Assembly: GCA_017475265.1 (NCBI GenBank) | Contig: JAFVFY010000030.1 | Location: 37,367 to 101,366 of the forward strand | DNA length: 64,000 nucleotides | Reading direction: 5' to 3' | Source: Prevotella sp. | GTDB taxonomy: Bacteria; Bacteroidota; Bacteroidia; Bacteroidales; Bacteroidaceae | Made by a program: the position numbers and the translations under genes | In this document: piece after piece, positions 1 through 64,000 of the stretch | Numbering within the stretch: position 1 is the first letter of the stretch | Layout of the letters: every line of letters starts with the position of its first letter | The notes under the pieces: model-generated | The model's input: only the letters and a program-made list of their open reading frames with translations | Told to the model about the DNA's origin: nothing | Databases searched by the model: none

Positions 1-319
1 AGTATTCCTTTTTTATTTGTATTGCCTTGTTAATCTCGCTCTGCGGTGTCTTCTGCGTCTTCTTCTGGAATCCGTTGAAGAGCATTACCACATTTCCATC
101 GTCGAAGATGAAGAACACACGGAAGATGTTACCGCCATGTTCGGCACGGAGTTCAAAAATCTCGTCGCGCAGGTATTTGACGAACTTGGCATTGACTCGT
201 TCCTGTGTTTTCAACATATCAATAACGTAGAACACTTTCCGGGCTTCGGCTTCAGTCAGTGAACTGATGAAGTCTCTGAAGTAGTTCTTGTACGCTGATA
301 TGGTTCTTTCGGCTTTCAT
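1..319 (-). CDS. HigB/RelE-type toxin, 3' end cut by window edge
   Basis: Reading from an ATG at 319 gives at least 106 codons without a stop to the window edge, so the C-terminus is missing. The protein begins MKAERTISAYKNYF and contains VKYLRDEIFELRAEHGG followed by FRVFFIFDDGNVVMLFNGF and a basic QKKTQKTP stretch. This is the usual beta-sheet core and basic end of RelE/HigB (phage Gp49-like) mRNA interferases of type II toxin-antitoxin systems. In the HigBA arrangement the toxin gene comes first, so the antitoxin should lie just outside the window. I see no antitoxin on the upstream side (320-390). Family assignment is by sequence pattern; toxicity is inferred. Confidence 0.8.
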   Translation of the reverse strand, partial: MKAERTISAYKNYFRDFISSLTEAEARKVFYVIDMLKTQERVNAKFVKYLRDEIFELRAEHGGNIFRVFFIFDDGNVVMLFNGFQKKTQKTPQSEINKAIQIKKEY

Positions 320-390
320 GGCTGCAAAATTACAAAAAGTTTTCAAATCAAGCAACTTTAAAGGCTGAAAAGTGAAAAATTCCGCGAAAG

Positions 391-723
391 TTATTGCCGT
401 TTCGCGGAATATTTTAGGATTACGACCTTCCGTCCGTCCACGATGTTCACTCCAGGTTGTAGACTATTGCGACGAGTGCCGTTGAGGGAGTAGATGGTAT
501 CTGATGGCTTTGTGTTGGTTTTTGCGGAACGGATGGCGGTTGTGCCCGACTGTTGCTGCCAGAAGTGGACAGCATCTTGGAGCCAGCCTTCGGCTACGGT
601 GCCAGTGCCGAGGCCGAAGCCGTGGGGCAGACCGTTGTACGAGTGGAACTCAGTGGGGATGCCGAGGGCTGAGAGACTTTCAAGACGGCTCTGCATGGTG
701 CGCCTAGTTATCAGCTGTGCAGG
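391..723 (-). pseudogene. C-terminal fragment of a secreted alpha/beta-hydrolase (esterase/lipase)
   Basis: The frame is open from a stop at 724-726 to a stop at 391. The first part (LGIPTEFHSYNGLPHGFGLG, then VAEGWLQDAVHFWQQQ) matches the end of BD-FAE/acetylesterase-type hydrolases, including the His of the catalytic triad in the LPHGFG motif. It is followed by a T9SS-like tail (TIYSLNGTRR, GVNIVDGRKVVIL). The nucleophile elbow and the N-terminal two thirds are absent and no signal peptide is present, so this is a remnant. It abuts another fragment at 704-1000. Confidence 0.65.
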
Positions 724-1000
724 TCACCGTGCCAGACAGAGCTATGCCTTTATCGCCGGATTCGCCGAAGCTGCCGGAATTGGCGCCTTCGCCGCCATCG
801 CCGCCATCGCCGCCGTTGATGTTTACGGTTCCGCTCTTGACAATAAGCGAGCCGCTGACACCCGGAAGGCCTGTGCCGCCATCGCCGCCATCGCCATTTT
901 CTATATTGGATGTGCCGGCTTCTCCCGTAGTTCCCCTTATGTTGTTAAAGACCGTCAGTGTACCTGGCCCTTCTACCGTCATGCCACGCATCAGCGTCAT
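704..1000 (-). pseudogene. Glycine-rich beta-helix-like fragment downstream of the giant gene
   Basis: A 98-residue frame starts at an ATG that overlaps the stop of the giant gene (ATGA). It reads as the interior of a repetitive surface protein: GPGTLTVFNNIRG, NGDGGDGGTG, GSLIVKSGTVNINGGDGGDG. The Gly-Asp-rich turns and alternating hydrophobic strands resemble the beta-helix-like protein encoded at 12469-15057. There is no signal peptide or sorting tail, so an internal fragment stranded by recombination is more likely than a working gene. The overlap could still allow coupled translation. Confidence 0.45.
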
Positions 1001-4000
1001 TTGATTAAGACCTTACTACCATTGATGATGTAAACACCAGGAGACAGGGTCTTTTGTTGCTCAAAATGCATTCCGGCATTATTTTTGCCTCTGAAAATGA
1101 GGTAGCCCTGGACGGAATAAACCTCATAGTCGCCATCGGGCACAATGCTCATTTCCCTGATACCCTGAATGTTCTTGTTATCAGTGAGGATAATGGGCGA
1201 ACTGAATGTTCCCATCACGGCATCCGGCTCGAAGGCAATTGTGCAGTCCTGAAGCTGGTCATTATCGTCCTTGACGAGGGCGTAGAGCATGCGGTGCTGC
1301 CCGTTCACGGTGGCATCGAACGTGAATGTCGCGTTGTCGCCCCCAGCCACGGTGAACACGTAGTAGCCACGGTCGGGTAACGTGGTGAAGGTTTCCTTGC
1401 TGTTGTTCGTTGCAGTGACGGCCACGTTGTCCATGTCAACATCTACGGCATCTGTAAGCATGAGCTTCGCAATGACCAGCATGTTGTCGGCATAGCCGTA
1501 GTTGTTGCCCGAGGACTGTTCACCGTCAGGTGCGAACATTCTTGCCTTTAGCGTGTTCTGTGAGGTGACATCGTCAAAGACGGGCTTTACTGCACTGCTG
1601 CCTGAATAGTACTTATAGCCCATGCCAGGCATGAAATTGGTCATGAGGCCTTCCCACCGACTATATGTCTGCGACCACTGGGCATAGCTGTCGCGAGCCT
1701 GCAGCACGTCGGCATCGTCGGCTGTGAAGCCGGAGAAGGCAGAGGTCACCGACTGGTTCTTATAGAACGGGTTGCGAATCCAAGTCCAGCCCTGCTTAAT
1801 GTCCTGCTTGGCCTCAGCTCCTGTGAGCAGTTTGCCCGATACAATAACGGAGACAGGCTCCACTGCCTTCATAGCATACATCGAATTCTCGTTCAACGAT
1901 TCCAGGTCGCGACCCATGAATCCGAAGGGACGGCCTGTCCTGTCGAGTTCCGGGTTCCATTCTGCACCATGCGTCTGCGTCTTGACCGTTGTGATTTTGC
2001 CGTTGGCAAATTTCAGGGCATCGTTCAGGCTCTGGCCGCTGGTGTTCACATAGAAGCTCACCCAGTTCCAGCCCTCCTTCAGGGCCAATGTCTGCTCCAC
2101 CATCGAGCCGGCAGAGAGCACCTCCGGATTGTCGTAGCTGCCGAAGGGTGCGCCGTTGGCGGTGAAGGTCATAGGTGCCGACGGGGAAGCCGTCGAGCGC
2201 GCCAGGGGTGCGTAGGTCACGTTGCGGCTGGCGTCCCATGCTTTGAAACTGATGCTCTTACCTAACTGGTTCTGGCCGCCATAGATGGTCATGTTGACGA
2301 AGTAGGTGTTGCGCTGGCTGCTGTACTGCACGTGGCTGACACCTACACATACGTCCTCCACGAAGGCGGCCACGAGATCGGCTTCGTCCTCGCTGTAGGC
2401 ACCGTCCACCACGAGGCGTGCTGTCATCGGTGTGCTGAACTCCTTGTCGCTCTTGTCAACAGCCCATCCGGGCGTATTGCCCGTTACACGCAGGTCGATG
2501 GCACAGCGTTCCGTCATATTGCTGCCCAGATTGGTGAGGCTGATGCTCTCCGACTGTCTGCCCACAGGCACGTTGGCGCTGACGGTGAATGTCACGGAGA
2601 CGCTGCCATTAGGATCGATGGTGCCGTTAGAAGGCGAAGCTGACAACCATGAAGGCATGCTCAGCGTCCAGCTCACATTGCCAGCACCCATGTTGACGAT
2701 GTCCTTGGTAAAGGTCATCTCTGTGCCTTCATCCGTTGTTACGTCTATCGGCTGACGGTCAGCCCATCGCAGCGGATTCTTACGCACGTAGGCATTCCAC
2801 GAGATGCGGTTCGAACTGTTGCCGTTGACATCGGGCACATTCTTCAGCGAGATGCTGACGGTGGTGCCCTCCAGCTTTTTCAGCACTTCGTTGTCAATAT
2901 TGATGGTCACCTTGCGGTCGCTGGCCGTGAACGTATAGAAGAGGTTACTGCGTGTAGGAGCAATCTTCAGCGGAGGCGTGGTCGAGGCCAGCACTAGTGC
3001 GCCACTTATGTCGTGGGTGTCGACGGGGGATTCCTCGACCGCGTTATGCGGCGAGAAGGTGGTGACGAGTTGGTTACCCTCGTCCGTATGTGAGTGCTCG
3101 AAAGGATAGTAGCGCACCAGACCCTTGACGGAAGCGGTATCAATCATGTTGTATCGCTCGTCAATCAGCAGCCGGTTACTGTACATTCCTTTCCAGATGC
3201 GCACCTCGTCAATGTCGCCCTCTAAGCCGTCGCCGATGTACAGACTGTCACATGCCAGGCTTGGCGTCGCCTTCTCTTGCAGGGCCATCTGGTTCGTACC
3301 GTCCACATAGACCATGGCTGAGATGCCGCGCTGCACGTTCAGCAACACGTGATGCCATTCGTTGCCGAAGGTTCCCACCGACTCATACATCTTCTCCTCG
3401 CCCTGCATTTTCGTCTTGAGGACGAGGTGACCGTCTGCATTGGCACTGAGCGTGACACCGTTGTTGCTGGTATGTAGGATTTGCTGGTCGGTGGCTCCTG
3501 CCAACTGGACTTCAGGCTTATACCAGAACTCCAGGGCATAGCTGTCCGCATCGTCCAGATTACAGTCGCCCATCGGGACAGCCAGATGCTTGTCGGCAGT
3601 GAGGTGTGTACTGTAGTTTACGTTGTCGATGAACCATCCGTTGTCAGGCACGTCGATGTTATTGCCGCCTACGATGTCCTCAGCGGCCAAGCCATGCCCC
3701 TCTTCCATCTTCCAGTAGTGCCACAGACCGTCCTCCAGTCCGCTCTTGCGCTTCATGCCGAGCGGCAGGTGGACATCGCCACGCACATAGTTCCACAGGG
3801 CGAGGTCGGCAAACTGTGTGTCAGATAATGCGCCAACCGTCATCTTGCCATTGCTCAGTATGTCGGGCACGGCTACGCCCGTAAACACTTTCTTCGTCTG
3901 GTCACCATAGCAGGCCGTCAGCGAGAGCACGTTCTGACTGGTCTCAGCTTGTGGGTTCCTGACCTTGTAGGACAACTGCCAGAACACCCATTCGTCGTCC

Positions 4001-7000
4001 TTGAAGGTCAGCGGTTCAGTGGCCGATACTTCAAACGGCTCGATTTCCTTGCCCTGCTCGTCAACGGTTCCACCAGTGGCTATGGTAATAAATGGCTTCT
4101 TCTCATTGACGCCCAACATTGCCAGCGTTTCGTTCGTACCGAACGTTAACAGAATGCCATCCGCCTTCTTCGTCCAGAACTCTACGGTGAACGAGCGGTT
4201 GCGCAGGTCAATCTTGTTCTGTGACGTCAGCTGGGAACCAGAGAGGTTCTGACCCACCAGTCCCACATGATAGACGTCTTTGCTGTTTTCAACCAGCGTG
4301 CCATAGACCCCAATGTTGTTGTCCTGAGTAATCTTGTCACCTGAAATGTCCTCGTTGAACTCGGCACTAATCATGCTTCCCAGATCCAGCACACCGTCTG
4401 ACGGCATGGGCAAGGCAATCAATGCCGGGCGACGCGTATCCTTGATGACTTCTATCTCTTCCGATGTCTTTGTCACCTCTTCCTCATTGCCGTGCTCTGT
4501 GGCCGACAGCACGCGGAAGGTGTAGTTGCCGTCAGAATACTCCTTCATGTCAAGAGCCACCTTGATGATACTGCCGTCTGTCTTTGCGGCCTCTTCCAGG
4601 CTCTCCTGTCCAGGCAGGGGCTCACCGGTCACCCATTCCTTTAGCATCGACCAGTCGTTTTTGTTATAGCGGTACTGCAGGCGCAATGCCTTCAGACCCT
4701 GATGATTCAAGTCGAAGTCGCTCACCAGGAAGTTCACGGTCGTACCCGTTGCTGTGTTCACCACTTGATGGTCGATATGCAGGGCCACGTCGCTCGACAC
4801 AGGCACGAAGTGGGCGCTGATGGGCACTACCGATTCTATGACCGGCCAGTGACTGGAGGCATCGTCCTGAGTGGTGGAGCGTAGGTAGAGCTTGATGTCG
4901 TTATAGTCCAGAATGCTCGTGTCTCCTTGTTTCAGCTCTATGACCTTCTCCACCGTCTTGTTGTAAGGCAGGTACAGCTTCAATCCCTCAAGCAGTGGCA
5001 TCCCGTCCACCGTCAGCTCGGCACCTTTATTGTTAGTATCAGGCTTGTAACTCAGTTTGAAGTAGTGGCCCGACTGTGCATACGACTGGTTGCTGAGCTT
5101 CACCTTGAAGAAAGCGGAGCCACCGTTGGGCACGTTGCTCTGTATGGGTTCGTCGATGATCAGCTGCGGCACCTCCATCTGGATGGTCTTCGCCATGATT
5201 TCCTCCCCCTTGCTATAGAAGAGCGTAGAGTCGCCGTCCTCGTAGGGGCCGTAAGTGTGACCCGCACGGGTACGGAAGATCGGACCCCATCCGTTATACG
5301 ATACGGCGAGTTGCTTATAGGCATTGTCCTTTTCCTCCTGTTTGCAGTACACATCCACCGAGTGGTCGCAGTAGTCGTTGTCCGCCAGGGTGTAGCTAAA
5401 CGTCTGGTTGCGGGAATTGGAAGTCGTTTTGCCACCTTTCTGCTTGTGGATACTATTGTTGGCGGTTTCAAAGACAATGCCTCTTTTATTAAACCTTGTT
5501 CCAGAATTCCATTGAACAATGTAATGCTCTTCGCCTTCGGTGGTTTCGACTTCGGTATAATCCGTTGCAGAGGTATAGGTTCGGCTCACTTTCGCACCCC
5601 CGTCGAATGAGATGTTCTCGGTCAGCACATCCGAGCTGTTACGGTCTTCATACATGAAGACTTTCTCCTGCTCGTTCCTTTTAATCAGGTTTTTCCAACC
5701 CTCTATCTGGTCGAGCATGAACTGAATGGTATCCTGACAGTTCTTGTTTGCTGGTGCGACGAACGCATACGAGGGTCCCTCCAGGTCATCATTGATGCCG
5801 GCAGCGCTGCCAAACGCCTTGTCATAGTTGCTGCGGCCATAGTTCGGGTCTGTCTCAGGTAGATTGCTGTAATAGTGGGCTTCAGTGATTTCATCGGGAT
5901 TCTTGCGAGGCTTGCCGTAAGTGTCCTTCAGCAGTTTCTTGATCTGAGCCTCGTAGTTGGGAATCATGGTAGTGAGTATCTCTAATTGCGAATAGACGAA
6001 AGTAGTCTTCAGCGAGTCCTGGACACCCGTCACGTCGCGGACATCGAATTTCGACGCATTCCTTGGGATATAGACCTGACGTGCATCGCCAAAGATACGG
6101 TTTCGGCTCACACCTATATACAGGTCGCCCCAGCTGCCTACATATTCCTTGCCGCTCGAGGTGGAAATATCCTGGGTCGTGGTATAAGACTCGGTGCTGA
6201 CATCGGTCGAGCCTTTGAGGATCGTGCCCTCTATTCCTTCGGAAAGCGTGTGCTTAATACCTGTTGTCTCAATTTTGCCAGAAGCAAGGTTCACCTGGCT
6301 TTCGGTTGACCCTTGCGCTTCATGGGCAATATCTTTCGTGTGTCCTCCATTACTGATAATGGTTTCCTTCTTCATGGTTACAGTCGATCCTTTCTTCCAT
6401 GTTGCGCTCGACTTGGCACCGGGCGGGTCGCGTAACACCATCACCACTTTGTCGGTGGCCAGGGTCACAAAGTTGTTACCCATGTTGATGGCACCCACGT
6501 TCACGCCCTTCATGCCCGCACCTTTATTACTGCCGTCAGCACGCCATTGGATGCCCGAATGGTCGCCTGGCACCCAGTCATACTGCTTGCCGCTGACAAT
6601 GAGTTGCATGGTGATGCTCTGCGCATGGTTGGTCTTCGCATTGGTATTAGGAAGGCCCGCTGTCCATGCGTAGGTGGCACAGCCTAAGCTGTCGAGTTGC
6701 ACGCCGTTGAGGTTCTCGCCAAACGGCGTTCCCTCCTCATACACAGTACCGTCCGTGCCCGTTTGCGTCTTGGCCACGATAGACTGGGTCGAAGACAGTG
6801 CATTGGCTATCTGTACATAACACTTTTCCAACGGCTGCTTGTCCTCTTCAGCCTTCGGGTCATCGGCGTTCTTGTAGCTTTCGTATGCCTCGATGTTCCA
6901 TTCATATTCATTGCCTGACTTAAAGACGGGATAGCCTAACTTGTAACTATAGCTGTCACCGTTCTTCGAGTACAGTTCTTCTATGGTGTATTTGCCGTCT

Positions 7001-10000
7001 TCATCACAGCCTAAATATGTGTTCTCTCCGAAGGGCGCTCCTTCGTTCACCTTGAACACGGGCGTGGTGTGGTAGTCGGCAATATACTTGGATTGATAGT
7101 GGTATATCTTCTCTGCTTTCTTCGAGACGGTTTCCTTGCCCGTTGTGGGGTCTGTCGCCTTGGTTTCGGTAAACAACGTGTCGGCTGACGCCATCTGGAA
7201 CTTACTGAGGTCAACGGTACGGCTTTCACCTACCGTCACATCGCTGTTGGCCACGAGCGTCTGGGCGCTCAACTGATAGTTGACAGGAGGTAGCAAGGCC
7301 GAGAACTCGCCCGTTTCGGCATCGGTCTCAATGTAGATCTTCCTACATTCCTCCACCGAGCCGAATCCGCGATACGCATGGCTCTGTATGCTGGTGGTGT
7401 CGCTGGGCACCTCCACGCGCTCGTCATTGAAGTCATAGACAAAGGTGGTGCCGTTGATGGTCTTCTTGGCGTTCACATAGCCACGGTCGTCGGTGGGAGT
7501 CAGCGTCATCGTCACACGTCCGATGTTGTTCTTCGACTGCTGGAAGCCCAACGGCTTGTTCTGATCCTTGAAACCGCCCACGATGCGGCCCACAAAGTTC
7601 ACCAATGTAGCATCCTCGAAGTCCAGGTTGTAGGTCTCTGCCAGGAAGGTGTGCTTGCCGCTGGTGGCAGGATAGCGTCCATTATCGACGAAGACGTGGT
7701 TGTTGCGCTTTACGGTGATGTAGTGGTCGCCGATGGGCACGGTGATGGTGAACTTGCCTTCTGCATCGGTCATGATGGGGTTGCCGTCAACGATGCAGGG
7801 CGTGCCATCGACTTCGAAGGTACAACTATCGACAGGAATAGTGGTGCCGGCATAGCGCACGGTGCCATGCACGGGGAAGTAGCTCACGTCGGTGAAATCT
7901 ACGCCGCTATACACCAGCGAATTGCTGCTGATGTAGCGCGTCTGCTTCGTGCTGTTGAACTCGTGGATGCCTTTAGAGGGCGTGATGGTGTAGTTAATGC
8001 CGTTGCCAGTGAAAGGTACACCCGTGATGACGTATGAGCCGTCGGCATCGGTCAGTCCGTATGAGGTGATCTGGCCTGTCTGGTTGGGGGAGTCCTCGGT
8101 GTAGGTGACGTCATTCTTTATATTGCCATGGATATTGTTAGGCACTTCGTTGGTTGCCGACTGGTCATAGACCTGCCCGGTGAGATAGCCTTCGTTCATA
8201 GGCCAATAGACGGAAAGGCTCTTCTCGTTGCCGGAGAGCATGCGGTCGTAGCTGCGAAGAATTTCGCTATCGGTCAAAGCACGGCTATAGAACCGGAACT
8301 CGTCAATGAGTAACTGAGTTTCGGGCGTCATAGAATAGTAAGGGTTTTTTATGCCCAGGCTCTTGTCATTCTTTTGCATGCCTACCACCATTGCCTTCGG
8401 CTTGCTTTTGCCAATTGGCCCGCTGGCGAGAGTGGTCTCATAAAGTTTTCCCTCTTCGTCTATCAAGCCTATGGTATAGTTTCCATAAAAATCGTATTGA
8501 GAATCTATTCTGTTACACCTAAGGAATACATAGTTCCAACTGTCGGCTTTCGGCTGGTTCTTAAGACGAGAAATGGCAAAGGTATCGTTCAAAAAATAGG
8601 TCAGGCCATTGCTGTCTTTATAGAGTTTCACATCCTCGCCATTCTCAGCGACAATGGTCAGCAGATAGCATCTTTCACTATTTGTCTTTACCCACATTCC
8701 GATGGTATAGTCGCCATTGAGGGCGTTTTCGCTGATACCATTCTCACCGCCGATGGGAATCTGGATACCATGGCTGTTCTCCGTGAATTGTGTGGCGTAG
8801 AAGAATGTCTTGGGGTTCTCGGTGCTGGCGTTCGGGGTGAGTGCCACACGGACGCTATCGACCGCGGCTCCCGTGCCGTAAATCACCTGACCGCTGATGG
8901 TGCCATAGCACTTTGCAAAGCCAACGTCGGTCTTGCTGTTGCTGCAGGTCTCCTGGCCTTCACATTCGGTATATGCCTCCACGCGATACTCATAGTACTG
9001 TCCGGCCTCGCAGGTCTGGTCGAGGTAGGAATAGGTGGAAGCAATGCCCTGGACGGTATGGACGGTATGAAAGTCCTCCTCCATCACCTGACGGCGCGAC
9101 ACCCGGAAGGTGGTGGGTGTGGAAGAAATCTGCCGGGCATTCCAGGTCAGCTGGCATCCACTCTTAAACGTGCCTTTCGAGGCGGTCAAGGCCGTCACCG
9201 TTGTCCCGCCACTGATTCTGGTAGGCGAGACGGTGGAGGGACTCATGTAGGGCGGCACGTTATCGCCACGGTCGAAGACGATGCGATAGAGGTAGCCTAC
9301 ACAGGAGGCTTCAATGCCCTCGGAGTGAACGAACTTGTCTGACAGGCTTCCCACTATGCCCGATGCCTGCTCCAGTTCCGATATTCGCTTCTTCGTAAGC
9401 TCTATCCATTCGGTGCCATTGGTCTTCAGGCACTGTACGGCGAAAGTGGGCTCGGTGCCGTTATAGGTATTCTTGGGTACTGCGAGGTGATTCCATACTA
9501 CTTCAATCCTGTCCTCAAACGGCGTTACCTCTGGACAGCCGATGAGCGGTGTCGTGAGCGAAATGACCACGTCCTCCACTGAAGTGCTCAACAGGTCCAT
9601 CGGTCCGTTGGCAGATGGTACAACGGTGCCGCCACGGCCTCTGTCCTGCAGCCAGTAGTTAGGATAGAAGCATACACTGTATTCGTATGTCGTCTCAAAG
9701 TCGAGTTCAGCATCCTTGTCCTCATACTTGAACTGGATGTCAGGATTGTCAATACTCATGTCCTTGAGCAGTGTCCACGAACTTTCACCCTGCTTGCGGC
9801 GATAGACATACCATTTTCCTGCGTAGGCGGCATCGTTCACGTCATAGTTTGGCGCATCAGCCATGCGCCAGGTCAGTGTGACGCTCTTCGCATACTGGTC
9901 GGTGGCGTAGTTTAGGTCTGTGGGCTGTGCAAATGCCTTCGTGGTAAATATTTTGGTGGGAAAGGTCTGCGTGCAATACTCATGCAGCGAGAGAAGCTCT

Positions 10001-10752
10001 GTCAGCGACACTTTATAAGGGTGGGAAATGGCATAGAGGCCCACGGTCTCAGGCACTTTGACTTCGAACCTGCCAGATTTTTGCGATGGGGATGTGGTGT
10101 TGAATGGATTGGTAGTGCTGCCTACAGGCTGCCCTGACACCACAAAGTGACGGCTGTTCAAAGAGCTGCCGAAATGGGCATCAATGACCATCGTCTCGGG
10201 CGAGACGAAATAAACCCTGCTGTCCTTCTCATCGAGCTGCATGTCGTTGAGCTTTGTCCTTTCCGCAGTAGTGGCAGAAAAGTCGAGGAACTTGATGTAG
10301 TCCTCAGCATCCCAGTTGGTCTGCCAGTTGCAGTCGAACCTCACGCTGAAGTCGCCCAACGGATCCTTGCACTTATACACCTTCAAGGTGGCAAACTGGT
10401 TGTCGCCGCCTGAAATTTGCTTCAGTTCGACCACGTATTCGTCATCACGCTTCAAGACGGTGTTCATATTGTAGGAACCGTCGAAGTCATCGTCCTTGCG
10501 GTAATTGAAGCTTCCGTATGAGAAACTCGTTGCATTGGGGATATACAATCCATATCTCTGGCCGATGTAAAACTGGTGGGAATAAAGGAAATTGTCCCAG
10601 CCTTTAAGGGCGGTGAGCCGCAGCTTGAACTCCTGCCAAGGCTCACTGACTGTCCTCGGGTGCTCACTTATCATGTCGGGGTAGTCCATGGCCTGCACCA
10701 TGCCCGCTGTCATGGCAAAAAGGATGGTTACGAATAGTTTCAGGTGTTTCAT
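997..10752 (-). CDS. Giant secreted multidomain LamG/Ig-like surface protein (3251 aa), paralogue 1
   Basis: A signal peptide (residues 1-21, ending MVQA) is followed by a unique N-terminal region and fibronectin III-like segments (about 270-610). Then come a carboxypeptidase-regulatory-like fold (from about 613), a LamG/concanavalin-like domain (about 680-850; LLIDEFRFYSRALTDSE), and further regulatory-like folds (about 900-1090; TDAEGKFTITVPIGDHY). After a long unassigned middle are two more LamG domains (about 2187 and 2404) and a BACON-like module (about 2690-2750; MPSWLSASPSNGT). The end carries a WNWVSFYV module and a T9SS-like tail ending GVYIINGSKVLIK. The 3199-residue protein at 39152-48751 has the same order, so the two are clear paralogues. 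Cell-surface adhesion or glycan binding is inferred. It is the last gene of the minus-strand locus and follows a fimbrillin-like lipoprotein by 25 bp. Confidence 0.9.
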   Translation of the reverse strand: MKHLKLFVTILFAMTAGMVQAMDYPDMISEHPRTVSEPWQEFKLRLTALKGWDNFLYSHQFYIGQRYGLYIPNATSFSYGSFNYRKDDDFDGSYNMNTVLKRDDEYVVELKQISGGDNQFATLKVYKCKDPLGDFSVRFDCNWQTNWDAEDYIKFLDFSATTAERTKLNDMQLDEKDSRVYFVSPETMVIDAHFGSSLNSRHFVVSGQPVGSTTNPFNTTSPSQKSGRFEVKVPETVGLYAISHPYKVSLTELLSLHEYCTQTFPTKIFTTKAFAQPTDLNYATDQYAKSVTLTWRMADAPNYDVNDAAYAGKWYVYRRKQGESSWTLLKDMSIDNPDIQFKYEDKDAELDFETTYEYSVCFYPNYWLQDRGRGGTVVPSANGPMDLLSTSVEDVVISLTTPLIGCPEVTPFEDRIEVVWNHLAVPKNTYNGTEPTFAVQCLKTNGTEWIELTKKRISELEQASGIVGSLSDKFVHSEGIEASCVGYLYRIVFDRGDNVPPYMSPSTVSPTRISGGTTVTALTASKGTFKSGCQLTWNARQISSTPTTFRVSRRQVMEEDFHTVHTVQGIASTYSYLDQTCEAGQYYEYRVEAYTECEGQETCSNSKTDVGFAKCYGTISGQVIYGTGAAVDSVRVALTPNASTENPKTFFYATQFTENSHGIQIPIGGENGISENALNGDYTIGMWVKTNSERCYLLTIVAENGEDVKLYKDSNGLTYFLNDTFAISRLKNQPKADSWNYVFLRCNRIDSQYDFYGNYTIGLIDEEGKLYETTLASGPIGKSKPKAMVVGMQKNDKSLGIKNPYYSMTPETQLLIDEFRFYSRALTDSEILRSYDRMLSGNEKSLSVYWPMNEGYLTGQVYDQSATNEVPNNIHGNIKNDVTYTEDSPNQTGQITSYGLTDADGSYVITGVPFTGNGINYTITPSKGIHEFNSTKQTRYISSNSLVYSGVDFTDVSYFPVHGTVRYAGTTIPVDSCTFEVDGTPCIVDGNPIMTDAEGKFTITVPIGDHYITVKRNNHVFVDNGRYPATSGKHTFLAETYNLDFEDATLVNFVGRIVGGFKDQNKPLGFQQSKNNIGRVTMTLTPTDDRGYVNAKKTINGTTFVYDFNDERVEVPSDTTSIQSHAYRGFGSVEECRKIYIETDAETGEFSALLPPVNYQLSAQTLVANSDVTVGESRTVDLSKFQMASADTLFTETKATDPTTGKETVSKKAEKIYHYQSKYIADYHTTPVFKVNEGAPFGENTYLGCDEDGKYTIEELYSKNGDSYSYKLGYPVFKSGNEYEWNIEAYESYKNADDPKAEEDKQPLEKCYVQIANALSSTQSIVAKTQTGTDGTVYEEGTPFGENLNGVQLDSLGCATYAWTAGLPNTNAKTNHAQSITMQLIVSGKQYDWVPGDHSGIQWRADGSNKGAGMKGVNVGAINMGNNFVTLATDKVVMVLRDPPGAKSSATWKKGSTVTMKKETIISNGGHTKDIAHEAQGSTESQVNLASGKIETTGIKHTLSEGIEGTILKGSTDVSTESYTTTQDISTSSGKEYVGSWGDLYIGVSRNRIFGDARQVYIPRNASKFDVRDVTGVQDSLKTTFVYSQLEILTTMIPNYEAQIKKLLKDTYGKPRKNPDEITEAHYYSNLPETDPNYGRSNYDKAFGSAAGINDDLEGPSYAFVAPANKNCQDTIQFMLDQIEGWKNLIKRNEQEKVFMYEDRNSSDVLTENISFDGGAKVSRTYTSATDYTEVETTEGEEHYIVQWNSGTRFNKRGIVFETANNSIHKQKGGKTTSNSRNQTFSYTLADNDYCDHSVDVYCKQEEKDNAYKQLAVSYNGWGPIFRTRAGHTYGPYEDGDSTLFYSKGEEIMAKTIQMEVPQLIIDEPIQSNVPNGGSAFFKVKLSNQSYAQSGHYFKLSYKPDTNNKGAELTVDGMPLLEGLKLYLPYNKTVEKVIELKQGDTSILDYNDIKLYLRSTTQDDASSHWPVIESVVPISAHFVPVSSDVALHIDHQVVNTATGTTVNFLVSDFDLNHQGLKALRLQYRYNKNDWSMLKEWVTGEPLPGQESLEEAAKTDGSIIKVALDMKEYSDGNYTFRVLSATEHGNEEEVTKTSEEIEVIKDTRRPALIALPMPSDGVLDLGSMISAEFNEDISGDKITQDNNIGVYGTLVENSKDVYHVGLVGQNLSGSQLTSQNKIDLRNRSFTVEFWTKKADGILLTFGTNETLAMLGVNEKKPFITIATGGTVDEQGKEIEPFEVSATEPLTFKDDEWVFWQLSYKVRNPQAETSQNVLSLTACYGDQTKKVFTGVAVPDILSNGKMTVGALSDTQFADLALWNYVRGDVHLPLGMKRKSGLEDGLWHYWKMEEGHGLAAEDIVGGNNIDVPDNGWFIDNVNYSTHLTADKHLAVPMGDCNLDDADSYALEFWYKPEVQLAGATDQQILHTSNNGVTLSANADGHLVLKTKMQGEEKMYESVGTFGNEWHHVLLNVQRGISAMVYVDGTNQMALQEKATPSLACDSLYIGDGLEGDIDEVRIWKGMYSNRLLIDERYNMIDTASVKGLVRYYPFEHSHTDEGNQLVTTFSPHNAVEESPVDTHDISGALVLASTTPPLKIAPTRSNLFYTFTASDRKVTINIDNEVLKKLEGTTVSISLKNVPDVNGNSSNRISWNAYVRKNPLRWADRQPIDVTTDEGTEMTFTKDIVNMGAGNVSWTLSMPSWLSASPSNGTIDPNGSVSVTFTVSANVPVGRQSESISLTNLGSNMTERCAIDLRVTGNTPGWAVDKSDKEFSTPMTARLVVDGAYSEDEADLVAAFVEDVCVGVSHVQYSSQRNTYFVNMTIYGGQNQLGKSISFKAWDASRNVTYAPLARSTASPSAPMTFTANGAPFGSYDNPEVLSAGSMVEQTLALKEGWNWVSFYVNTSGQSLNDALKFANGKITTVKTQTHGAEWNPELDRTGRPFGFMGRDLESLNENSMYAMKAVEPVSVIVSGKLLTGAEAKQDIKQGWTWIRNPFYKNQSVTSAFSGFTADDADVLQARDSYAQWSQTYSRWEGLMTNFMPGMGYKYYSGSSAVKPVFDDVTSQNTLKARMFAPDGEQSSGNNYGYADNMLVIAKLMLTDAVDVDMDNVAVTATNNSKETFTTLPDRGYYVFTVAGGDNATFTFDATVNGQHRMLYALVKDDNDQLQDCTIAFEPDAVMGTFSSPIILTDNKNIQGIREMSIVPDGDYEVYSVQGYLIFRGKNNAGMHFEQQKTLSPGVYIINGSKVLIK

Positions 10753-10777
10753 AATATTGCAGTTTTTATGTTATTTC

Positions 10778-12112
10778 TTAACGGGTTACGGTGCGGACGG
10801 CTGCGAAAGAGTTCTCATTAGCGTTTATGATGCTGGCTGCGCCGCTGGTGCTTATATGCAGGATTTTCGCTCCTCCGCTCAGCCAGTAGTATCCTCCTGA
10901 ATCGTCTGTTGTAAACGGCAGGAAGATGATATTGCCCGCAGGGTCGGAAGTCTCTCCGCTCTTGGCGCGGAAATAGACACCACTCACCAGCGCGCCATTG
11001 CTGTCGTAGCCTTGGCCGGAAAGGATGTCACAGTTATCAATGAGTGCCTGAGCCTCTGTCTCTGTGGGTAAGTTTGACTGGTTAGAGTATTCCACCTCTG
11101 ATGTCTTGTCGTAGGGCAATGTGGCACCTTGGTTGCGAACAGCCCAGGACACGCCCGTAGTCATTTCGATATAGTCACTGAGCGTAGCGGTGAAGCGGTA
11201 GGCCTTGCCACCTACTAAGTTCTTGCCCGCCACGTTGCCGGCATAGACCGTCCCGTCGCTGCACTTCACGGTGACATGGTAGCGGCCCGACGAGTGGTCC
11301 TTGGGGAAGAGCATCATCCAAGCCACAAGTTGATGGTCGCTGCCGATGGTGCAGTCGGTAAAGGTCAACGACTGACGGCAGGGCTTGAAATCGTTGTCTT
11401 CTGTGTAGGTCATGCCCGTTGCCTGGTGGTTATTACCTTCTTCGGCATTGAGGCTCTTGAAGTTCTCGGTGATGTTGATGGGGAAGTACAGATTATTGTT
11501 GGCATAGCGCGTCACCGTCAGCTCACTCACGGTCTTGTTCTCAGCGGAGGCGGGCAGCGAGAGCGTGAAGCGGCAGGGACTGCACACATTGTTGAAGTGG
11601 AACAGGCACGAAGCACTGGCATCGGTGGTCACCTTCGGGGCCACCATATAATTATAAGGGCCTAAGTGAGCCGTGCTGCTGTTGCCCGTCTGCGACTGAT
11701 CGCCTAGCCATATAGTCCGATAGGATGTGCCGTCGCCTGTGGCGTATGGATAATAGGAGTAATACGTAGCATTGGAGTTCAAAGTAAAGGCACCACCGTC
11801 GAAACCGGTGTGGAGGGCTGACACGGGGTCTGCCCCTACAATAGCGGTATGGGTGGTGCTCTGCTGGTTGCCGTTGATTTCGCCGACAACGTTTATCACG
11901 TCGCCCTGGTTCCAGGCAAACGACAGTCCATTGTCACCTGCCGTCAGCGTGACGCGAGTGGCGTGGTCCTCCTCCTGGTCGCCAAATTCATAACTCGGTA
12001 TGTAGCCGTACACGCCATGGCGCGCGTCAGCCTCAGAGGAACCGGCAGAGTCGTCTGAGGTACAACCAACGAATAACAACATCGTTGCTGCGTATAGGAT
12101 CTGTTTCTTCAT
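10778..12112 (-). CDS. Fimbrillin-family-like lipoprotein
   Basis: The start is placed at the ATG at 12112 because it gives a proper lipoprotein signal, MKKQILYAATMLLFVGC, with the lipidated Cys at residue 17; the nine codons upstream add nothing. The body (GLSFAWNQGDVINVVGE, then YYSYYPYATGDG and an FHFNNVCSPCRFTLSLPAS strand) has the pattern of fimbrillin/FimA-Mfa-like surface proteins of Bacteroidales. The C-terminal third (VSWAVRNQGATLP, GVYFRAKSG, NIIFLPFTTDDSGGYYWLSG) resembles the C-terminal recognition domain found on several Bacteroidales fimbrillin-like proteins. It lies between the small peptides and the giant gene. A role in anchoring or displaying the giant protein is possible but only inferred. 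Confidence 0.8.
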   Translation of the reverse strand: MKKQILYAATMLLFVGCTSDDSAGSSEADARHGVYGYIPSYEFGDQEEDHATRVTLTAGDNGLSFAWNQGDVINVVGEINGNQQSTTHTAIVGADPVSALHTGFDGGAFTLNSNATYYSYYPYATGDGTSYRTIWLGDQSQTGNSSTAHLGPYNYMVAPKVTTDASASCLFHFNNVCSPCRFTLSLPASAENKTVSELTVTRYANNNLYFPINITENFKSLNAEEGNNHQATGMTYTEDNDFKPCRQSLTFTDCTIGSDHQLVAWMMLFPKDHSSGRYHVTVKCSDGTVYAGNVAGKNLVGGKAYRFTATLSDYIEMTTGVSWAVRNQGATLPYDKTSEVEYSNQSNLPTETEAQALIDNCDILSGQGYDSNGALVSGVYFRAKSGETSDPAGNIIFLPFTTDDSGGYYWLSGGAKILHISTSGAASIINANENSFAAVRTVTR

Positions 12113-12156
12113 TATCGCATATATAAATAAGGTTCGCATACATTAATATTATCCTT

Positions 12157-12279
12157 CTAATCCCCCCATTCATAGTCAGAAGCTTCGCCCTGTGTGGTGG
12201 GGGGCGTCGTTCCTGTCAAGAGATGCGAAATGGCAATCTTTACTGATCTCGTTCTTGGTGCTGAATACTTCTTCTTCAT
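12157..12279 (-). CDS. Small acidic-tailed peptide (40 aa), family member B
   Basis: The frame begins MKKKYSAPRTRSVKIAISHL and ends EASDYEWGD before TAG. It shares with the peptide just upstream (12292-12453) and the one at 48841-49014 a basic MKKxY start, a Pro at about residue 8-9, a VxI/M-like segment, a short hydrophobic patch and an acidic end. Two of the three finish with an aromatic-Gly pair after acidic residues. There is no signal peptide and no known domain. Its position 12 bp behind peptide A, ahead of the fimbrillin-like and giant genes, argues for a real gene. Function unknown. Confidence 0.65.
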   Translation of the reverse strand: MKKKYSAPRTRSVKIAISHLLTGTTPPTTQGEASDYEWGD

Positions 12280-12291
12280 ATCGTTCTTGTA

Positions 12292-12453
12292 TTACTCCTC
12301 GTCGTCGAAGCTGTGGCTGCCGCGGCTCCAGGCACTGTTCACCTCCGTGCTTTGCAGCGTATTGTTCATGCCGTTGGTGCTGCCGCAGATCATGTGCTGA
12401 TGCTGAATTCTCACTATCTGCGTGGCAGGCTTCATATAATTTTTCTTTGTCAT
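12292..12453 (-). CDS. Small acidic-tailed peptide (53 aa), family member A
   Basis: The frame starts MTKKNYMKPATQIVRIQHQH and ends SRGSHSFDDEE. A full Shine-Dalgarno sequence, AAGGAGGAAACAGCC, stands directly before the ATG, which is unusual in Bacteroidales and marks the start clearly. The peptide has a basic N-terminus with the KxYxKPxxxxV pattern, a Cys-Gly in the middle and an acidic C-terminus. It lies 15 bp downstream of the beta-helix-like gene and upstream of peptide B. Such short proteins are common next to surface-protein genes in Prevotella, but I know of no assigned role. Confidence 0.7.
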   Translation of the reverse strand: MTKKNYMKPATQIVRIQHQHMICGSTNGMNNTLQSTEVNSAWSRGSHSFDDEE

Positions 12454-12468
12454 GGCTGTTTCCTCCTT

Positions 12469-15057
12469 TTATTTCTTAATATATTTCTTTCCGTCCTTGA
12501 TATACAGGCCCTTGGAAGGTTGTGCAACCTTACGTCCCTGCAGGTCGTAGCATTCACTCCCCTCGCCATTTGGAGAGGGGTCGGGGGTGAGGCTGCTGAT
12601 GCCCGTTGCCTCGTCAAAGCCGAAGAACTCACGGGCACCGCTGGTACTGACGAGATAGGCCTTGTGGGCACCGATGGTTCCGCTGTCTTTAAGTTTGTAG
12701 AAGCCAACGCCGTATTCTTCAGTATAATTCAGCACGTAATAGTTGTTTGCGCCAGGATTGGTGATGGTTGTAGATGTACCATGCAGGTCGTTGCCTTCGT
12801 AGCCGCCTTCACTTGTCGTACCGCTATTGCTTGAGGCCAAGAAGATGTTGGCCGAATTGCTCTTGAGTATTACTGCCTTATTTGCATTTACAATGCGGTC
12901 GCTGATGGAGGTCAGCGTAAGTGTTTCACCGCTAAGACCAGCCTTGAACACCTGCGTACCCTCGGCTGCCTGGAAATGGCCTGCTTCGTTATAGAAGGTC
13001 GTCCAGTAATTGCTCGAATTTCCCTTGTTGGCTTTCAGGTAAGCGAGTTCGTCGCTAACTAAGTAAGTATTACCGTTGTTCTGATAGGCAGAGCCATTAT
13101 AATAAACTACGCCACCGATGGTTACCGTACCGCAGGAGCCGCTGTTTCCCCTTCCGATACAGTCAGTAGCGCCTGAGCCCTTCTTAGCGGTCAGATAGTT
13201 GTTGGAAATCGTAATATTTCCGCACGTGGCACCATTGTCGGCACCGATGGCAGGTGCGTTAGAACCACCCTTGGCTTCAATAATGCCACTTTGTATTTCA
13301 ATGTTGCCACAGGTTTTATTGGTATTATCATTACCTCCGCCAATGGCTGCATGCCCAGATCCACCTTGGGCAATCAGTTTGCCTGTACCTGCTGATTCGC
13401 CATTAATGATGAGCGTTGTGCCAGCATCGCCTACCCGGAGGGCATTATCTCCCGTGCTGATCAGTTTGTTCGTTGTTCCATCTTTTAGGGTGATGTAGCT
13501 GGTGTTATTTTGAAAGCAATTCACACAGCGACCAGACTTCTCGATATGTACATTGCTCAGCACCGCTGTAGATGAAGATGCGAGGCCGAATGCGTGGTCT
13601 GTCGCGTTGCCATTACCAAAGATGAGACAAAATTCACCGTCATTAACTTCCACAGTAGCGGTGTTGATGCAGGCGACGCTTAACTCACGTCGAGCAATAT
13701 AGTCATCTCCATGGTTTTTGTAGGTAGAACCATCATAAAACACCATGTCACCAATGGTCACCGTGCCACAAGAACCCCCATTGCCCCTTCCGATACAATC
13801 AATAGAAAAATCAGAAGTAGTTTCGGTCGTCCTTGCGGTCACACGTGTTACGCCGCTGTTAATCGTGATGTTGCCGCAAGAACCGTCAAAGCCACTACCG
13901 ATGCCAGGAGCACAAATACCACCCGTGGCTGTGATAATACCGCCTTGTATCTCAATGTCGCCACAGGTGTGGTCGGCTGAGTGAACACCTCCGCCTATGG
14001 CTGCACACCTGTCTGCACCTTGGGCAATTAGCTTGCCCGTGAATTGATACCAGTCTATTTCGCTTTGAATGGTAAGCTTTGTGCCAGAGCCGCCTACCCA
14101 GAGGGCAGGATAACCATAAGGTGCTGCGCCTGAACTGGTTAGTTCGTTCACTGTATTATATTTTAGGATGATAGTGGCTGAACCGTTGCACTTAACGCAG
14201 TAGTCATTCTCCTTTTGGATGTTTACATTGCTCAGCGCCACTGTGGCACCGTCTTCGATGGTGATTTTATTTCCCGTTGGCGCGCCAGTACCCATGACAT
14301 TATAGTATTTACCGGCAGGAACATCCACTGCACCGCTGTTGATAAAAGCGATGTTTAACTCGTCTTTACCAATATAGTCCGCACCGTAATTCTTGTAGTC
14401 AGAGCCATCCCAATATACAACGCCGCCAATGGTCACCGTACCACAAGTTTCATGGCCATTTCCAATGCAGTGGGCAGCACCAGAACCTTTCGTAGCGCTC
14501 ACGCATTTCACGCTGCTGGCAATCGTGATGTCGCCGCAAGAACGATCCCAGGTACTACCGATGCCGGCAGAATAAGAGCCACCCTTGGCTTCAATGGTAC
14601 CGCCCTCAATGACAATGTTGCCACAACTAGCAGTGCCACCGCCACCGGCGTCACTAACTGCACCAATACCCGCACTTTTTTCTCCGCTTTGGGCTTTCAA
14701 CGTACCCGTGCCTTGAATGGTGAGTGTAGTGCCTGTGCCGCCAGGTCGTAGAGCAGTAGAATAGTTTCCCGTGCAGGTCAGCGTGTTTGTGGTTCCCTCG
14801 GCCAGGATGATAGTGGCTGAGCCTGAGCACTGAATGCAATGACTGTTTGCAACACCGGTGCTGATGGTTACGCCACTCAGTGTCACCGTGGCACCGCCGG
14901 CAATCGTTACCTTATATTCTGAGGTGGTACCTGTCAGCACGTCGCCGTTCTGTGCGGTCACGTCTGCATTCACCTGACTAAGGTCGATGGTCTCTGCCAA
15001 TACCCCTTGTGCAACCGTACACAGCAGGGCAAAAATGAATAGTACTTTCTTTTTCAT
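12469..15057 (-). CDS. Secreted beta-helix-like repeat protein with T9SS-like tail (862 aa)
   Basis: A signal peptide (MKKKVLFIFALLCTVAQGVLA) is followed by three or four large repeats. Each holds an IILAEGTTNTLT-like strand, a TLTIQGTGTLKAQ-like strand, a SAGIGAVSD-like turn and a CGNIVIEGGTIEAKGG-like strand, and closes with GTVTIGGVVYWDGS and YKNYGADYI. This is the pattern of right-handed beta-helix or carbohydrate-binding surface proteins of Bacteroidales. After about residue 690 comes a non-repetitive domain and then a T9SS-like tail (CYDLQGRKVAQPSKGLYIKDGKKYIKK in two blocks). Just before that tail the segment SLTPDPSPNGEGS is encoded by a palindromic repeat (12556-12592). Confidence 0.8.
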   Translation of the reverse strand: MKKKVLFIFALLCTVAQGVLAETIDLSQVNADVTAQNGDVLTGTTSEYKVTIAGGATVTLSGVTISTGVANSHCIQCSGSATIILAEGTTNTLTCTGNYSTALRPGGTGTTLTIQGTGTLKAQSGEKSAGIGAVSDAGGGGTASCGNIVIEGGTIEAKGGSYSAGIGSTWDRSCGDITIASSVKCVSATKGSGAAHCIGNGHETCGTVTIGGVVYWDGSDYKNYGADYIGKDELNIAFINSGAVDVPAGKYYNVMGTGAPTGNKITIEDGATVALSNVNIQKENDYCVKCNGSATIILKYNTVNELTSSGAAPYGYPALWVGGSGTKLTIQSEIDWYQFTGKLIAQGADRCAAIGGGVHSADHTCGDIEIQGGIITATGGICAPGIGSGFDGSCGNITINSGVTRVTARTTETTSDFSIDCIGRGNGGSCGTVTIGDMVFYDGSTYKNHGDDYIARRELSVACINTATVEVNDGEFCLIFGNGNATDHAFGLASSSTAVLSNVHIEKSGRCVNCFQNNTSYITLKDGTTNKLISTGDNALRVGDAGTTLIINGESAGTGKLIAQGGSGHAAIGGGNDNTNKTCGNIEIQSGIIEAKGGSNAPAIGADNGATCGNITISNNYLTAKKGSGATDCIGRGNSGSCGTVTIGGVVYYNGSAYQNNGNTYLVSDELAYLKANKGNSSNYWTTFYNEAGHFQAAEGTQVFKAGLSGETLTLTSISDRIVNANKAVILKSNSANIFLASSNSGTTSEGGYEGNDLHGTSTTITNPGANNYYVLNYTEEYGVGFYKLKDSGTIGAHKAYLVSTSGAREFFGFDEATGISSLTPDPSPNGEGSECYDLQGRKVAQPSKGLYIKDGKKYIKK
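12556..12592. repeat. GC-rich palindromic repeat translated as TPDPSPNGEGS
   Basis: The DNA pairs CCCCTC with GAGGGG-type sequence around a short loop and continues into TCGGGGGTGAG. It sits in frame between the mature part and the sorting tail of the secreted protein. Related copies occur in the AraC gene at 53993-54023 and 54395-54474. Confidence 0.75.
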
Positions 15058-15120
15058 GTCTTTTTACCTTTTTACCTTTTACGAGAATTCTTTTAGCATA
15101 AATCGTTTTCTTATGAAAAG

Positions 15121-15165
15121 GTTAAAACCTCGACATGACTTTGTGTTCCACATCAAGGTTTTAAC
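15121..15165 (-). terminator. Long-stem hairpin after the 476-aa secreted-protein gene
   Basis: A perfect 10-bp inverted repeat (GTTAAAACCT with AGGTTTTAAC), extendable to 17 pairs with three G-T wobbles, encloses an 11-nt loop. It lies just past the stop at 15178 on the minus strand and is followed by CTTTTC. It is a plausible, weak-tailed intrinsic terminator separating this gene from the beta-helix-like gene. Confidence 0.55.
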
Positions 15166-15177
15166 AATCTTATTATG

Positions 15178-16608
15178 CTACTTCATTCTCCTTCCAGAGA
15201 CATCATACTTCGTGCCGTTCTTCCTGATAAACAGCTGCTTGTTCTTTAGGAACTTGCCGTCCGTATCGGAACGCTGGGTGACATCGTCGATGCCCACGAC
15301 CTCTGGATTGCGAGGGCCGGTGATGATGATGGGAAGGTATGTATTCTTTGACTTATTCCCGTTGAAATTAGACCATAGCGTCAGGTTCATCTTGCGGGGG
15401 AAAAGGCTGCCCTCCTCGATAGGAACGCTACTGGCTATGAGCATCGAGTCGGTGATGTTCTTCAGCGGAATCCTGAACTGATGCTGGTAGTTGAAGTGCT
15501 TGGTGGCCAGTGAGTCGTGGCTCAGCACAAGGGAGTCGCATACTAAGGGAATAGAAGAGCCTTTCTTGTGGACACCGAGGTCGTAGTAGTAGCGGAACGT
15601 GGGAACATTGTTGACGGTGGTCGTGATGTAGGGATAGTCGAAGTCGAAACTGAGGGAGAGCAGGGCTTCCTCGTCTATGCTCAGGTCGTAGGTCTCCTTG
15701 TCGAGTTGCGACGTCACCCGCAGCGTGTCCTCTACGTCAAACATGTAGTTGAAGCCATTGTCCTCGCCCAGCTTGTCCCAGTCAGAATCGATGATCAGCC
15801 GATACTTGCCTAATTGGGGCTTCTCGACCGAGACAACGACGCTGTCGCGATGGGCGATGAGGGTCTTGTCCAGGTCGGTGAACTTGACGGTATGCTGCGC
15901 TTCGGCAATCGTTTCTCCCTTGGCGGTCTTGGCCTCCTCTAAGGTAATCTTGCCGAGATAATCCAGTTTGTAGGGGCATTGCTCCGTACCCTTATAGATG
16001 GTTGCGGGGTCGTAAGGATAGCCCGTGTTGAAATAGGCCGTGGCTTTGAGTGGCTTTCCTGTTGTCACGAAACTGGAATTGGTCAATAAGCGCAGCGACG
16101 GAATGTCCATGAAATCCACCGTATCCTTATGGAGCAGGTTACCCATGTTCTCTATACCTATTTTGACGGCATACCTCCCACCCAGTTCAATTGAATTGTA
16201 CACAAGGGAACCGTATTGGGTTTCGTCAACGAATGGAATGTCATTTAATACATCAGTAAATTCGCTGGCACCGTCCTTACCCTTAAACAGATTGTTGCCG
16301 TAGAGGTCGCGCATCTCAGCAACAAAACTGGGATTCTCAGGGAGGGGAAATGACTCGGATGCTTTTTTGTAATCAAGAGAAAATAGCATTCTCTCCCTTC
16401 CTGCTATGTATTCATCATATTCCTGTTCTTTTGTAAATCCCATGTACGGAGTCCACAGGCCCGTCGTCCTTAGCGCTGCTATGATGGTCAGTCCCGGATA
16501 GTTGGCGTCCGTCATCCTCACAGAGTCGTTGGGAGTAAGCTTGCCGTCTGCCGATGCACTCGTGAAAAGAAAGGCAAACAGACATGAAAGAATAAATGTC
16601 TTTTTCAT
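15178..16608 (-). CDS. Secreted protein with T9SS-like tail (476 aa), pair member 1b
   Basis: A signal peptide (MKKTFILSCLFAFLFTSASA) precedes a beta-rich body with no known domain. The stretch AYFNTGYPYDPATIYKGTEQ and the later VVSVEKPQLGKYRL correspond to FYNTGYPFDVTQFTGTEQ and LTYEKPEPGEYLL in the protein at 17212-18597, so the two are paralogues. The end, LFIRKNGTKYDVSGRRMK, is a shortened T9SS-type tail. It follows its small lipoprotein partner by 18 bp. Surface or secreted location is supported by the signal and tail; the role is unknown. Confidence 0.75.
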   Translation of the reverse strand: MKKTFILSCLFAFLFTSASADGKLTPNDSVRMTDANYPGLTIIAALRTTGLWTPYMGFTKEQEYDEYIAGRERMLFSLDYKKASESFPLPENPSFVAEMRDLYGNNLFKGKDGASEFTDVLNDIPFVDETQYGSLVYNSIELGGRYAVKIGIENMGNLLHKDTVDFMDIPSLRLLTNSSFVTTGKPLKATAYFNTGYPYDPATIYKGTEQCPYKLDYLGKITLEEAKTAKGETIAEAQHTVKFTDLDKTLIAHRDSVVVSVEKPQLGKYRLIIDSDWDKLGEDNGFNYMFDVEDTLRVTSQLDKETYDLSIDEEALLSLSFDFDYPYITTTVNNVPTFRYYYDLGVHKKGSSIPLVCDSLVLSHDSLATKHFNYQHQFRIPLKNITDSMLIASSVPIEEGSLFPRKMNLTLWSNFNGNKSKNTYLPIIITGPRNPEVVGIDDVTQRSDTDGKFLKNKQLFIRKNGTKYDVSGRRMK

Positions 16609-16626
16609 AATCTTCTTTTACAGTTT

Positions 16627-17163
16627 TTATTTCCATCCAGTATTTACAATCTCGCCATTGGCGGTGTAGTCATAGCCGAACTTTACGAGGTCGCTGTTTT
16701 TGGCGAGCCAGGCCTCTACCCTGTCGCCCGACAGACTGGTATATTTCAGGTCTTCTTTTATGACAATTTGACCCTTGGCGCCATTGGCACTTTCGCACCA
16801 GGTGCTGTATTCGTATCCGTAAGTGGCTTCGACCTTTTTAAGGCTGGCCACATCGACACCCGACTTCACATTGAAGAACAACCGTGCGCCAAGGTTGGCA
16901 GGGAGCGTCGCCTTGACGGTCTTCTTGAACGTGCTCTGTGTCAGCTTCTCGCTCTGTAACTTGCCGTTATCATAGTACTCGGCGGTGACGTCAAAGACTG
17001 CCAACGTCTCGTCGGAAGTGATCAACGTAAAGTCCAATACAGCTGTTGAGAACTGGCTGCCGTCGTTGCCCTTGTCGTCATCGTCATCACCACAAGATGA
17101 GAGTGCGACGCTTGTCATTGTCATGCAGATTAAGGCAACTGCGGCCATCATAAACTTTTTCAT
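16627..17163 (-). CDS. Small lipoprotein (178 aa), pair member 1a
   Basis: The N-terminus MKKFMMAAVALICMTMTSVALSSC (two blocks) is a lipoprotein signal with a lipobox Cys followed by an acidic run GDDDDD, which matches the aspartate-rich surface-export signal seen on Bacteroidetes lipoproteins. The body is beta-rich, with alternating TAEYYDNGKLQSEKL and LPANLGARLFFNVKSG strands. The matching N-terminus of the lipoprotein at 18613-19257 (MKKFMNWMLAA, then CGDDDDDNNKG) indicates a duplicated gene. It precedes the 476-residue secreted protein. Function unknown. Confidence 0.75.
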   Translation of the reverse strand: MKKFMMAAVALICMTMTSVALSSCGDDDDDKGNDGSQFSTAVLDFTLITSDETLAVFDVTAEYYDNGKLQSEKLTQSTFKKTVKATLPANLGARLFFNVKSGVDVASLKKVEATYGYEYSTWCESANGAKGQIVIKEDLKYTSLSGDRVEAWLAKNSDLVKFGYDYTANGEIVNTGWK

Positions 17164-17211
17164 TTTCTTTACTCAGTTAAGTTAATTAATAGGTTAAACT
17201 AAAAAAATATC

Positions 17212-18597
17212 TTATCTTACGACCTTCACCCCATTATGCACATAGATGCCCTTGCTGGCGGGGCTGCTCTTCAGTGTGCGTCCTTGCAGGTCGTACCATG
17301 CAGCTTCGGCATTGGTGTTGGCCCTTGTCTTTGCGCTTCTGATGCCTACCGTGGAAGGAATGTAGGTGAACGGTATGACGGTGCGGTACTGCACCTTGTC
17401 GTTGAAGAAGATGACCACCTCTGCCACTAAGTCCGTCTCAGCGGCGGGTGCTGTCTCCTGCGTCTCCAGTCCCTTCACCTCGATGTCGCCTTCCCAGTCA
17501 AGTGTCTGCTTGGCCAGTTCGGCGCCCTCTATCTTGCTCACTCCGCTCATGAGGGTGTCTGGCTTCATCCACTCATCTTCCTGCGGCTTTAGCACGTTGG
17601 TGAAGATATAGACGGCTGGCACTTTGTCGTTGCCCGAAGGCTGGACGTAGGGATAGCGGTAGTTCATGGTGAGGTGATAACGGAGGGCCGGGTCAGCGGC
17701 GACATCATAGACCGTCTGCGTCGGGGTGACGTTGGCGCGGAGCGTGTCGTTGACGCTGAAGGTGAACTGGCGGTTGGCATTGGGCAGCTCACATTCCGAC
17801 GTCATATTCAGCAGGTATTCGCCCGGCTCGGGCTTCTCGTATGTCAGTTCCAGCGAGTCCATGGCAGCCACTAACGGCTCATCGGGATGGTAGAGGTCAA
17901 GAGTCTTTGACGATGATTTCAGCTCATTGGGCACTGCATTGCCCTGCTCGTCAGGGGTAAGGGAGAAGAGCGTTAGCTTGGCCTGCTCGGTGCCGGTGAA
18001 CTGTGTCACGTCGAAAGGATAGCCAGTATTGTAGAAGGCCCACATATCGACGTCGTGGCCTACGACGGTCATCGCCTTTCCAAAGCGTAGGCGTACGCTG
18101 GGGGCATCTATGACGGTGACTACCGAGTCCTTGTACAGACTGAAATAGGGTATGTTCCAGCTGAGGTTGTACTGTCCGCCGCATACCACCGGCACTGATG
18201 TTTCGATGCTTTGAGCTGTCCGCATCATTTTCATTTGTTTGAAGGTCTCGGGAATAATGACGCTGTCAACCTTATGGAACGCTTCACGTCCGTAGGCATC
18301 GGTGATTGTCATTTCAAGGTCTGCTCTCTCCGGAGTGTCGATGACTGCATCCTTCCTTTTCTTGTCAGCTACGACACCCCATTGATAAGAGAGGATGCCC
18401 GCCCGTAGTTCGTCGCCCGTATAAGACTCAGCTTGGAACAGATTGTCATACGTATGTTTCGTGAAGATGGTCTGACGAAACCTGAAATAGTAGTCGTCGG
18501 TCTCAGTCGTTTGGGCACTTCCCGTCATGGGAGCCAGCGACAGGCAGCAGGCTGCTGCCCACACCAGCATCTTCTTTCTCTTTTTCACAATTTCCAC
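17212..18597 (-). CDS. Secreted protein with T9SS-like tail (461 aa), pair member 2b
   Basis: A basic start (MEIVKKRKKMLVWAAACCL) leads into a signal peptide ending near TGSAQT. The unassigned beta-rich body is related to the 476-residue protein at 15178-16608 through the NTGYP(F/Y)D and GTEQ motifs. The C-terminus WYDLQGRTLKSSPASKGIYV, then HNGVKVVR, is a typical Prevotella T9SS-like tail. It lies 15 bp behind its lipoprotein partner (18613-19257). Together the four genes form a tandemly duplicated lipoprotein plus secreted-protein module. Confidence 0.75.
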   Translation of the reverse strand: MEIVKKRKKMLVWAAACCLSLAPMTGSAQTTETDDYYFRFRQTIFTKHTYDNLFQAESYTGDELRAGILSYQWGVVADKKRKDAVIDTPERADLEMTITDAYGREAFHKVDSVIIPETFKQMKMMRTAQSIETSVPVVCGGQYNLSWNIPYFSLYKDSVVTVIDAPSVRLRFGKAMTVVGHDVDMWAFYNTGYPFDVTQFTGTEQAKLTLFSLTPDEQGNAVPNELKSSSKTLDLYHPDEPLVAAMDSLELTYEKPEPGEYLLNMTSECELPNANRQFTFSVNDTLRANVTPTQTVYDVAADPALRYHLTMNYRYPYVQPSGNDKVPAVYIFTNVLKPQEDEWMKPDTLMSGVSKIEGAELAKQTLDWEGDIEVKGLETQETAPAAETDLVAEVVIFFNDKVQYRTVIPFTYIPSTVGIRSAKTRANTNAEAAWYDLQGRTLKSSPASKGIYVHNGVKVVR

Positions 18598-18612
18598 CTT
18601 TAATCTTTACAT

Positions 18613-19257
18613 TTACATTGAAATTTCAGCTTTTCCTGCGTTTAACCCATCAAGGGTGGAGAACATTTCCTCCAAGTGTGAGGTCTCAACACCCATGTAA
18701 GCGCTGATCTTCATGACCCCTGAATACCCGGACATGGCCATGTCGGGGCTGTTCCCTGAGACGAGCTTGCAGGTGGAAAACACCACGGGCGTGATGATGT
18801 TGGCATATTGCGAAGTAAGCGTGTAGTCCTTCCTGGCTCTTGCAGTGCCGGCAAAGCTGATTTTCTTGCCTTCAGGAACGGTTATCTTGATGTTTTTCAC
18901 GATGTACTTCTCAAATTCAGCCTTATTCACTCCATTGCCGTCATCAACAGCGGCAGCAACAAGATCCGATTGTTTATGGTAGATTGTGCTTGCTTCTTGA
19001 CTCAATGTCTCTGACTGGTCCCCGGCCTTCACTGTGACGGTGCTCTTCTTGCCGTCAGCGTCGGTGTACTCCACGTCAAGGTTGAAGAACTCAGCTGTGC
19101 ATTTGTGCAAGATGGCGGTGACGGTCACCTCGTAGGTGTTGGGTGTTCTCTCGCTGCCCTTGTTGTTGTCGTCATCATCGTCACCACATGAGGTCACTAC
19201 CATACTTGCGCCGCAGATAAGGATGGCGGCGAGCATCCAGTTCATAAACTTTTTCAT
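18613..19257 (-). CDS. Small lipoprotein (214 aa), pair member 2a
   Basis: The signal MKKFMNWMLAAILICGASMV ends at a lipobox Cys (VVTSC) followed by GDDDDDNNKG, an acidic surface-export-type signal. The body includes YEVTVTAILHKCTAEFFNLD and VNKAEFEKYIVKNIKITVPE strands and has no domain I recognise. It is the first intact gene of the minus-strand locus and probably uses the promoter near 19584-19614, reading first through the broken fragment at 19306-19560. Confidence 0.75.
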   Translation of the reverse strand: MKKFMNWMLAAILICGASMVVTSCGDDDDDNNKGSERTPNTYEVTVTAILHKCTAEFFNLDVEYTDADGKKSTVTVKAGDQSETLSQEASTIYHKQSDLVAAAVDDGNGVNKAEFEKYIVKNIKITVPEGKKISFAGTARARKDYTLTSQYANIITPVVFSTCKLVSGNSPDMAMSGYSGVMKISAYMGVETSHLEEMFSTLDGLNAGKAEISM

Positions 19258-19305
19258 TCTTTTTTTGATTGTGTTAATTAATTAATAAGTTAAACTAAAA
19301 TATGC

Positions 19306-19560
19306 CTACTTGCACTTGATGTCCTTGAACTGCCATTCGGTAGCGGGTACAATGAAGTCAGTCTACGTCGAAGTGGTGGGAGTCGCCTTTGATGGATGCC
19401 TTGTCTTGAATGTACACACCGCAATGGGCATAAGGAACTTCCACCTCTATCTCGAGGTGTGTCTCCCTGTCTGGGCAAGCCACGCGCAAAATCCTCGTAG
19501 GCGTACTTTCCTTGTTCAAATAGAGAGGGTTCTCGCGTTCTTGAAGCTCTGCTCAATTGG
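19306..19560 (-). pseudogene. Frameshifted fragment of an unrecognised gene
   Basis: One minus-strand frame reads coding-like sequence (PLYLNKESTPTRILRVACPD, then IEVEVPYAHCGVYIQDKASI and GDSHHFDVD) and stops at a TGA. Shifting by one base at that point continues naturally as DFIVPATEWQFKDIKCK to a stop at 19306-19308. No start codon remains upstream. The parent gene is not recognised. The fragment lies between a good promoter (19584-19614) and the first lipoprotein gene. Confidence 0.5.
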
Positions 19561-19583
19561 TAAAAATGGTTATTATTTGGCTA

Positions 19584-19614
19584 CAAAGGTACACAAACAA
19601 ACCGAATCGTGCAA
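19584..19614 (-). promoter_or_regulatory. Bacteroidetes-type promoter for the minus-strand surface locus
   Basis: On the minus strand a TTG at 19614-19612 stands 20 nt before TACCTTTG (19591-19584), fitting the TTTG/TAnnTTTG consensus. The expected start near 19578 lies upstream of the broken fragment and the lipoprotein gene. Confidence 0.55.
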
Positions 19615-19638
19615 GGTCAAAATCGCCGCGAGCGAAGA

Positions 19639-19676
19639 TTTTGCATTAGCTGAGACATTTTTGCATTAGCTGAGAC
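19639..19676. repeat. Direct repeat TTTTGCATTAGCTGAGAC, two copies
   Basis: Two identical 18-nt copies begin 20 nt apart (19639 and 19659), about two helical turns, just upstream of the minus-strand promoter. The spacing would suit an activator site, for example for the divergent AraC protein; that role is inferred. Confidence 0.7.
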
Positions 19677-19906
19677 TTTTTCCCGCCCTCAGATTCGCAC
19701 ATTAACGGATTTTCAACCTCAATTCACGAATTTTCGACATCGGAAACCGCCGAGAAAATGGAAAAAAACCGAGAGCACATCGAATAATATCCTTTCTTTC
19801 TATTTTAACACGAATGACCATGAATGACCACGCGCTCGGCCTTTGGACGCTTGCGTAGAGTAACGGAGCAAGAATTTTCATATAATAAATATCTTAGATT
19901 CTTTTT

Positions 19907-20083
19907 ACCACAGATTTCGCAGATTTCACAGATTTTGGCTGCGCGTTAAAATGGGATTTTATTTCGATTACAGCAACTAACGTTGCGATTAGCTGCGCGA
20001 AGTAATCTGTGAAATCTACCAGAATCACGGCTTTAGCCGCTGTAATGGGAAAGACAATCCGTGAAATCTGTGAAATCTGTGGT
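19907..20083. repeat. MITE-like element with 9-nt word arms (CAGATTTCA type)
   Basis: The left arm (19907-19936) is built of CAGATTTCA-like 9-nt words and the right arm (20056-20083) is its inverted counterpart (GTGAAATCT words). Internal hairpins of the AGCTGCGCG type lie between. The element at 31990-32184 has the same architecture with different words. Confidence 0.65.
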
Positions 20084-20222
20084 CGTTTTATATATGCGAA
20101 AGTTGAATATTGAATTATATGGCTATTACATGTTAAACACTCTTGACCGCTGATATTTAGCCCGTTAGCTTTATTTGGTAATTATAAGTGTTTTATCCGC
20201 ATACCGATTTTTTGGGGGAAAC

Positions 20223-20255
20223 TTGCCCGATTTCACTGAAAAAGTAGTAATTTTG
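20223..20255 (+). promoter_or_regulatory. Promoter of the AraC-type regulator at 20287
   Basis: TTG at 20223-20225 and TAATTTTG at 20248-20255 are 22 nt apart, close to the Bacteroidetes consensus. The start codon follows 31 nt further on. Confidence 0.5.
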
Positions 20256-20286
20256 CGGCGCAATTGCACGCAATAGTAAAAACGAT

Positions 20287-21393
20287 ATGCCAGAACAGAT
20301 AACTCCATTGTCGATACTCTATCTCCAGCTCCACGGTGCCGGAACTGCCGTGGCCGTAGTGCTGTTCCTCTATCTGCTGCTGTGTCGGGGCAAGGCTATC
20401 GCGCCCGAAATCACGCCTCCCGCACAACTGCGCCGCTGGGCAGCAGCATTATTCGGCATCATGGCCATGGCCCACGTCTGGTGGATACTGTTCTACACGT
20501 ACTCTAACGACACCTGCTCGGTGATTTACGGGCTGCTCGTCGCTAACGACTGTATGGTGCTGCCCCCCGTCTTCGTCGGCACACTGCTGACCATGCTGCA
20601 GGACCGCCGCCGACCGCTGTGGCCCGTCATAATCGTCATGACGCCCTGCGCCGTCATCGCAGTGCTGCAAATCGCACTGCCATCCATCGACCTCACAACC
20701 CCGAACAAAATCTATGGGCTGGTCCTCATCGTGGCCTTCATTATATATATGGTGGTGGCCGTGAGACAATATGGGCGGTGGCTGCACGACAACTACGCCG
20801 ACCTGGAGCACAAGGAGGTGTGGCTCAGCCTTACGCTGCTCATCGGCCTCATGCTACTGCTCATGAGCTATGAATATACCGACAACTACGTGATGTCCAC
20901 CATCGCCCACATCACCGGATTCCCGCTGGCGGGCCTCCTGCTGTGGCGCGTGGAGACACTGAAAGACCTGAGCACCGACAGCCACACCCCCTGCCCGGCC
21001 CAAAGGGACGCTTGCCCCACCGCCGACCCCTCTACCAAGGTCGAGGATTCTCATATCGGCCAACTGCTGGCGAAGCACTGCGAGGACGCGCAGCTCTACC
21101 TGCAGACAGACCTGACCCTGTCGCAACTCTCGGCAGCCGTCGGTGTGAACCGATACTATCTCAGCCAGTATTTCGCCAGTCAGAACACAAGCTACTATGA
21201 ATACATCCACGACCTTCGCGTCAGTCACTTCATAGCCCGCTACCGCGAGCTTGCCGCTGCACAGGAGTCCATCGTCGCCCAGCAGCTCGCCCAGGAGAGC
21301 GGCTACAGCAGCTATAGCACCTTCAGCACCGCCTTCAAGCAGCGCATGCACAAGAGCGTCACCGCCTGGATGCGCGAAGAGGGAACGGCATGA
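20287..21393 (+). CDS. Membrane-anchored AraC-family regulator (368 aa)
   Basis: The N-terminal half (residues 1-230) holds about six hydrophobic segments (GAGTAVAVVLFLYLLLC; AAALFGIMAMAHVWWILFYT; VFVGTLLTML; IYGLVLIVAFIIYMVVAV; LTLLIGLMLLLMSYEY). A hydrophilic linker leads to a C-terminal AraC/XylS double helix-turn-helix (about 270-365: LTLSQLSAAVGVNRYYLSQY and SGYSSYSTFSTAFKQRMHKS). The layout is that of a one-component sensor with the DNA-binding domain on the cytoplasmic side. It is transcribed away from the giant-protein locus, as is the AraC protein at 51726 with respect to the second giant, so it most likely controls that locus. Ligand unknown. Confidence 0.85.
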   Translation: MPEQITPLSILYLQLHGAGTAVAVVLFLYLLLCRGKAIAPEITPPAQLRRWAAALFGIMAMAHVWWILFYTYSNDTCSVIYGLLVANDCMVLPPVFVGTLLTMLQDRRRPLWPVIIVMTPCAVIAVLQIALPSIDLTTPNKIYGLVLIVAFIIYMVVAVRQYGRWLHDNYADLEHKEVWLSLTLLIGLMLLLMSYEYTDNYVMSTIAHITGFPLAGLLLWRVETLKDLSTDSHTPCPAQRDACPTADPSTKVEDSHIGQLLAKHCEDAQLYLQTDLTLSQLSAAVGVNRYYLSQYFASQNTSYYEYIHDLRVSHFIARYRELAAAQESIVAQQLAQESGYSSYSTFSTAFKQRMHKSVTAWMREEGTA

Positions 21394-21507
21394 AACCGTG
21401 AAGGCCCAAATCTTTTCAAATCTTTCAAATTATTCTACCCCCCTCGCGCAGCCATTTGTTGGATTGAATAGATTTGTAAGATTTCTGCAACGCATGTTGC
21501 ACTCCTT

Positions 21508-22278
21508 TTAGTAACGTTTATACGTCGGAAGCCGTATCGTATTTACTTCGATGATATAATCCTTCGATACACTGCCGTGGAAGGGGCTTTTGCCTGTGAA
21601 TTCAACTCTGGCAGTGCCTGGGGCATCGTTATCAGAATAGCTGACGGCATATTCTGTATCCTTGGTGAGCAGCCTGCCATTGCAGACTACCGTGGGTTCT
21701 GGACATATTGCAGAGCCAATAAACGAATAACGGGTGCCTATCCCATCAATATTAGTGGTGGATTGGTCGATGAGGAAGATATCCTGATCAGAGTAGGTGA
21801 TGGTTATCTTGGAGAAAGCGCCTGCGCCGATGGTATTGCTAAACGTGTGGGTGTTCTCCACCACATCACCCCCCCAGTTGGACCCCGTGATGACCGATTG
21901 GTCGCTGTTGGTGGTAAATAACTCGGCGCTCCAAATGTAGTAGTTCTGCGTGCCACCACCCACCGTGACGGTGACGTCGCCATCCACGCTGAGGGCGTTG
22001 CTGTTTTGGACGTAGATTTTCTTTTGTGAGCTGGCGAATGCTACAGTGATGCCATCTGCCAGAATGAAGCTGATGCTTTCGGTGCCGTCTGTCCACGACG
22101 AGGGATTGCAAGTGTAGTGTTGTTCACTCTTGCCTTCCTCATAGAAGTAGCCCTCAAACGTGGTGCCGGTCTGCGAACCGCTGAAGAGATATGTCTTGAT
22201 GGTTTTGGCCCAGGCCGTGTTCGGCGTCCCTGCGAGGGCGCAGAGGGCGAGTAGAATGGTAAGGATATTCTGTTTCAT
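21508..22278 (-). CDS. Small secreted protein (256 aa), unknown function
   Basis: Starting at the ATG at 22278 gives a clean signal peptide (MKQNILTILLALCALAG, then TPNTAWA); the seven codons upstream are not needed. The body is beta-rich (KTYLFSGSQTGTTFEGYFYE, then DGDVTVTVGGGTQNYYIWSA). The end (VVCNGRLLTKDTEYAVSYSD, then APGTARVEFTGKSPFHGSVS) resembles the Ig-like, bacterial-interface-type repeat that carries a calculated element in Prevotella surface proteins. No sorting tail is evident. It is downstream of the xylanase-esterase gene but separated from it by a strong hairpin. Confidence 0.7.
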   Translation of the reverse strand: MKQNILTILLALCALAGTPNTAWAKTIKTYLFSGSQTGTTFEGYFYEEGKSEQHYTCNPSSWTDGTESISFILADGITVAFASSQKKIYVQNSNALSVDGDVTVTVGGGTQNYYIWSAELFTTNSDQSVITGSNWGGDVVENTHTFSNTIGAGAFSKITITYSDQDIFLIDQSTTNIDGIGTRYSFIGSAICPEPTVVCNGRLLTKDTEYAVSYSDNDAPGTARVEFTGKSPFHGSVSKDYIIEVNTIRLPTYKRY

Positions 22279-22300
22279 ATTGCTGGTTAGATGCTTCAAA

Positions 22301-22344
22301 ACTCCCGCAAACTGCCACGGGGAGGTGTTTTCGTTTGCGGGAGT
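22301..22344 (-). terminator. Intrinsic terminator after the xylanase-esterase gene
   Basis: A perfect 12-bp inverted repeat (ACTCCCGCAAAC with GTTTGCGGGAGT) encloses a 20-nt loop. On the minus strand it is followed by TTTTGAAGC. It starts 35 bp past the stop of the 22379-24568 gene. Confidence 0.75.
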
Positions 22345-22378
22345 TGGTGGTTTAAGGAAGCTTTGGCTATATATGTGC

Positions 22379-24568
22379 TTACTTGAACAGACTCTGTGCC
22401 ATCTGGTAGAGGCAGCGGCGCCAGGTGAGGAACTCGTGGGCGGTGCCCTCGGAGATAAGACCCTCGGCGTTGTAGCCAGCAGCCTTCAGGTCGGCCACGC
22501 TCTTGTTGATGCCGTCGGGATTCTCCTTGGAGCCGCAGCCCTCGAAGATATACTTCACCACCTTCGGGTCCTTGATCTCGTCGGGGGCGTACTGGCCGCC
22601 AGAGAGCAGACCCCAGTAGCCGAACATCTCAGGACGGCGCAGGGTGATGAGCTTCGTCTCCATGCCACCCATCGAGAGGCCGGCCATGGCGCGGTTCCAC
22701 TTGTCGGGCTTGGTCAGGAAGTTCTGGTCGATGAAGGGGATGAGCTCGTCGCAGAGCAGCGTCTCAAACTCCTTGGCGGTGAACTGTCCGATGGTGCCGA
22801 ACTTGAAGTCGTTGGTCAGACCGTAGGCCATGACGACGATGAAAGGTTTTATTTTTCCATCGGCGATGAGGTTGTCCATGATAATGCCGGCCTTACCCTG
22901 TACGGGCCAGCTGGTCTCGTTCTCACCCCAGCCATGCTGCAGATACAGGACGGGATAACGCTCCTGCTTGCCCTTGACGAGCTTGCCGTAGCCATTGGGC
23001 AGATAGACATTGGCGGTCTGCATCTTGCCAGTGCTCTCACTCCAGAAGTTCACCTGCTGGATGTTGCCGTGAGGAATGTCCTTGCGCCAGGCGTAGAAGT
23101 CCTTGTCCTTGGCGGGAATCTCAATACCGCTCTCCCAACGGCAGGAGCCGAAGTAGTTGTGGGTGCCGGGGTCGTTGACGGTAGCGCCGTCGATGGTCAG
23201 GTGATAGTAGTGGAAGCCCTCGTCCATGGGGCCGTCGGTGGTGCCTGTCCAGATGCCGTCCTTGTCCTTGTGAAGCACGGTGCCGCCACGGCCGCCAAGA
23301 CCGAGGCTGACGATGACCGACTTGGCATCGGGAGCATCAATGCGGAAGCGGGCATAGCCCTCGCTGTTCACCTGAGGCCACTCCTGTCCGGGCTGGTTCA
23401 TCTCGTTGGGCACGAAGTCCTCCTTCGGCACACGCTTGTCCAGAGCGGGGTCGAAGTCACGGATGGCGCGCATGCACTGCTTCGGACGGTAGTTCTCGTC
23501 GAAGGGCAGCGGGTGGTTGTTCACGCCGAGCCATGAGTCGCGGTCGCCAAGGTTCCAGAAGGTCACGTTGTCAATGACGTCGGCGTGCTTGCGGAAGATC
23601 TTGAACAGACGGCTGTACTGGTCGGTCTGCAGGGTCTGCATGTAGGCGGGCTGAGGCTTGGCCTCGCCACGGCTGAACATCAGCTGACCGCCGCTCTCAT
23701 TGTTCATACGGAGGTCAAGCTCGGTGATGTGGATGTGCTTCACCAGCTCCTTGAAGCGGACGATAGCCTTCTCGAGCTGCTCCTCGCTGGGGAAGTAGAT
23801 GTTGTAGTGGCCCTGCATGCCGATACCGTCGATGGGCACGCCAGCGTCCTTCATCTTCTTCACCATGATGTAGATGCGCTCGCGTTTGCCCTCATCGACG
23901 CAGCTGTAGTCGTTGTAGATAAGGATGCCGGTGGGGTCGGCCTCACGGGCAAACTCAAAAGCCTTGGCAATGAACTCATCGCCGCAGAGCTTGAAGTGGC
24001 GGCTCTGACGATAGGGGCTTGGCTCTTCACCAGGACGACGGCCCCAGCGGGGACCGCCACCATCGTCGGCCATGGCCTCGTTGACCACGTCCCAGGCATA
24101 GACTACGTCTTTGTAGCGGTTCACCACGGTGTGGATGTGGTCGCGAAGACGCTCGTAGAACACCTCCTTCGTCACGTCCTTGCCCTTCTTGTCGGTGAAC
24201 ATCCAGTCGGCAAACTGCGAGTGCCAGCAGAGGCAGTGGCCACGCATCTTGATACCATTCTCACGGCAGAAGTTGGCAATCTTGTCGGCCTTCTCGAAGT
24301 TCCACTCGCCCTCCTTCGGGTGCAGCTCGCCGGGCTTCATGTCGTTCTCGGCGGTCACGCTGTTGAACTGTTTCAACACAAGCTCCTTCTGAGCATCGTC
24401 AGAGACATTGCGCTGGTTGAGCGCCACGCCGATGGTGAAGTAGTCCTTGTAGGCATCCTTCAGACCCACGTTAGCTCTGGGGTCTACTTGTTGCCACTGT
24501 GCCCATGCTGAGCTAATGAATAACGAACTGACAAGAAATGTCAGTGAAAGTTTTTTGATTTTTCCCAT
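22379..24568 (-). CDS. xyn10D-fae1A: Bifunctional GH10 endo-xylanase / CE1 feruloyl esterase (Xyn10D-Fae1A type)
   Basis: A signal peptide (1-23, ending AWA) is followed by a GH10 domain (about 31-380) that cleaves beta-1,4-xylan. The acid/base is Glu164 in DVVNEAM and the nucleophile Glu283 in HIHITELDLR. A beta-sandwich (about 400-480, esterase-type early-set domain) leads to a CE1 esterase domain (about 500-729) with nucleophile Ser632 in GLSMGG, a His711 candidate in GTAHEFLTW and an oxyanion-type LQHGWGENE loop; it would release ferulate from arabinoxylan. Length and order agree with Xyn10D-Fae1A described from rumen Prevotella. No SusC/SusD, transporter or other glycosidase lies nearby, so the gene stands alone. 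The product is expected to be periplasmic or secreted; no T9SS tail is seen. Confidence 0.93.
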   Translation of the reverse strand: MGKIKKLSLTFLVSSLFISSAWAQWQQVDPRANVGLKDAYKDYFTIGVALNQRNVSDDAQKELVLKQFNSVTAENDMKPGELHPKEGEWNFEKADKIANFCRENGIKMRGHCLCWHSQFADWMFTDKKGKDVTKEVFYERLRDHIHTVVNRYKDVVYAWDVVNEAMADDGGGPRWGRRPGEEPSPYRQSRHFKLCGDEFIAKAFEFAREADPTGILIYNDYSCVDEGKRERIYIMVKKMKDAGVPIDGIGMQGHYNIYFPSEEQLEKAIVRFKELVKHIHITELDLRMNNESGGQLMFSRGEAKPQPAYMQTLQTDQYSRLFKIFRKHADVIDNVTFWNLGDRDSWLGVNNHPLPFDENYRPKQCMRAIRDFDPALDKRVPKEDFVPNEMNQPGQEWPQVNSEGYARFRIDAPDAKSVIVSLGLGGRGGTVLHKDKDGIWTGTTDGPMDEGFHYYHLTIDGATVNDPGTHNYFGSCRWESGIEIPAKDKDFYAWRKDIPHGNIQQVNFWSESTGKMQTANVYLPNGYGKLVKGKQERYPVLYLQHGWGENETSWPVQGKAGIIMDNLIADGKIKPFIVVMAYGLTNDFKFGTIGQFTAKEFETLLCDELIPFIDQNFLTKPDKWNRAMAGLSMGGMETKLITLRRPEMFGYWGLLSGGQYAPDEIKDPKVVKYIFEGCGSKENPDGINKSVADLKAAGYNAEGLISEGTAHEFLTWRRCLYQMAQSLFK

Positions 24569-24632
24569 AATACAGATTTATAAATGAATAGAAAAGTTAA
24601 GTGTAGACAGGAAAGCTATTGGTAATTTCTTG

Positions 24633-24640
24633 CAAAGATA
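24633..24640 (-). promoter_or_regulatory. Possible -7 box of the xylanase-esterase gene
   Basis: TATCTTTG on the minus strand matches TAnnTTTG and lies 65 bp upstream of the start. No TTTG at the usual distance was found, so this is weak evidence. Confidence 0.35.
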
Positions 24641-24736
24641 CGCATTTTTCCTTTAACACTCTTTTTCTATATGTCTCAAATGTTTCTTCTTTGTTCTCTC
24701 CAAGAACTTCTCGGCGAATACACGGGACAGGAGGGA

Positions 24737-27043
24737 TTAGAAGAGGCTCTGCTCGCCGTCATCGATGTGGGTGACGCGGTCGTTCAGCTCGGCCAGCTTG
24801 CCACTGTTCCAGCGGTCGGTGGTACCAACAAGGTAGCCGGTGATGCGCTGTAGCCGGTCGATGTCGTGGCTGTGGCAGCGGGGGCACTCCTTGAGGTCGG
24901 GCTGAGCGTTCTCGTAGCCACAGGCCATGCAGCGGTTGCGGTTGTGGTTGATGCTTCCGTAACCCATGTTCAGGCGATCCATCATGTCGACAACACCCAT
25001 GATGACCTGGGGGTTGTGCGTGGCATCGCCATCTACCTCAACGTAGAAGATGTGACCGCCACGCGTCAGATCATGGTAGGGAGCCTCCACCTCGGCCTTG
25101 TGGCGTGCGGAGCACTTGTAGTAGACCGGCACGTGGTTGGAGTTCGTGTAGTAGTCGCGGTCGCAGATGCCCTTCAGTGGGCCGAATTTTTCGCGGTCGC
25201 GCTTGGTGAAACGTCCGGCCAGACCTTCGGCGGGCGTGGCGAGCACGGAGTAGTTGTGGTGGTAACGCTCGCAGAACTCGTTGATGCGGTCGCGCATGTA
25301 GGTGACGATGCGCAGTCCCAGCTCCTGTGCCTCCTCACTCTCGCCGTGATGCTTACCGATGAGGGCCACGAGGCACTCGGCCAAGCCGATGAAGCCAATG
25401 CCGAGCGTGCCCTGATTGATGACGCTGTCCACCTTGTCGTTGGGAGCCAGCTTGTCGCCGCCTATCCAGAGGCTCTTCATCAGCAGGGGGAACTGCTTGG
25501 CCAGGGCTGACTTCTGGAACTGGAAACGGTCATCGAGCTGCTTGGCGGCAATCTCGAGCATACGGTCGAGCTTGGCGAAGAACAGGGCGATGCGCTGCTC
25601 TTTCACTTCCTTACTCAGTGGGTAATTGTCACGCTGGGATGCGTGACCTACTATACTGCTGTCACGCTGGGAAGCGTGACCTACTTCCAACATGCACTCG
25701 ATGGCGAGCTTCACAATATTAATAGTGGTGAACGAGACGTTTCCGCGCCCAATGGAGGTCTTGGGTCCGAAGCGGTTCTCGAAGACACGGGTGCGGCAGC
25801 CCATCGTGGCCACCTCGTGGAGGTAGCGCTTGGGGTCGTCGGGACGCCACTCGTCGGTTTGGTTAAAGGTGGCATCAAGATTAAGGAAATTGGGGAAGAA
25901 CCGGCGGGCCGTCACCTTACAGGCCAACTGGTAAAGGTCGAAGTTACGGTCTTCGGGCAGGTAGTTCACGCCGCGCTTCTTTTTCCATATCTGTATGGGG
26001 AAGATGGCAGTCTCGCCGCCGCCCACGCCCTCGTAAGTGGAGAGCAGGATTTCGCGCATCACGCAGCGTCCTTCGGCCGAAGTGTCTGTACCATAATTAA
26101 TAGAGGAGAACACCACCTGGTTGCCGCCTCGTGAGTGGATGGTGTTCATGTTGTGGATGAAAGCCTCCATGGCCTGGTGCACACGGCCCACGGTCTTGTT
26201 GATGGCATGCTGGCGCACGCGGTCGACGCCCATCAGACAGTCGAGGGGCTGCTTTATATAGTCCATCAGCGGCTCGTCGTAGAGCTTTGAGTAGTCCTCG
26301 CCGTTCAGGTCTTCAAGATATTTCAGCTCCTCCTGATAGGTCATGCGCACGAAGGGTGCGAGGTAGAAGTCGAAGGCCGGGATGGCCTGTCCACCGTGCA
26401 TCTCGTTCTGGGCGCACTCCAGGCTGATGCAGGCCAGCACGCTTGCCGTCTCAATACGTTTGGCAGGGCGCGAGGCACCATGTCCGGCGATGAAGCCGCA
26501 GTTCAGGATATTGTCCAGCGGGTGCTGCACGCAGGTGAAGCTCTTCGTGGGGTAGTAGTCTTTGTCGTGGATGTGCAGGTAGTTGTCCTTCACCGCGTCT
26601 TTCACATCCGGCGAGAGCAGATAGTCATCGACGAAAGGCTTCGTAGTCTCCGAAGCGAACTTCATCATCATGCCGGCGGGTGTGTCGGCGTTCATGTTGG
26701 CATTCTCGCGGGTAACGTCGTTTTTCTCCACGTTGACGATGTCGAGGAAGATGTCGCGGGTCTTGGCCTTGCGGGCGATGGAGCGCTGGTTGCGATAGGC
26801 GATGTATTTCTGGGCTACGTCCTTACGGCTGGACTTCATCAGTTCCATCTCTACCATGTCCTGGATGGCTTCGACATCCATCTGCGCCTTGCCGCGCTGA
26901 GCCACGTGGTCGGTAATCAGGCTGATGAGTCTTTCGTCTTCGCCCTTGTCAGTTGCCATCATGGCCTTGCGGATAGCGGCCATGATCTTCTGTTCGTTGA
27001 AGCCGACAATGCGCCCGTCGCGTTTTATAACGGTTTGTATCAT
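24737..27043 (-). CDS. nrdD: Anaerobic ribonucleoside-triphosphate reductase (class III)
   Basis: The protein reduces ribonucleoside triphosphates to deoxyribonucleotides under anaerobiosis by glycyl-radical chemistry. An N-terminal ATP-cone (1-95: VIKRDGRIVGFNEQKIMAAI) gives allosteric control. The catalytic barrel follows, with SLECAQNEMHGGQAIPAFDF and the ATMGCRTRVFENRFG loop. Near the end are the zinc-site cysteines C705, C708, C720 and C723 and the radical glycine G736 in RITGYLVG. Between the conserved NIVKLAIECMLE and KEVKEQRIALFF segments lie two tandem copies of VGHASQRD, encoded by a hairpin repeat (25628-25684); this stretch is not part of the usual family sequence. No nrdG activase gene is adjacent on either side, which is unusual for this family. 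Confidence 0.95.
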   Translation of the reverse strand: MIQTVIKRDGRIVGFNEQKIMAAIRKAMMATDKGEDERLISLITDHVAQRGKAQMDVEAIQDMVEMELMKSSRKDVAQKYIAYRNQRSIARKAKTRDIFLDIVNVEKNDVTRENANMNADTPAGMMMKFASETTKPFVDDYLLSPDVKDAVKDNYLHIHDKDYYPTKSFTCVQHPLDNILNCGFIAGHGASRPAKRIETASVLACISLECAQNEMHGGQAIPAFDFYLAPFVRMTYQEELKYLEDLNGEDYSKLYDEPLMDYIKQPLDCLMGVDRVRQHAINKTVGRVHQAMEAFIHNMNTIHSRGGNQVVFSSINYGTDTSAEGRCVMREILLSTYEGVGGGETAIFPIQIWKKKRGVNYLPEDRNFDLYQLACKVTARRFFPNFLNLDATFNQTDEWRPDDPKRYLHEVATMGCRTRVFENRFGPKTSIGRGNVSFTTINIVKLAIECMLEVGHASQRDSSIVGHASQRDNYPLSKEVKEQRIALFFAKLDRMLEIAAKQLDDRFQFQKSALAKQFPLLMKSLWIGGDKLAPNDKVDSVINQGTLGIGFIGLAECLVALIGKHHGESEEAQELGLRIVTYMRDRINEFCERYHHNYSVLATPAEGLAGRFTKRDREKFGPLKGICDRDYYTNSNHVPVYYKCSARHKAEVEAPYHDLTRGGHIFYVEVDGDATHNPQVIMGVVDMMDRLNMGYGSINHNRNRCMACGYENAQPDLKECPRCHSHDIDRLQRITGYLVGTTDRWNSGKLAELNDRVTHIDDGEQSLF
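25628..25684. repeat. Two hairpin repeats inside nrdD (ACGCT stem family)
   Basis: The better copy (25661-25680) folds as GTCACGCT-GGGA-AGCGTGAC, a perfect 8-bp stem with a 4-nt loop, followed by CTAC. The first copy (25628-25647) is identical except for one T-T mismatch at the top of the stem. The pair adds about 22 codons in frame. A related pair lies at 38216-38287. Confidence 0.85.
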
Positions 27044-27052
27044 AGGTGTTAT

Positions 27053-27125
27053 TGGGTTTTGTGGGTTTAATGGGTTTTCATGGGCTTTGTGGGTTTAATG
27101 GGCTTAATGGGTTTAATGGGCGTTG
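27053..27125. repeat. Degenerate 9-nt tandem repeat (TGGGTTTAA words)
   Basis: Eight consecutive units of TGGGTTTTG/TGGGTTTAA/TGGGCTTAA type (one of 10 nt) fill most of the gap between the C11 peptidase gene and nrdD. They are directly upstream of nrdD on the minus strand. Confidence 0.85.
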
Positions 27126-27135
27126 TGGAGGGTGA

Positions 27136-28398
27136 TTACCATCCCATTTTACTCAGTTGTGCAGCATTGTACCACTGCATGCCCTTTATCTCGCTGTTCA
27201 TCTGGCTCATGCTCTTGTTCAGGTTGATCTGGTAATACCTGTTCCACCTGGCTTGGTCGGCATCGGTCTGCGGGACGTACATGCCGAGGGTTCCTAGCCG
27301 CTCCTCGGTGATGGTGAAGTCGGCGAACTCCATTTGGTTATTAGGTGAGTAGTAAACGTGGTTGGCCATCCACACGGTGGTAAAGGTGTGGTATGGGACA
27401 GCCTTGTCGAAGACGCGCTTCCATTCCTTGTATTGTGCTTCCGAGGCATAGCGCAGAATGAAGTCCTGCATGTCGAACTGTGTGTGGTCGTAGTAGAAGA
27501 TGAGCTTGCTGACGTCGGGGTATCGGCATCCGGCTTCATCGGGCTCTATGTCGTTGGCGAATGACTGGAGCGTCTCGGCGGTGGACTTTGCCAAATCTTC
27601 CAGCTCACTGGTCTTGACAGCTACCAAAGGAACGCTGTAGCCGCCCGACTTCTGCTCGTAGTACTTGTCCACTATCTGCTTGTAGAAAGTGCTGTCCTGG
27701 CTGAACATGGCCGGCACGACAGTATGATAGGGGGCTCCCTCACCAGGAATCTCTGCTGGCGAGCCGATGATGTAATCGGCACATTTGCGCAGCTCATAGA
27801 CACTCTCCACACACATGAAGCAGCAGCAGTCGGCAAAGATGAACTTCAGCTTAGGCAGCCGTTCCAGCACCTTTGCCATATCGGGAATATTCATATAGGT
27901 GTTGCCGCCGGTATAGTCCACGCCGTAGGCCTTCCGTCGGGAATTGCTGGTAGAGGACGACGAAGCGCTCTTGCGCATGAGCCATCCGTCGGCATGTCCC
28001 CAAAGCACGAGGCCGTAGCTCTTCGCCTCAAAGTTGTCGATGACGTACTTCATAGCGTCGTAGAGCACCTGCGGATCGCTGCTCTTCAGCTCTGTCTCAA
28101 AGCTCTTGAGGCGAATGGTGTCACCCTTCTCCACTTGCATGAAATAAGGCTTCTCCCTGTTGTTGTCCACAAAGAGAATCAGCTTGTTGTTGGTGGCCAG
28201 GTCTTTTGTGCCCTGTATCACCTGCCTCATTTCGGCCCTGAAGTAGTTCGTGAGATTATTGTCGTCGGCCATGTAGATAAGTACGGCTCGCTCAAACCTT
28301 CCATCTTCGGGTTCTGTGTTGTTGTCTTTGCTGCAGCAGGAAAGGGTAAGGACTGCACAGATAGCGCAGCTTACGAGACAAGAATAGGTCTTTTTCAT
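27136..28398 (-). CDS. Clostripain-like (C11) cysteine peptidase lipoprotein
   Basis: The ATG at 28398 is preferred because it yields a lipoprotein signal, MKKTYSCLVSCAICAVLTLSC, with lipidated Cys21 or 22. The chain shows the C11 hallmarks: a strand RAVLIYMADDNNL, catalytic His135 in LVLWGHADGWL, and catalytic Cys in FADCCCFMCVESVYELR (probably Cys192, equivalent to the DAC motif). Clostripain-family enzymes cut after Arg or Lys; related Bacteroidales lipoproteins are mostly uncharacterised. The Ser-rich loop SASSSSTSNSRRK (about 145-156) may be a self-cleavage or surface loop. Expected at the outer membrane or periplasm. It is followed by nrdD after a 9-nt word array. Confidence 0.85.
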   Translation of the reverse strand: MKKTYSCLVSCAICAVLTLSCCSKDNNTEPEDGRFERAVLIYMADDNNLTNYFRAEMRQVIQGTKDLATNNKLILFVDNNREKPYFMQVEKGDTIRLKSFETELKSSDPQVLYDAMKYVIDNFEAKSYGLVLWGHADGWLMRKSASSSSTSNSRRKAYGVDYTGGNTYMNIPDMAKVLERLPKLKFIFADCCCFMCVESVYELRKCADYIIGSPAEIPGEGAPYHTVVPAMFSQDSTFYKQIVDKYYEQKSGGYSVPLVAVKTSELEDLAKSTAETLQSFANDIEPDEAGCRYPDVSKLIFYYDHTQFDMQDFILRYASEAQYKEWKRVFDKAVPYHTFTTVWMANHVYYSPNNQMEFADFTITEERLGTLGMYVPQTDADQARWNRYYQINLNKSMSQMNSEIKGMQWYNAAQLSKMGW

Positions 28399-28440
28399 GA
28401 ATGTAGGTTTTTTATGGGTCATAAAGCGGTTCTATAGCTT

Positions 28441-29499
28441 CTATAGTACTGCTAGGATTTCATCGTCGGTGGCCAGGTTGAAGTCTCCGATGATAGTGTT
28501 CTTCATCGCGGCGGCGGCCAGAGCATAGTCGAGCAGGTACTGCTCAGTCATTCCAGGCTGGAAGGCACAGTGGAGCATGCCGGCCATGAAGGCGTCGCCC
28601 ACGCCCGATGGGTCTACCACGCCGTTGATGTCGTGGATACGCGAGCGGAGAAGGGTGTAGCCGTTGGGTGATTGGTATTGGGTGTTAGGTGTCGGGTGGT
28701 TGGTGTAGAGCAAGGCGGTGAGCAGGTGGCGGCTCGATGCCACCATATTACGCATACCCATGAGCCAGCGCTGGCAGCGGGGGAACTGCTCGTGCAGCTG
28801 CTCGAACCACTCACGATATTCGTCCATCTGCATCTCGAAGGAGGTGTCGATGGCAGTATAGGGAGGCTGGCTGCGCTGACAAAGCCACTCAAATTCTATG
28901 GCATCACCAAACATCATGTCGCAGCGGGCAAGCATGCGTCCGATGGTCTCTCGCGGCTCTGCGCCATAGCGCCACAGGTTTTTGCGGTAATTGATATCGA
29001 AGGAAACCTTCACGCCCATATCGTCGGCGATGTCCATAGCCTCGAAGGTTGCGTCGGCTGCATTTTGCGTGATGGCTGTAGCGATGCCTGAAATGTGAAG
29101 CACGGAAGCTCCTTTCAGTATCTCACGCCAAGGAATCATGCCCGGTTGCAGTTCGCTGTAGGCCGAGCCTGCGCGGTCGTAGATGACCTTCGATGCCCTC
29201 ATGCCGGCAGCAGGCTCCAGGTAGTAGGTGCCTATGCGGGTGCCGCCCCATTGAACGTGGCTCATTCCCACGCCGAGCTGCATTAGGTTCTGTGCCCCAG
29301 CATGGGCAACAGGCGTGTCGGGCAGACGGGTGATATAGTCTACATTGTCGCCCAGTGTGGCCAGGCTCACGGCAACGTTGGCCTCGCTGCCGCCATACAT
29401 ACTGGTAAACGTGCGACCCTGAGAGAGTCGCTGGTGCTGATCCTTGGAGAAGCGAAGCAATAGCTCGCCGAAGGTTACAATCTTTGGTGTCATTGTCAT
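28441..29499 (-). CDS. PfkB-family sugar kinase, probably 2-keto-3-deoxygluconate kinase
   Basis: The start at 29499 (MTMTPKIVTFGELLLRFS) is chosen because a strong promoter at 29569-29600 lies downstream of the longer open frame's beginning. The N-terminal substrate motif FTSMYGGSEANVAVSLATLG and the C-terminal DPSGVGDAFMAGMLH anion-hole/catalytic-Asp motif define the ribokinase/PfkB family. The overall pattern (FGELLLRFS, GRTRIGTYYLE-like and ISFDINYRKNLW-like motifs) fits KDG kinases of the uronate pathway. The segment TNHPTPNTQYQSPN is encoded by six 7-nt words (28666-28707) and looks inserted. No KDPG aldolase or isomerase gene is nearby, so the substrate is inferred. Confidence 0.85.
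   Translation of the reverse strand: MTMTPKIVTFGELLLRFSKDQHQRLSQGRTFTSMYGGSEANVAVSLATLGDNVDYITRLPDTPVAHAGAQNLMQLGVGMSHVQWGGTRIGTYYLEPAAGMRASKVIYDRAGSAYSELQPGMIPWREILKGASVLHISGIATAITQNAADATFEAMDIADDMGVKVSFDINYRKNLWRYGAEPRETIGRMLARCDMMFGDAIEFEWLCQRSQPPYTAIDTSFEMQMDEYREWFEQLHEQFPRCQRWLMGMRNMVASSRHLLTALLYTNHPTPNTQYQSPNGYTLLRSRIHDINGVVDPSGVGDAFMAGMLHCAFQPGMTEQYLLDYALAAAAMKNTIIGDFNLATDDEILAVL
28666..28707. repeat. Six 7-nt words inside the sugar kinase gene
   Basis: The plus strand reads GGGTGAT, TGGTATT, GGGTGTT, AGGTGTC, GGGTGGT, TGGTGTA: 42 nt, six heptamers and exactly 14 codons. It encodes TNHPTPNTQYQSPN in a kinase whose homologues would not need it. Confidence 0.75.
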
Positions 29500-29568
29500 T
29501 GTGTCTAATCTTTTGTCGTCTAGAGCTTTTAGGATGTCTGGAGTGTCCAGACGGTTGGTTTCGGCGTG

Positions 29569-29600
29569 CAAAAGTACGAAAAAAAAGCGAACTGGCAAAA
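29569..29600 (-). promoter_or_regulatory. Promoter of the sugar kinase gene
   Basis: On the minus strand TTTG (29600-29597), 20 nt, then TACTTTTG (29576-29569) fits the consensus fully. The transcription start is expected near 29563, 64 nt before the chosen ATG. Confidence 0.7.
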
Positions 29601-29658
29601 ATCTAGAAGAAAAAAACTACCTTTTCTAGGAGAAAAGTCTACCTTTTCTAGAAGATAG
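29600..29658. repeat. Direct/inverted CTACCTTTTCTAG repeats upstream of the kinase promoter
   Basis: CTACCTTTTCTAG occurs at 29617-29629 and 29639-29651, with a partial inverted copy around 29601-29620 and a CTTTTCT-AGG-AGAAAAG mini-hairpin between them. The array abuts the -33 box and fills the gap to mutY. Confidence 0.6.
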
Positions 29659-29659
29659 A

Positions 29660-30661
29660 TTAGGGTTGCCTACAAGGGGATAATTCGCCGAGCAGTTTCT
29701 CCACCAACCGAGGCACGGCGTAGCTGTCGATGTCACCTTCGTCCACCCAGAAGTAGCCCTCCGGCAGTTGTGGTCGTTCATCGGTTTCCCACAACCAGAA
29801 GTCGGCCAGGAGCACACGATGGGTCAGGACATGACGAACGTTCTTTTTCAACAGCCTGGCCTCTGGAGATAAAACTTTGCTTTCCTCCAAGCAGAGCGGT
29901 TCGTAGAGTCCTTGCCAGATGTCACCAGCCGGACGACGGTGGAGGGCTGTCTGACCCTTACAACGTATATAAATATAGGTAAGGTGACGCTCCTTTACCT
30001 CTAGTTTCTTCAGTTTTACGGGCAGGGTGTCGATGGCACCTGTCCTGAAGGCAGCGCAGGTATCCATCAGCGGACAGCTGTCACAGTGGGGGTTGACGGG
30101 CGTGCAATGGATGGCTCCGAAGTCCATGATGGCCTGGTTGTAGGCCGAGGCGGCATCAGGTGGCAAAAGGCTCTGAGCCAAGGCGGTAAACTCCTTCTTC
30201 CCTTCCGTGGTGTTGATGGGTGTTTTGATGCCATAGTGACGGGCCAGCACACGGTAGACATTCCCATCGACCACGGCTGCCGGGAGGTCGAAGGCGATGC
30301 TGCCGATGGCCGCTGCCGTGTAGTCGCCCACGCCCTTCAGGGAGCGAAGACCCTCTATCGTGGCGGGAAAACCGCCACGGGCGACCACCTGGCGTGCCGC
30401 CGTGTGCAGGTTGCGGGCACGGGTGTAGTAGCCCAGCCCCTGCCATTCGCGCAGCACTTCATCCTCAGTGGCTGCGGCCAGCTGCTCGACGGTGGGCCAG
30501 CGACGCATGAACCGCTCCCAGTAGGGCCGGCCCTGCTCGGTGCGGGTCTGCTGAAGGATGATTTCCGACAGCCACACGGCGTAGGGGTCGCGGGTCTGCC
30601 GCCAAGGCAGGTCGCGGCCATTCTCCTTGAACCATTGTAGCAGGGTCGTCGTAAAACTCAT
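29660..30661 (-). CDS. mutY: A/G-specific adenine DNA glycosylase
   Basis: MutY removes adenine mispaired with 8-oxoguanine in base-excision repair. The HhH-GPD domain shows Glu33 in WLSEIILQQTR, the hairpin LKGVGDYTAAAIGS and catalytic Asp132 in AVVDGNVYRVLARHYG. Four cysteines, C186, C193, C196 and C202 (C-x6-C-x2-C-x5-C), bind the 4Fe-4S cluster. A NUDIX-like C-terminal domain that recognises 8-oxoG follows (about 225-325, with RRPAGDIWQGLYEPL). At 333 residues it is close to normal length. It is divergent from the GNAT-like gene at 30839 and has its own promoter. Confidence 0.95.
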   Translation of the reverse strand: MSFTTTLLQWFKENGRDLPWRQTRDPYAVWLSEIILQQTRTEQGRPYWERFMRRWPTVEQLAAATEDEVLREWQGLGYYTRARNLHTAARQVVARGGFPATIEGLRSLKGVGDYTAAAIGSIAFDLPAAVVDGNVYRVLARHYGIKTPINTTEGKKEFTALAQSLLPPDAASAYNQAIMDFGAIHCTPVNPHCDSCPLMDTCAAFRTGAIDTLPVKLKKLEVKERHLTYIYIRCKGQTALHRRPAGDIWQGLYEPLCLEESKVLSPEARLLKKNVRHVLTHRVLLADFWLWETDERPQLPEGYFWVDEGDIDSYAVPRLVEKLLGELSPCRQP

Positions 30662-30698
30662 TGCTGGCGATTCTTACTTTCTGTTAATAATACGTCGG

Positions 30699-30730
30699 CA
30701 AAGGTAAGCAAAAGTGTCGTAATAGGCAAA
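30699..30730 (-). promoter_or_regulatory. mutY promoter
   Basis: On the minus strand TTTG (30730-30727), 20 nt, TACCTTTG (30706-30699). The start codon of mutY is 38 nt downstream. Confidence 0.7.
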
Positions 30731-30838
30731 TAATACACCCGTCTTTTTGTTAATAAACGTTGTTAAGTAAAAAAGAGTGTTTTTTGGGCGCTTCGGAACA
30801 TCATTAATTGCGTAAATATATGTAATTTTGCCGCCCAA

Positions 30839-31969
30839 ATGAGCACGGTATGTGTAAAAAAGGTTGAAACAGGAAAGGAAATGGGCGATTTCGTTCATTT
30901 TACACGTGTGCATTATGCCCACTGTAAGCAGTACGTGCCAGAACTAGAACGCGACGTACGCGACATGTTCAACCCAAAGAAAAATGCGGGGCTGGAGTTC
31001 ACGGACATTCAGCCTTTCGTTGCCTACCGCGACGGTAAGGTTGTGGGACGTATTGCCGGCATCATCAACCATCACGCTAATAAGAAATGGAACCGCAACT
31101 ACGTGCGCTTCTCGCTCATTGAGTTCATTGACGACCGCGAGGTGTCGAAAGGATTGCTTGATGCCGTGGCGCAGTGGGGACGGGAAAAGGGCATGGACCG
31201 CATACAGGGGCCGATGGGCATCACCGACTTCGACAAGGAGGGTATGCTCGTCGAGGACTTCGACCTCACGGGTTCCGTCACCGCTATCTACAACTACGAC
31301 TATTACCCCCGCCACTTGGAGGCACTGGGCTTCGAGAAAGAGGCCGACTGGCTGCAGGTGCGCGTGGATGTGCCACAGGAGATTCCAGCCAAGTATCAGC
31401 GTGTGGCTCGGTATGCCCGTGAGCAGGTGGGACTGACGGTGAAGAAGGTGACCAACGATGAGATACGAGGCGGCTACGGGAAGAAGATCTTCCATCTGCT
31501 GAACGCCGCCTACAGCCCGCTCTTCGGCTATACCGAGCTATCGGAAGGACAGATAGACGACTTCGTGAAGCAGTATATCTCCCTGGTCGATAAGCAGCTC
31601 ATACCGCTCGTAGAGAACGGGAAAGGTGAGCTGGTGGGTGTGGCCATCACCATGATGAGCATGGTGGAGGCTTTCCAGAAGTCGGGAGGAAGGCTGTGGC
31701 CCACTGGCTGGTGGCATCTGCTCAGCGGACTGAAATGGAACAAGGCCGACCATGCGGAGATGCTCCTCATTGCCGTGCGCCCCGACTATCAGGGACTGGG
31801 CGTGAACGCTCTCTTCTTTGAAGACCTTATACCTATATATAATAAATACGGTATCAAATGGGCCGAGACTGGCCCGCAGCTCGAGGACAATATGCGCGAA
31901 CTGAACCAGTGGCGACCGCTGAACCCCAAGACGGTGAAACGCCGCCGGTGCTACACGAAGAAAATATAA
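30839..31969 (+). CDS. GNAT-superfamily acyltransferase-like protein (376 aa)
   Basis: A cytosolic protein with two GNAT-like halves. The first has FVAYRDGKVVGRIAGIINHH, then the loop GPMGITDFDKEGMLVEDFDL and YNYDYYPRHLEALGFEKEAD. The second has VGVAITMMSMVEAFQ, then MLLIAVRPDYQGLGVNALFF, the latter being the acyl-CoA-binding strand with a Q-x-L-G loop. The end carries EDNMRELNQWRPLNPKTVKR. This arrangement is found in a conserved Bacteroidetes family with no assigned substrate. TAATTTTG at 30823-30830 may be its -7 box. Whether it belongs with the ketosynthase locus downstream is unclear; a 195-bp repeat element separates them. Confidence 0.8.
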   Translation: MSTVCVKKVETGKEMGDFVHFTRVHYAHCKQYVPELERDVRDMFNPKKNAGLEFTDIQPFVAYRDGKVVGRIAGIINHHANKKWNRNYVRFSLIEFIDDREVSKGLLDAVAQWGREKGMDRIQGPMGITDFDKEGMLVEDFDLTGSVTAIYNYDYYPRHLEALGFEKEADWLQVRVDVPQEIPAKYQRVARYAREQVGLTVKKVTNDEIRGGYGKKIFHLLNAAYSPLFGYTELSEGQIDDFVKQYISLVDKQLIPLVENGKGELVGVAITMMSMVEAFQKSGGRLWPTGWWHLLSGLKWNKADHAEMLLIAVRPDYQGLGVNALFFEDLIPIYNKYGIKWAETGPQLEDNMRELNQWRPLNPKTVKRRRCYTKKI

Positions 31970-31989
31970 ATACGACGAAACAATATTTA

Positions 31990-32184
31990 AACAACGAATT
32001 ACACGAATTTCACGAATTGAACGAATTATAACGTATTTCAGAATAATATGAATTTCACGAATTATTTGGATTTCACGAAAACTACTGCGTATAGCTATGC
32101 GCAGCTCTCATCGCTTGCGACGATAATTCGTGAAATTAGTAATACAATTCGTGAAAATTCGTGTAATTCGTGTAATTCGTTGTT
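31990..32184. repeat. MITE-like element with 9-nt word arms (ACGAATTAC type)
   Basis: The left arm (31990-32018) is AACAACGAATTACACGAATT followed by TCACGAATT; the right arm, ending at 32184, is its inverse (GTGTAATTCG words, then TTGTT). The middle holds hairpins around GCTATGCGCAGCT and ATCGCTTGCGACGAT. The element stops 14 bp before the ketosynthase start, and the same words recur at 34273-34301. Confidence 0.75.
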
Positions 32185-32197
32185 ATAAAAAATGATT

Positions 32198-33415
32198 ATG
32201 AATAGAGTAGTAATTACTGGCATGGGCATTTGGTCCTGCCTGGGAACAAGTCTTGACGAGGTGCGGCAGTCACTCTACGAGGGCCGCAGCGGTATCATCT
32301 TCAGTGAGGAGCGTGCGGCAGCCGGGTTCCGGTCGCCCATGTGCGGCAACGTGCCGAAGTGCGATCTGAAGAAGCTGTTGAGCCGCAACGTGCGCCAGAT
32401 GATGCCCGAGGAGGCACAGTATGCCTACATGGCCACGCTTCAGGCACTGGAGCAGGCTCGTCTGGACCAAGACTATATCGACGCTCACGAGGTGGGTGTC
32501 ATCTACGGCAACGACTCCGTGGCCGAGGACACCATGATTGCGATGGACAAGTTCCGTCAGGCTGGCTCTACGGCCGCCTGTGGCAGCGGTGCCATCTTCA
32601 AGTCGATGAACTCGACAGTGACGATGAACCTTGCCACGCTCTTCCATCTGAAGGGTATTAACCTCACCGCCTCGGCAGCCTGTGCCAGCGGCTCGCAGTC
32701 GCTCGGACTGGCCTTCCTGCTCATTCGCAATGGCTTGCAGGACTGCATCGTCTGCGGCGGTGCAGAGGAAAATAACATGTATGGCATAGCCGCCTTCGAT
32801 GCGCTGCAGACCTTCTCCACCCGTGTGGACGCTCCTGCAAAGGCCAGCCGTCCCTTCGATCGCGACCGCGACGGCCTCGTGCCAAGCGGCGGCGGCGCAA
32901 CGCTCATCGTGGAGAGCTTAGAACATGCACAGAAGCGCGGAGCCACCATCCTCGCAGAGATAGTAGGCTGGGGCTTCTCTGGCAATGGCGACCATATCTC
33001 CACGCCCAACGTGGCCGGTCCGGCACGCTCGCTGGAGCTTTGCCTGAAGAGCGCAGGCGTAAATCCCCGTGACATCGGCTACGTCAACGCCCACGCCACT
33101 TCGACAAAGATTGGCGACGCCCGCGAGGCTCAGGCTATCGCACAGGCATTCGGCGACTACCGCGTGCCCGTGACGTCGACGAAGAGTCAGACGGGTCACG
33201 AGATGTGGATGGCCGGTGCATCGGAAATCATCTACTCTATGCTGATGATGCAGAACGACTTCATCGCCGGGTCGCTCAACTTCGAGAACCCCGACGAGGA
33301 GACGGCATGCATCAACGTGCTCGGCGAGCGCAAGGACACCCATTTCGACATGTTCCTCTCGAACAGCTTCGGCTTCGGAGGAACGAACTCCACGCTCATC
33401 ATCAAAGCCCCCTAA
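32198..33415 (+). CDS. Beta-ketoacyl-ACP synthase (KAS II/FabF-like) of a polyene-type locus
   Basis: The enzyme condenses acyl chains on ACP. The thiolase-fold catalytic triad is complete (numbered from the ATG two codons earlier, at 32192): Cys164 in SAACASGSQ, His301 in VNAHATSTKIGD and His336 in KSQTGHEMWMAG. The chosen start, MNRVVITGMGIWSCLG, is the normal family N-terminus; the ATG at 32192 would add MI. Followed by an ACP, a hotdog dehydratase, an MMPL exporter and an FAD oxidoreductase, it resembles the ketosynthase of aryl-polyene or flexirubin-type clusters rather than housekeeping FabF. Its last codons and stop (KAP, TAA) fall inside a 32-nt repeat (33407-33438). Confidence 0.9.
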   Translation: MNRVVITGMGIWSCLGTSLDEVRQSLYEGRSGIIFSEERAAAGFRSPMCGNVPKCDLKKLLSRNVRQMMPEEAQYAYMATLQALEQARLDQDYIDAHEVGVIYGNDSVAEDTMIAMDKFRQAGSTAACGSGAIFKSMNSTVTMNLATLFHLKGINLTASAACASGSQSLGLAFLLIRNGLQDCIVCGGAEENNMYGIAAFDALQTFSTRVDAPAKASRPFDRDRDGLVPSGGGATLIVESLEHAQKRGATILAEIVGWGFSGNGDHISTPNVAGPARSLELCLKSAGVNPRDIGYVNAHATSTKIGDAREAQAIAQAFGDYRVPVTSTKSQTGHEMWMAGASEIIYSMLMMQNDFIAGSLNFENPDEETACINVLGERKDTHFDMFLSNSFGFGGTNSTLIIKAP

Positions 33416-33602
33416 GTTAGGGGGTTGGGGGTCTGAACAAGCCTAAATAATCCTAATATACTGGGACATTTAGGGGTCTGAACAGACACTCATTAACATT
33501 ATAATTAACTAAACAACAGGGAAAGACACGAAGGGCGTTCAGACCCCCACCCCTAGCAGAGGGGACTCGCGTTCAGACCCCCAACCCCCTAACTTAGGGG
33601 GC
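33407..33602. repeat. Insert bounded by perfect 32-bp inverted repeats
   Basis: The sequence at 33407-33438 (begins GCCCCCTAAGTTAGGGGG) is repeated exactly in reverse complement at 33571-33602. Partial GTCTGAAC/GTTCAGAC copies lie at 33472-33486 and 33538-33570. The left copy contains the stop codon of the ketosynthase; the right copy ends 8 bp before the ACP start. It resembles a MITE or tandem palindrome insertion inside the operon. Confidence 0.85.
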
Positions 33603-33610
33603 AAAGAAAA

Positions 33611-33853
33611 ATGACAAGAGAAGAAATCATTGAGCAGGTGAACAGCCTGCTGGCAGAAGAGTTTGAAGTAGAAGCATCGGAGTTCGCTCCCGAAGCCAAC
33701 CTCAAGGAGACACTTAACCTTGACAGCATCAACCTTGTGGACCTCATCGCACTGGTGCAGTTCACCTACAAGATCACCATCCCCGTGGAAGACCTGAAGA
33801 AGATCCAGACCTTCACCAATCTCTACGACTACATCGAGCAACACCTCGCTTGA
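33611..33853 (+). CDS. Acyl carrier protein
   Basis: An 80-residue, acidic, helical protein with the phosphopantetheine-attachment serine Ser39 in LNLDSINLVDLIALVQ (DSI rather than the commoner DSL). It would carry the growing chain for the ketosynthase upstream and the dehydratase downstream. Its stop overlaps the start of the dehydratase (TTGA), indicating translational coupling. Confidence 0.93.
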   Translation: MTREEIIEQVNSLLAEEFEVEASEFAPEANLKETLNLDSINLVDLIALVQFTYKITIPVEDLKKIQTFTNLYDYIEQHLA

Positions 33854-34266
33854 AATACACAGGTAAGGACATAGAACGGCTCATACCCCAGCGGCCACCG
33901 TTTATGATGGTCGATGGGTTTGAGCCTTTGTCTGATGATAGTGCCACAACGTCGCTGTGCGTCGACCACAACAATTATTTCATCATCGATGGCGATGAAC
34001 TGTCCGAGAGCGGCATCATCGAGCATCAGGCACAGTCTGTGTCGGCACTGGCAGGGTATAAGGCTGCAGAAAGCGACAGCCCTCCAGTAGGTATCATCGG
34101 TGAGGTGAAGCACTTCGAGTGCCTCCGTCGGCCCCGCATCGGTGAGCGCATGGTGACCACGGTGCAAATGGGCATGACCTTCGGCAACGTAACTATGGCG
34201 AAGTGCGAGACTGCCATCGATGGCGAGACCGTGGCAAGAATCAACCTGAAAGTGTTCATGCAGTGA
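33850..34266 (+). CDS. Hotdog-fold 3-hydroxyacyl-ACP dehydratase-like protein
   Basis: The frame starts with TTG overlapping the ACP stop. A later start would cut the conserved IERLIPQRPPFMMVDGF motif, so TTG is preferred. The IIEHQAQSVSALAGYKA helix corresponds to the FabZ helix with the catalytic Glu (Glu58 by my count), but the usual GHFP histidine motif is replaced by NNYFIIDGDELSESG. This fits the divergent dehydratases (ApeI/ApeP-like) of polyene loci rather than housekeeping FabZ. It probably dehydrates 3-hydroxyacyl-ACP without later reduction. Confidence 0.8.
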   Translation: MKYTGKDIERLIPQRPPFMMVDGFEPLSDDSATTSLCVDHNNYFIIDGDELSESGIIEHQAQSVSALAGYKAAESDSPPVGIIGEVKHFECLRRPRIGERMVTTVQMGMTFGNVTMAKCETAIDGETVARINLKVFMQ

Positions 34267-34272
34267 TTATTT

Positions 34273-34301
34273 AACAACGAATTACACGAATTACACGAAT
34301 T
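34273..34301. repeat. 9-nt word repeat at the start of the MMPL gene
   Basis: AACAACGAATTACACGAATT followed by ACACGAATT: three ACGAATTAC-type words. It runs directly into TTGGACAGACTA, so that the last T of the repeat is the first or second base of the exporter's start codon. Confidence 0.8.
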
Positions 34302-36885
34302 GGACAGACTATTTATTGGTATCTACCGCTACTTCCATCGGCACCGGCTGCAATGCTGGCTGTCGATGGTTGCGCTTTTTGCGTTCTTCGGCTATTTCGC
34401 CTTTCAACTCCACCTGGAGGAGGACATCAACAAGCTCATGCCGTCGTCGCGCAATGAGGACGGCACCACGAAGCTTGCCTTCGCCGACCTGCGCATCAAG
34501 GACAAGACCTTCCTGCTCTTCGAGCTTAAGGACACTGGTGTTACTACGGAGCAGATGGCCGAGACCTGCGATGCCTTCGTGGAGGCATTGGTTGCTGACT
34601 CATTGGCAGATATCTTCTACTGCCTCCCCGATGAACTGCTGCCCGATGCCATCGCCTACTTACAGGAGCACCTTCCCGCCTACATCGACACCTCGGCCTA
34701 CTCCGCCTTCGACACCCTGCTCACCACAGAACACCTAAAGCGCCAGATGGAGCAGAATCGCGAGGACCTAGAGGGCGAGTTTGGTAGTATGTTCCCTGAA
34801 CTCATCCAGAGTGACCCGCTGGGTCTCCGCAACGTCCTGGTCGAGCAGATGTCTGCCATCCTTGGGAGCGCGGACGTCCCGTCCGCAAATGATGGCGGGC
34901 GGGATGACCGCGCTCCCGGCTACACGACCATCGACGGTCATTTCTTCGTCCGCGACTCGTCGGTCTGTGTGGCGTTCATCACCCCGCAATTTTCCGCTAC
35001 GAACACCGGCCAAGGCTCTGCACTCTTTGCCCGCATGAACGAGCTGATAGACAGCTTCGCCACCGTCGCGCCCGACATCAACATCTGCTACCACGGTACG
35101 CCCGCCAGCGGCTACTATAACTCCACCGTCATCAAGCACGACCTCACCACGACCATCGCTGGTTCCTTGGTGCTGGTGCTCATCTTTATCATGGTGTGCT
35201 TCCGCCGTTGGGACACGCTGCCGTTGCTGCTGCTGCCCGTTGCCTTTGGCACGCTCTTCGCCATGGCGGTGATGTACTTCCTGCGCGGACAGTTCTCCCT
35301 GCTTGCCCTCGGCATCGGCGGCGTGGTGCTCGGCGTGGCTCTGAGCTACGTGCTCCACGTGCTCACCCACCGCTACTACGTCAAGGACGGCGAGCAGCTG
35401 TTGCGCGAACAAACGAAGCCCCTGCTCCTCGGCTGCATCACCACCATCGGCTCCTTCGGTGGACTCTTCTTCACCAACACCGACCTGTTGCAGGACTTCG
35501 GCCTCTTTGCCGCCCTGGCCATTGCTGCCACCACGCTGTTTAGCCTCATCTACCTGCCACAGCTCCTTTTCCATTCCACTGCGCAGCCTAATAATCCAAT
35601 AGTAAATAGTCCAATAGTAAATAAAGTCAACGCCTACCCCTTCGACCGCAAGCCGTGGCTTATCGCCGCCGTGGTGGCCGTCGTCGTGGTGTGTGTAGGT
35701 GTCTGGCTGTGGAAGGGCACGCTCTTCGATGCCGACATGCACAACCTCGGCTATGATGATCCGCGTGTGGAACACTCCGAACAGCTGCTGCGCTCGAAGA
35801 CCTACACCGGCGACAAAGAGAAATACTTCGCCGCGCAAGGCAAGACCATGGAGGAGGCTCTCCATAACTTCGGCCTGCTGCGGCAGAAACTCGATTCGCT
35901 TTCAGAGCTAGGCTTGGTAAAGGACTACACGCCCACCGACCGCATCTTCATTCCTCTTGACGTACAACAGCGTAACATTGATGCCTGGTATGCCTACTGG
36001 GCCAGCCCCATGCCCGCCCTCGGCGGTTCTCCCGCCGAGACCCGCCTCTCCCTTGCCCGTCGCCTCATCGCCGCGACGGCTCCGCAGGCCGGCCTCCTTC
36101 CCGATGCCTTCGAGCCTTTCTTCGACCTAGCCGCCGTGCCCGATGCGTCAGCTTCGGATCCAGACCCCCTCTACGAGGCTGGCCTCATCCCCGAGGGTTA
36201 CCTGACTACCCTCATGGAACAGACTTACGGCGGTGACTACCTCTGCTTCACCTCCGTGCGTTGTGAGAACGACTCCGTACGCTCGTCAGACAGCGACTAC
36301 CGACGCATCTGCGATTCCGTCTGCAAGGAGCCGAACCTCATGGTGCTTGACACCTATTACTACACCACCGACACGCTGCTGAAGCTGAACACGGACTTCA
36401 ACATCCTGCAGTGGCTGTCCATGGCCTTCGTCTTCCTGGTGCTGCTTGTCAGCTTCCGCTTTAACGTCAGACACACTTTGCTGGGCTTTGCACCCATCCT
36501 TATCAGCTGGCTTATGGTGCTCGGCATGATGGCACTCTTCGATATGAAGTTCAACCTTATCAACATTATCATCTCCACCTTCATCTTCGGTATCGGCGTT
36601 GATTACAGCATCTTTATCATGCACGGTTTGATTGGTGTAGAGGCAGGCTCCGTGCCATCCCGTCATGAGGATAAAAGGCTGATAATGGCCCACAAGAGTG
36701 CCATCTTCTTCAGCGTCGTAGTCCTCGTGGTCACCGTCGGCTCGATGCTTCTGGCTGTTCATCCCGCCATCCGCTCCGTAGGTTTCGCCACCATCGTGGG
36801 ACTGCTCTCAGCCGTCATCCTCTGCTATGTCCTGCAACCCGCCGTCTATCGAACTTTTGTTTTAGGAAAACAGGGAAAAACATGA
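34300..36885 (+). CDS. MMPL/RND-family exporter of the polyene-type locus (861 aa)
   Basis: The protein has two halves, each with an N-terminal helix, a large periplasmic domain and a five-helix bundle: TTIAGSLVLVLIFIMVCF, then LLPVAFGTLFAMAVMYFL in half one, and LSMAFVFLVLLVSF to STFIFGIGVDYSIFIMHGLI in half two. The GxGxDYS motif is typical of MMPL transporters. Homologous exporters occur in aryl-polyene clusters, where they are thought to move the lipid product or its intermediate across the inner membrane. No ATG is available: the frame opens at TTG (34300), exactly where a repeat ends. Two more repeats lie in frame: SADVPSANDGGRDDRAPG (34863-34920) and NNPIVNSPIVNK (35591-35619). Confidence 0.88.
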   Translation: MDRLFIGIYRYFHRHRLQCWLSMVALFAFFGYFAFQLHLEEDINKLMPSSRNEDGTTKLAFADLRIKDKTFLLFELKDTGVTTEQMAETCDAFVEALVADSLADIFYCLPDELLPDAIAYLQEHLPAYIDTSAYSAFDTLLTTEHLKRQMEQNREDLEGEFGSMFPELIQSDPLGLRNVLVEQMSAILGSADVPSANDGGRDDRAPGYTTIDGHFFVRDSSVCVAFITPQFSATNTGQGSALFARMNELIDSFATVAPDINICYHGTPASGYYNSTVIKHDLTTTIAGSLVLVLIFIMVCFRRWDTLPLLLLPVAFGTLFAMAVMYFLRGQFSLLALGIGGVVLGVALSYVLHVLTHRYYVKDGEQLLREQTKPLLLGCITTIGSFGGLFFTNTDLLQDFGLFAALAIAATTLFSLIYLPQLLFHSTAQPNNPIVNSPIVNKVNAYPFDRKPWLIAAVVAVVVVCVGVWLWKGTLFDADMHNLGYDDPRVEHSEQLLRSKTYTGDKEKYFAAQGKTMEEALHNFGLLRQKLDSLSELGLVKDYTPTDRIFIPLDVQQRNIDAWYAYWASPMPALGGSPAETRLSLARRLIAATAPQAGLLPDAFEPFFDLAAVPDASASDPDPLYEAGLIPEGYLTTLMEQTYGGDYLCFTSVRCENDSVRSSDSDYRRICDSVCKEPNLMVLDTYYYTTDTLLKLNTDFNILQWLSMAFVFLVLLVSFRFNVRHTLLGFAPILISWLMVLGMMALFDMKFNLINIIISTFIFGIGVDYSIFIMHGLIGVEAGSVPSRHEDKRLIMAHKSAIFFSVVVLVVTVGSMLLAVHPAIRSVGFATIVGLLSAVILCYVLQPAVYRTFVLGKQGKT
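34863..34920. repeat. GC-rich palindromic repeat in the MMPL gene (GGGAGCGCGG family)
   Basis: GGGAGCGCGG near the left end pairs with CCGCGCTCCC at the right end, and GCGGACG-TCC-CGTCCGC forms an inner hairpin. It encodes GSADVPSANDGGRDDRAPG in the first periplasmic domain. Related to the pair at 38005-38058. Confidence 0.8.
35591..35619. repeat. 7-nt word repeat in the MMPL gene
   Basis: ATAATCC, AATAGTA, AATAGTC, CAATAGTA: about four words, encoding NNPIVNSPIVN in the loop between the first helix bundle and the second half. On the other strand the word is CTATTGG, as at 53523-53529. Confidence 0.6.
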
Positions 36886-36958
36886 AAAACAGGAAAAAAG
36901 GTTTTTATCTGTTTTTGTTGTTTTAATCTGTTTTTATAAAAAACAAAAAATTATAGTA

Positions 36959-38491
36959 ATGAAGTCCGACGTAATCATCATTGGCAGTGGCCTCGGTGGC
37001 CTCATCTGCGCCAAGCTATTGGCGGAGAAAGGCAAGCGTGTCACGGTATTGGAACGTCACAGCGTTCCAGGCGGCTGCCTCCAGAGCTACCGTCGGCACG
37101 GCGTCAGCTTCGACACTGGCCTGCACTACGTCGGCGGACTGGCCGAGGGTTCCCGGCTTCACGGCATCTTCGAGCGTCTGGGCCTCATGCGCCTCCCCTG
37201 GCAGCGCCTCGACCCCGACGGCTTCGACCTCGTCACCATCGGCGGCGAGACCTTCCCCTTCGTGGAGGGCTACCAGAACTTCGCCGACGCCCTCGCCGAC
37301 CGCTTCCCCCATGAACGCGCCGCCCTGCAAAAATACGTCGACCTGATGGAGCGTGCCGACCGCCTCCCCCTCGGCGACCCCGAAGTGCAGATGCTCTGCT
37401 CCGTCAACGCTTACGACTACCTCCACGAACTCTTCCACGACGAGCAGCTCATCAATGTCCTCTCCGGCAACGCCCTCAAATATGAGCTGCGCCGCGAGTC
37501 CCTTCCACTCTTCAACTTCCTCCATGCCACCTCCAGCTTCATCGGCGGCGGAGCCTGGCGGCTGCAAGGCTGTGGCGACGACATCGTGCGTCTGTTCGTC
37601 AGCGACATTGAGTCCATGGGCGGACAGGTCATCACCAATGCCCAAGTGGACGAACTCATCGAGACCGACGGCCTCATCACGGCCGCCCGCTGCACCAACA
37701 GCGAGATCTACGAGGCCGACCTGTTCATTAGCGACATCCACCCCCAGCAGACCTTCGCCCTCGTGAAGGAAAGCACGAAGCTCTCGCGTCTCTTTCGCCG
37801 TCGCATCGACATGCTCGAGAACACCTGCGGCATGTTTACCGTCTCGCTCGTCACCGACGGCAATATCCCCTATTTCAACCACAACAAGTACATCTACCGC
37901 GAGGCCAACCTCTGGGAGCCGCCCGTAACAGGCATGCTTGGCTCGGCAGAGAGTACCCCCGGGCATCACAATGGCGTAGACCGCGTGATGGTGAGCTGCA
38001 TGGCTGGGAGCGCGGACGTCTCGTCCGCTCTGGGAGCGCAGACGTCCCCGTCCGCCTCAGCCCACGTCATAGACCTGCTCACCCCCGTTCCCCTCTCATT
38101 GTTTGAGAAATGGGCCGATAGCCACGTTGGCCACCGCCCTGAGGGCTACAAGCAGCTGAAGGAGCATATTGCCGATGATTGCATTGCTTTGGCTGCAAGT
38201 GTGATGCCAGAATTACAACGCTCGGAGGCGTTGCCTACTATTTCGGAGAGGGCGCAACGCTCGGAAGCGTTGCCTACTAAGTACAGCAGCTCCCCACTCA
38301 CCTGGCGCGACTACACCCTCACACCCTTAGGCTCAGCCTTTGGCCTCCGTAAGGATAGCCGCCAGCCCCTGCTCACCATCCTCTCGCCCCGCACTCCCAT
38401 CCCCAACCTCTTACTCACTGGTCAGAATCTCATGCTCCACGGCCTAGAGGGGGTCACCATGACCGCCTTACAGACCTGCAAGGCCTGCTGA
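36959..38491 (+). CDS. FAD-dependent phytoene-desaturase-like oxidoreductase
   Basis: An N-terminal Rossmann motif (DVIIIGSGLGGLICAKLLAE, followed by VTVLERHSVPGGCLQSY) binds FAD. The remaining pattern (GVSFDTGLHYVGG; RLQGCGDDIVRLFVSDIESM; LLLTGQNLMLHGLEGVTMTA near the end) is that of the CrtI/phytoene desaturase-like amine-oxidoreductase family. It is the last intact gene of the ketosynthase operon, where related oxidoreductases may act on the polyene chain or its head group; the substrate is inferred. Two stretches look inserted: MAGSADVSSALGAQTSPSAS (near residues 348-367) and two LQRSEALPT-type copies (near 418-440). Downstream the operon ends abruptly in gene debris. Confidence 0.85.
   Translation: MKSDVIIIGSGLGGLICAKLLAEKGKRVTVLERHSVPGGCLQSYRRHGVSFDTGLHYVGGLAEGSRLHGIFERLGLMRLPWQRLDPDGFDLVTIGGETFPFVEGYQNFADALADRFPHERAALQKYVDLMERADRLPLGDPEVQMLCSVNAYDYLHELFHDEQLINVLSGNALKYELRRESLPLFNFLHATSSFIGGGAWRLQGCGDDIVRLFVSDIESMGGQVITNAQVDELIETDGLITAARCTNSEIYEADLFISDIHPQQTFALVKESTKLSRLFRRRIDMLENTCGMFTVSLVTDGNIPYFNHNKYIYREANLWEPPVTGMLGSAESTPGHHNGVDRVMVSCMAGSADVSSALGAQTSPSASAHVIDLLTPVPLSLFEKWADSHVGHRPEGYKQLKEHIADDCIALAASVMPELQRSEALPTISERAQRSEALPTKYSSSPLTWRDYTLTPLGSAFGLRKDSRQPLLTILSPRTPIPNLLLTGQNLMLHGLEGVTMTALQTCKAC
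38005..38058. repeat. Two GGGAGCGCGGACG repeats in the oxidoreductase gene
   Basis: Tandem copies at 38005-38030 and 38031-38058, each TGGGAGCGCRGACGTC followed by CCGTCCGC-like sequence able to form a GCGGACG/CGTCCGC hairpin. They encode GSADVSSALGAQTSPSAS. Confidence 0.8.
38216..38287. repeat. Two hairpin repeats in the oxidoreductase gene (ACGCT stem family)
   Basis: Copies at 38216-38233 and 38265-38282 fold as CAACGCT-CGGA-AGCGTTG and are each followed by CCTAC. They are the same family as the nrdD pair (25628-25684), with two stem base pairs exchanged in a compensatory way. Confidence 0.85.
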
Positions 38492-38572
38492 TACTTGACA
38501 ACCTTCTGGTGGTCAAGATATAAAGTCAACGTTTTGCGTGGTAGGAGCGAGCTTCATGGCCTTCGCCTCGCT
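38490..38572 (-). pseudogene. Two stranded fragments of a giant-protein gene
   Basis: 38490-38515 matches the last codons of the giant gene at 39150-39175 (the YDHQKVVK end plus stop). 38520-38572 matches 40974-41026 of the same gene (SSEAKAMKLAPTTQNVDF), with about two differences. The intervening giant-gene sequence is missing. These are leftovers of a duplicated or converted copy. Confidence 0.8.
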
Positions 38573-38584
38573 GCTGCTCCTGTG

Positions 38585-39009
38585 GCATCCTCTGTGGCAC
38601 AGGTGGCGGCTTCGATGACGTTGCCATACGCAGTAAGGGCGTAGAAGATGTAGCAGTAGACGACGATGCCCATGCAAAGCAGCACGGTATATGGAGTGAT
38701 TTGTGTTGGGAAGACGGCGGTAACGATGATGCTGCCGATGCCGAAAAGCACGATAAGATGGCCGGAAACCATAAACGAGTGGTGTCCGCTGAGCACCGTG
38801 CGCTTTGCCTCGGGTGTCCACCACCTGGGTGCTCCGCCATCGGCGGGCATCCGCATGATGTTGCACCGCACGGTAAAATAGGTATGGTAGAAGGTATAGG
38901 CGATGAAGGTGGCGTGGAGGAAGAAGATTGAGAATTGAGGGTTGAGAGTTGAGCGTTGAGGGTTGAGCGTTGAAGATTGGGCTAACGCCACCGTCCAGTA
39001 GGCAATGAG
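38585..39009 (-). pseudogene. Partial copy of the 293-aa membrane protein gene
   Basis: This 425-bp stretch is colinear, without gaps, with 50606-51030 and codes for about residues 115-256 of that protein (IAYWTVALAQ to NVIEAATCATED) with few substitutions. It lacks the first three membrane segments and joins giant-gene debris on one side and unique sequence on the other. An ATG at 39039 could start a short chimeric frame, but function is unlikely. Confidence 0.85.
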
Positions 39010-39058
39010 CCAAAAAATCTGTGAGAAAAATGACATCATGAAGGGTTCTGATAATGAA

Positions 39059-39090
39059 ACACCCGCTGGGGCATTGGCCTCAGCGGGTGT
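39059..39090 (-). terminator. Terminator downstream of giant gene 2
   Basis: ACACCCGCTG and CAGCGGGTGT form a perfect 10-bp stem, extended by GGC/GCC pairing with one bulge; on the minus strand it is followed by TTTC. It lies 60 bp past the stop of the giant gene. Confidence 0.65.
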
Positions 39091-39151
39091 CTTAGAGATA
39101 AAAGCCCTGTGCCGCTACGTTTTTAAGGTGCGACACTTTGGGCAGGGGTTT

Positions 39152-42100
39152 CTACTTGACGACCTTCTGGTGGTCATAGATGTAGATACCCTTGTTGAGC
39201 TGTCCGTTGGAAAGCTTTTCGGAGGAGACGCGACGTCCACCAAGGTCATAGACACTGCCGTTGTCTTTGTAGCTGGCAATGTTGATGGGACTGATGGCTG
39301 TGCTCTCGCCGATGACGAGCACGACGGGCTGCTTGACGCTACCGTAGAGCGCATCCTGCTGGAAGAGGATGGTGCCTACCTCGTAGGTGATACCATCGAG
39401 CAGTACGCTGACCTGCATCTCTGCATCGTCGGCCTTACCCTGAACGGTGAGGAAATACTCACTCTCATAGTTGGGAGCGAGCGACTCGCCACGCAGCTGA
39501 CCGTATGCACTGACGCGGATGATGGCGTCATCACGCTGCTGTCCGTTCTCATCGATGACGGTCAGGATAACGTTCATGTTGTTCTCCAAAAGCTCGATGG
39601 GAGAACCATCGAGAGCAGCGCTCGCACGTCGCGGAGCGTTCCTGCGTCCCTGCGTGCTGCCCTTGGCGGGATAAGTGAAGCTCTTTGTCGTAGCGTCCTC
39701 TGAGCTGTATAGGTAGCCCACGCCGGGAACGATGGCTTCGAGTGAGCCCACCCAGTCATTGCCAGAGAACATGGAGAACTCTCGCTGGCTCTTCACCAAG
39801 TCGCCCTCCTTCGGGGCGAGACCGCCGAATGCCTCTCCGGGAGACAGGGTAGCCGTGGTGGCTACTCCCAGCCAGTTCCAACCCTTGGAGACGTTGATGG
39901 GCGTCTCTGAGCTGACCACCGGCGTACCCATGACCTGTAGCTCACCGTCCTCGCTGGCCTGCATCTTGTACATCGTGCCAAGAGCCATCTCCGTGAGTTC
40001 GCCTGCCCATGAGCTGCCGGTATGCTGTGCGTAGATTCTCGAGGTCTTCACCTGTGCCACGTTGACATCCTTCAACATGTTACCGATGGTCTTATCCTCT
40101 GGCTCTACGTAGAGCGAAATCCAGTTCCAGCCAGTGGAGAGGGCGATGTCCTGCTCGACCTTGTTGTCGGGAGTCCATATAATGGGACTTTCTATTGAGC
40201 CGACGACGGCGTCCTTCTCGAAGTTTACATTCTGCGACACGCCGACCGACGGATAGGTGATACCCGTAGAGGCGTCATACACCTTGAAGGTGATGTTGTC
40301 GTTGTCGTCGCCATCGTTGCCATAGATGGTCATCATCACGTAGTAGGCATCGTAGCGCTTTAAGTACTGCGGACGGGCCACGCCCACGCACTCCTTGCCG
40401 TTGAAGGCAGCCACGATGTCCTCGGTGTCCTCGCTGAGCTTGTTGTCAATCTTCAGCTGACCCATGACGTTCATCGTGAACTCATAGCCGGCGGGGTTCA
40501 CCGTCCAGTCGGGCGTCTCGCCCTCAGACACAAGGTTCACCACGAGCTGCTTCTGTACGCCATCGTCGCCGCTGACGTAGATGGTCTGCTCATACTTGCC
40601 GACGGCTGTGGAGGCAGCCACGGTGAAGGTGATGGTCTTCGAGCCTTGTGCTGCGAGCGTGCCGCTCTCAGCGGAAGCGGAGAGCCATGAGGGCATTCCA
40701 GTGATGGTCCAGTTGGTTGTCGAAGCGCTGACGTTGCGCACGTCAACCTCGAATGTCTTGGACTCTGCGTTAGCCTTGCGGACGCTGACGGTCTCCTCGC
40801 TCCACTCCATCTGGTGCCGGTTGACTACTGCCGTCCAGGTGATGGGGTCGCTGAGGTTGCCGTTCATGTCGCGCACGCTGCGTACAGTAAAGTAGAGTGT
40901 GCAGCCTTCCACACGTGACGGTGTCTCGTTCAGCGTGATGAGAATCTTGCGGTCGCTGCCGACAAACGAGAAGTCAACGTTCTGCGTGGTAGGAGCGAGC
41001 TTCATGGCCTTAGCCTCGCTGCTGCTCCAGTCGGCCACCGATGCGCCATTGCGCAATACCTTTGCAATAGCCTGGCTGCCTTGAGCCTGGTCGGCCAGGG
41101 TCGAGTTGGTCACAATCTGGTTGTACTGGTCGAGGGTGCGCTTCTCCATTGGATAGTAGGCTACGAGTCCGTCGTAGTCAGCAGGATTGACGCGGGCGTA
41201 CATGTTCTGACGGAGCATGTCGCCGGTCATGGTGCTGTGCCAGATGCGCAACTCGTCGAAGTTACCCTTGAGGTACTGGCTGAACGTTCCGGCCGTTCCC
41301 GGTGTCTCTATGTAGCGCTTTGCACCGAGCACGAGGTTGTCGTTGGCCAGTGCAGGCATTGACGATGCGGGAATCTGCTTCAGCTGGCTGCCATCGACAT
41401 AGACCGTAGCCATGCCGTTGGTGCTCTTCAGCACGTTCAGAGCGATGTGGTGCCACTGGTTATCGCGCAGGTCGGTCGTGGTGACGTTGTAGGTCGTTCC
41501 CTTGGCCTCTAACTCCAAAGCTCCACTCTGGGCAATGCGCAGGTCGATGCTGTTGTTGCCCATCGAAATGATAGAGGCATCGCCGGCCTGTGTCTCGTCG
41601 GCACGCATCCACAGCTCCACAGCATAATCCTGCGTGTTGTCGGTGGTAATCGAGCCGATGCTGATGTCGACATAGTCCGTACCGTCGAGCTGCAACGAGT
41701 TGTTCACGTTCTCCATGTGCCAGGCGTTTTCACTGGGCAGCAAGATGTGGCGGTGACGAGCGGCGTCCTCTGCCGTCGTGCCGTGTGCCTCGTCCATGCG
41801 CCAGTAGCCGATGAGGGCAGGCGTGAACGGACTCTTGCCCGTGTACATCTCTCCCTGAGCGACAGCCCAGGCACGTGCCTCGTTCCAAAGTGTCACCTCG
41901 TGGATGGCACCCTTCACCGATTTGCCTACCTCAAACTTGCCGTTGCCGGTGTAGGCTCCTGTGGACTTGTTCTGGAACAGCGTCACCTCGCTGCCATCGT
42001 AGGCGGCATTGGCGTTGAGCACGGCACCATTCTCGGTCTGCTCCATAGAGAGTGACACGAAGTTCCACTTGTCCTTAGGTATGGTGGCATCTGATGTATA

Positions 42101-45100
42101 GGTCACTCCGTCCACCGTCACCACCAAGTGTCCATTGGCATCTACAGCAGCGTCGAAGCTGTTGTCCTGGCTGCCGTGGTTGACGAAGCTACCAGCCTCG
42201 TTCCAGTTGAGCCAGAGGTTCACGGCAAACGACTTACCGGCGAGGTCGATGGCGGCCTCGGTCGAAGCGCCAGCCGTGCCGTTGGCCTGGAAGGCGGCAT
42301 CGTGGTCCACCTGACGGTCGTTCAGCTGGCCGCGGATGTAGAAGTTGGCGGTGCGCACCAGCTCGCCGTACTGGATGTCCTCGTTGAAGGTCACGCTCAG
42401 CTCGTCGCCAGCGTTGAGGATGCCATTGGTGGGCGTCGGCATGGCGATGAGCATAGGCTGTGCCATGTCCTTAACCACGTTAATCTCGTTACTCTCATTG
42501 TTCACGATGTCGCCGGCGTTGTCGCAGACGGTGATGGCACGGAACACATAGTTACCGTCGCTCCAGACGGGGTCGCTCATGTCGAGGGTGTAGGTAGCCT
42601 CAGCTGTCTTCAGCAGTTCCTTGTCTGTGGTGACGTCGGCCTCCTTGGTGACATACTCCTTGGCCAGTGCCCAGTCGTTGCCACCCTTCATGTACTGAAT
42701 CTTGATGCCCTTCAGGCTCTCAAGGTTCAGGTCATACTTCGAGATAGTGAGTGCGAGTTGCGGGCCAGTCATGTTGTTCACCGTCTTGTTGTCCACAGCA
42801 AGCTCAATGTCGCTGCATGAGGGTGCGAACTCGAAGGTGAGTGCGAGCGTGTCGGCAATGACGGGGAAGGCAGCCGACGGGTCGCCCTGGCACTGCGAGG
42901 AAAGACGCAGCTTCACATCCTTGTATTTCAGCACGTTCTTCTTTCCCTGCTTCACCATGATGGTCTTGCGGGTCACGATGGTATCAGCAGACACATAGAC
43001 GGAGCGTCCACCTGCAAAGGCCTGTCCGTCCATAAAGAACTGGAGTCCATCAGGGTTCGTGCCGTCAACAAGGCTAAGGTCGTAGAATCCGTCCTCGTTA
43101 ATCTCGCTGTCGTTGGAGAGCAGGAGGGTTACCTCGCCCGTGCCGGCGGTAGGAATATTGCTCACGATGGTCTTCTCGGCCCTGAGCTTCGGCATTTGAA
43201 TCTGTGCTGTTGCTGCGCTCAGCACCGTGCCCGGCTTGTAGTACTTTGTCACCTCGGCATCCTCATAGGGGCAACTGGTCTGACCGCCAAGGGTGAAGAA
43301 CACGTAGCCGTAGCCGTCACCGCCCATACCGTAGTCGATGGTGTGCTTGTCGTCCTCGCCCTCATCGGCCAGCACGAAGCCAACGGACTTGGACTGCGTG
43401 GTACCTTCGGAATGGCTGTAAACATGACCGCCGCCGGTATTGGTGTTGATGTTGATGTCCACACCGGTCTTGTTGATGTCCACACCGGTTTCAAATCCTG
43501 CCACAAGGCTCATCTTGAACGTGTTCTCGGTTTCTATGCCGTCGTAGTCCTCTTCTGAGTAACTTCTCTCGACGACGACACCGCTGTCGAACGAGATGTT
43601 CGTCAGCTTGCCGCTGTTCTTGGCGTTGACCTTCACCTTCTCGTTGTTGGCCAGTGTCTGCTTCCAACTGTTAATCTGGCTGTTGATCCAGGTGATGGTG
43701 TCGCTGAGCACCTCCATGTCAGCGGGGTAGTAGGCGTTGTAGGAAGGTCCTTCAAGCGTATGATTTTCTAAATCCCACTTGTTCTTGGCCAGGCTTCCGA
43801 AGGCTAACGTGTCAACGTTCGACTTTCCGAAGTTCGGGTCGTCGGGGTCAAGCTTCGACACATAGACCGGCTGGGCGGGATTGGCGCTGACCACAGTGCC
43901 CACGGGCTGCAGAATCTCGGCAATCATATCCTCATAGCCCGGCAGGATGGAGTTCTCAATCTGCTGAGTGGTATAGAAGAAGTTGGTTGAGAACTGCTGG
44001 CCTGTGCAGGTCATGGGCCTCATGTCCACAATCCAGTCGTTGCCTTCCTTGTAGGGCTGCACCTTGCGCATCTTACCGAAGATGATGTTGGTGCCGGAAC
44101 CGATGAACACGTCACCGTTGCTTCCTACGAACTGATCCTCGTCAGAGGTCTGGATGCGCTGAGTGGTGGTCACGGAGTGCCTCTTCACATCCTTCGAGCT
44201 GCCCTCCTCGCTAATCTGCAGGCCCACGGTGAGGTCGGCCTTGGTCTCTACGGTGGTCTGCTTCATCAGTCCGATACCGCCGATGAGGAAGGTCTCGCTG
44301 AATCCGAGGTGGCTTACGGTGGTCACCTCATTGTCACTGCTCCACGTTCCGCCTTGCGAAGTCTCGCACTCGAAGGTGGTACCCTCCTCGACGTAGGCGT
44401 ATGAGTGGGTGCCGGGCGGGTCGCGCAGTACATAGAGTATTTGGTCAGGACCGGCCGTAGTGAAGTTGTTGCCCGTGGGCAGTATGCCGAAGACAATGGC
44501 CTTCATCGGCTCGAGGTCTTTGCTCACGCCGTTGATGGCGTAGCTGGCCGAGAGCGACATGGTGTGGTCGCCCTTGATGTTGGGGAATCCGGCGGTAAAG
44601 GTATAGGTGGCGTGTCCCAAACTGTCAAGTGTGATGACGTTGCTCTCGCTGTCGGCAATGTCACCGTCGGCATAACTGCCGTTCTGGCCCACGCTCACGC
44701 TGGTAGTGCCGGCGAACTGGTTCTGGATGGTGATCTCAACACCCTTCATCGGCACCCTGTCGGTGACGGGGTTGGAGGGAACGTCCTTGTTCTCATACTC
44801 CTCATAGCCGTAATAGTCGAACTGGTAAGTGTTCTCCTGCACGAAGATGGGGTATCCGAAGCGATAGGTGCCATTCTCGTTCTGCAGGTTCACGGCTTCC
44901 TTCGTGCCGTTGTTGTTAATTGCGCTGTAGGTCTTCTCGCCGAAGAACGTCGAGTCGTCGTCCTTGTTGGTGACGGAAATCCGGGGCGTTGAGCGGTAGA
45001 TGAAGTTGCGCTTCATGTCGTAGTAGAAGTACTGCATCTTGCCGTCCACTTCGAGCGAGTCCTTGCCCTCGGAGGTGTCAGAGACATCGAGCACGGCGAG

Positions 45101-48100
45101 GTCGCCGCTGTCAAATGTCACCGTATTGTTGGTGGGTATCTCCACCTTCTTCACGTCGTAGACCACGGGTGGCAGGTTCACGGCAAATTCGCCATTCTCT
45201 GCATCGGTGAGGATGGTGATGACGCGGGCCTGGTCGTCATTGGCGTGACCCACCGAGGCGATGCTGTTCACATTGTTGGTGACAGGCTCCAGCGTGCGGT
45301 CCTTAGTGGCCCTCTGAATATCGTAGCTCGTGCTGTCGGCAGAATAGACCTTCTCCACGTTGAAACGGTAGCGAGGCACCTCAAGGGTGATCTTGGCCTG
45401 TCCCATGTTGGCTTTGCCCTGCTTCATACCGATGGGCTCATCCTGTTGGATGACACCGCCGGCCACACGACCAACCACACGGACGGTGGTGTTGTCGTAG
45501 AAGGTCAGGTCCTTCACCTCCTGGTTGAAGGTGAACTTCGTGCCGGTGTTGTTGGGGTCGGCAGGATAGCGGCCGTCGTTTTCAAAGGTGTGGCCGTTCT
45601 TCTCCACGGTGATATGGTGGTCGCCAATGGGCACGGCTATCTCAAAACGTCCGTTGGCATCGGTGGTGAGCACCTTGCCATCCTTGGAACATACGGTGCC
45701 GTCAACATAGAGTTGGGCGCCCTCGACGGGATACTCCGTATTCGAGTAATAGACATAGCCGCTGACGGGGAAGCTCGACACGTCGTCGAAGTCGACAGCT
45801 GAGAAGTTCAGCGAGCTGGCGCTCACGTAGCGGCTCTGCTTGGTGGGCGAGAACTTATGGATGCCCTTCGAGGGAATCACGTTGTAGTTGGTGCCGCTGC
45901 CTGAGAAGGGCACGCCACGCAGCACGTAGTTGCCATCCACGTCGGTTTTGGCATAGAGGCTGAAGTATTCCTGGTCGGGCACTGCGGTCGACATGGTGGC
46001 ATCGCCTACGTAGGTGGCATGGCGCTCGTTGGACACACCGCCCGTCTTCGAGATGTCGAAGGCATCCTTCAGGCTGGCGATACCCTCGTCAAGAGGCAGG
46101 TAACACTCCAAGCCCAATTCCGTGCCTACCAGCGGGTGGTCGTAGTTGGCGAGGACCTCGTCCTTGGTGAGTGCTTTCGACCACAGGCGTATCTCGTCGA
46201 TGGTGGCGGCACCGCCAGTGCTGGAGTGGCCGAACACGAGATCTTTGATATTGTTATGGTACGTTCCGTCGCCGACGCCTGTAAAGGTCTTGGCATACAC
46301 AAGGTCGCTCTGCTTAGTGGCAGAGGGGTCGATGACATAGATGGTCACGGTGCTACCGTTGCGCACATAGTTGAGGTGATACCAGTGGTCGGGGTCGAGA
46401 TTTTTGCCGACCGCCGAGGTGGTGCCGGAATAGTGAGTGTTGAGCTGGTACTTGCTGCCACTCTTGGTTCCGTCCAAGGTGGCGATTTGATAGACATCAA
46501 AGACGATGCCTCGGTTGTTCGTAGCCTGTGCAATGGGGTCGAACTTGCACCAGAACTGCACGCTGAACTTGCTTTGTCCTACGAAGAGGCGCTTGGCATC
46601 CTCCTCCGTTAGTGGAATTTTCACATAACCGGCGCCATCAATGTGTGTGGAGTAGAACTGCTGCTTAGCGGCATCCTCGGAGGTGGGTACCAAGCGTACG
46701 GTGACGTCGGGCACTGCTGTGCCGCCCTCGTAGGTGATACGTCCGCTGAGTGTACCGGTGGACTGGGCGAAGCCGTAGCGCATCTGCTGGCTGCTCACAC
46801 TGATGTTGTTTTCGTCGCAGTTGTTGCCATAGCACTCTACCTTGTACTCATAGTATTCGCCGGGCAGGGCGGTGTTGTCCTCATAGCTGTATGTCGTGGC
46901 TGTACCGCTCACGGTGTTGATAACGCCCCAGGTGTCGGTACCGATGATGCGACGGCTCACCACAAACTTCACAGGGGTGACCTTGTCGGCCACGCTGACA
47001 TCCCAAGTGAGCCGTACCATGCCGGCGTAGCTGCCCTTCGAGGCAACAAGGTCGGTGACGGTGGTCTGGGTACCAATGGAACTGGCACCCGTGGCCTCCT
47101 GCACGAACTCTTTCTCCTGGCTCGTAATACGCATGCGGAAGAAATAGGACTCACACGTAGCGTAGGAGATGTTGGGCGTGATGGTGCCTGTGGTAGCGAA
47201 GTCGTAGCCACTGCCTATCGTCGTCCAAGTGCCGTTCTTGCCTATGCGGTAGTCGATATAGATTTTGGGGTTTGTGGATTCTTCCTCAACTTCCCAGTTG
47301 AGCACCAGCTTGGTCGAGTCGGCGTTAAGGCTTGACATGAACTTGGTGAACTTGTAGCTACGGGTCGTCGTCTGGTCCTTGGTGGCCGAGAGGTTGGTCA
47401 GCTGTGCGCTGGAGTAATTGCCGGGGTTGCTGGTTCCCTTGGGCAGGTAGGCCACCTCGTAGCGGTAGGTCTTCTCATAGTCCACGCTGGTGTCGGTATA
47501 GCTGCGGGTATCGTACTCCACCGATGTCAGGAAGGTGCGGTTGGACAAAGAGTTATTGCTTCCGACTTCCGAGCGGTAGATGCCCCATGTGCCATCGGTG
47601 CCCACGCCTGTAGTCACGTCCCATGAGACAATGATTTGCTTTTCGCATTTCTTCCAATTCAGGCTGCTAATCTCCTTGGCTTTCGTCGAGGCAGCAACGC
47701 TCATCGACATCGGGTTGGGGGGATAGGTGTAATCGTGGCCGGTAATAGTCACATTGCCCTGATAGGCCGAGCAGGCATCAACCGAACCCAGGTTCCTGTT
47801 CAGGATGTCGGTCGGCAAGGTTGTCGAAATCACGGTATAGCCGGCGTAGGTGAGGTTGAACGCGGCGTTAAACGTTCCGTCGTTAGTCGAGAAGGTGGTG
47901 GAGCCAGTTTTCAAGCCGGTACCCATCGAGATGGTTTGCTCCTTACCACCGGCAGTCACCACGTAGGAGTAGTTGCCAGACGTGCCGCTACGTGAGCCAT
48001 CCACCTTGATGGTGCCCGGGGCGGTACGCGTCACGGTGGGGGCGTTTATACCATCGCCGAACTGCGGATGGATGTTGTGCGTATACACCACGTCGTATTT

Positions 48101-48751
48101 GTATGTATTGTTTTTGAAGTCTGTCACGGAATTGTCTCCACCGTTGTTACCCTGGTCGAAGTAGCGGCGCAGATAGAGGGCGCGGTCAGCAAGTTCATAA
48201 TATTTCCGCGTGGGATAGAAGCGCATCGTGCCAACCCATGCTTCACTGTTGCCATTGGCACCCGTTTTCCCCTTCTTTACCCAGACACAGGCACCATAGT
48301 CGGTGTTCTTGGTTTGCCACAGTGAAGTATTACTGGTACTCTCAAAATAGCGATTGGTGAACAAGATAGGTATGTCGGTCTTGTTGCCATTCTCTAAGTA
48401 AAGCAAAAAGGCACACATTGAGGTGGTACCAACGTGGAACTCAAACTCAAACTCAATGTAGGGTTCGGCAGCCGTGATGGTACGATGGGTGAACTTGATA
48501 TACTTCTCGGCCTGCCAGCTTAATCCTGCGTCAGCCCAGGCATCTACATGGGTGTAGATACCGCTCGTTTCCCAGCCTAAATCCTTGGATTTGGGAAGGG
48601 CCGCCGAAGCATTCTGTGGTAGGAAGGTGATTAGCGCCAGCAGCAGCAGACATAGTGAACTGCCGCGTGGCCGCAGCCCCGCAAGGGGCGACCCGGCACG
48701 ACTCCACATCCCGTGAAGTCCGTGCAATAGTAATGGTAGATTGCGATTCAT
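39152..48751 (-). CDS. Giant secreted multidomain LamG/Ig-like surface protein (3199 aa), paralogue 2
   Basis: The domain order equals that of the 3251-residue protein: fibronectin III-like segments (about 340-660), a regulatory-like fold (about 670), LamG (about 720-890; TIDEIRLWSKALTKDEVL), regulatory-like folds (about 930-1060; TTDANGRFEIAVPIGDHHIT), a long middle, two LamG domains (about 2173 and 2375), a BACON-like module (about 2674-2741; MPSWLSASAESGT), a WNWISLYV module and a T9SS-like tail (VYDLGGRRVSSEKLSNGQLN, then KGIYIYDHQKVVK). The N-terminus is odd: a stretch HGMWSRAGSPLAGLRPRG, encoded by GC-rich palindromic DNA, interrupts the start of the signal region before LCLLLLALITFLPQNASA. 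The gene lies 90 bp behind a small acidic peptide. Surface adhesion or glycan binding is inferred. Confidence 0.9.
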   Translation of the reverse strand: MNRNLPLLLHGLHGMWSRAGSPLAGLRPRGSSLCLLLLALITFLPQNASAALPKSKDLGWETSGIYTHVDAWADAGLSWQAEKYIKFTHRTITAAEPYIEFEFEFHVGTTSMCAFLLYLENGNKTDIPILFTNRYFESTSNTSLWQTKNTDYGACVWVKKGKTGANGNSEAWVGTMRFYPTRKYYELADRALYLRRYFDQGNNGGDNSVTDFKNNTYKYDVVYTHNIHPQFGDGINAPTVTRTAPGTIKVDGSRSGTSGNYSYVVTAGGKEQTISMGTGLKTGSTTFSTNDGTFNAAFNLTYAGYTVISTTLPTDILNRNLGSVDACSAYQGNVTITGHDYTYPPNPMSMSVAASTKAKEISSLNWKKCEKQIIVSWDVTTGVGTDGTWGIYRSEVGSNNSLSNRTFLTSVEYDTRSYTDTSVDYEKTYRYEVAYLPKGTSNPGNYSSAQLTNLSATKDQTTTRSYKFTKFMSSLNADSTKLVLNWEVEEESTNPKIYIDYRIGKNGTWTTIGSGYDFATTGTITPNISYATCESYFFRMRITSQEKEFVQEATGASSIGTQTTVTDLVASKGSYAGMVRLTWDVSVADKVTPVKFVVSRRIIGTDTWGVINTVSGTATTYSYEDNTALPGEYYEYKVECYGNNCDENNISVSSQQMRYGFAQSTGTLSGRITYEGGTAVPDVTVRLVPTSEDAAKQQFYSTHIDGAGYVKIPLTEEDAKRLFVGQSKFSVQFWCKFDPIAQATNNRGIVFDVYQIATLDGTKSGSKYQLNTHYSGTTSAVGKNLDPDHWYHLNYVRNGSTVTIYVIDPSATKQSDLVYAKTFTGVGDGTYHNNIKDLVFGHSSTGGAATIDEIRLWSKALTKDEVLANYDHPLVGTELGLECYLPLDEGIASLKDAFDISKTGGVSNERHATYVGDATMSTAVPDQEYFSLYAKTDVDGNYVLRGVPFSGSGTNYNVIPSKGIHKFSPTKQSRYVSASSLNFSAVDFDDVSSFPVSGYVYYSNTEYPVEGAQLYVDGTVCSKDGKVLTTDANGRFEIAVPIGDHHITVEKNGHTFENDGRYPADPNNTGTKFTFNQEVKDLTFYDNTTVRVVGRVAGGVIQQDEPIGMKQGKANMGQAKITLEVPRYRFNVEKVYSADSTSYDIQRATKDRTLEPVTNNVNSIASVGHANDDQARVITILTDAENGEFAVNLPPVVYDVKKVEIPTNNTVTFDSGDLAVLDVSDTSEGKDSLEVDGKMQYFYYDMKRNFIYRSTPRISVTNKDDDSTFFGEKTYSAINNNGTKEAVNLQNENGTYRFGYPIFVQENTYQFDYYGYEEYENKDVPSNPVTDRVPMKGVEITIQNQFAGTTSVSVGQNGSYADGDIADSESNVITLDSLGHATYTFTAGFPNIKGDHTMSLSASYAINGVSKDLEPMKAIVFGILPTGNNFTTAGPDQILYVLRDPPGTHSYAYVEEGTTFECETSQGGTWSSDNEVTTVSHLGFSETFLIGGIGLMKQTTVETKADLTVGLQISEEGSSKDVKRHSVTTTQRIQTSDEDQFVGSNGDVFIGSGTNIIFGKMRKVQPYKEGNDWIVDMRPMTCTGQQFSTNFFYTTQQIENSILPGYEDMIAEILQPVGTVVSANPAQPVYVSKLDPDDPNFGKSNVDTLAFGSLAKNKWDLENHTLEGPSYNAYYPADMEVLSDTITWINSQINSWKQTLANNEKVKVNAKNSGKLTNISFDSGVVVERSYSEEDYDGIETENTFKMSLVAGFETGVDINKTGVDININTNTGGGHVYSHSEGTTQSKSVGFVLADEGEDDKHTIDYGMGGDGYGYVFFTLGGQTSCPYEDAEVTKYYKPGTVLSAATAQIQMPKLRAEKTIVSNIPTAGTGEVTLLLSNDSEINEDGFYDLSLVDGTNPDGLQFFMDGQAFAGGRSVYVSADTIVTRKTIMVKQGKKNVLKYKDVKLRLSSQCQGDPSAAFPVIADTLALTFEFAPSCSDIELAVDNKTVNNMTGPQLALTISKYDLNLESLKGIKIQYMKGGNDWALAKEYVTKEADVTTDKELLKTAEATYTLDMSDPVWSDGNYVFRAITVCDNAGDIVNNESNEINVVKDMAQPMLIAMPTPTNGILNAGDELSVTFNEDIQYGELVRTANFYIRGQLNDRQVDHDAAFQANGTAGASTEAAIDLAGKSFAVNLWLNWNEAGSFVNHGSQDNSFDAAVDANGHLVVTVDGVTYTSDATIPKDKWNFVSLSMEQTENGAVLNANAAYDGSEVTLFQNKSTGAYTGNGKFEVGKSVKGAIHEVTLWNEARAWAVAQGEMYTGKSPFTPALIGYWRMDEAHGTTAEDAARHRHILLPSENAWHMENVNNSLQLDGTDYVDISIGSITTDNTQDYAVELWMRADETQAGDASIISMGNNSIDLRIAQSGALELEAKGTTYNVTTTDLRDNQWHHIALNVLKSTNGMATVYVDGSQLKQIPASSMPALANDNLVLGAKRYIETPGTAGTFSQYLKGNFDELRIWHSTMTGDMLRQNMYARVNPADYDGLVAYYPMEKRTLDQYNQIVTNSTLADQAQGSQAIAKVLRNGASVADWSSSEAKAMKLAPTTQNVDFSFVGSDRKILITLNETPSRVEGCTLYFTVRSVRDMNGNLSDPITWTAVVNRHQMEWSEETVSVRKANAESKTFEVDVRNVSASTTNWTITGMPSWLSASAESGTLAAQGSKTITFTVAASTAVGKYEQTIYVSGDDGVQKQLVVNLVSEGETPDWTVNPAGYEFTMNVMGQLKIDNKLSEDTEDIVAAFNGKECVGVARPQYLKRYDAYYVMMTIYGNDGDDNDNITFKVYDASTGITYPSVGVSQNVNFEKDAVVGSIESPIIWTPDNKVEQDIALSTGWNWISLYVEPEDKTIGNMLKDVNVAQVKTSRIYAQHTGSSWAGELTEMALGTMYKMQASEDGELQVMGTPVVSSETPINVSKGWNWLGVATTATLSPGEAFGGLAPKEGDLVKSQREFSMFSGNDWVGSLEAIVPGVGYLYSSEDATTKSFTYPAKGSTQGRRNAPRRASAALDGSPIELLENNMNVILTVIDENGQQRDDAIIRVSAYGQLRGESLAPNYESEYFLTVQGKADDAEMQVSVLLDGITYEVGTILFQQDALYGSVKQPVVLVIGESTAISPINIASYKDNGSVYDLGGRRVSSEKLSNGQLNKGIYIYDHQKVVK

Positions 48752-48785
48752 AATGTTAATGGTTTAAATGATTAATGTATAATGT

Positions 48786-48841
48786 TTATTGGTTATTGTT
48801 CAATGTTTATTGGTTATTGGTTATTGGTTATTGTTCAAAGT
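48786..48841. repeat. 7-nt word array (TTATTGG) between peptide and giant gene
   Basis: Eight consecutive heptamers of TTATTGG, TTATTGT, TCAATGT and TCAAAGT type. The last one touches the stop codon of the small peptide at 48841. Confidence 0.85.
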
Positions 48842-49014
48842 TAGTAGCCCCAGTCATCGTCCTCGGTGTCCGGGTCGTCCCAGAGATCAGTATCTTTGTT
48901 GATACCTTTGTCGGGCAATTCCATCTCAGTAGCGGGATTGCTGACCACAAGCAAGTCGTCTGCGTCATTCATCTGGCAGACTTCGCAGAGCGGGGGTAAA
49001 TAGGTCTTCTTCAT
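48841..49014 (-). CDS. Small acidic-tailed peptide (57 aa), family member C
   Basis: The frame begins MKKTYLPPLCEVCQMNDADD and ends DPDTEDDDWGY. Its ATG overlaps the stop of the upstream secreted-protein gene (ATGA), which supports coupled translation. It shares the MKKxYxxP start and acidic, Trp-Gly-containing end with the two peptides at 12157-12453. There is no signal peptide and no known domain, and two cysteines lie near the N-terminus. It stands directly before giant gene 2. Function unknown. Confidence 0.75.
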   Translation of the reverse strand: MKKTYLPPLCEVCQMNDADDLLVVSNPATEMELPDKGINKDTDLWDDPDTEDDDWGY

Positions 49015-50513
49015 CTTACTAATACTTTTTTACCGTTAATAATCAGGAGCTGCTTTCCTGCCACACTGTTCAGTCGGCGTCCCTGCAAATCATAAATGCC
49101 ATTGGAATGGTCAATGGTCAATGGTGAATGGTCAATGGTGAATGGAGAATCGTCAATTTCCTCTATTCCCGTAGTAGTCTTATCCTCAAAGTCGATGTTC
49201 ACGCCCAGCATACGGGCGGCATTGGTGCCCGTGAGGTCTTTCAGGTAAGCCCTGAAGGGCATGAGGTTGCCCTCGGCGTAGTAGCAGAAGGCATCGGTAC
49301 CGTTTTCGGTCACAGCGGGGCGCAGCAGGTACATGGGCTGCTTGAGTATGACAGAGAAGGTGCCGATGAGGGCATAGTCGGTGTTATCCTTCGTTAGATT
49401 CGACAGGTAGTCGGGTGTAGCGGCGAGGGTCGTTTCGGTGCTGCGCAGGGTGATGGTCTTGCCGGCGAGGCTGATGCTGCGCGTGTCGGTGTTGAAGTTG
49501 TCGCCGGGGAAGGCCAGCAGGTAGGGGGTGTTAGCGGCACTCTTCTTAATGCCCTTGCCTGTCAGTATGGTGAAGTCCAATCCGTCTTCGTCATCGCCAT
49601 AATCCAGGCGCAGTGCCCAGTAGCCCTTGGTGTCCTGTGCTTCCATGTTGGTGTAGATACTGATGACCTCGTCACCGGCGAGCACTTCGAAGGCGAAGGG
49701 CACGATGACGGTGTTCCAGCCACTCTTGCCGTTGGCCAGCGTGAACGAGCGTGTATAGGTGGCGGTATGTCCGTTGAGGTCGATGTCTTCAGCCACGAAC
49801 AGCGAGGCCGGGGCCTCCTGCGTGCCGTCGGCAAGGGTGATGTCGGTGAGTGCCTTCGTGCCGCTGATGGTGTTGGTCCACCCCGAGGGCAGTTCCGTAT
49901 CGGCGGGCAGATAGCGCAACTGGCAGGGATTGAGTTTCTTCGAACTGCAGAGGGTGTTATCCAGTGAGGCATAGTCGTCGGCCGTCCATATACCTTTTAT
50001 ATATATAGTGGTGGCCATTGCCACGCTGTCACGCTTCTCGCCTGTGGCCTCGCTGAGCCAGAATCCCCTCTCCTTGCCGTCGGCGTAGGTGGCCTGCACC
50101 TTCGGCTTTCCAGGCAGCTCTATGATATAGGGGTTCAAGGCATCGCCTACAATGGCATCGTTCGTATAGACGTAGGTCTGCTCGGCCTGCACATCTTGTT
50201 CCTGCCCGTTCTCGTCGGTATAGACCACGCGGAAGGTAAGTATCTCGCCCGTCGTTTGTCCGCGGATGAGCTGGAACACCAGTCCTCCTTGCTCAGGATG
50301 GCTGAGCCAGCTGGAACGGCACTCGTCGCCCACGAAGGAAGCCACTTCGCAGTCGAGCAGCACCTCGTCGCCCAGCATCACCTTCGTCGTAATGGTCATG
50401 TTACTGTAATACTTGTGCTCATCCACACTGGTATACTTGTGGTCACGGGCCACTGCCGTCAGCGATATGCACGCCAGAAGCAGAGCGATTTTAATCTTTG
50501 TTCTTCGTTTCAT
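49011..50513 (-). CDS. Secreted protein with T9SS-like tail (500 aa)
   Basis: A signal peptide (MKRRTKIKIALLLACISLTAVA) precedes a domain with MTITTKVMLGDEVLLDCEVA, then SFVGDECRSSWLSHPEQGG. This mirrors a module near the C-terminus of both giant proteins (for example LVAAFVEDVCVGVSHVQY). The central part (GWNTVIVPFAFEVLAGDEVI) is common in Prevotella secreted proteins and the end (GIYDLQGRRLNSVAGKQLLI, then INGKKVLVR) is a T9SS-like tail. Between them, DDSPFTIDHSPLTIDHS is encoded by 7-nt words (49106-49154). It overlaps the peptide gene downstream and, by 23 bp, the membrane-protein gene upstream. Confidence 0.8.
   Translation of the reverse strand: MKRRTKIKIALLLACISLTAVARDHKYTSVDEHKYYSNMTITTKVMLGDEVLLDCEVASFVGDECRSSWLSHPEQGGLVFQLIRGQTTGEILTFRVVYTDENGQEQDVQAEQTYVYTNDAIVGDALNPYIIELPGKPKVQATYADGKERGFWLSEATGEKRDSVAMATTIYIKGIWTADDYASLDNTLCSSKKLNPCQLRYLPADTELPSGWTNTISGTKALTDITLADGTQEAPASLFVAEDIDLNGHTATYTRSFTLANGKSGWNTVIVPFAFEVLAGDEVISIYTNMEAQDTKGYWALRLDYGDDEDGLDFTILTGKGIKKSAANTPYLLAFPGDNFNTDTRSISLAGKTITLRSTETTLAATPDYLSNLTKDNTDYALIGTFSVILKQPMYLLRPAVTENGTDAFCYYAEGNLMPFRAYLKDLTGTNAARMLGVNIDFEDKTTTGIEEIDDSPFTIDHSPLTIDHSNGIYDLQGRRLNSVAGKQLLIINGKKVLVR
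49106..49154. repeat. 7-nt word array (AATGGTC) inside the 500-aa protein gene
   Basis: Seven units, AATGGTC, AATGGTC, AATGGTG, AATGGTC, AATGGTG, AATGGAG, AATCGTC. Translated on the minus strand as DDSPFTIDHSPLTIDHS just before the sorting tail. Confidence 0.85.
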
Positions 50514-51372
50514 CTTGCTTTTTATTATTTATGGTTTGACTTTCGTTAACTCTATATGTTGTTGGGGTGAGAGTTGAAGATTGAAAATCGAAAAATGCTT
50601 TGGTGACATCCTCTGTGGCACAAGTGGCGGCTTCGATGACGTTGCCATACTCGGTGAGGGCATAAAAGATGTAGCAGTAAACAATGATGCCCATGCAAAG
50701 CAGCACGGTATATGGAGTGATTTGTGTTGGGAAGACGGCGGTGACAATGATGCTGCCGATGCCGAAAAGCACGATAAGATGGCCGGAAACCATAAACGAG
50801 TGGTGTCCGCTGAGCACCGTGCGCTTTGCCTCGGGTGTCCACCAACTGGGTGCCCCGTCATTGGCGGGCATCCGCATGATGTTGCGCCGCACGGTAAAAT
50901 AGGTATGGTAGAAGGTATAGGCAATGAAGGTGGCGTGGAGGAAGAAGATTGAGAATTGAGGGTTGAGAGTTGAGCGTTGAGGGTTGAGCGTTGAAGATTG
51001 GGCTAACGCCACCGTCCAGTAGGCAATGAGACCCACCGCTAATATGAGAAGGTCGCGCACGATGACTTTCTTGGACAGGTAGTCAGGGCGCAGTAGCGAG
51101 GTGTGGCTCCATCCTAAGAGCACACCGCCGATGTGGAAGTAGCTGACAGAGAGTGCCGAGGCTGCTGCCGGACACGACGTGCGCCACTCGAAATGGTCGT
51201 GGAGGAAGAACCCGATAGCGAAGATAACGTAGCAGAGGGCTACCAACTGGCGGGCACGACGATAGACATCATAGTTGCGGAACCACACATTATTGTATAA
51301 CAATACGAAAGCTATCAGGAGATTCACACCCCCTGCAAACAATAGCACCGTGTGGTAGAGTTGATGTTCCAA
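50491..51372 (-). CDS. Orphan multi-pass membrane protein (293 aa)
   Basis: Six or seven hydrophobic segments are visible: HTVLLFAGGVNLLIAFVLLY, LVALCYVIFAIGFFL, LLILAVGLIAYWTVALA, FFLHATFIAYTFYHTYF, GHLIVLFGIGSIIVTAV and YTVLLCMGIIVYCYIFYAL. The pattern resembles the membrane halves of the AraC regulators at 20287 and 51726, but no DNA-binding domain follows; the chain ends in a polar tail. A partner or decoy sensor for the divergent AraC protein is a reasonable inference. The loop SSTLNPQRSTLNPQFS is encoded by 7-nt words (50946-51001). A partial copy lies at 38585-39009. It overlaps the next gene by 23 bp. Confidence 0.7.
   Translation of the reverse strand: MEHQLYHTVLLFAGGVNLLIAFVLLYNNVWFRNYDVYRRARQLVALCYVIFAIGFFLHDHFEWRTSCPAAASALSVSYFHIGGVLLGWSHTSLLRPDYLSKKVIVRDLLILAVGLIAYWTVALAQSSTLNPQRSTLNPQFSIFFLHATFIAYTFYHTYFTVRRNIMRMPANDGAPSWWTPEAKRTVLSGHHSFMVSGHLIVLFGIGSIIVTAVFPTQITPYTVLLCMGIIVYCYIFYALTEYGNVIEAATCATEDVTKAFFDFQSSTLTPTTYRVNESQTINNKKQDETKNKD
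50946..51001. repeat. 7-nt word array (GGGTTGA) in the membrane-protein gene
   Basis: Eight heptamers: AGATTGA, GAATTGA, GGGTTGA, GAGTTGA, GCGTTGA, GGGTTGA, GCGTTGA, AGATTGG. An identical array is preserved in the partial copy at 38925-38980. Confidence 0.85.
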
Positions 51373-51686
51373 AATTTAGAGTTAAGGGTTGAGTGTTAAG
51401 GGTTCTTGCTCCGACGGGCTCCGCAAGCGTCCCGTTGGGCCGAGCGGAGTGTTGGAAAAGGTTAAGGTTTTGGTTGATTAAATCAAGATTAAGATTTAGA
51501 TTGACGATGCAAAATTAGAAAAAAATAATGAAAGGAGGTGTGAAAAATACCACAATGTTGTGCAATTTATATCAATAAGGTGTGTAAATTTTGCAAATTT
51601 CCACACTTTTTTCGTCATTTCATCATTTATTTCGTCTTTTTTTGCTTCTCCGAACTTACTTGCACTCAGAAAAGTTCAAATTAATT
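51373..51686. other. Gene-free divergent region between membrane protein and AraC regulator
   Basis: It holds a short 7-nt word run (GAGTTAA, GGGTTGA, GTGTTAA, GGGTTCT at about 51377-51404), a GC-rich palindromic patch (51411-51445, CCGACGGG/CCCGTTGG type) and a possible minus-strand -7 box, TAATTTTG (51517-51510). I see no gene. Confidence 0.6.
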
Positions 51687-51716
51687 TTGCTTTTCATTTG
51701 TTTATTTGTAACTTTG
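51687..51716 (+). promoter_or_regulatory. Promoter of the AraC-type regulator at 51726
   Basis: TTTTG ending at 51689, 19 nt, then TAACTTTG (51709-51716). The expected start lies only a few bases before the ATG at 51726, so the mRNA may be nearly leaderless, and this decides the start codon. Confidence 0.75.
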
Positions 51717-51725
51717 CACCCGAAT

Positions 51726-52853
51726 ATGGAAGAGATGCAATTTTCTGCCATCGTACTGCTGACGCTTCTCCTTCTGAAGCTGCTGCTGCTTCCCCACAAG
51801 GTGACATTGAACACCGTGGTGGACAGGTCACGCTGGCTGATGATTATCGGCATCACGTTGCTGGACTTGCAGTTCCTGTTGCAATACACGTTGGGCTTGC
51901 GGGCGATGGGGGTGACGCAGGCTGTGCTGCTAAACCTTTTGCTGTTCATACCTTGCAGCTGGATTATATCTCTGGCTATCATCTACCTGCAACGGCAGGG
52001 CGAGCTAAAGGGTGGAGACAGGCTGGTGGGCGGCGTGACGTGGGCATTGGCCATACTACTGCTAGGAATAGCCGCCGCCATCGACGGGCAGCCGCTGTTG
52101 AGCGACTCACCTAAGTTGCACTATGCAGAGATAACAGTCTCCTTCTTATACCTCGCCATGCAGGGACACTATTCCTGGCGACTGTTGACAAACCTAAAGG
52201 CTATGCAACTGGACCTGCAGAACTACTATGACCACGACATGGACCATATACTGTTGTGGATGAAGTACAGCACGATTATACTGGGCTTTCTTGCTGTTAT
52301 GGTGCCGATGCTTATCTTCATCCAGAGTCAGGTACTGGCCATCTTTACCATCTTCTTCTTCATCAGCATCTTCTATCTAGTCGATACTTTCTGCAATTAT
52401 ATGCTAAGTTCAGCTCCAAAGAAAATGGCAAAAGCAGAGATAATGGAACGCTTGCCGAGTACGTCGGAGCAAGAACACGCCACCACCGTGCCCGAAGCGT
52501 CCTCTTCGGGTTCAGCCGAAGCAAAAACCCTCAACGCTTCCCTTATCAAGAAGTGGATAGAGAACGGCGGGTTCCGGCATTGCGGCCTCACCATGCCTGC
52601 CGCCTCAGAGAAGATTGGCATTCCGCGATATCTGCTCTCTGGCTGGCTGAAGCAGCAAGACCTCACCTACGCCACCTGGATAACGGCACTGCGCATCGAC
52701 GAGGCCAAGCGCATCATCAAGGAGCAACCACAGTGGACCAACGAGGCCATCTCTCAGTACTGCGGTTTCAGCGACCGCAGCTATTTCCAGAAAAAGTTCA
52801 AGGAGAGTACGGGTATGACCCCTGCAGAATACGGTGAAACAATAAAACAATAA
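51726..52853 (+). CDS. Membrane-anchored AraC-family regulator (375 aa)
   Basis: The ATG at 51726 is chosen because a full promoter ends at 51716; the open frame extends 45 codons further upstream but that DNA is promoter. The N-terminal half has about six membrane segments (FSAIVLLTLLLLKLLLLPH; LMIIGITLLDLQFLLQYT; LLLFIPCSWIISLAIIYL; TWALAILLLGIAAAI; IILGFLAVMVPMLIFI; FTIFFFISIFYLVDTF). The C-terminal domain is an AraC double helix-turn-helix (about 280-372: PRYLLSGWLKQQDLTYATWI and YCGFSDRSYFQKKFKESTGM). Divergent from the second giant-protein locus, it is the probable regulator of that locus. Same design as the 20287 regulator. Confidence 0.88.
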   Translation: MEEMQFSAIVLLTLLLLKLLLLPHKVTLNTVVDRSRWLMIIGITLLDLQFLLQYTLGLRAMGVTQAVLLNLLLFIPCSWIISLAIIYLQRQGELKGGDRLVGGVTWALAILLLGIAAAIDGQPLLSDSPKLHYAEITVSFLYLAMQGHYSWRLLTNLKAMQLDLQNYYDHDMDHILLWMKYSTIILGFLAVMVPMLIFIQSQVLAIFTIFFFISIFYLVDTFCNYMLSSAPKKMAKAEIMERLPSTSEQEHATTVPEASSSGSAEAKTLNASLIKKWIENGGFRHCGLTMPAASEKIGIPRYLLSGWLKQQDLTYATWITALRIDEAKRIIKEQPQWTNEAISQYCGFSDRSYFQKKFKESTGMTPAEYGETIKQ

Positions 52854-52870
52854 ATAATGAACAATAAACA

Positions 52871-53512
52871 ATGAACAGGAACGAGAAATTTGTCATCACG
52901 ATTAATCGTGAACTGGGTAGTGGCGGTCGCACCGTCGGTGAGAAACTGGCAAAGAAGCTGGGTGTCCCTTTCTACGACAAAGCCCTAATTAAGGCAATGG
53001 AGGAGAAGTATAACCTCTCTGTGGAGGAGATAGAGCGCCTGAAAGGGCGCAACCACAGCTGGTGGGCCGACTTCAAGCGAGTGGTAAACATCGGACAGGG
53101 TATGACTAACTCGCCGTACTATAAGTTGTCGACGGAGGTAGAACCCGACCTGCTGACCACCGACGAGATGTTCAAGGCCGAGAAGGAAATCCTGAAAGGT
53201 ATCGCCGAGGAGGAGTCATGCATCATCGCCGGCCGTTTGGGCTTCTTCGTGCTGAAGGATGTCCCCAATCGCCTGAGCATCCTCATCCAGGCCTCGATGG
53301 AGCACCGCATAGAACGCGTCATGCGCAAGCAGGGACTGAGCCGTGAGGAGGCTGAGAAGGTTATCAAGAAAGTGGACAAGATGCGCGAGAACTATGTCAA
53401 TAAGTACACGGGCACCTCACGTTACGACACCCGCAACTATCACTTGGTCATCTCAATGGACGGCAAGAGCGAGGACGAAGTGGCCGACTTGATTTTCAGT
53501 TACCTCGGTTAA
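52871..53512 (+). CDS. Cytidylate kinase-like family protein (213 aa)
   Basis: The P-loop-type start KFVITINRELGSGGRTVGEK and the lid/NMP-binding pattern (IIAGRLGFFVLKD; ASMEHRIERVMRKQGLSREE; DTRNYHLVISM) identify the cytidylate-kinase-like (Cytidylate_kin2) family. Members phosphorylate an unknown, possibly nucleotide, substrate in the cytosol. It begins 18 bp after the AraC regulator and may be cotranscribed with it. It is followed by a 7-nt word array that it shares with the convergent gene. Confidence 0.88.
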   Translation: MNRNEKFVITINRELGSGGRTVGEKLAKKLGVPFYDKALIKAMEEKYNLSVEEIERLKGRNHSWWADFKRVVNIGQGMTNSPYYKLSTEVEPDLLTTDEMFKAEKEILKGIAEEESCIIAGRLGFFVLKDVPNRLSILIQASMEHRIERVMRKQGLSREEAEKVIKKVDKMRENYVNKYTGTSRYDTRNYHLVISMDGKSEDEVADLIFSYLG

Positions 53513-53515
53513 TAG

Positions 53516-53557
53516 TTATTGACTATTGGTTATTGGTTATTGGTTATTGGTTATTGG
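53516..53557. repeat. 7-nt word array (TTATTGG) between convergent genes
   Basis: Six heptamers: TTATTGA, CTATTGG and four TTATTGG. The last unit contains the stop codon and final Gln codon of the minus-strand AraC gene. Confidence 0.9.
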
Positions 53558-55287
53558 CCCAGTAGCCACTCCTTAGGGCTTTTTCCTGTGACTGCCTTGA
53601 AGGTTCGGAAGAAGGTGGACTCGCTGGTGAAACCTGACTCGGCGATGACGACTGCCAGCTTCAGTTCTGGATTGTCGGTGATGAGCTTCTGGGCATGGCG
53701 CACGCGGTATTCGGCAAGCAGCTGAGCTAAGGTGCAACCACGATTGTTTCTGATACATTCTGCGATGGTAGCGGCGCTTACGCCCAAGTCGTTGGCGATG
53801 TCGCTCAACCGCAGATTCTTGAGGTAGCGGTTGTCTTCTTCTATCAGTTGGAGTATTCGCTCCATCAGCTCATCGTCGGAAACCTGTCGCCCTGGACGTT
53901 TCTTCCTGCGAACTATATAGATGTACGCAAGAACGGCAATGGCAACGACCACTGCCACGAGTACCCATAGCTCCTTTCCCTCAACAGTTTCTCTCACCCT
54001 CTGGAGAGGGGCTAGGGATGAGGCTGGGTCAGTGGCGAAATGGTAAAGCCATACGGCAGACATCGGTTTGTAGTTATCTTTTTGAATGCCTCCGGCCAGT
54101 ATCAGGTCGCCTTCGGGTGTCACCACGGGAATGGTTGTGGTGGCGGCCTCCAGCGTGTCGGTGTAGTAGAGTGTCAGCCCTGCCGGTTCTTGCGCATAGT
54201 CCACGGCGAGCACATATTGGCGACTGGGTAGACTGTCGACGCCTATGATGTAGCCGCGCTGGTGTTTCTTGTCTATGATGATGGGACCTCTGTAGAAGAT
54301 AGGGCCAAACTCGCACTGCATGGGTATTGGAGTGGCCGTAGGCAAGAGCGAGAAGCAGGTGTCGCTCACTAAGACGATGGCTAACTGTGGTAATCCCACC
54401 CCCGACCCCTCCCCTACATGGGAGGGGAGATCCACCCTGCTCCCCCCCCTCAACAGGGAGGGGTCGGGGGTGGGTTTGTTGGCCGTCAGGAGATAGGAGT
54501 ACTCGCCAATGGAACAGGCATCGCTGCTGAAGGGCAGGTCGAAATACAACAGCGACCACTGTTCCAGGAGCGGCACGCGGAAGGCATCGCCGCTCACCTG
54601 GTCAGCCCAAATGGTGTCGAGGGGAGCTTGGTAGATGTCATGGTTTCTGATGATGATGGCATTGTCTTTCGCCGTCTTTAGGATGTAGGGGTTGGAGCGT
54701 CCTTGGGTTACCCCCTTTACCCACTGCACTTGACTTCGTCCATCGTAACAGGCAATGTCATCGTTGGTATAGTGGTTGCCAGCGATGATGACGCGCCCGT
54801 CATCCAATTGTATGCCGCTGGACAGCACTCGCCGTCTGTCCAGACAGCCGAAGCCCTCAAAGCTGTGCGTGGCCGGTGTATAGCGTTCAAGCATAAAAGT
54901 CTGCCCAATGCCGAGCGGTTCGGAATGGCCGCCACCGATGATGACCTCTTCTCCTTCACCCATGACCACGGCAAAGCCGTTGTCGTGACAGTAGGCCATT
55001 GGCATCTGATGCCACTCACCGTCGGCAAAGTACTCAGCTGTCTGTGTGGGCACGAAATTCGTGGTGTGCCCGCCCGCCACGGTCAGCTCGCCATTAGCGT
55101 AGAAAATACTGTGGCCGCTGCGCGGAATGTTCAGGTCGGGCAGTCGCTCCGGCACGATGCGTACCATCGGGCAACCATGGGCATCCGTAGGGGCAGACCC
55201 CGTGTCAGCCCATACTGTTACCACACTTGCAATAACAAACGTACAAAGCAGCAATGCCCCCTTTATCTTGATAATCTTGTTGTTCAC
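53551..55287 (-). CDS. Kelch-sensor transmembrane AraC-family regulator (578 aa)
   Basis: The start is placed at GTG (55287), directly behind a consensus promoter, giving MNNKIIKIKGALLLCTFVIA and then a signal or anchor segment. The extracytoplasmic part has kelch-like blades (RSGHSIFYANGELTVAGGHT; FAVVMGEGEEVIIGGGHSEP; GIQLDDGRVIIAGNHY). One membrane helix (LWVLVAVVVAIAVLAYIYIV, about 445) leads to an AraC double helix-turn-helix (RLSDIANDLGVSAATIAECI; ESGFTSESTFFRTFKAVTGK). Such proteins sense an external signal and act directly on DNA. Two GC-rich palindromic repeats are translated within it (54395-54474 and 53993-54023) and its stop codon lies in a 7-nt array. It is downstream of the dockerin-protein cluster. 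Confidence 0.85.
   Translation of the reverse strand: MNNKIIKIKGALLLCTFVIASVVTVWADTGSAPTDAHGCPMVRIVPERLPDLNIPRSGHSIFYANGELTVAGGHTTNFVPTQTAEYFADGEWHQMPMAYCHDNGFAVVMGEGEEVIIGGGHSEPLGIGQTFMLERYTPATHSFEGFGCLDRRRVLSSGIQLDDGRVIIAGNHYTNDDIACYDGRSQVQWVKGVTQGRSNPYILKTAKDNAIIIRNHDIYQAPLDTIWADQVSGDAFRVPLLEQWSLLYFDLPFSSDACSIGEYSYLLTANKPTPDPSLLRGGSRVDLPSHVGEGSGVGLPQLAIVLVSDTCFSLLPTATPIPMQCEFGPIFYRGPIIIDKKHQRGYIIGVDSLPSRQYVLAVDYAQEPAGLTLYYTDTLEAATTTIPVVTPEGDLILAGGIQKDNYKPMSAVWLYHFATDPASSLAPLQRVRETVEGKELWVLVAVVVAIAVLAYIYIVRRKKRPGRQVSDDELMERILQLIEEDNRYLKNLRLSDIANDLGVSAATIAECIRNNRGCTLAQLLAEYRVRHAQKLITDNPELKLAVVIAESGFTSESTFFRTFKAVTGKSPKEWLLGQ
53993..54023. repeat. Decayed copy of the CCCCTCTCC palindromic repeat
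   Basis: CTCACCCTCTGGAGAGGGGC and the following TAGGGATGAGG resemble the 12556-12592 and 54395-54474 repeats. Translated as part of SSLAPLQRVRET near the membrane helix of the kelch AraC protein. Confidence 0.55.
54395..54474. repeat. 80-bp insert with perfect 19-bp terminal inverted repeats
   Basis: CCCACCCCCGACCCCTCCC at 54395-54413 is inverted as GGGAGGGGTCGGGGGTGGG at 54456-54474, with two smaller palindromes between. It adds about 27 codons (PTPDPSLLRGGSRVDLPSHV, then GEGSGVG) in frame to the kelch sensor domain. Confidence 0.9.
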
Positions 55288-55291
55288 GCGG

Positions 55292-55323
55292 CAAAGGTAC
55301 AAAATCTCCCCCGAACCGCCAAA
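55292..55323 (-). promoter_or_regulatory. Promoter of the kelch AraC regulator
   Basis: On the minus strand TTTG (55323-55320), 20 nt, TACCTTTG (55299-55292). The start would fall at or near the GTG at 55287, implying a leaderless mRNA. Confidence 0.7.
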
Positions 55324-55334
55324 CGATTCGGGGG
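55308..55334. promoter_or_regulatory. Palindrome over the -33 box (possible operator)
   Basis: CCCCCGAA and TTCGGGGG form a perfect 8-bp inverted repeat with the -33 TTTG in the 11-nt loop. It could be an operator or autoregulatory site, or a terminator for transcription from the dockerin cluster upstream. Confidence 0.45.
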
Positions 55335-55370
55335 ATTAAAACTGATTTCACGGATTTTTACGGATAATAC

Positions 55371-57590
55371 TCAATTCTTTGCCATGATGTCGATGATGGC
55401 GGCGATGTCGGCCACGTCGACCGTGCCGTCGCCGTTCACGTCGGCCTGTGGATTATTAGTGCCCTTAGCCATGATGTCAATGATGTTGGCAATGTCGGCT
55501 ACATCGACCGTATTGTCGCCGTTGACGTCGCCGGGTGCGGAGGCACCGGCGGGACGGATGACATAGTCTCCGACCACGTAGTCTATGGCGGTGGCAGCAG
55601 GAGCTGCTTCGGCGAGCGTTGCCTCAATAGTTTGCACGGTGTAGCCATTGATGTTAGGAATCACTTCGTAGGTTCCATAAGGCACCTGCGTGAAACGGTA
55701 GCTTCCGTCGTCCTGCATCTTTACAGCGGCTATTATTTCACCCCCCTTCTTGCGCAGATACACATACACGGGTTCGGGAGTGGGCTTCACGGCACCTTCT
55801 TTCTCATAGACAGAGCCAGGCAGGCCGAAGATGTCCATGATAAGATTGCCATAGACATCGAAACTGATGTCGGTACGGAACAATACGCGGTCGTCCTCAG
55901 CGGTGACACCCCAGTAATCCAGAAGGCTTTCGCCCTCGTAGGTATTCACGCCCTTGACCAGCTTTGTCACTTGGAACTGTAGCGTCTGCCCTGTCGTCCA
56001 CCACGACCAGTTGCCGCTCTGTACCTCGCCCCAAACGGGTATGTTCATCACGTATGTGCCGTCTTCGTTGAAGGTGACCTGTACGCGCAGCATATCGTCA
56101 GTGTGTATGGGTTCGCCGTTTTCATCGGTCATATAAAAGTTCCATGTGCCGATGATGCTCGGATCCTCATTTGCCAGCAGTGGCGTGGGCACGGGCAGGG
56201 TGCCGTCGATCTTTCCTTCAATGGTGCCTTTTCCATCCAGCGGGACAAAGGCGCGCTGTACTTCGATGTCGATGGATTTCGGACCTGTTGAGCTATAGAA
56301 CACTTCCATGGGACTGAAACTCTTGGCATCGGTCCACAGCAAGGCATTCGGATAATAGGTGGGCAGATTGCCGTCGCCCACGTTTACGGCCTTGGCATAG
56401 AGGGTGGCGACTCCCGACGCAATGGTCAGGCGGCCGTCGTCAGAGGTATAGACATACTGCATGTTGCCCTCCATGTTCTTTTCCAGTAGGTTGACTTTGG
56501 CACCCTCCACTACCTGGCCGTTCTGCTCGGCGTTGGTCGGCAATCGGCCTGCGCCACACCAGAGGTAAAGCGACTGGACGGTGCCGGACTGTTCGCAGAT
56601 GCCGAAAAGGGGGTTTGTGGAATACAGGTACTCGAAGTTGTACTTAGTCCACGGATAGTTAATGGCATATCGGCCGGGGGCCAGCACCTTAAAGTCGCTG
56701 GGAACAAAGGGCTGCACCTCCTGGACTCCAAGCTCCTCGTTCCACACTTTAAGCCCAAACACGGTTTCGGGATTGGGAATGTCGTATTCTGTGTTCACGA
56801 TGAATCCCTCGTAGAAATACTCTGCCGAGCTGAATACGGGAAACTTTCCCAGGCCAACCGTATGGGAATAGTAAAAGTCGGCCTTGACTTTGTCGCCTTC
56901 AACCACTTCCACGATTTCATAGCCTACGTCTTCAAGTGTCACGGTGTAGGTCTTGTCGTGTCCTCCAGTGCTGGTCATCGCGCCGGTGTTGGGGTTGCGG
57001 CGGTACCAGGTGCGCTTGAAGCTTGAATCGTCCTTGTAGTCGGTGTAGTTGCTGAAATTGCTGTGGTCGTGATACACGCGAATGGTGAGCGACGAGCTGT
57101 AAACGACGCTTCCCACAAAAGTGTATTGGTCGATGCGCGTCTGTGAGTACTTCTTCTGTGAGGGAATTGTAATGGCGGGAATCTTCACTACGTTAGACAC
57201 CCATCCGTCCTTTTCGCCTCCGTGGAGCTTCAAGCGGTAGGGCAATCCGACAAGGGAAACGATATAGCCGGTGCCAGTGATGGCGCTTTCGTTGTATGTC
57301 TCCCATCCGGAGCTCTTTTGGACCTGCAGGGAGTAGCTGTTGCCGCCGAGACTTTGCGGTGAGGGGAACGACAGCTCGGCCTCATAATCCCAATTTGCCC
57401 CTTGGAAAGGCGCCAGTGTGGTGTACAACAGGCACAGTCCGCCGAAGTGTCCTTCCGGAGCTTCTTCGATGGTTGGCATTTCTGGAAGTGTGCCTTTTGA
57501 GGCAGGTGTTATGGGGTCTGGCCCCACATACTGAGCCTTTGCTACGCATACTGACAGCAGCAAGGCAAGAAACAATTTGAATCTTTTCAT
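55371..57590 (-). CDS. Secreted beta-rich protein with dockerin-type tail (739 aa)
   Basis: A signal peptide (MKRFKLFLALLLSVCVAKA) is followed by a domain with FPSPQSLGGNSYSLQVQKSS and RLKLHGGEKDGWVSNVVKIP, shared with the 533-residue protein at 59387-60988 (FPEPSDLGGEYYTLEYTVGD; RLRMHGGDMDGYVSNTI). Later come a YRRNPNTGAMTSTGG segment and a carboxypeptidase-regulatory-like fold (GSYRFTQVPYGTYEVIPNIN). The last 53 residues hold two calcium-binding dockerin type I repeats (GDVNGDNTVDVADIANIIDI and ADVNGDGTVDVADIAAIIDI). No T9SS tail. Ligand and partner unknown. Confidence 0.85.
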   Translation of the reverse strand: MKRFKLFLALLLSVCVAKAQYVGPDPITPASKGTLPEMPTIEEAPEGHFGGLCLLYTTLAPFQGANWDYEAELSFPSPQSLGGNSYSLQVQKSSGWETYNESAITGTGYIVSLVGLPYRLKLHGGEKDGWVSNVVKIPAITIPSQKKYSQTRIDQYTFVGSVVYSSSLTIRVYHDHSNFSNYTDYKDDSSFKRTWYRRNPNTGAMTSTGGHDKTYTVTLEDVGYEIVEVVEGDKVKADFYYSHTVGLGKFPVFSSAEYFYEGFIVNTEYDIPNPETVFGLKVWNEELGVQEVQPFVPSDFKVLAPGRYAINYPWTKYNFEYLYSTNPLFGICEQSGTVQSLYLWCGAGRLPTNAEQNGQVVEGAKVNLLEKNMEGNMQYVYTSDDGRLTIASGVATLYAKAVNVGDGNLPTYYPNALLWTDAKSFSPMEVFYSSTGPKSIDIEVQRAFVPLDGKGTIEGKIDGTLPVPTPLLANEDPSIIGTWNFYMTDENGEPIHTDDMLRVQVTFNEDGTYVMNIPVWGEVQSGNWSWWTTGQTLQFQVTKLVKGVNTYEGESLLDYWGVTAEDDRVLFRTDISFDVYGNLIMDIFGLPGSVYEKEGAVKPTPEPVYVYLRKKGGEIIAAVKMQDDGSYRFTQVPYGTYEVIPNINGYTVQTIEATLAEAAPAATAIDYVVGDYVIRPAGASAPGDVNGDNTVDVADIANIIDIMAKGTNNPQADVNGDGTVDVADIAAIIDIMAKN

Positions 57591-57633
57591 AATGAAACGT
57601 TTTTGTTAATTAGACTTTATAAACTGGAATATA

Positions 57634-59379
57634 TTACTTTTCTGCCATGATGGTGATGACGGTGGCGATGTCGGCCACATCGACGGTGCCGTCGCCGTTG
57701 ACGTCGGCGGCTGAAGCCTCCCCCGGTTGGGGGGCACTGGCCATGACGGTGATGACAGAGGCGATGTCGGCCACGTCAACGACGCCGTCGCCATTCAGGT
57801 CGCCCTTCAGCGTCACGACCTCAATGTCCTCAATGATGGTCTTGAATTGCTTCCAGCCCGCCGTTTGTTCGTACTTGGCCTTGGCACCCACGGGCACATG
57901 GAGCGGACTGCCATAGATGTAATCGGAGGCGTATGGACGGCCAGGGATAGAACCGTAAGTGTTGTAGAACGCCTTTTCAGAGATGGGGACTGGGTTGGAA
58001 TCATAGACATGGATGCTGTGGTCATCCACACCGTTGGCCAGCCAGGTGCAGTTGCCGAAAGCATTTTGGCCTATCTCCTCAAGATGCCCCATGATGTTGA
58101 GCTTACCGAGAGACAAATTGTTATAGAAAGCGTATGTCCCGATCTTCTTCACCGAGGCAGGAATGTCCAAATGCATGAGCGACGTGTTGGCGGCAAAGGC
58201 GTATGGCTTTATCTCCTTCACGCCGTCGGGGATGATTAATGGAGCGTCGGTGTCGTCACCCTCAACAAGCTGTGAGAGTTTGCCCCACCACGGTTCCTTG
58301 TTGGCAGCCAGCGGGTTGCTGTCGAGCGAGCCGAAATCAATGTCGCAATAGCTGCGCAGGGAAGGTGTGGTCACCGTCTTGATGTTTTTGCAGCCCTCAA
58401 AAGCGTATGCACCTACCTTGCGCATCGTCGTGGGGAAGTTCACCTTCGTCAGCTCCTTGCAGTTGATGAAAGCAAATATGCCAATGTTCTCCGTTCCTTC
58501 GGGAATATCAAGCTCCGTCAGTTCGACACCGTTCTGAAAGAGATGCCCAGCATAATAGAGCGGATTGGTGACATAGAGCACGGCACCCGATTGCTCGACG
58601 TGGGTGATGCCGAAGCGTATGTGGCACCAAGCCTTGAGGTCGCTGATGTTCACTCGCTGCAAGCCTGTGCAGTCCCTGAAGGCATCGTTGGCAATGGAAT
58701 CGACCTTCTCATGGAAGGTCACGGAAGTCAGCGAATTGAAATTGCTGAACGTGTTGCGCTTGATGGTGGTGACAGTTTCTGGAATGACCAAATCGGTCAG
58801 CAGCTCTTCACCGACATAGAATTGCAGAGGCTTCATGCTATAGAATACGCCTGTCATGTCGCCGCCCAACTCCATGCTGCACCACGCCTTGAGGTCGGGT
58901 ATGAACACTTTCTCCAACGAGTCGCAATAGAAAGCCCATGCGCCGATTGACCTGACGGAGGATGGTATGCTGATCTCTTTCAGACCTGTTCGGAAAAAAG
59001 CATTCATTCCGATTTCCTTCAACGACGAGGGCAGGTTGATGGACGCGAGCTTCCTACAGTCCTGAAAGGCTATCTGCTCAATCGACTCAATGGTGTTGGG
59101 CAGTGTGACGCAGGTCAGCTGCGTGCAGTCGTTGAGACTGCTGATGTGGGTCACGGTGAAGGTAGTGCCCTCAATAACCACGGTCGGAGGGATGTTCAGG
59201 GTATCCTTGTAATACACATACTCATAGTTAGTGTAGTCCTCGTTCCAGATTTCCCCCTTAACAACCATGGCCTTACGGTTTTCCATGTCGATCACTTGGT
59301 AGTAGATGCCATCCACCAAGACGGCTTTCATACTGACAGAAACGACGGTCAATAGGAAGGTAAGCAATAATTTCTTCAT
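57634..59379 (-). CDS. BspA-like leucine-rich-repeat protein with dockerin-type tail (581 aa)
   Basis: Starting at ATG 59379 gives the signal peptide MKKLLLTFLLTVVSVSMKA. Many LRR_5/BspA units follow (TCVTLPNTIESIEQIAFQDC; ASINLPSSLKEIGMNAFFRT; ISIPSSVRSIGAWAFYC), a fold used for adhesion or protein binding at the surface. The C-terminal about 56 residues contain two dockerin repeats (GDLNGDGVVDVADIASVITV and ADVNGDGTVDVADIATVITI) split by a Pro/Ala-rich spacer. It begins 8 bp after the stop of the 533-residue gene. The partner at 61012-62850 is its paralogue. Confidence 0.85.
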   Translation of the reverse strand: MKKLLLTFLLTVVSVSMKAVLVDGIYYQVIDMENRKAMVVKGEIWNEDYTNYEYVYYKDTLNIPPTVVIEGTTFTVTHISSLNDCTQLTCVTLPNTIESIEQIAFQDCRKLASINLPSSLKEIGMNAFFRTGLKEISIPSSVRSIGAWAFYCDSLEKVFIPDLKAWCSMELGGDMTGVFYSMKPLQFYVGEELLTDLVIPETVTTIKRNTFSNFNSLTSVTFHEKVDSIANDAFRDCTGLQRVNISDLKAWCHIRFGITHVEQSGAVLYVTNPLYYAGHLFQNGVELTELDIPEGTENIGIFAFINCKELTKVNFPTTMRKVGAYAFEGCKNIKTVTTPSLRSYCDIDFGSLDSNPLAANKEPWWGKLSQLVEGDDTDAPLIIPDGVKEIKPYAFAANTSLMHLDIPASVKKIGTYAFYNNLSLGKLNIMGHLEEIGQNAFGNCTWLANGVDDHSIHVYDSNPVPISEKAFYNTYGSIPGRPYASDYIYGSPLHVPVGAKAKYEQTAGWKQFKTIIEDIEVVTLKGDLNGDGVVDVADIASVITVMASAPQPGEASAADVNGDGTVDVADIATVITIMAEK

Positions 59380-59386
59380 ATACGTA

Positions 59387-60988
59387 TTAATGAGAAGATG
59401 CCATGATGTCAATGATGGCAGCGATGTCGGCCACGTCGACCGTGCCGTCTTTGTTCACGTCGGCCTGTGGATTGTTTGTGCCCTTTGCCATGATGTCGAT
59501 GATGTTGGCGATGTCGGCCACGTCGACCGTATTGTCGCCGTTGACGTCGCCGTTCTTGGCTGTGCCGCCGCCCTTCAGGTCAATGGTGATGGCTACGGGG
59601 TTCCAATCCTCATCCTGTCCGGGCTTCACCAGAGTGGCCTGGGCCATAGAGGATACGCCGGGGTAATAAACGTCCGTCTTGCCTGCGGTATGTGCGCGGA
59701 CGTAGTAGCCGTCGCCCAGAGTGTAGAGTCCCTCATCGAAGGTCACCGTGCCGTTCTCGTCGGTCGTGGCCGTGGCTTTCATTACGATGTTGCCATTAAT
59801 GTCGGGGCCGAGCACGTCAACGGTGGCCTGAACGGGACTGCCGTCGAGCACGGTGTTCACCGTCAGCGGTGCCATGAGCCGGCCGGCGGGTAATCCGAAC
59901 TGCGCCTCACGAATCCACAGTTCGGGTTCATCGCCCCAGTCTACCAGATACTGGAAGGTGAGCTTATAGTCATCGCCGGCGAGGTCTGTCTCGTACCAGC
60001 TCATGTAGACACTGTCAGGGCAGATGATGGCATACTGTCCGGGCTTCTTCGTGACGATGGTGGCGGGAAGAGGTTCCGGCTCATCCATGTACTCCACATG
60101 GACGAGCTGCTTCGCCGGGTCGGAGAGCACGTAGTCGGTGTTGAGGATGATACCGTCGGGGCCGTAGTAGCTGGGTGAGCTGGCGACGGGCACGCTGACG
60201 ATGCCATTATAGACACCGCTTAGAGGCTTGCGGAAGATGAAGCCACAATGATCTCTGTCACCCGAAATCTCGAGCACCAGCTCGTAGCCTACGTCATCCA
60301 GGGTGGGCGTATAGGTCAGCTTCGTGGCCCCGGCGATGGCCGTCATGTCGTAGTTGTAGGGGTTGCGACGGTACCACTGGAAGCGCATGTACTCGCTGTC
60401 CTGGGTATATTCCTCCATTGTGCCTTTGCTCGTGTCGTGGGCATCTACGCTGAAGGTGAAGTTCTTCATCTGCTCCCTCCCTACGAGGATGAACATGTCG
60501 TCGTCGCTGGTTGCCCATCCGCTGACGTGCGTCGGGTAGTTGCTGGTGGGGTGCTCGGTGGTGATGGTGTTGCTGACGTAGCCGTCCATGTCGCCGCCGT
60601 GCATGCGCAGCCGATACTTCGTCACGCCTGAAGGAGTGCTGGGAATGGCGTTGTCATACGTGAAATGTACGGCACCGTCGCTGTTGGAGAAGGTCTCCCA
60701 GGTGTCGCCGACAGTATATTCCAGTGTGTAGTACTCACCGCCAAGGTCCGAGGGCTCGGGGAAGCTCAGCCAAGTCTCATAATAGTAATGACCATTGAAG
60801 ATGATGCTCGTCAAGGTAATGCGGTTCAGCTGCAGTCCTACGAACTGATTCGCGGGCACGGTCTTGTCGATGCTGGCAACTGTGGGCAGCGGCCCTTTCA
60901 CGCCTGGCTCTACATCGACTGGCGTGGGCTGTGCCATGGTGGTGACGGCGCTGAAGAGCGCCACTGCGAATAAAGAAATCTTTTTCAT
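59387..60988 (-). CDS. Secreted beta-rich protein with dockerin-type tail (533 aa)
   Basis: A signal peptide (MKKISLFAVALFSAVTTMAQ) leads to the same N-terminal domain as the 739-residue protein (FVGLQLNRITLTSIIFNGHY; RLRMHGGDMDGYVSNTITTE; FQWYRRNPYNYDMTAIAGA). An Ig-like linker with TATTDENGTVTFDEGLYTLG follows. The two dockerin repeats at the end (480-533) are nearly identical at DNA level to those of the 739-residue gene (55384-55545), suggesting recent duplication or gene conversion. Confidence 0.85.
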   Translation of the reverse strand: MKKISLFAVALFSAVTTMAQPTPVDVEPGVKGPLPTVASIDKTVPANQFVGLQLNRITLTSIIFNGHYYYETWLSFPEPSDLGGEYYTLEYTVGDTWETFSNSDGAVHFTYDNAIPSTPSGVTKYRLRMHGGDMDGYVSNTITTEHPTSNYPTHVSGWATSDDDMFILVGREQMKNFTFSVDAHDTSKGTMEEYTQDSEYMRFQWYRRNPYNYDMTAIAGATKLTYTPTLDDVGYELVLEISGDRDHCGFIFRKPLSGVYNGIVSVPVASSPSYYGPDGIILNTDYVLSDPAKQLVHVEYMDEPEPLPATIVTKKPGQYAIICPDSVYMSWYETDLAGDDYKLTFQYLVDWGDEPELWIREAQFGLPAGRLMAPLTVNTVLDGSPVQATVDVLGPDINGNIVMKATATTDENGTVTFDEGLYTLGDGYYVRAHTAGKTDVYYPGVSSMAQATLVKPGQDEDWNPVAITIDLKGGGTAKNGDVNGDNTVDVADIANIIDIMAKGTNNPQADVNKDGTVDVADIAAIIDIMASSH

Positions 60989-61011
60989 GTGTATATTGGT
61001 TTTTAGGGTTT

Positions 61012-62850
61012 CTATTTTCCAGCCATTTTGGTGATGACGGTGGCGATGTCTGCCACATCGACAGCTCCGTCATCGTTCACGTCGCCGCCATTGTTGATGG
61101 TGAGGTCGAAGACGGCCACGTCGCTGTCTTCAAGTCCGGCACGGGTGGCATAGACGCTGACTGTGACGGTCCGCACCACTGGCACCTGGGCAAGCACGTC
61201 GGCACTGCCGTCGCTGGAAGGTGTCAGTACTCCCGTGCCACCTTTTGGATAGGAGTAGTCATAGTGGTAGGTGACACCCTTTGTGGCACAGTCAAACTGC
61301 AGCTTGCCGTCCTCCAGTGTTACCACGGGTGTGGCACACTTCGTCTCCTCCATCTCCTCGATGTTGAAGAACTCCTTCCACACCGGAGCCTCCTTGTAGG
61401 CATCTACCGAGCCACGGGGCACATAGAGCGTGACCACTTTCTTGTCGACCCAGTTGAATGGGTCGGTGGTACATGTGGGAGGGGTCACGGGATTGGCATA
61501 GAACTCCTTCAGGGCATAGCAGGCAGCGAAAGCCCCTGACTCAATAGTGCTAATCGACGGCGACAGGACGACCACGGCGACAGATTTCTTATCGGAACCA
61601 TTCTGGTTGAAAGCGTCCTTGGGAATAGTGGTAACCTTTGTGGACTTGATGATGACCTTCTCAATGGATGAGGTGCGCCAGGCTTCTCCCTCGTTGAGCT
61701 TCGTCACCAGCGGGCCGTAGGTGACACTTGTGACTTCGTCAGTAAACCGGAATGGGCCTTTTCCTTCCGGAGCGATGATGTCGCGGCCTACATAGACCGT
61801 AGCAGGCTCCTTGAACATGCTACCGAAGAGGGTGTTAGATGTATTGCTACCTCCACCGATGGTGAGTGGCTTGTCACAATCTTCGATAATCAGGTTGGTG
61901 ATACCTGAACTATTGAACGCATTGTTGCCAATCTCTTCCATTGAGGCGGGGATGATATAATCGGGCGTCAAGGGACAACTGTCGAAGGTCTGGTTGCCTA
62001 TGCTCTTCAGCGTCGAGGGCAATACGGCATCCCGAAGATTCTTACACCAGATGAAAGCAGAGTTTTGGATGGTGGAAAGGTTCTCCGGCAGGTTGATGGA
62101 CTCTAAAGCCGAGCACTCGCCGAAAGCACCTTCGGGGATAACAGTTATCTGCGTGGATAGAATCTTCACTTTCTGGACAATTGAGTTACGCCAGCACTCA
62201 TGCTTGCTGAACGTCGTCACCTTCGGGCCGTAAGTTATCTCGGTGATGTTATTGGCAAACTGGAATGGGCCTTTGTCGTCTTTGGTGACGATGTTACGGC
62301 CTGCATAGACCGTACAAGATGGTTTAAACCCACTTCCGAATACAGTCACGCTTGTGTTAGAGCCTCCGCCGATGATGAGCGTCTGGTCGGTGTCCTCGAT
62401 GGTGAGCGAGGTGATGCCGGAATTGTCGAACACGGTGTTGCCAATCTCCTCAATGGTGGAGAGGATGGTAAACGCTTTCAGCGAGTCACAACAGTTGAAG
62501 GCAGATGTGCCGATTTTCTTCACCGTCTTGGGAATGCTGATGGAGGTGATAGTGGGGAAGTGGTCGCTCTCAAAGCGTGAGTCCCTCGTCCGCTGGAAGG
62601 CATTGTCGCCGATGGCCACCACGGTGTAGCCGTTGGGGGCCGTCTCGGGAATCACGATGTCGCCCCTATAGGTGTTGTAATAGGCGATGTGATATTCGTC
62701 TTGTTTATACGTATCACGCATTGGAATGACTGTGGCGGTCTGCTCCTCATCGTTGTACTCGTAGTTGAGGTCATCGCCTGGTTGGTAGACTTTCGCCCCT
62801 GCTGCTATCGCTGTCAGCATGAGCGCAATTGTAAGTAAACTCTTTTTCAT
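61012..62850 (-). CDS. BspA-like leucine-rich-repeat protein with half dockerin tail (612 aa)
   Basis: The signal peptide MKKSLLTIALMLTAIAAGA is followed by two blocks of LRR_5 units (ITSISIPKTVKKIGTSAFNC; LESINLPENLSTIQNSAFIW) that alternate with a repeated IEDTDQTLIIGGGSNTS-type element; TVYAGRNIV/TVYVGRDII occurs twice, so the protein itself contains an internal duplication. Near the end are an FCEC-free CATPVVTLEDGKLQFDCATK domain and a single dockerin repeat (GDVNDDGAVDVADIATVITK). The other three proteins of the cluster carry two. It is the first gene of the cluster. Confidence 0.85.
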   Translation of the reverse strand: MKKSLLTIALMLTAIAAGAKVYQPGDDLNYEYNDEEQTATVIPMRDTYKQDEYHIAYYNTYRGDIVIPETAPNGYTVVAIGDNAFQRTRDSRFESDHFPTITSISIPKTVKKIGTSAFNCCDSLKAFTILSTIEEIGNTVFDNSGITSLTIEDTDQTLIIGGGSNTSVTVFGSGFKPSCTVYAGRNIVTKDDKGPFQFANNITEITYGPKVTTFSKHECWRNSIVQKVKILSTQITVIPEGAFGECSALESINLPENLSTIQNSAFIWCKNLRDAVLPSTLKSIGNQTFDSCPLTPDYIIPASMEEIGNNAFNSSGITNLIIEDCDKPLTIGGGSNTSNTLFGSMFKEPATVYVGRDIIAPEGKGPFRFTDEVTSVTYGPLVTKLNEGEAWRTSSIEKVIIKSTKVTTIPKDAFNQNGSDKKSVAVVVLSPSISTIESGAFAACYALKEFYANPVTPPTCTTDPFNWVDKKVVTLYVPRGSVDAYKEAPVWKEFFNIEEMEETKCATPVVTLEDGKLQFDCATKGVTYHYDYSYPKGGTGVLTPSSDGSADVLAQVPVVRTVTVSVYATRAGLEDSDVAVFDLTINNGGDVNDDGAVDVADIATVITKMAGK

Positions 62851-62886
62851 AATAATTTAGCCATTTGATTAGTCAATAATACCTTG

Positions 62887-62894
62887 CAAAGTTA
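62887..62894 (-). promoter_or_regulatory. -7 box for the dockerin-protein cluster
   Basis: TAACTTTG on the minus strand, 37 bp before the start of the 612-residue gene. A CAAA (62920-62923) could be the -33 box but is 25 nt away, longer than usual. Confidence 0.5.
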
Positions 62895-62929
62895 ATCAAA
62901 AAAGACGAAAGGAGACTCCCAAATAAGGA

Positions 62930-62965
62930 AAATCGACTCCCATTCCGCGGAATGGGAGTCGATTT
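62930..62965. repeat. Perfect 36-bp palindrome upstream of the dockerin cluster
   Basis: AAATCGACTCCCATTCCG at 62930-62947 is followed immediately by its exact reverse complement, with no loop. A further partial copy (CGGAATGGGAGTTG) lies at 62968-62981. It sits upstream of the putative promoter. Confidence 0.9.
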
Positions 62966-63005
62966 ATCGGAATGGGAGTTGAAAAAAAACAGATTGCAAC
63001 GTTTT

Positions 63006-63202
63006 TTACCTTGTCAGCGAGAAGCGCATGGAGAATCCGAAGTCGTGGGTGGTGGTGGGGTAGCTGCTCGATGAGAGGAGCGGAGTGTTGGTCTGCCGGT
63101 CGTAGTAGGCGGTGAGGGTGAGGTATCGGGAGAGGGTGTAGTCGGCACGCAGGGAGACTTTGAGTGCGGAGTTGCCACTGCTGGCCGAGGAGACACCTGT
63201 GC
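63006..63202 (-). pseudogene. sprA: C-terminal remnant of T9SS/gliding protein SprA
   Basis: The minus-strand frame ending at 63006 reads IRTGVSSASSGNSALKVSLR, then ADYTLSRYLTLTAYYDRQTN and SSSYPTTTHDFGFSMRFSLTR (in two pieces). This is the outer-membrane beta-barrel end of SprA, the T9SS translocon, normally more than 2000 residues. Only about 65 residues remain, the rest being cut at a 101-bp palindromic element (63204-63304). Beyond the element no SprA sequence continues, so a complete copy must lie elsewhere if T9SS works. Confidence 0.75.
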
Positions 63203-63203
63203 G

Positions 63204-63304
63204 GATCAGCGGGACGGTTCTCTTTGATCGCGTGATAGATGTCCGTTCCGCTTCTCTGTCTTGGCTGTCGTTCCATTGAATAAGGAGAACCGTCCCCGCT
63301 GATC
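63204..63304. mobile_element. 101-bp REP/MITE-like palindromic element
   Basis: The ends are inverted: GATCAGCGGGACGGTTCTC on the left and GAGAACCGTCCCCGCTGATC on the right, with one bulged base. The GGGGACGGTTCTC type of end resembles REP-like sequences moved by REP-associated tyrosine transposases in Bacteroidetes. No transposase is encoded within. It forms the exact boundary of the sprA remnant. Confidence 0.7.
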
Positions 63305-63618
63305 CCCCATATTTTCCTCCACTCTACTTTATGGCGCACTTGTCATTTACTCAAGTTTCGGAAGTACGGACTTTTTGTCAACAGTGTTTTGCTATTGTTT
63401 CAAAAATTTTTCAAAAAATGGGCTCAAGCCATCATTCTTATAGTTATATCATTGGTTTACAAAATGTTATCCTATGACGGCTTGCTCTTTGAGCCATCAT
63501 AATGCCGTCATATAGCCCTCATTTTTGTCGGATGAGTAGTCAAAAATATAGTAAATAGTAATCTAACTTACTGGTTTAAACGGAGTTTCATAACAGCAAT
63601 AATATCGGAAACAAATTG

Positions 63619-63655
63619 TTTCCATGGGAGAAACAGTTTGTTTCTCCCATGGAAA
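63619..63655. repeat. Hairpin with 17-bp perfect stem
   Basis: TTTCCATGGGAGAAACA (63619-63635), loop GTT, then the exact inverse (63639-63655). Partial GGAAACA copies flank it on both sides (63608 and 63651 onward). Confidence 0.85.
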
Positions 63656-63762
63656 CAGTTAGTTTCCTCCGTTGAAACTATGGGGAACTGACTTCCTGAT
63701 ACTGAGAAAGAACGGCTATGATAGCAAGTGAAAGGTACGGAGAGATAGAATTATGACGGCTC

Positions 63763-63791
63763 TATGATGGCTTCAGAGGCAAGCCATCATA
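63763..63791. repeat. Hairpin TATGATGGCTT / AAGCCATCATA
   Basis: An 11-bp perfect stem with a 7-nt loop. AGCCATCAT also occurs near 63427 and 63491, and GATGGC near 63829, so the word is spread over 400 bp. Confidence 0.8.
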
Positions 63792-63861
63792 GGATAATCA
63801 TCTGGTATTCTATAAGTTAACACCATTAATGATGGCTGATGGCACTTTTTAAGATTTTTAC

Positions 63862-63920
63862 GGGTCATGGGGACAGGCACTTGACCCAGACTTGGGTCAA
63901 TGTTCCTGTCCCCACGACCC
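63862..63920. repeat. Nested REP-like hairpin with GGGGACAGG ends
   Basis: GGGTCATGGGGACAGG pairs with CCTGTCCCCACGACCC (one mismatch) around an inner stem TTGACCCA-GAC-TTGGGTCAA. It resembles paired REP units of the type moved by REP-associated transposases; no transposase is visible here. Confidence 0.75.
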
Positions 63921-64000
63921 GGGTAATCGCTGAATAACGCTATAACTTAATCCTGATACTCTTGACATCTGACGTGAGCCTATCCTTAGACATTCCATCA

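Follow-up and report, generated by a model that had tools for sequence, protein, structure and literature searches.

REPs are named and modelled as extragenic elements, and insertions into genes are expected to be purged. Di Nocera et al. (2013, PMC3733652) describe 24 families in the superfamily of GTAG-tagged REPs; these are mostly intergenic, and several species have copies inside genes, O. terrae more than any other. The sole mention of Bacteroidetes that we found in that survey concerns CGTC repeats, under which RPE-4 and RPE-6 are listed. Among TnpA-REP proteins, subclass 2.4 is described as abundant in Bacteroidetes and Cyanobacteria, with REPs in frame inside the tnpA gene (PMC6006769). 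These REPs are the nearest Bacteroidota case in the open-access literature searched (subscription papers being mostly outside this scope), in which we found no family such as the one described here in Prevotella. Intragenic GTAG REPs are already known; a Bacteroidota family that is undepleted in genes and has a strong frame bias looks new.

The Prevotella family shares with the GTAG-tagged REPs, as far as the description in PMC3733652 goes, the unpaired GTAG foot, the stem size (mostly 6 to 9 bp), short loops, complementary stem changes between subfamilies, inverted dimers with GTAG outside and the location of some copies within ORFs. However, those families are mostly intergenic, whereas this one does not avoid genes and is dominated by one frame, and head-to-tail dimers, absent or under-represented in that survey, make up 26 of its 55 neighbour pairs. 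With the REPs of subclass 2.4 (PMC6006769) it has in common a GT[AG]G foot, in-frame insertion and a host in the Bacteroidetes, but those repeats are described at the transposase gene, whereas here unrelated metabolic genes hold the copies, and we found no tnpA that carries the family or is flanked by it. The inverted pair as apparent unit is a likeness to the Pseudomonas REPINs (PMC3116915; also PMC6006769). The preliminary description of this DNA had drawn a parallel with the palindromic elements of Rickettsia, which is apt, as these are also palindromic and in frame in unrelated metabolic genes, possibly in tolerant loops (PMC10969869). The anatomy is nearer to the GTAG-tagged REPs: the Rickettsia elements are described as ca. 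150 bp long with a conserved peptide, in contrast to a unit of 27 nt, GTAG-tagged and read in several frames (a comparison by description only). The difference from these known cases is one of degree, i.e., genes are not avoided, one frame is dominant and central enzymes are included.

The window, that is, the whole stretch of DNA analysed (64,000 nt, G000:C40:37367-101366), belongs to a Prevotella-like MAG of 4.75 Mb (G000; 135 contigs, 99.11% complete), placed by its best NrdD relatives, which are, among those listed, Prevotella MAGs, many from ruminants. The nrdD gene (24737..27043, minus strand) codes for an anaerobic ribonucleoside-triphosphate reductase of 768 aa (NF005497 at 1005 bits versus an NCBIfam cut-off of 764 bits; PF13597) and contains two REP units of the GTC type, sense to the gene, arranged head to tail and read as VGHASQRD. 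One is located at 25627..25653 (minus strand; pattern match 25628-25651; covariance-model match of 42.7 bits at G000:C40:62993-63019) and has a mismatched loop-closing pair; the other is at 25660..25686 (minus strand; pattern match 25661-25684; 43.8 bits at G000:C40:63026-63052). The gene of a FAD-dependent amine-oxidase/CrtI-like oxidoreductase (36959..38491, plus strand; 510 aa; PF13450 and PF01593 above cut-off) has two units of the GCA type, antisense and read as QRSEALPT, at 38214..38240 (minus strand; pattern match 38215-38238; 38.4 bits at G000:C40:75580-75606) and 38253..38279 (minus strand; pattern match 38254-38277; 43.6 bits at G000:C40:75619-75645). A 22-base pattern with up to 3 mismatches has 4 matches in the window versus a mean of 0.14 in shuffles (none of 100 reaches 4), and a stricter pattern has 2 versus 0.00. 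The proposal that the copies in both genes, two in each, form one family is thus borne out beyond chance by shuffling, and the two genes do read the element in opposite orientations with their ORFs (768 and 510 aa) open. Their stems differ in the second pair (T-A versus C-G) and the third (C-G versus A-T), as had been noticed, while the outermost G-C is constant.

The consensus of 83 distinct first-pass units, from this genome and a sister one (G072), is TA-GTAG-NNNACGCT-TCCN-AGCGTNNN-A, 27 nt with a foot (TAGTAG or TAGTGG), an 8-bp stem and a TCCN loop. The successive letters of GTAG are found in 82, 83, 79 (with G in 4) and 82 of these units, and a GTGG foot is commoner among weaker matches. 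The defining trait of GTAG-type REPs, an unpaired 5' foot GTAG (or degenerate GTRG), is present, and so are their complementary stem changes between subfamilies. The inner stem, ACGCT/AGCGT, is nearly fixed, and the outer three pairs vary and covary in at least ten combinations (GTC, GCC, CCC, GCA, GGC, GTA, GAC, CTC, CGC and CCG types). In 42 distinct units, 96.7% of the stem cells are paired, those changed on both sides number 44 versus 12.4 in shuffles (0 of 500 reaching this value), and the covariation score is 0.373 versus at most 0.061 with slid partners; these cells are sequences rather than events, and the independent changes are fewer. Two other measures were not above shuffles (double-change pairs, 3 versus 3.0; further pair types, 8 versus 6.7). 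The DNA hairpins of three subfamilies fold at -9.1 to -9.9 kcal/mol (z from -4.2 to -6.1).

The genome-wide search with a covariance model that the preliminary description had suggested recovered (E ≤ 0.1) at least 147 units at 85 sites among the 150 candidates scored, a lower bound in which the weakest matches may be chance. The sites (41 single, 30 double and 14 larger) display the dispersed, high-copy singles and dimers typical of GTAG-type REPs, and a reversed control pattern had no matches. The strict pattern gave 92 matches in G000 and 8 in G072 and was absent from the remaining 198 of the 200 genomes sampled in the genus; among 393 sampled genomes of the order, G000 alone had the family. 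It looks to have expanded recently in one lineage. A cobalamin gene cluster (L207-L208, G000:C103:73204-86868) accumulates 8 sites and 19 units within 14 kb.

Units stand alone, follow one another head to tail, or form inverted pairs whose GTAG feet lie outside. Among the 55 neighbour pairs of the first census (65 sites), 29 were inverted with GTAG outside, 26 were head to tail and none was inverted with GTAG inside. Head-to-tail gaps were a multiple of three in 25 of 26 cases, the exception being a cluster in contig C45 that lacks a spanning ORF. An element with a built-in length of 3n was rejected: the gaps of inverted pairs leave a remainder of 1 in 17 cases, 2 in 7 and 0 in 5, and whole spans are likewise mixed. 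Since gaps and spans fall in all residue classes, the frame would be kept by selection or by trimming at the junctions.

We examined 65 stretches of the genome, 46 around the 92 strict matches and 19 around other model matches, with an automated test that required the frame to be open across the site and codon use on both flanks to resemble that of coding DNA. By this test, 69 of the 85 sites are intragenic, and so are 1320 of 1700 random points (78%) with a 3-nt span in the same stretches. The test errs both ways: it fails sites in C5, at C67:40500 and at C103:117731 that are within long open ORFs, and it passes C20:107119, which was doubtful on earlier inspection. The 16 failing sites include several plainly between genes. 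The family, therefore, does not avoid genes and occupies them about as often as expected by chance; the mostly extragenic state, typical though not strictly defining of GTAG-type REPs, does not apply here. Only 2 of the 6 sites in the stretches of G072 that were examined look intragenic, which makes the genic excess a trait of G000. A Pfam family was found for 41 of the 47 host ORFs scanned (first census, leaving out the ORFs of the 19 later stretches). The hosts include nrdD, purA (adenylosuccinate synthetase), gpmI (phosphoglycerate mutase), gltB (glutamate synthase), ETF-alpha, several cobalamin enzymes, glycoside hydrolases, a SNF2 helicase and a sensor kinase. By reasoning, purging of frameshifts should leave fewer genic sites than observed and would not, on its own, account for the high genic share; targeting of genes and loss of intergenic copies are two possible options.

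The 123 units at the 69 intragenic sites are read mainly in sense phase 1, as VV(G/A)(H/N)ASQR (69 units), followed by antisense phase 2, as TLGSVxYY (27), antisense phase 1 (12), sense phase 2 (8) and antisense phase 0 (7); sense phase 0 reads TAG TAG and was excluded by construction. Among single insertions, 20 of 30 use sense phase 1 versus 6.2 expected if open frames were equal (P = 2e-8), and 22 of 30 are in sense orientation versus 10.7 expected (P = 2e-5). Of 30 inverted pairs, 29 have their first unit in sense phase 1, and the last unit uses all three antisense frames (19, 6 and 5). In our reading, this pattern reflects selection acting on translated inserts together with tandem duplication, and not an element length that is built in. 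Two other leads were discarded: the missing loop base T (which would make TAG) in the 69 favoured-frame units is no evidence, as open frames alone were counted, and hydropathy, by simple arithmetic, failed to order the frames as observed. Translational bypass, with ribosomes skipping the hairpin, would free the frame but is unlikely, since the frame runs open across the element at 69 of 85 sites; at the 16 failing sites, judged by ORF layout rather than homology, we saw no gene that was plainly split.

Comparison with relatives indicates that these segments are insertions. The nrdD segment is present in none of the 79 relatives aligned at the site, among 80 listed (L070 was excluded because it aligned in the wrong frame). 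Together with the family-wide covariation, this sustains the in-frame insertion and the compensatory stem changes of the preliminary description; neither of the two outcomes that it named as refuting was seen, the aligned NrdD relatives being without the segment and further copies existing in the genome. It had put the segment at 22 codons; the net gain is 25 residues over most relatives (768 versus 743) and 19 over L062. This part of NrdD is a linker whose length varies between relatives (L062 has LEVSGEGKEVKEQRI, and L094 a longer stretch of unrelated sequence), and the alignment to a solved NrdD (8p23) breaks between residues 455 and 459 of 8p23, where the insert falls. An AlphaFold2 model of NrdD (41 sequences) was poor (mean pLDDT 59.2, pTM 0.55); its residues 457-474, predicted with low confidence between two helices, are consistent with a loop but carry little weight. 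At the oxidoreductase site, none of the 11 rows aligned there has the units (10 of 21 rows were left out, another ORF having been picked). In the best alignments with solved homologues, the residues gained at the element are 6 in PurA, 3 in GpmI and 1 in ETF-alpha, and the net gain at C103:76220 is 4. As the gain is often below the 10 residues of one unit, native loop residues would have been replaced or trimmed and not simply interrupted.

In G072 we could compare the oxidoreductase site and five of the eight cobalamin-cluster sites (C103:85035, 86028 and 86756 were left out, having no match in the G072 loci), and the family was at none of these six places. Three of them hold other repeats instead: YKSYESYKSYKSYESH (YKSYESYKSY-type), a SLNPQPSTLN-type one and a GGCACGGGGCCTGCCCCTAC segment (GGGGCAGGCC-type). 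In one cobalamin gene, both genomes have units but not at the same places, and where one genome has a unit the other has none. In the G072 copy, a unit (QRSEALPT) adjoins a GGGAGCGC-type repeat and native residues are replaced; the same loop is native in G000. One locus common to both genomes, C72 in G000 (two units) and C47 in G072 (three units), aligns at 94% across the site. The CbiC-type protein of G072 (L266 8464-10035, G072:C25) has a SLTPNPSPKGEG segment, a further in-frame repeat type, adjoining the place of a G000 unit.

We searched G000 for a mobiliser. Y1-type genes are present in contigs C20, C29 and C37 and weaker TnpA-REP-like genes in C85 and C117, with no convincing family unit in the flanks read of any of them. 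A TnpA-REP gene carrying or flanked by the family, as in a RAYT-mobilised REP (REPtron), was not found in this genome. The Y1 gene of C29 begins at a contig end and, in a MAG that is 99.11% complete in 135 contigs, the transposase partner may be unassembled. The C20 protein is the sole TnpA-REP above cut-off; it has homologues in 12 of the 199 other genomes sampled in the genus, none of them repeat-bearing, and no match (E ≤ 1e-10) in the repeat-bearing G072, and a different hairpin lies in the flanks of its gene. For want of co-occurrence across the genus sample, the link of the family to the C20 gene is not supported. Membership in the REPs rests on anatomy, and we infer the RAYT link. The weak TnpA-REP matches in C85 (L332) and C117 (L334) are frames of 435 and 393 aa, the former containing a long GGTTDKGG repeat tract. 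Another TnpA-REP-like protein, in G072 (L331 1366-2043, G072:C112), has an in-frame repeat, ATRRGEADATRRGE, after the HUH motif, as described for subclass 2.4.

We give a probability of roughly 0.7 to the family being a non-autonomous mobile hairpin of the REP/REPIN type, with a mode of spread that we can only propose. A HUH/Y1 transposase of the TnpA-REP kind would recognise the GTAG foot and the hairpin as single-stranded DNA and would insert units, singly or as inverted pairs, at many locations. Genic copies would survive only under three conditions together: a net change divisible by three, an element that keeps the frame open, and a peptide placed in a loop that tolerates it. Tandem duplication of a unit and its spacer, in steps of three, would then give rise to the head-to-tail copies. 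A tentative extension, which we consider possible but doubt somewhat, is that the hairpin is tuned to genic life: its favoured frame gives a short benign loop, VV(G/A)HASQR, and hence it could spread through coding DNA. The dominance of that frame in unrelated proteins (69 of 123 units) could also mean that the peptide itself is what is copied and selected, for example as a tag or flexible linker, with the DNA similarity being secondary. Such a protein-level module is improbable, however, since the same DNA is read in four other frames in 54 of the 123 units (peptides TLGSVxYY, QRSEALPT, RWEAWPT, HAGKRxLL and SRPRFPAW), the stem covaries across subfamilies and alters the encoded residues, and 16 of the 85 sites do not pass as intragenic, several being clearly intergenic.

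Signals for DNA uptake or recombination (DUS or Chi-like) occur within coding sequence and favour particular reading frames, and uptake signals are fixed short words. About 150 copies with at least ten outer-stem combinations do not fit such words, and the sites are insertions relative to homologues; a signal of this kind enriched in genes is hardly credible. An unlikely course, though with more in its favour, is spread by repair or template switching that puts the hairpin into breaks at permissive loops, which would also collect other repeats and need no dedicated transposase. The other repetitive sequences in G072 at three sites filled in G000, the loop filled only in G072 in which a family unit adjoins a GGGAGCGC-type repeat with native residues replaced, and the failure to find a cognate transposase all agree with it. 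Random repair, however, is not expected to keep the ends of the unit, and the family agrees with the known TnpA-REP substrate, as described in PMC3733652 and PMC6006769, in its conserved unpaired GTAG foot, its intact hairpin and its inverted pairs. Transposition of a REP-type hairpin remains our preferred reading.

A lineage-limited family found in genes at chance level and with one preferred frame allows testing how mobile DNA escapes purging, offers a natural set of loop insertions in enzymes such as NrdD, PurA and GpmI, and represents a route for selfish DNA to add peptide to proteins. If the hairpin were indeed tuned to coding DNA, it would naturally produce in-frame loop insertions and tandem expansions by whole codons, central enzymes included.

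The window holds other repeats. A second palindromic family (GGGAGCGCGGACGTC...GTCCGC) is in frame at 38006-38055, in the oxidoreductase gene, and at 34864-34887, in a neighbouring ORF of 861 aa, and, with at most 1 substitution allowed, has 18 matches within 450 kb of G000; a diverged version is found at the same place of the oxidoreductase in G072, and another in a cobalamin gene of that genome. After each copy of a 300-nt direct repeat (38575-38874 and 50596-50895, 93% identical, 12 kb apart) comes a tandem repeat with a 14-nt step. Between 55372 and 61087, a 75-nt segment occurs seven times and may represent a repeated coding domain.
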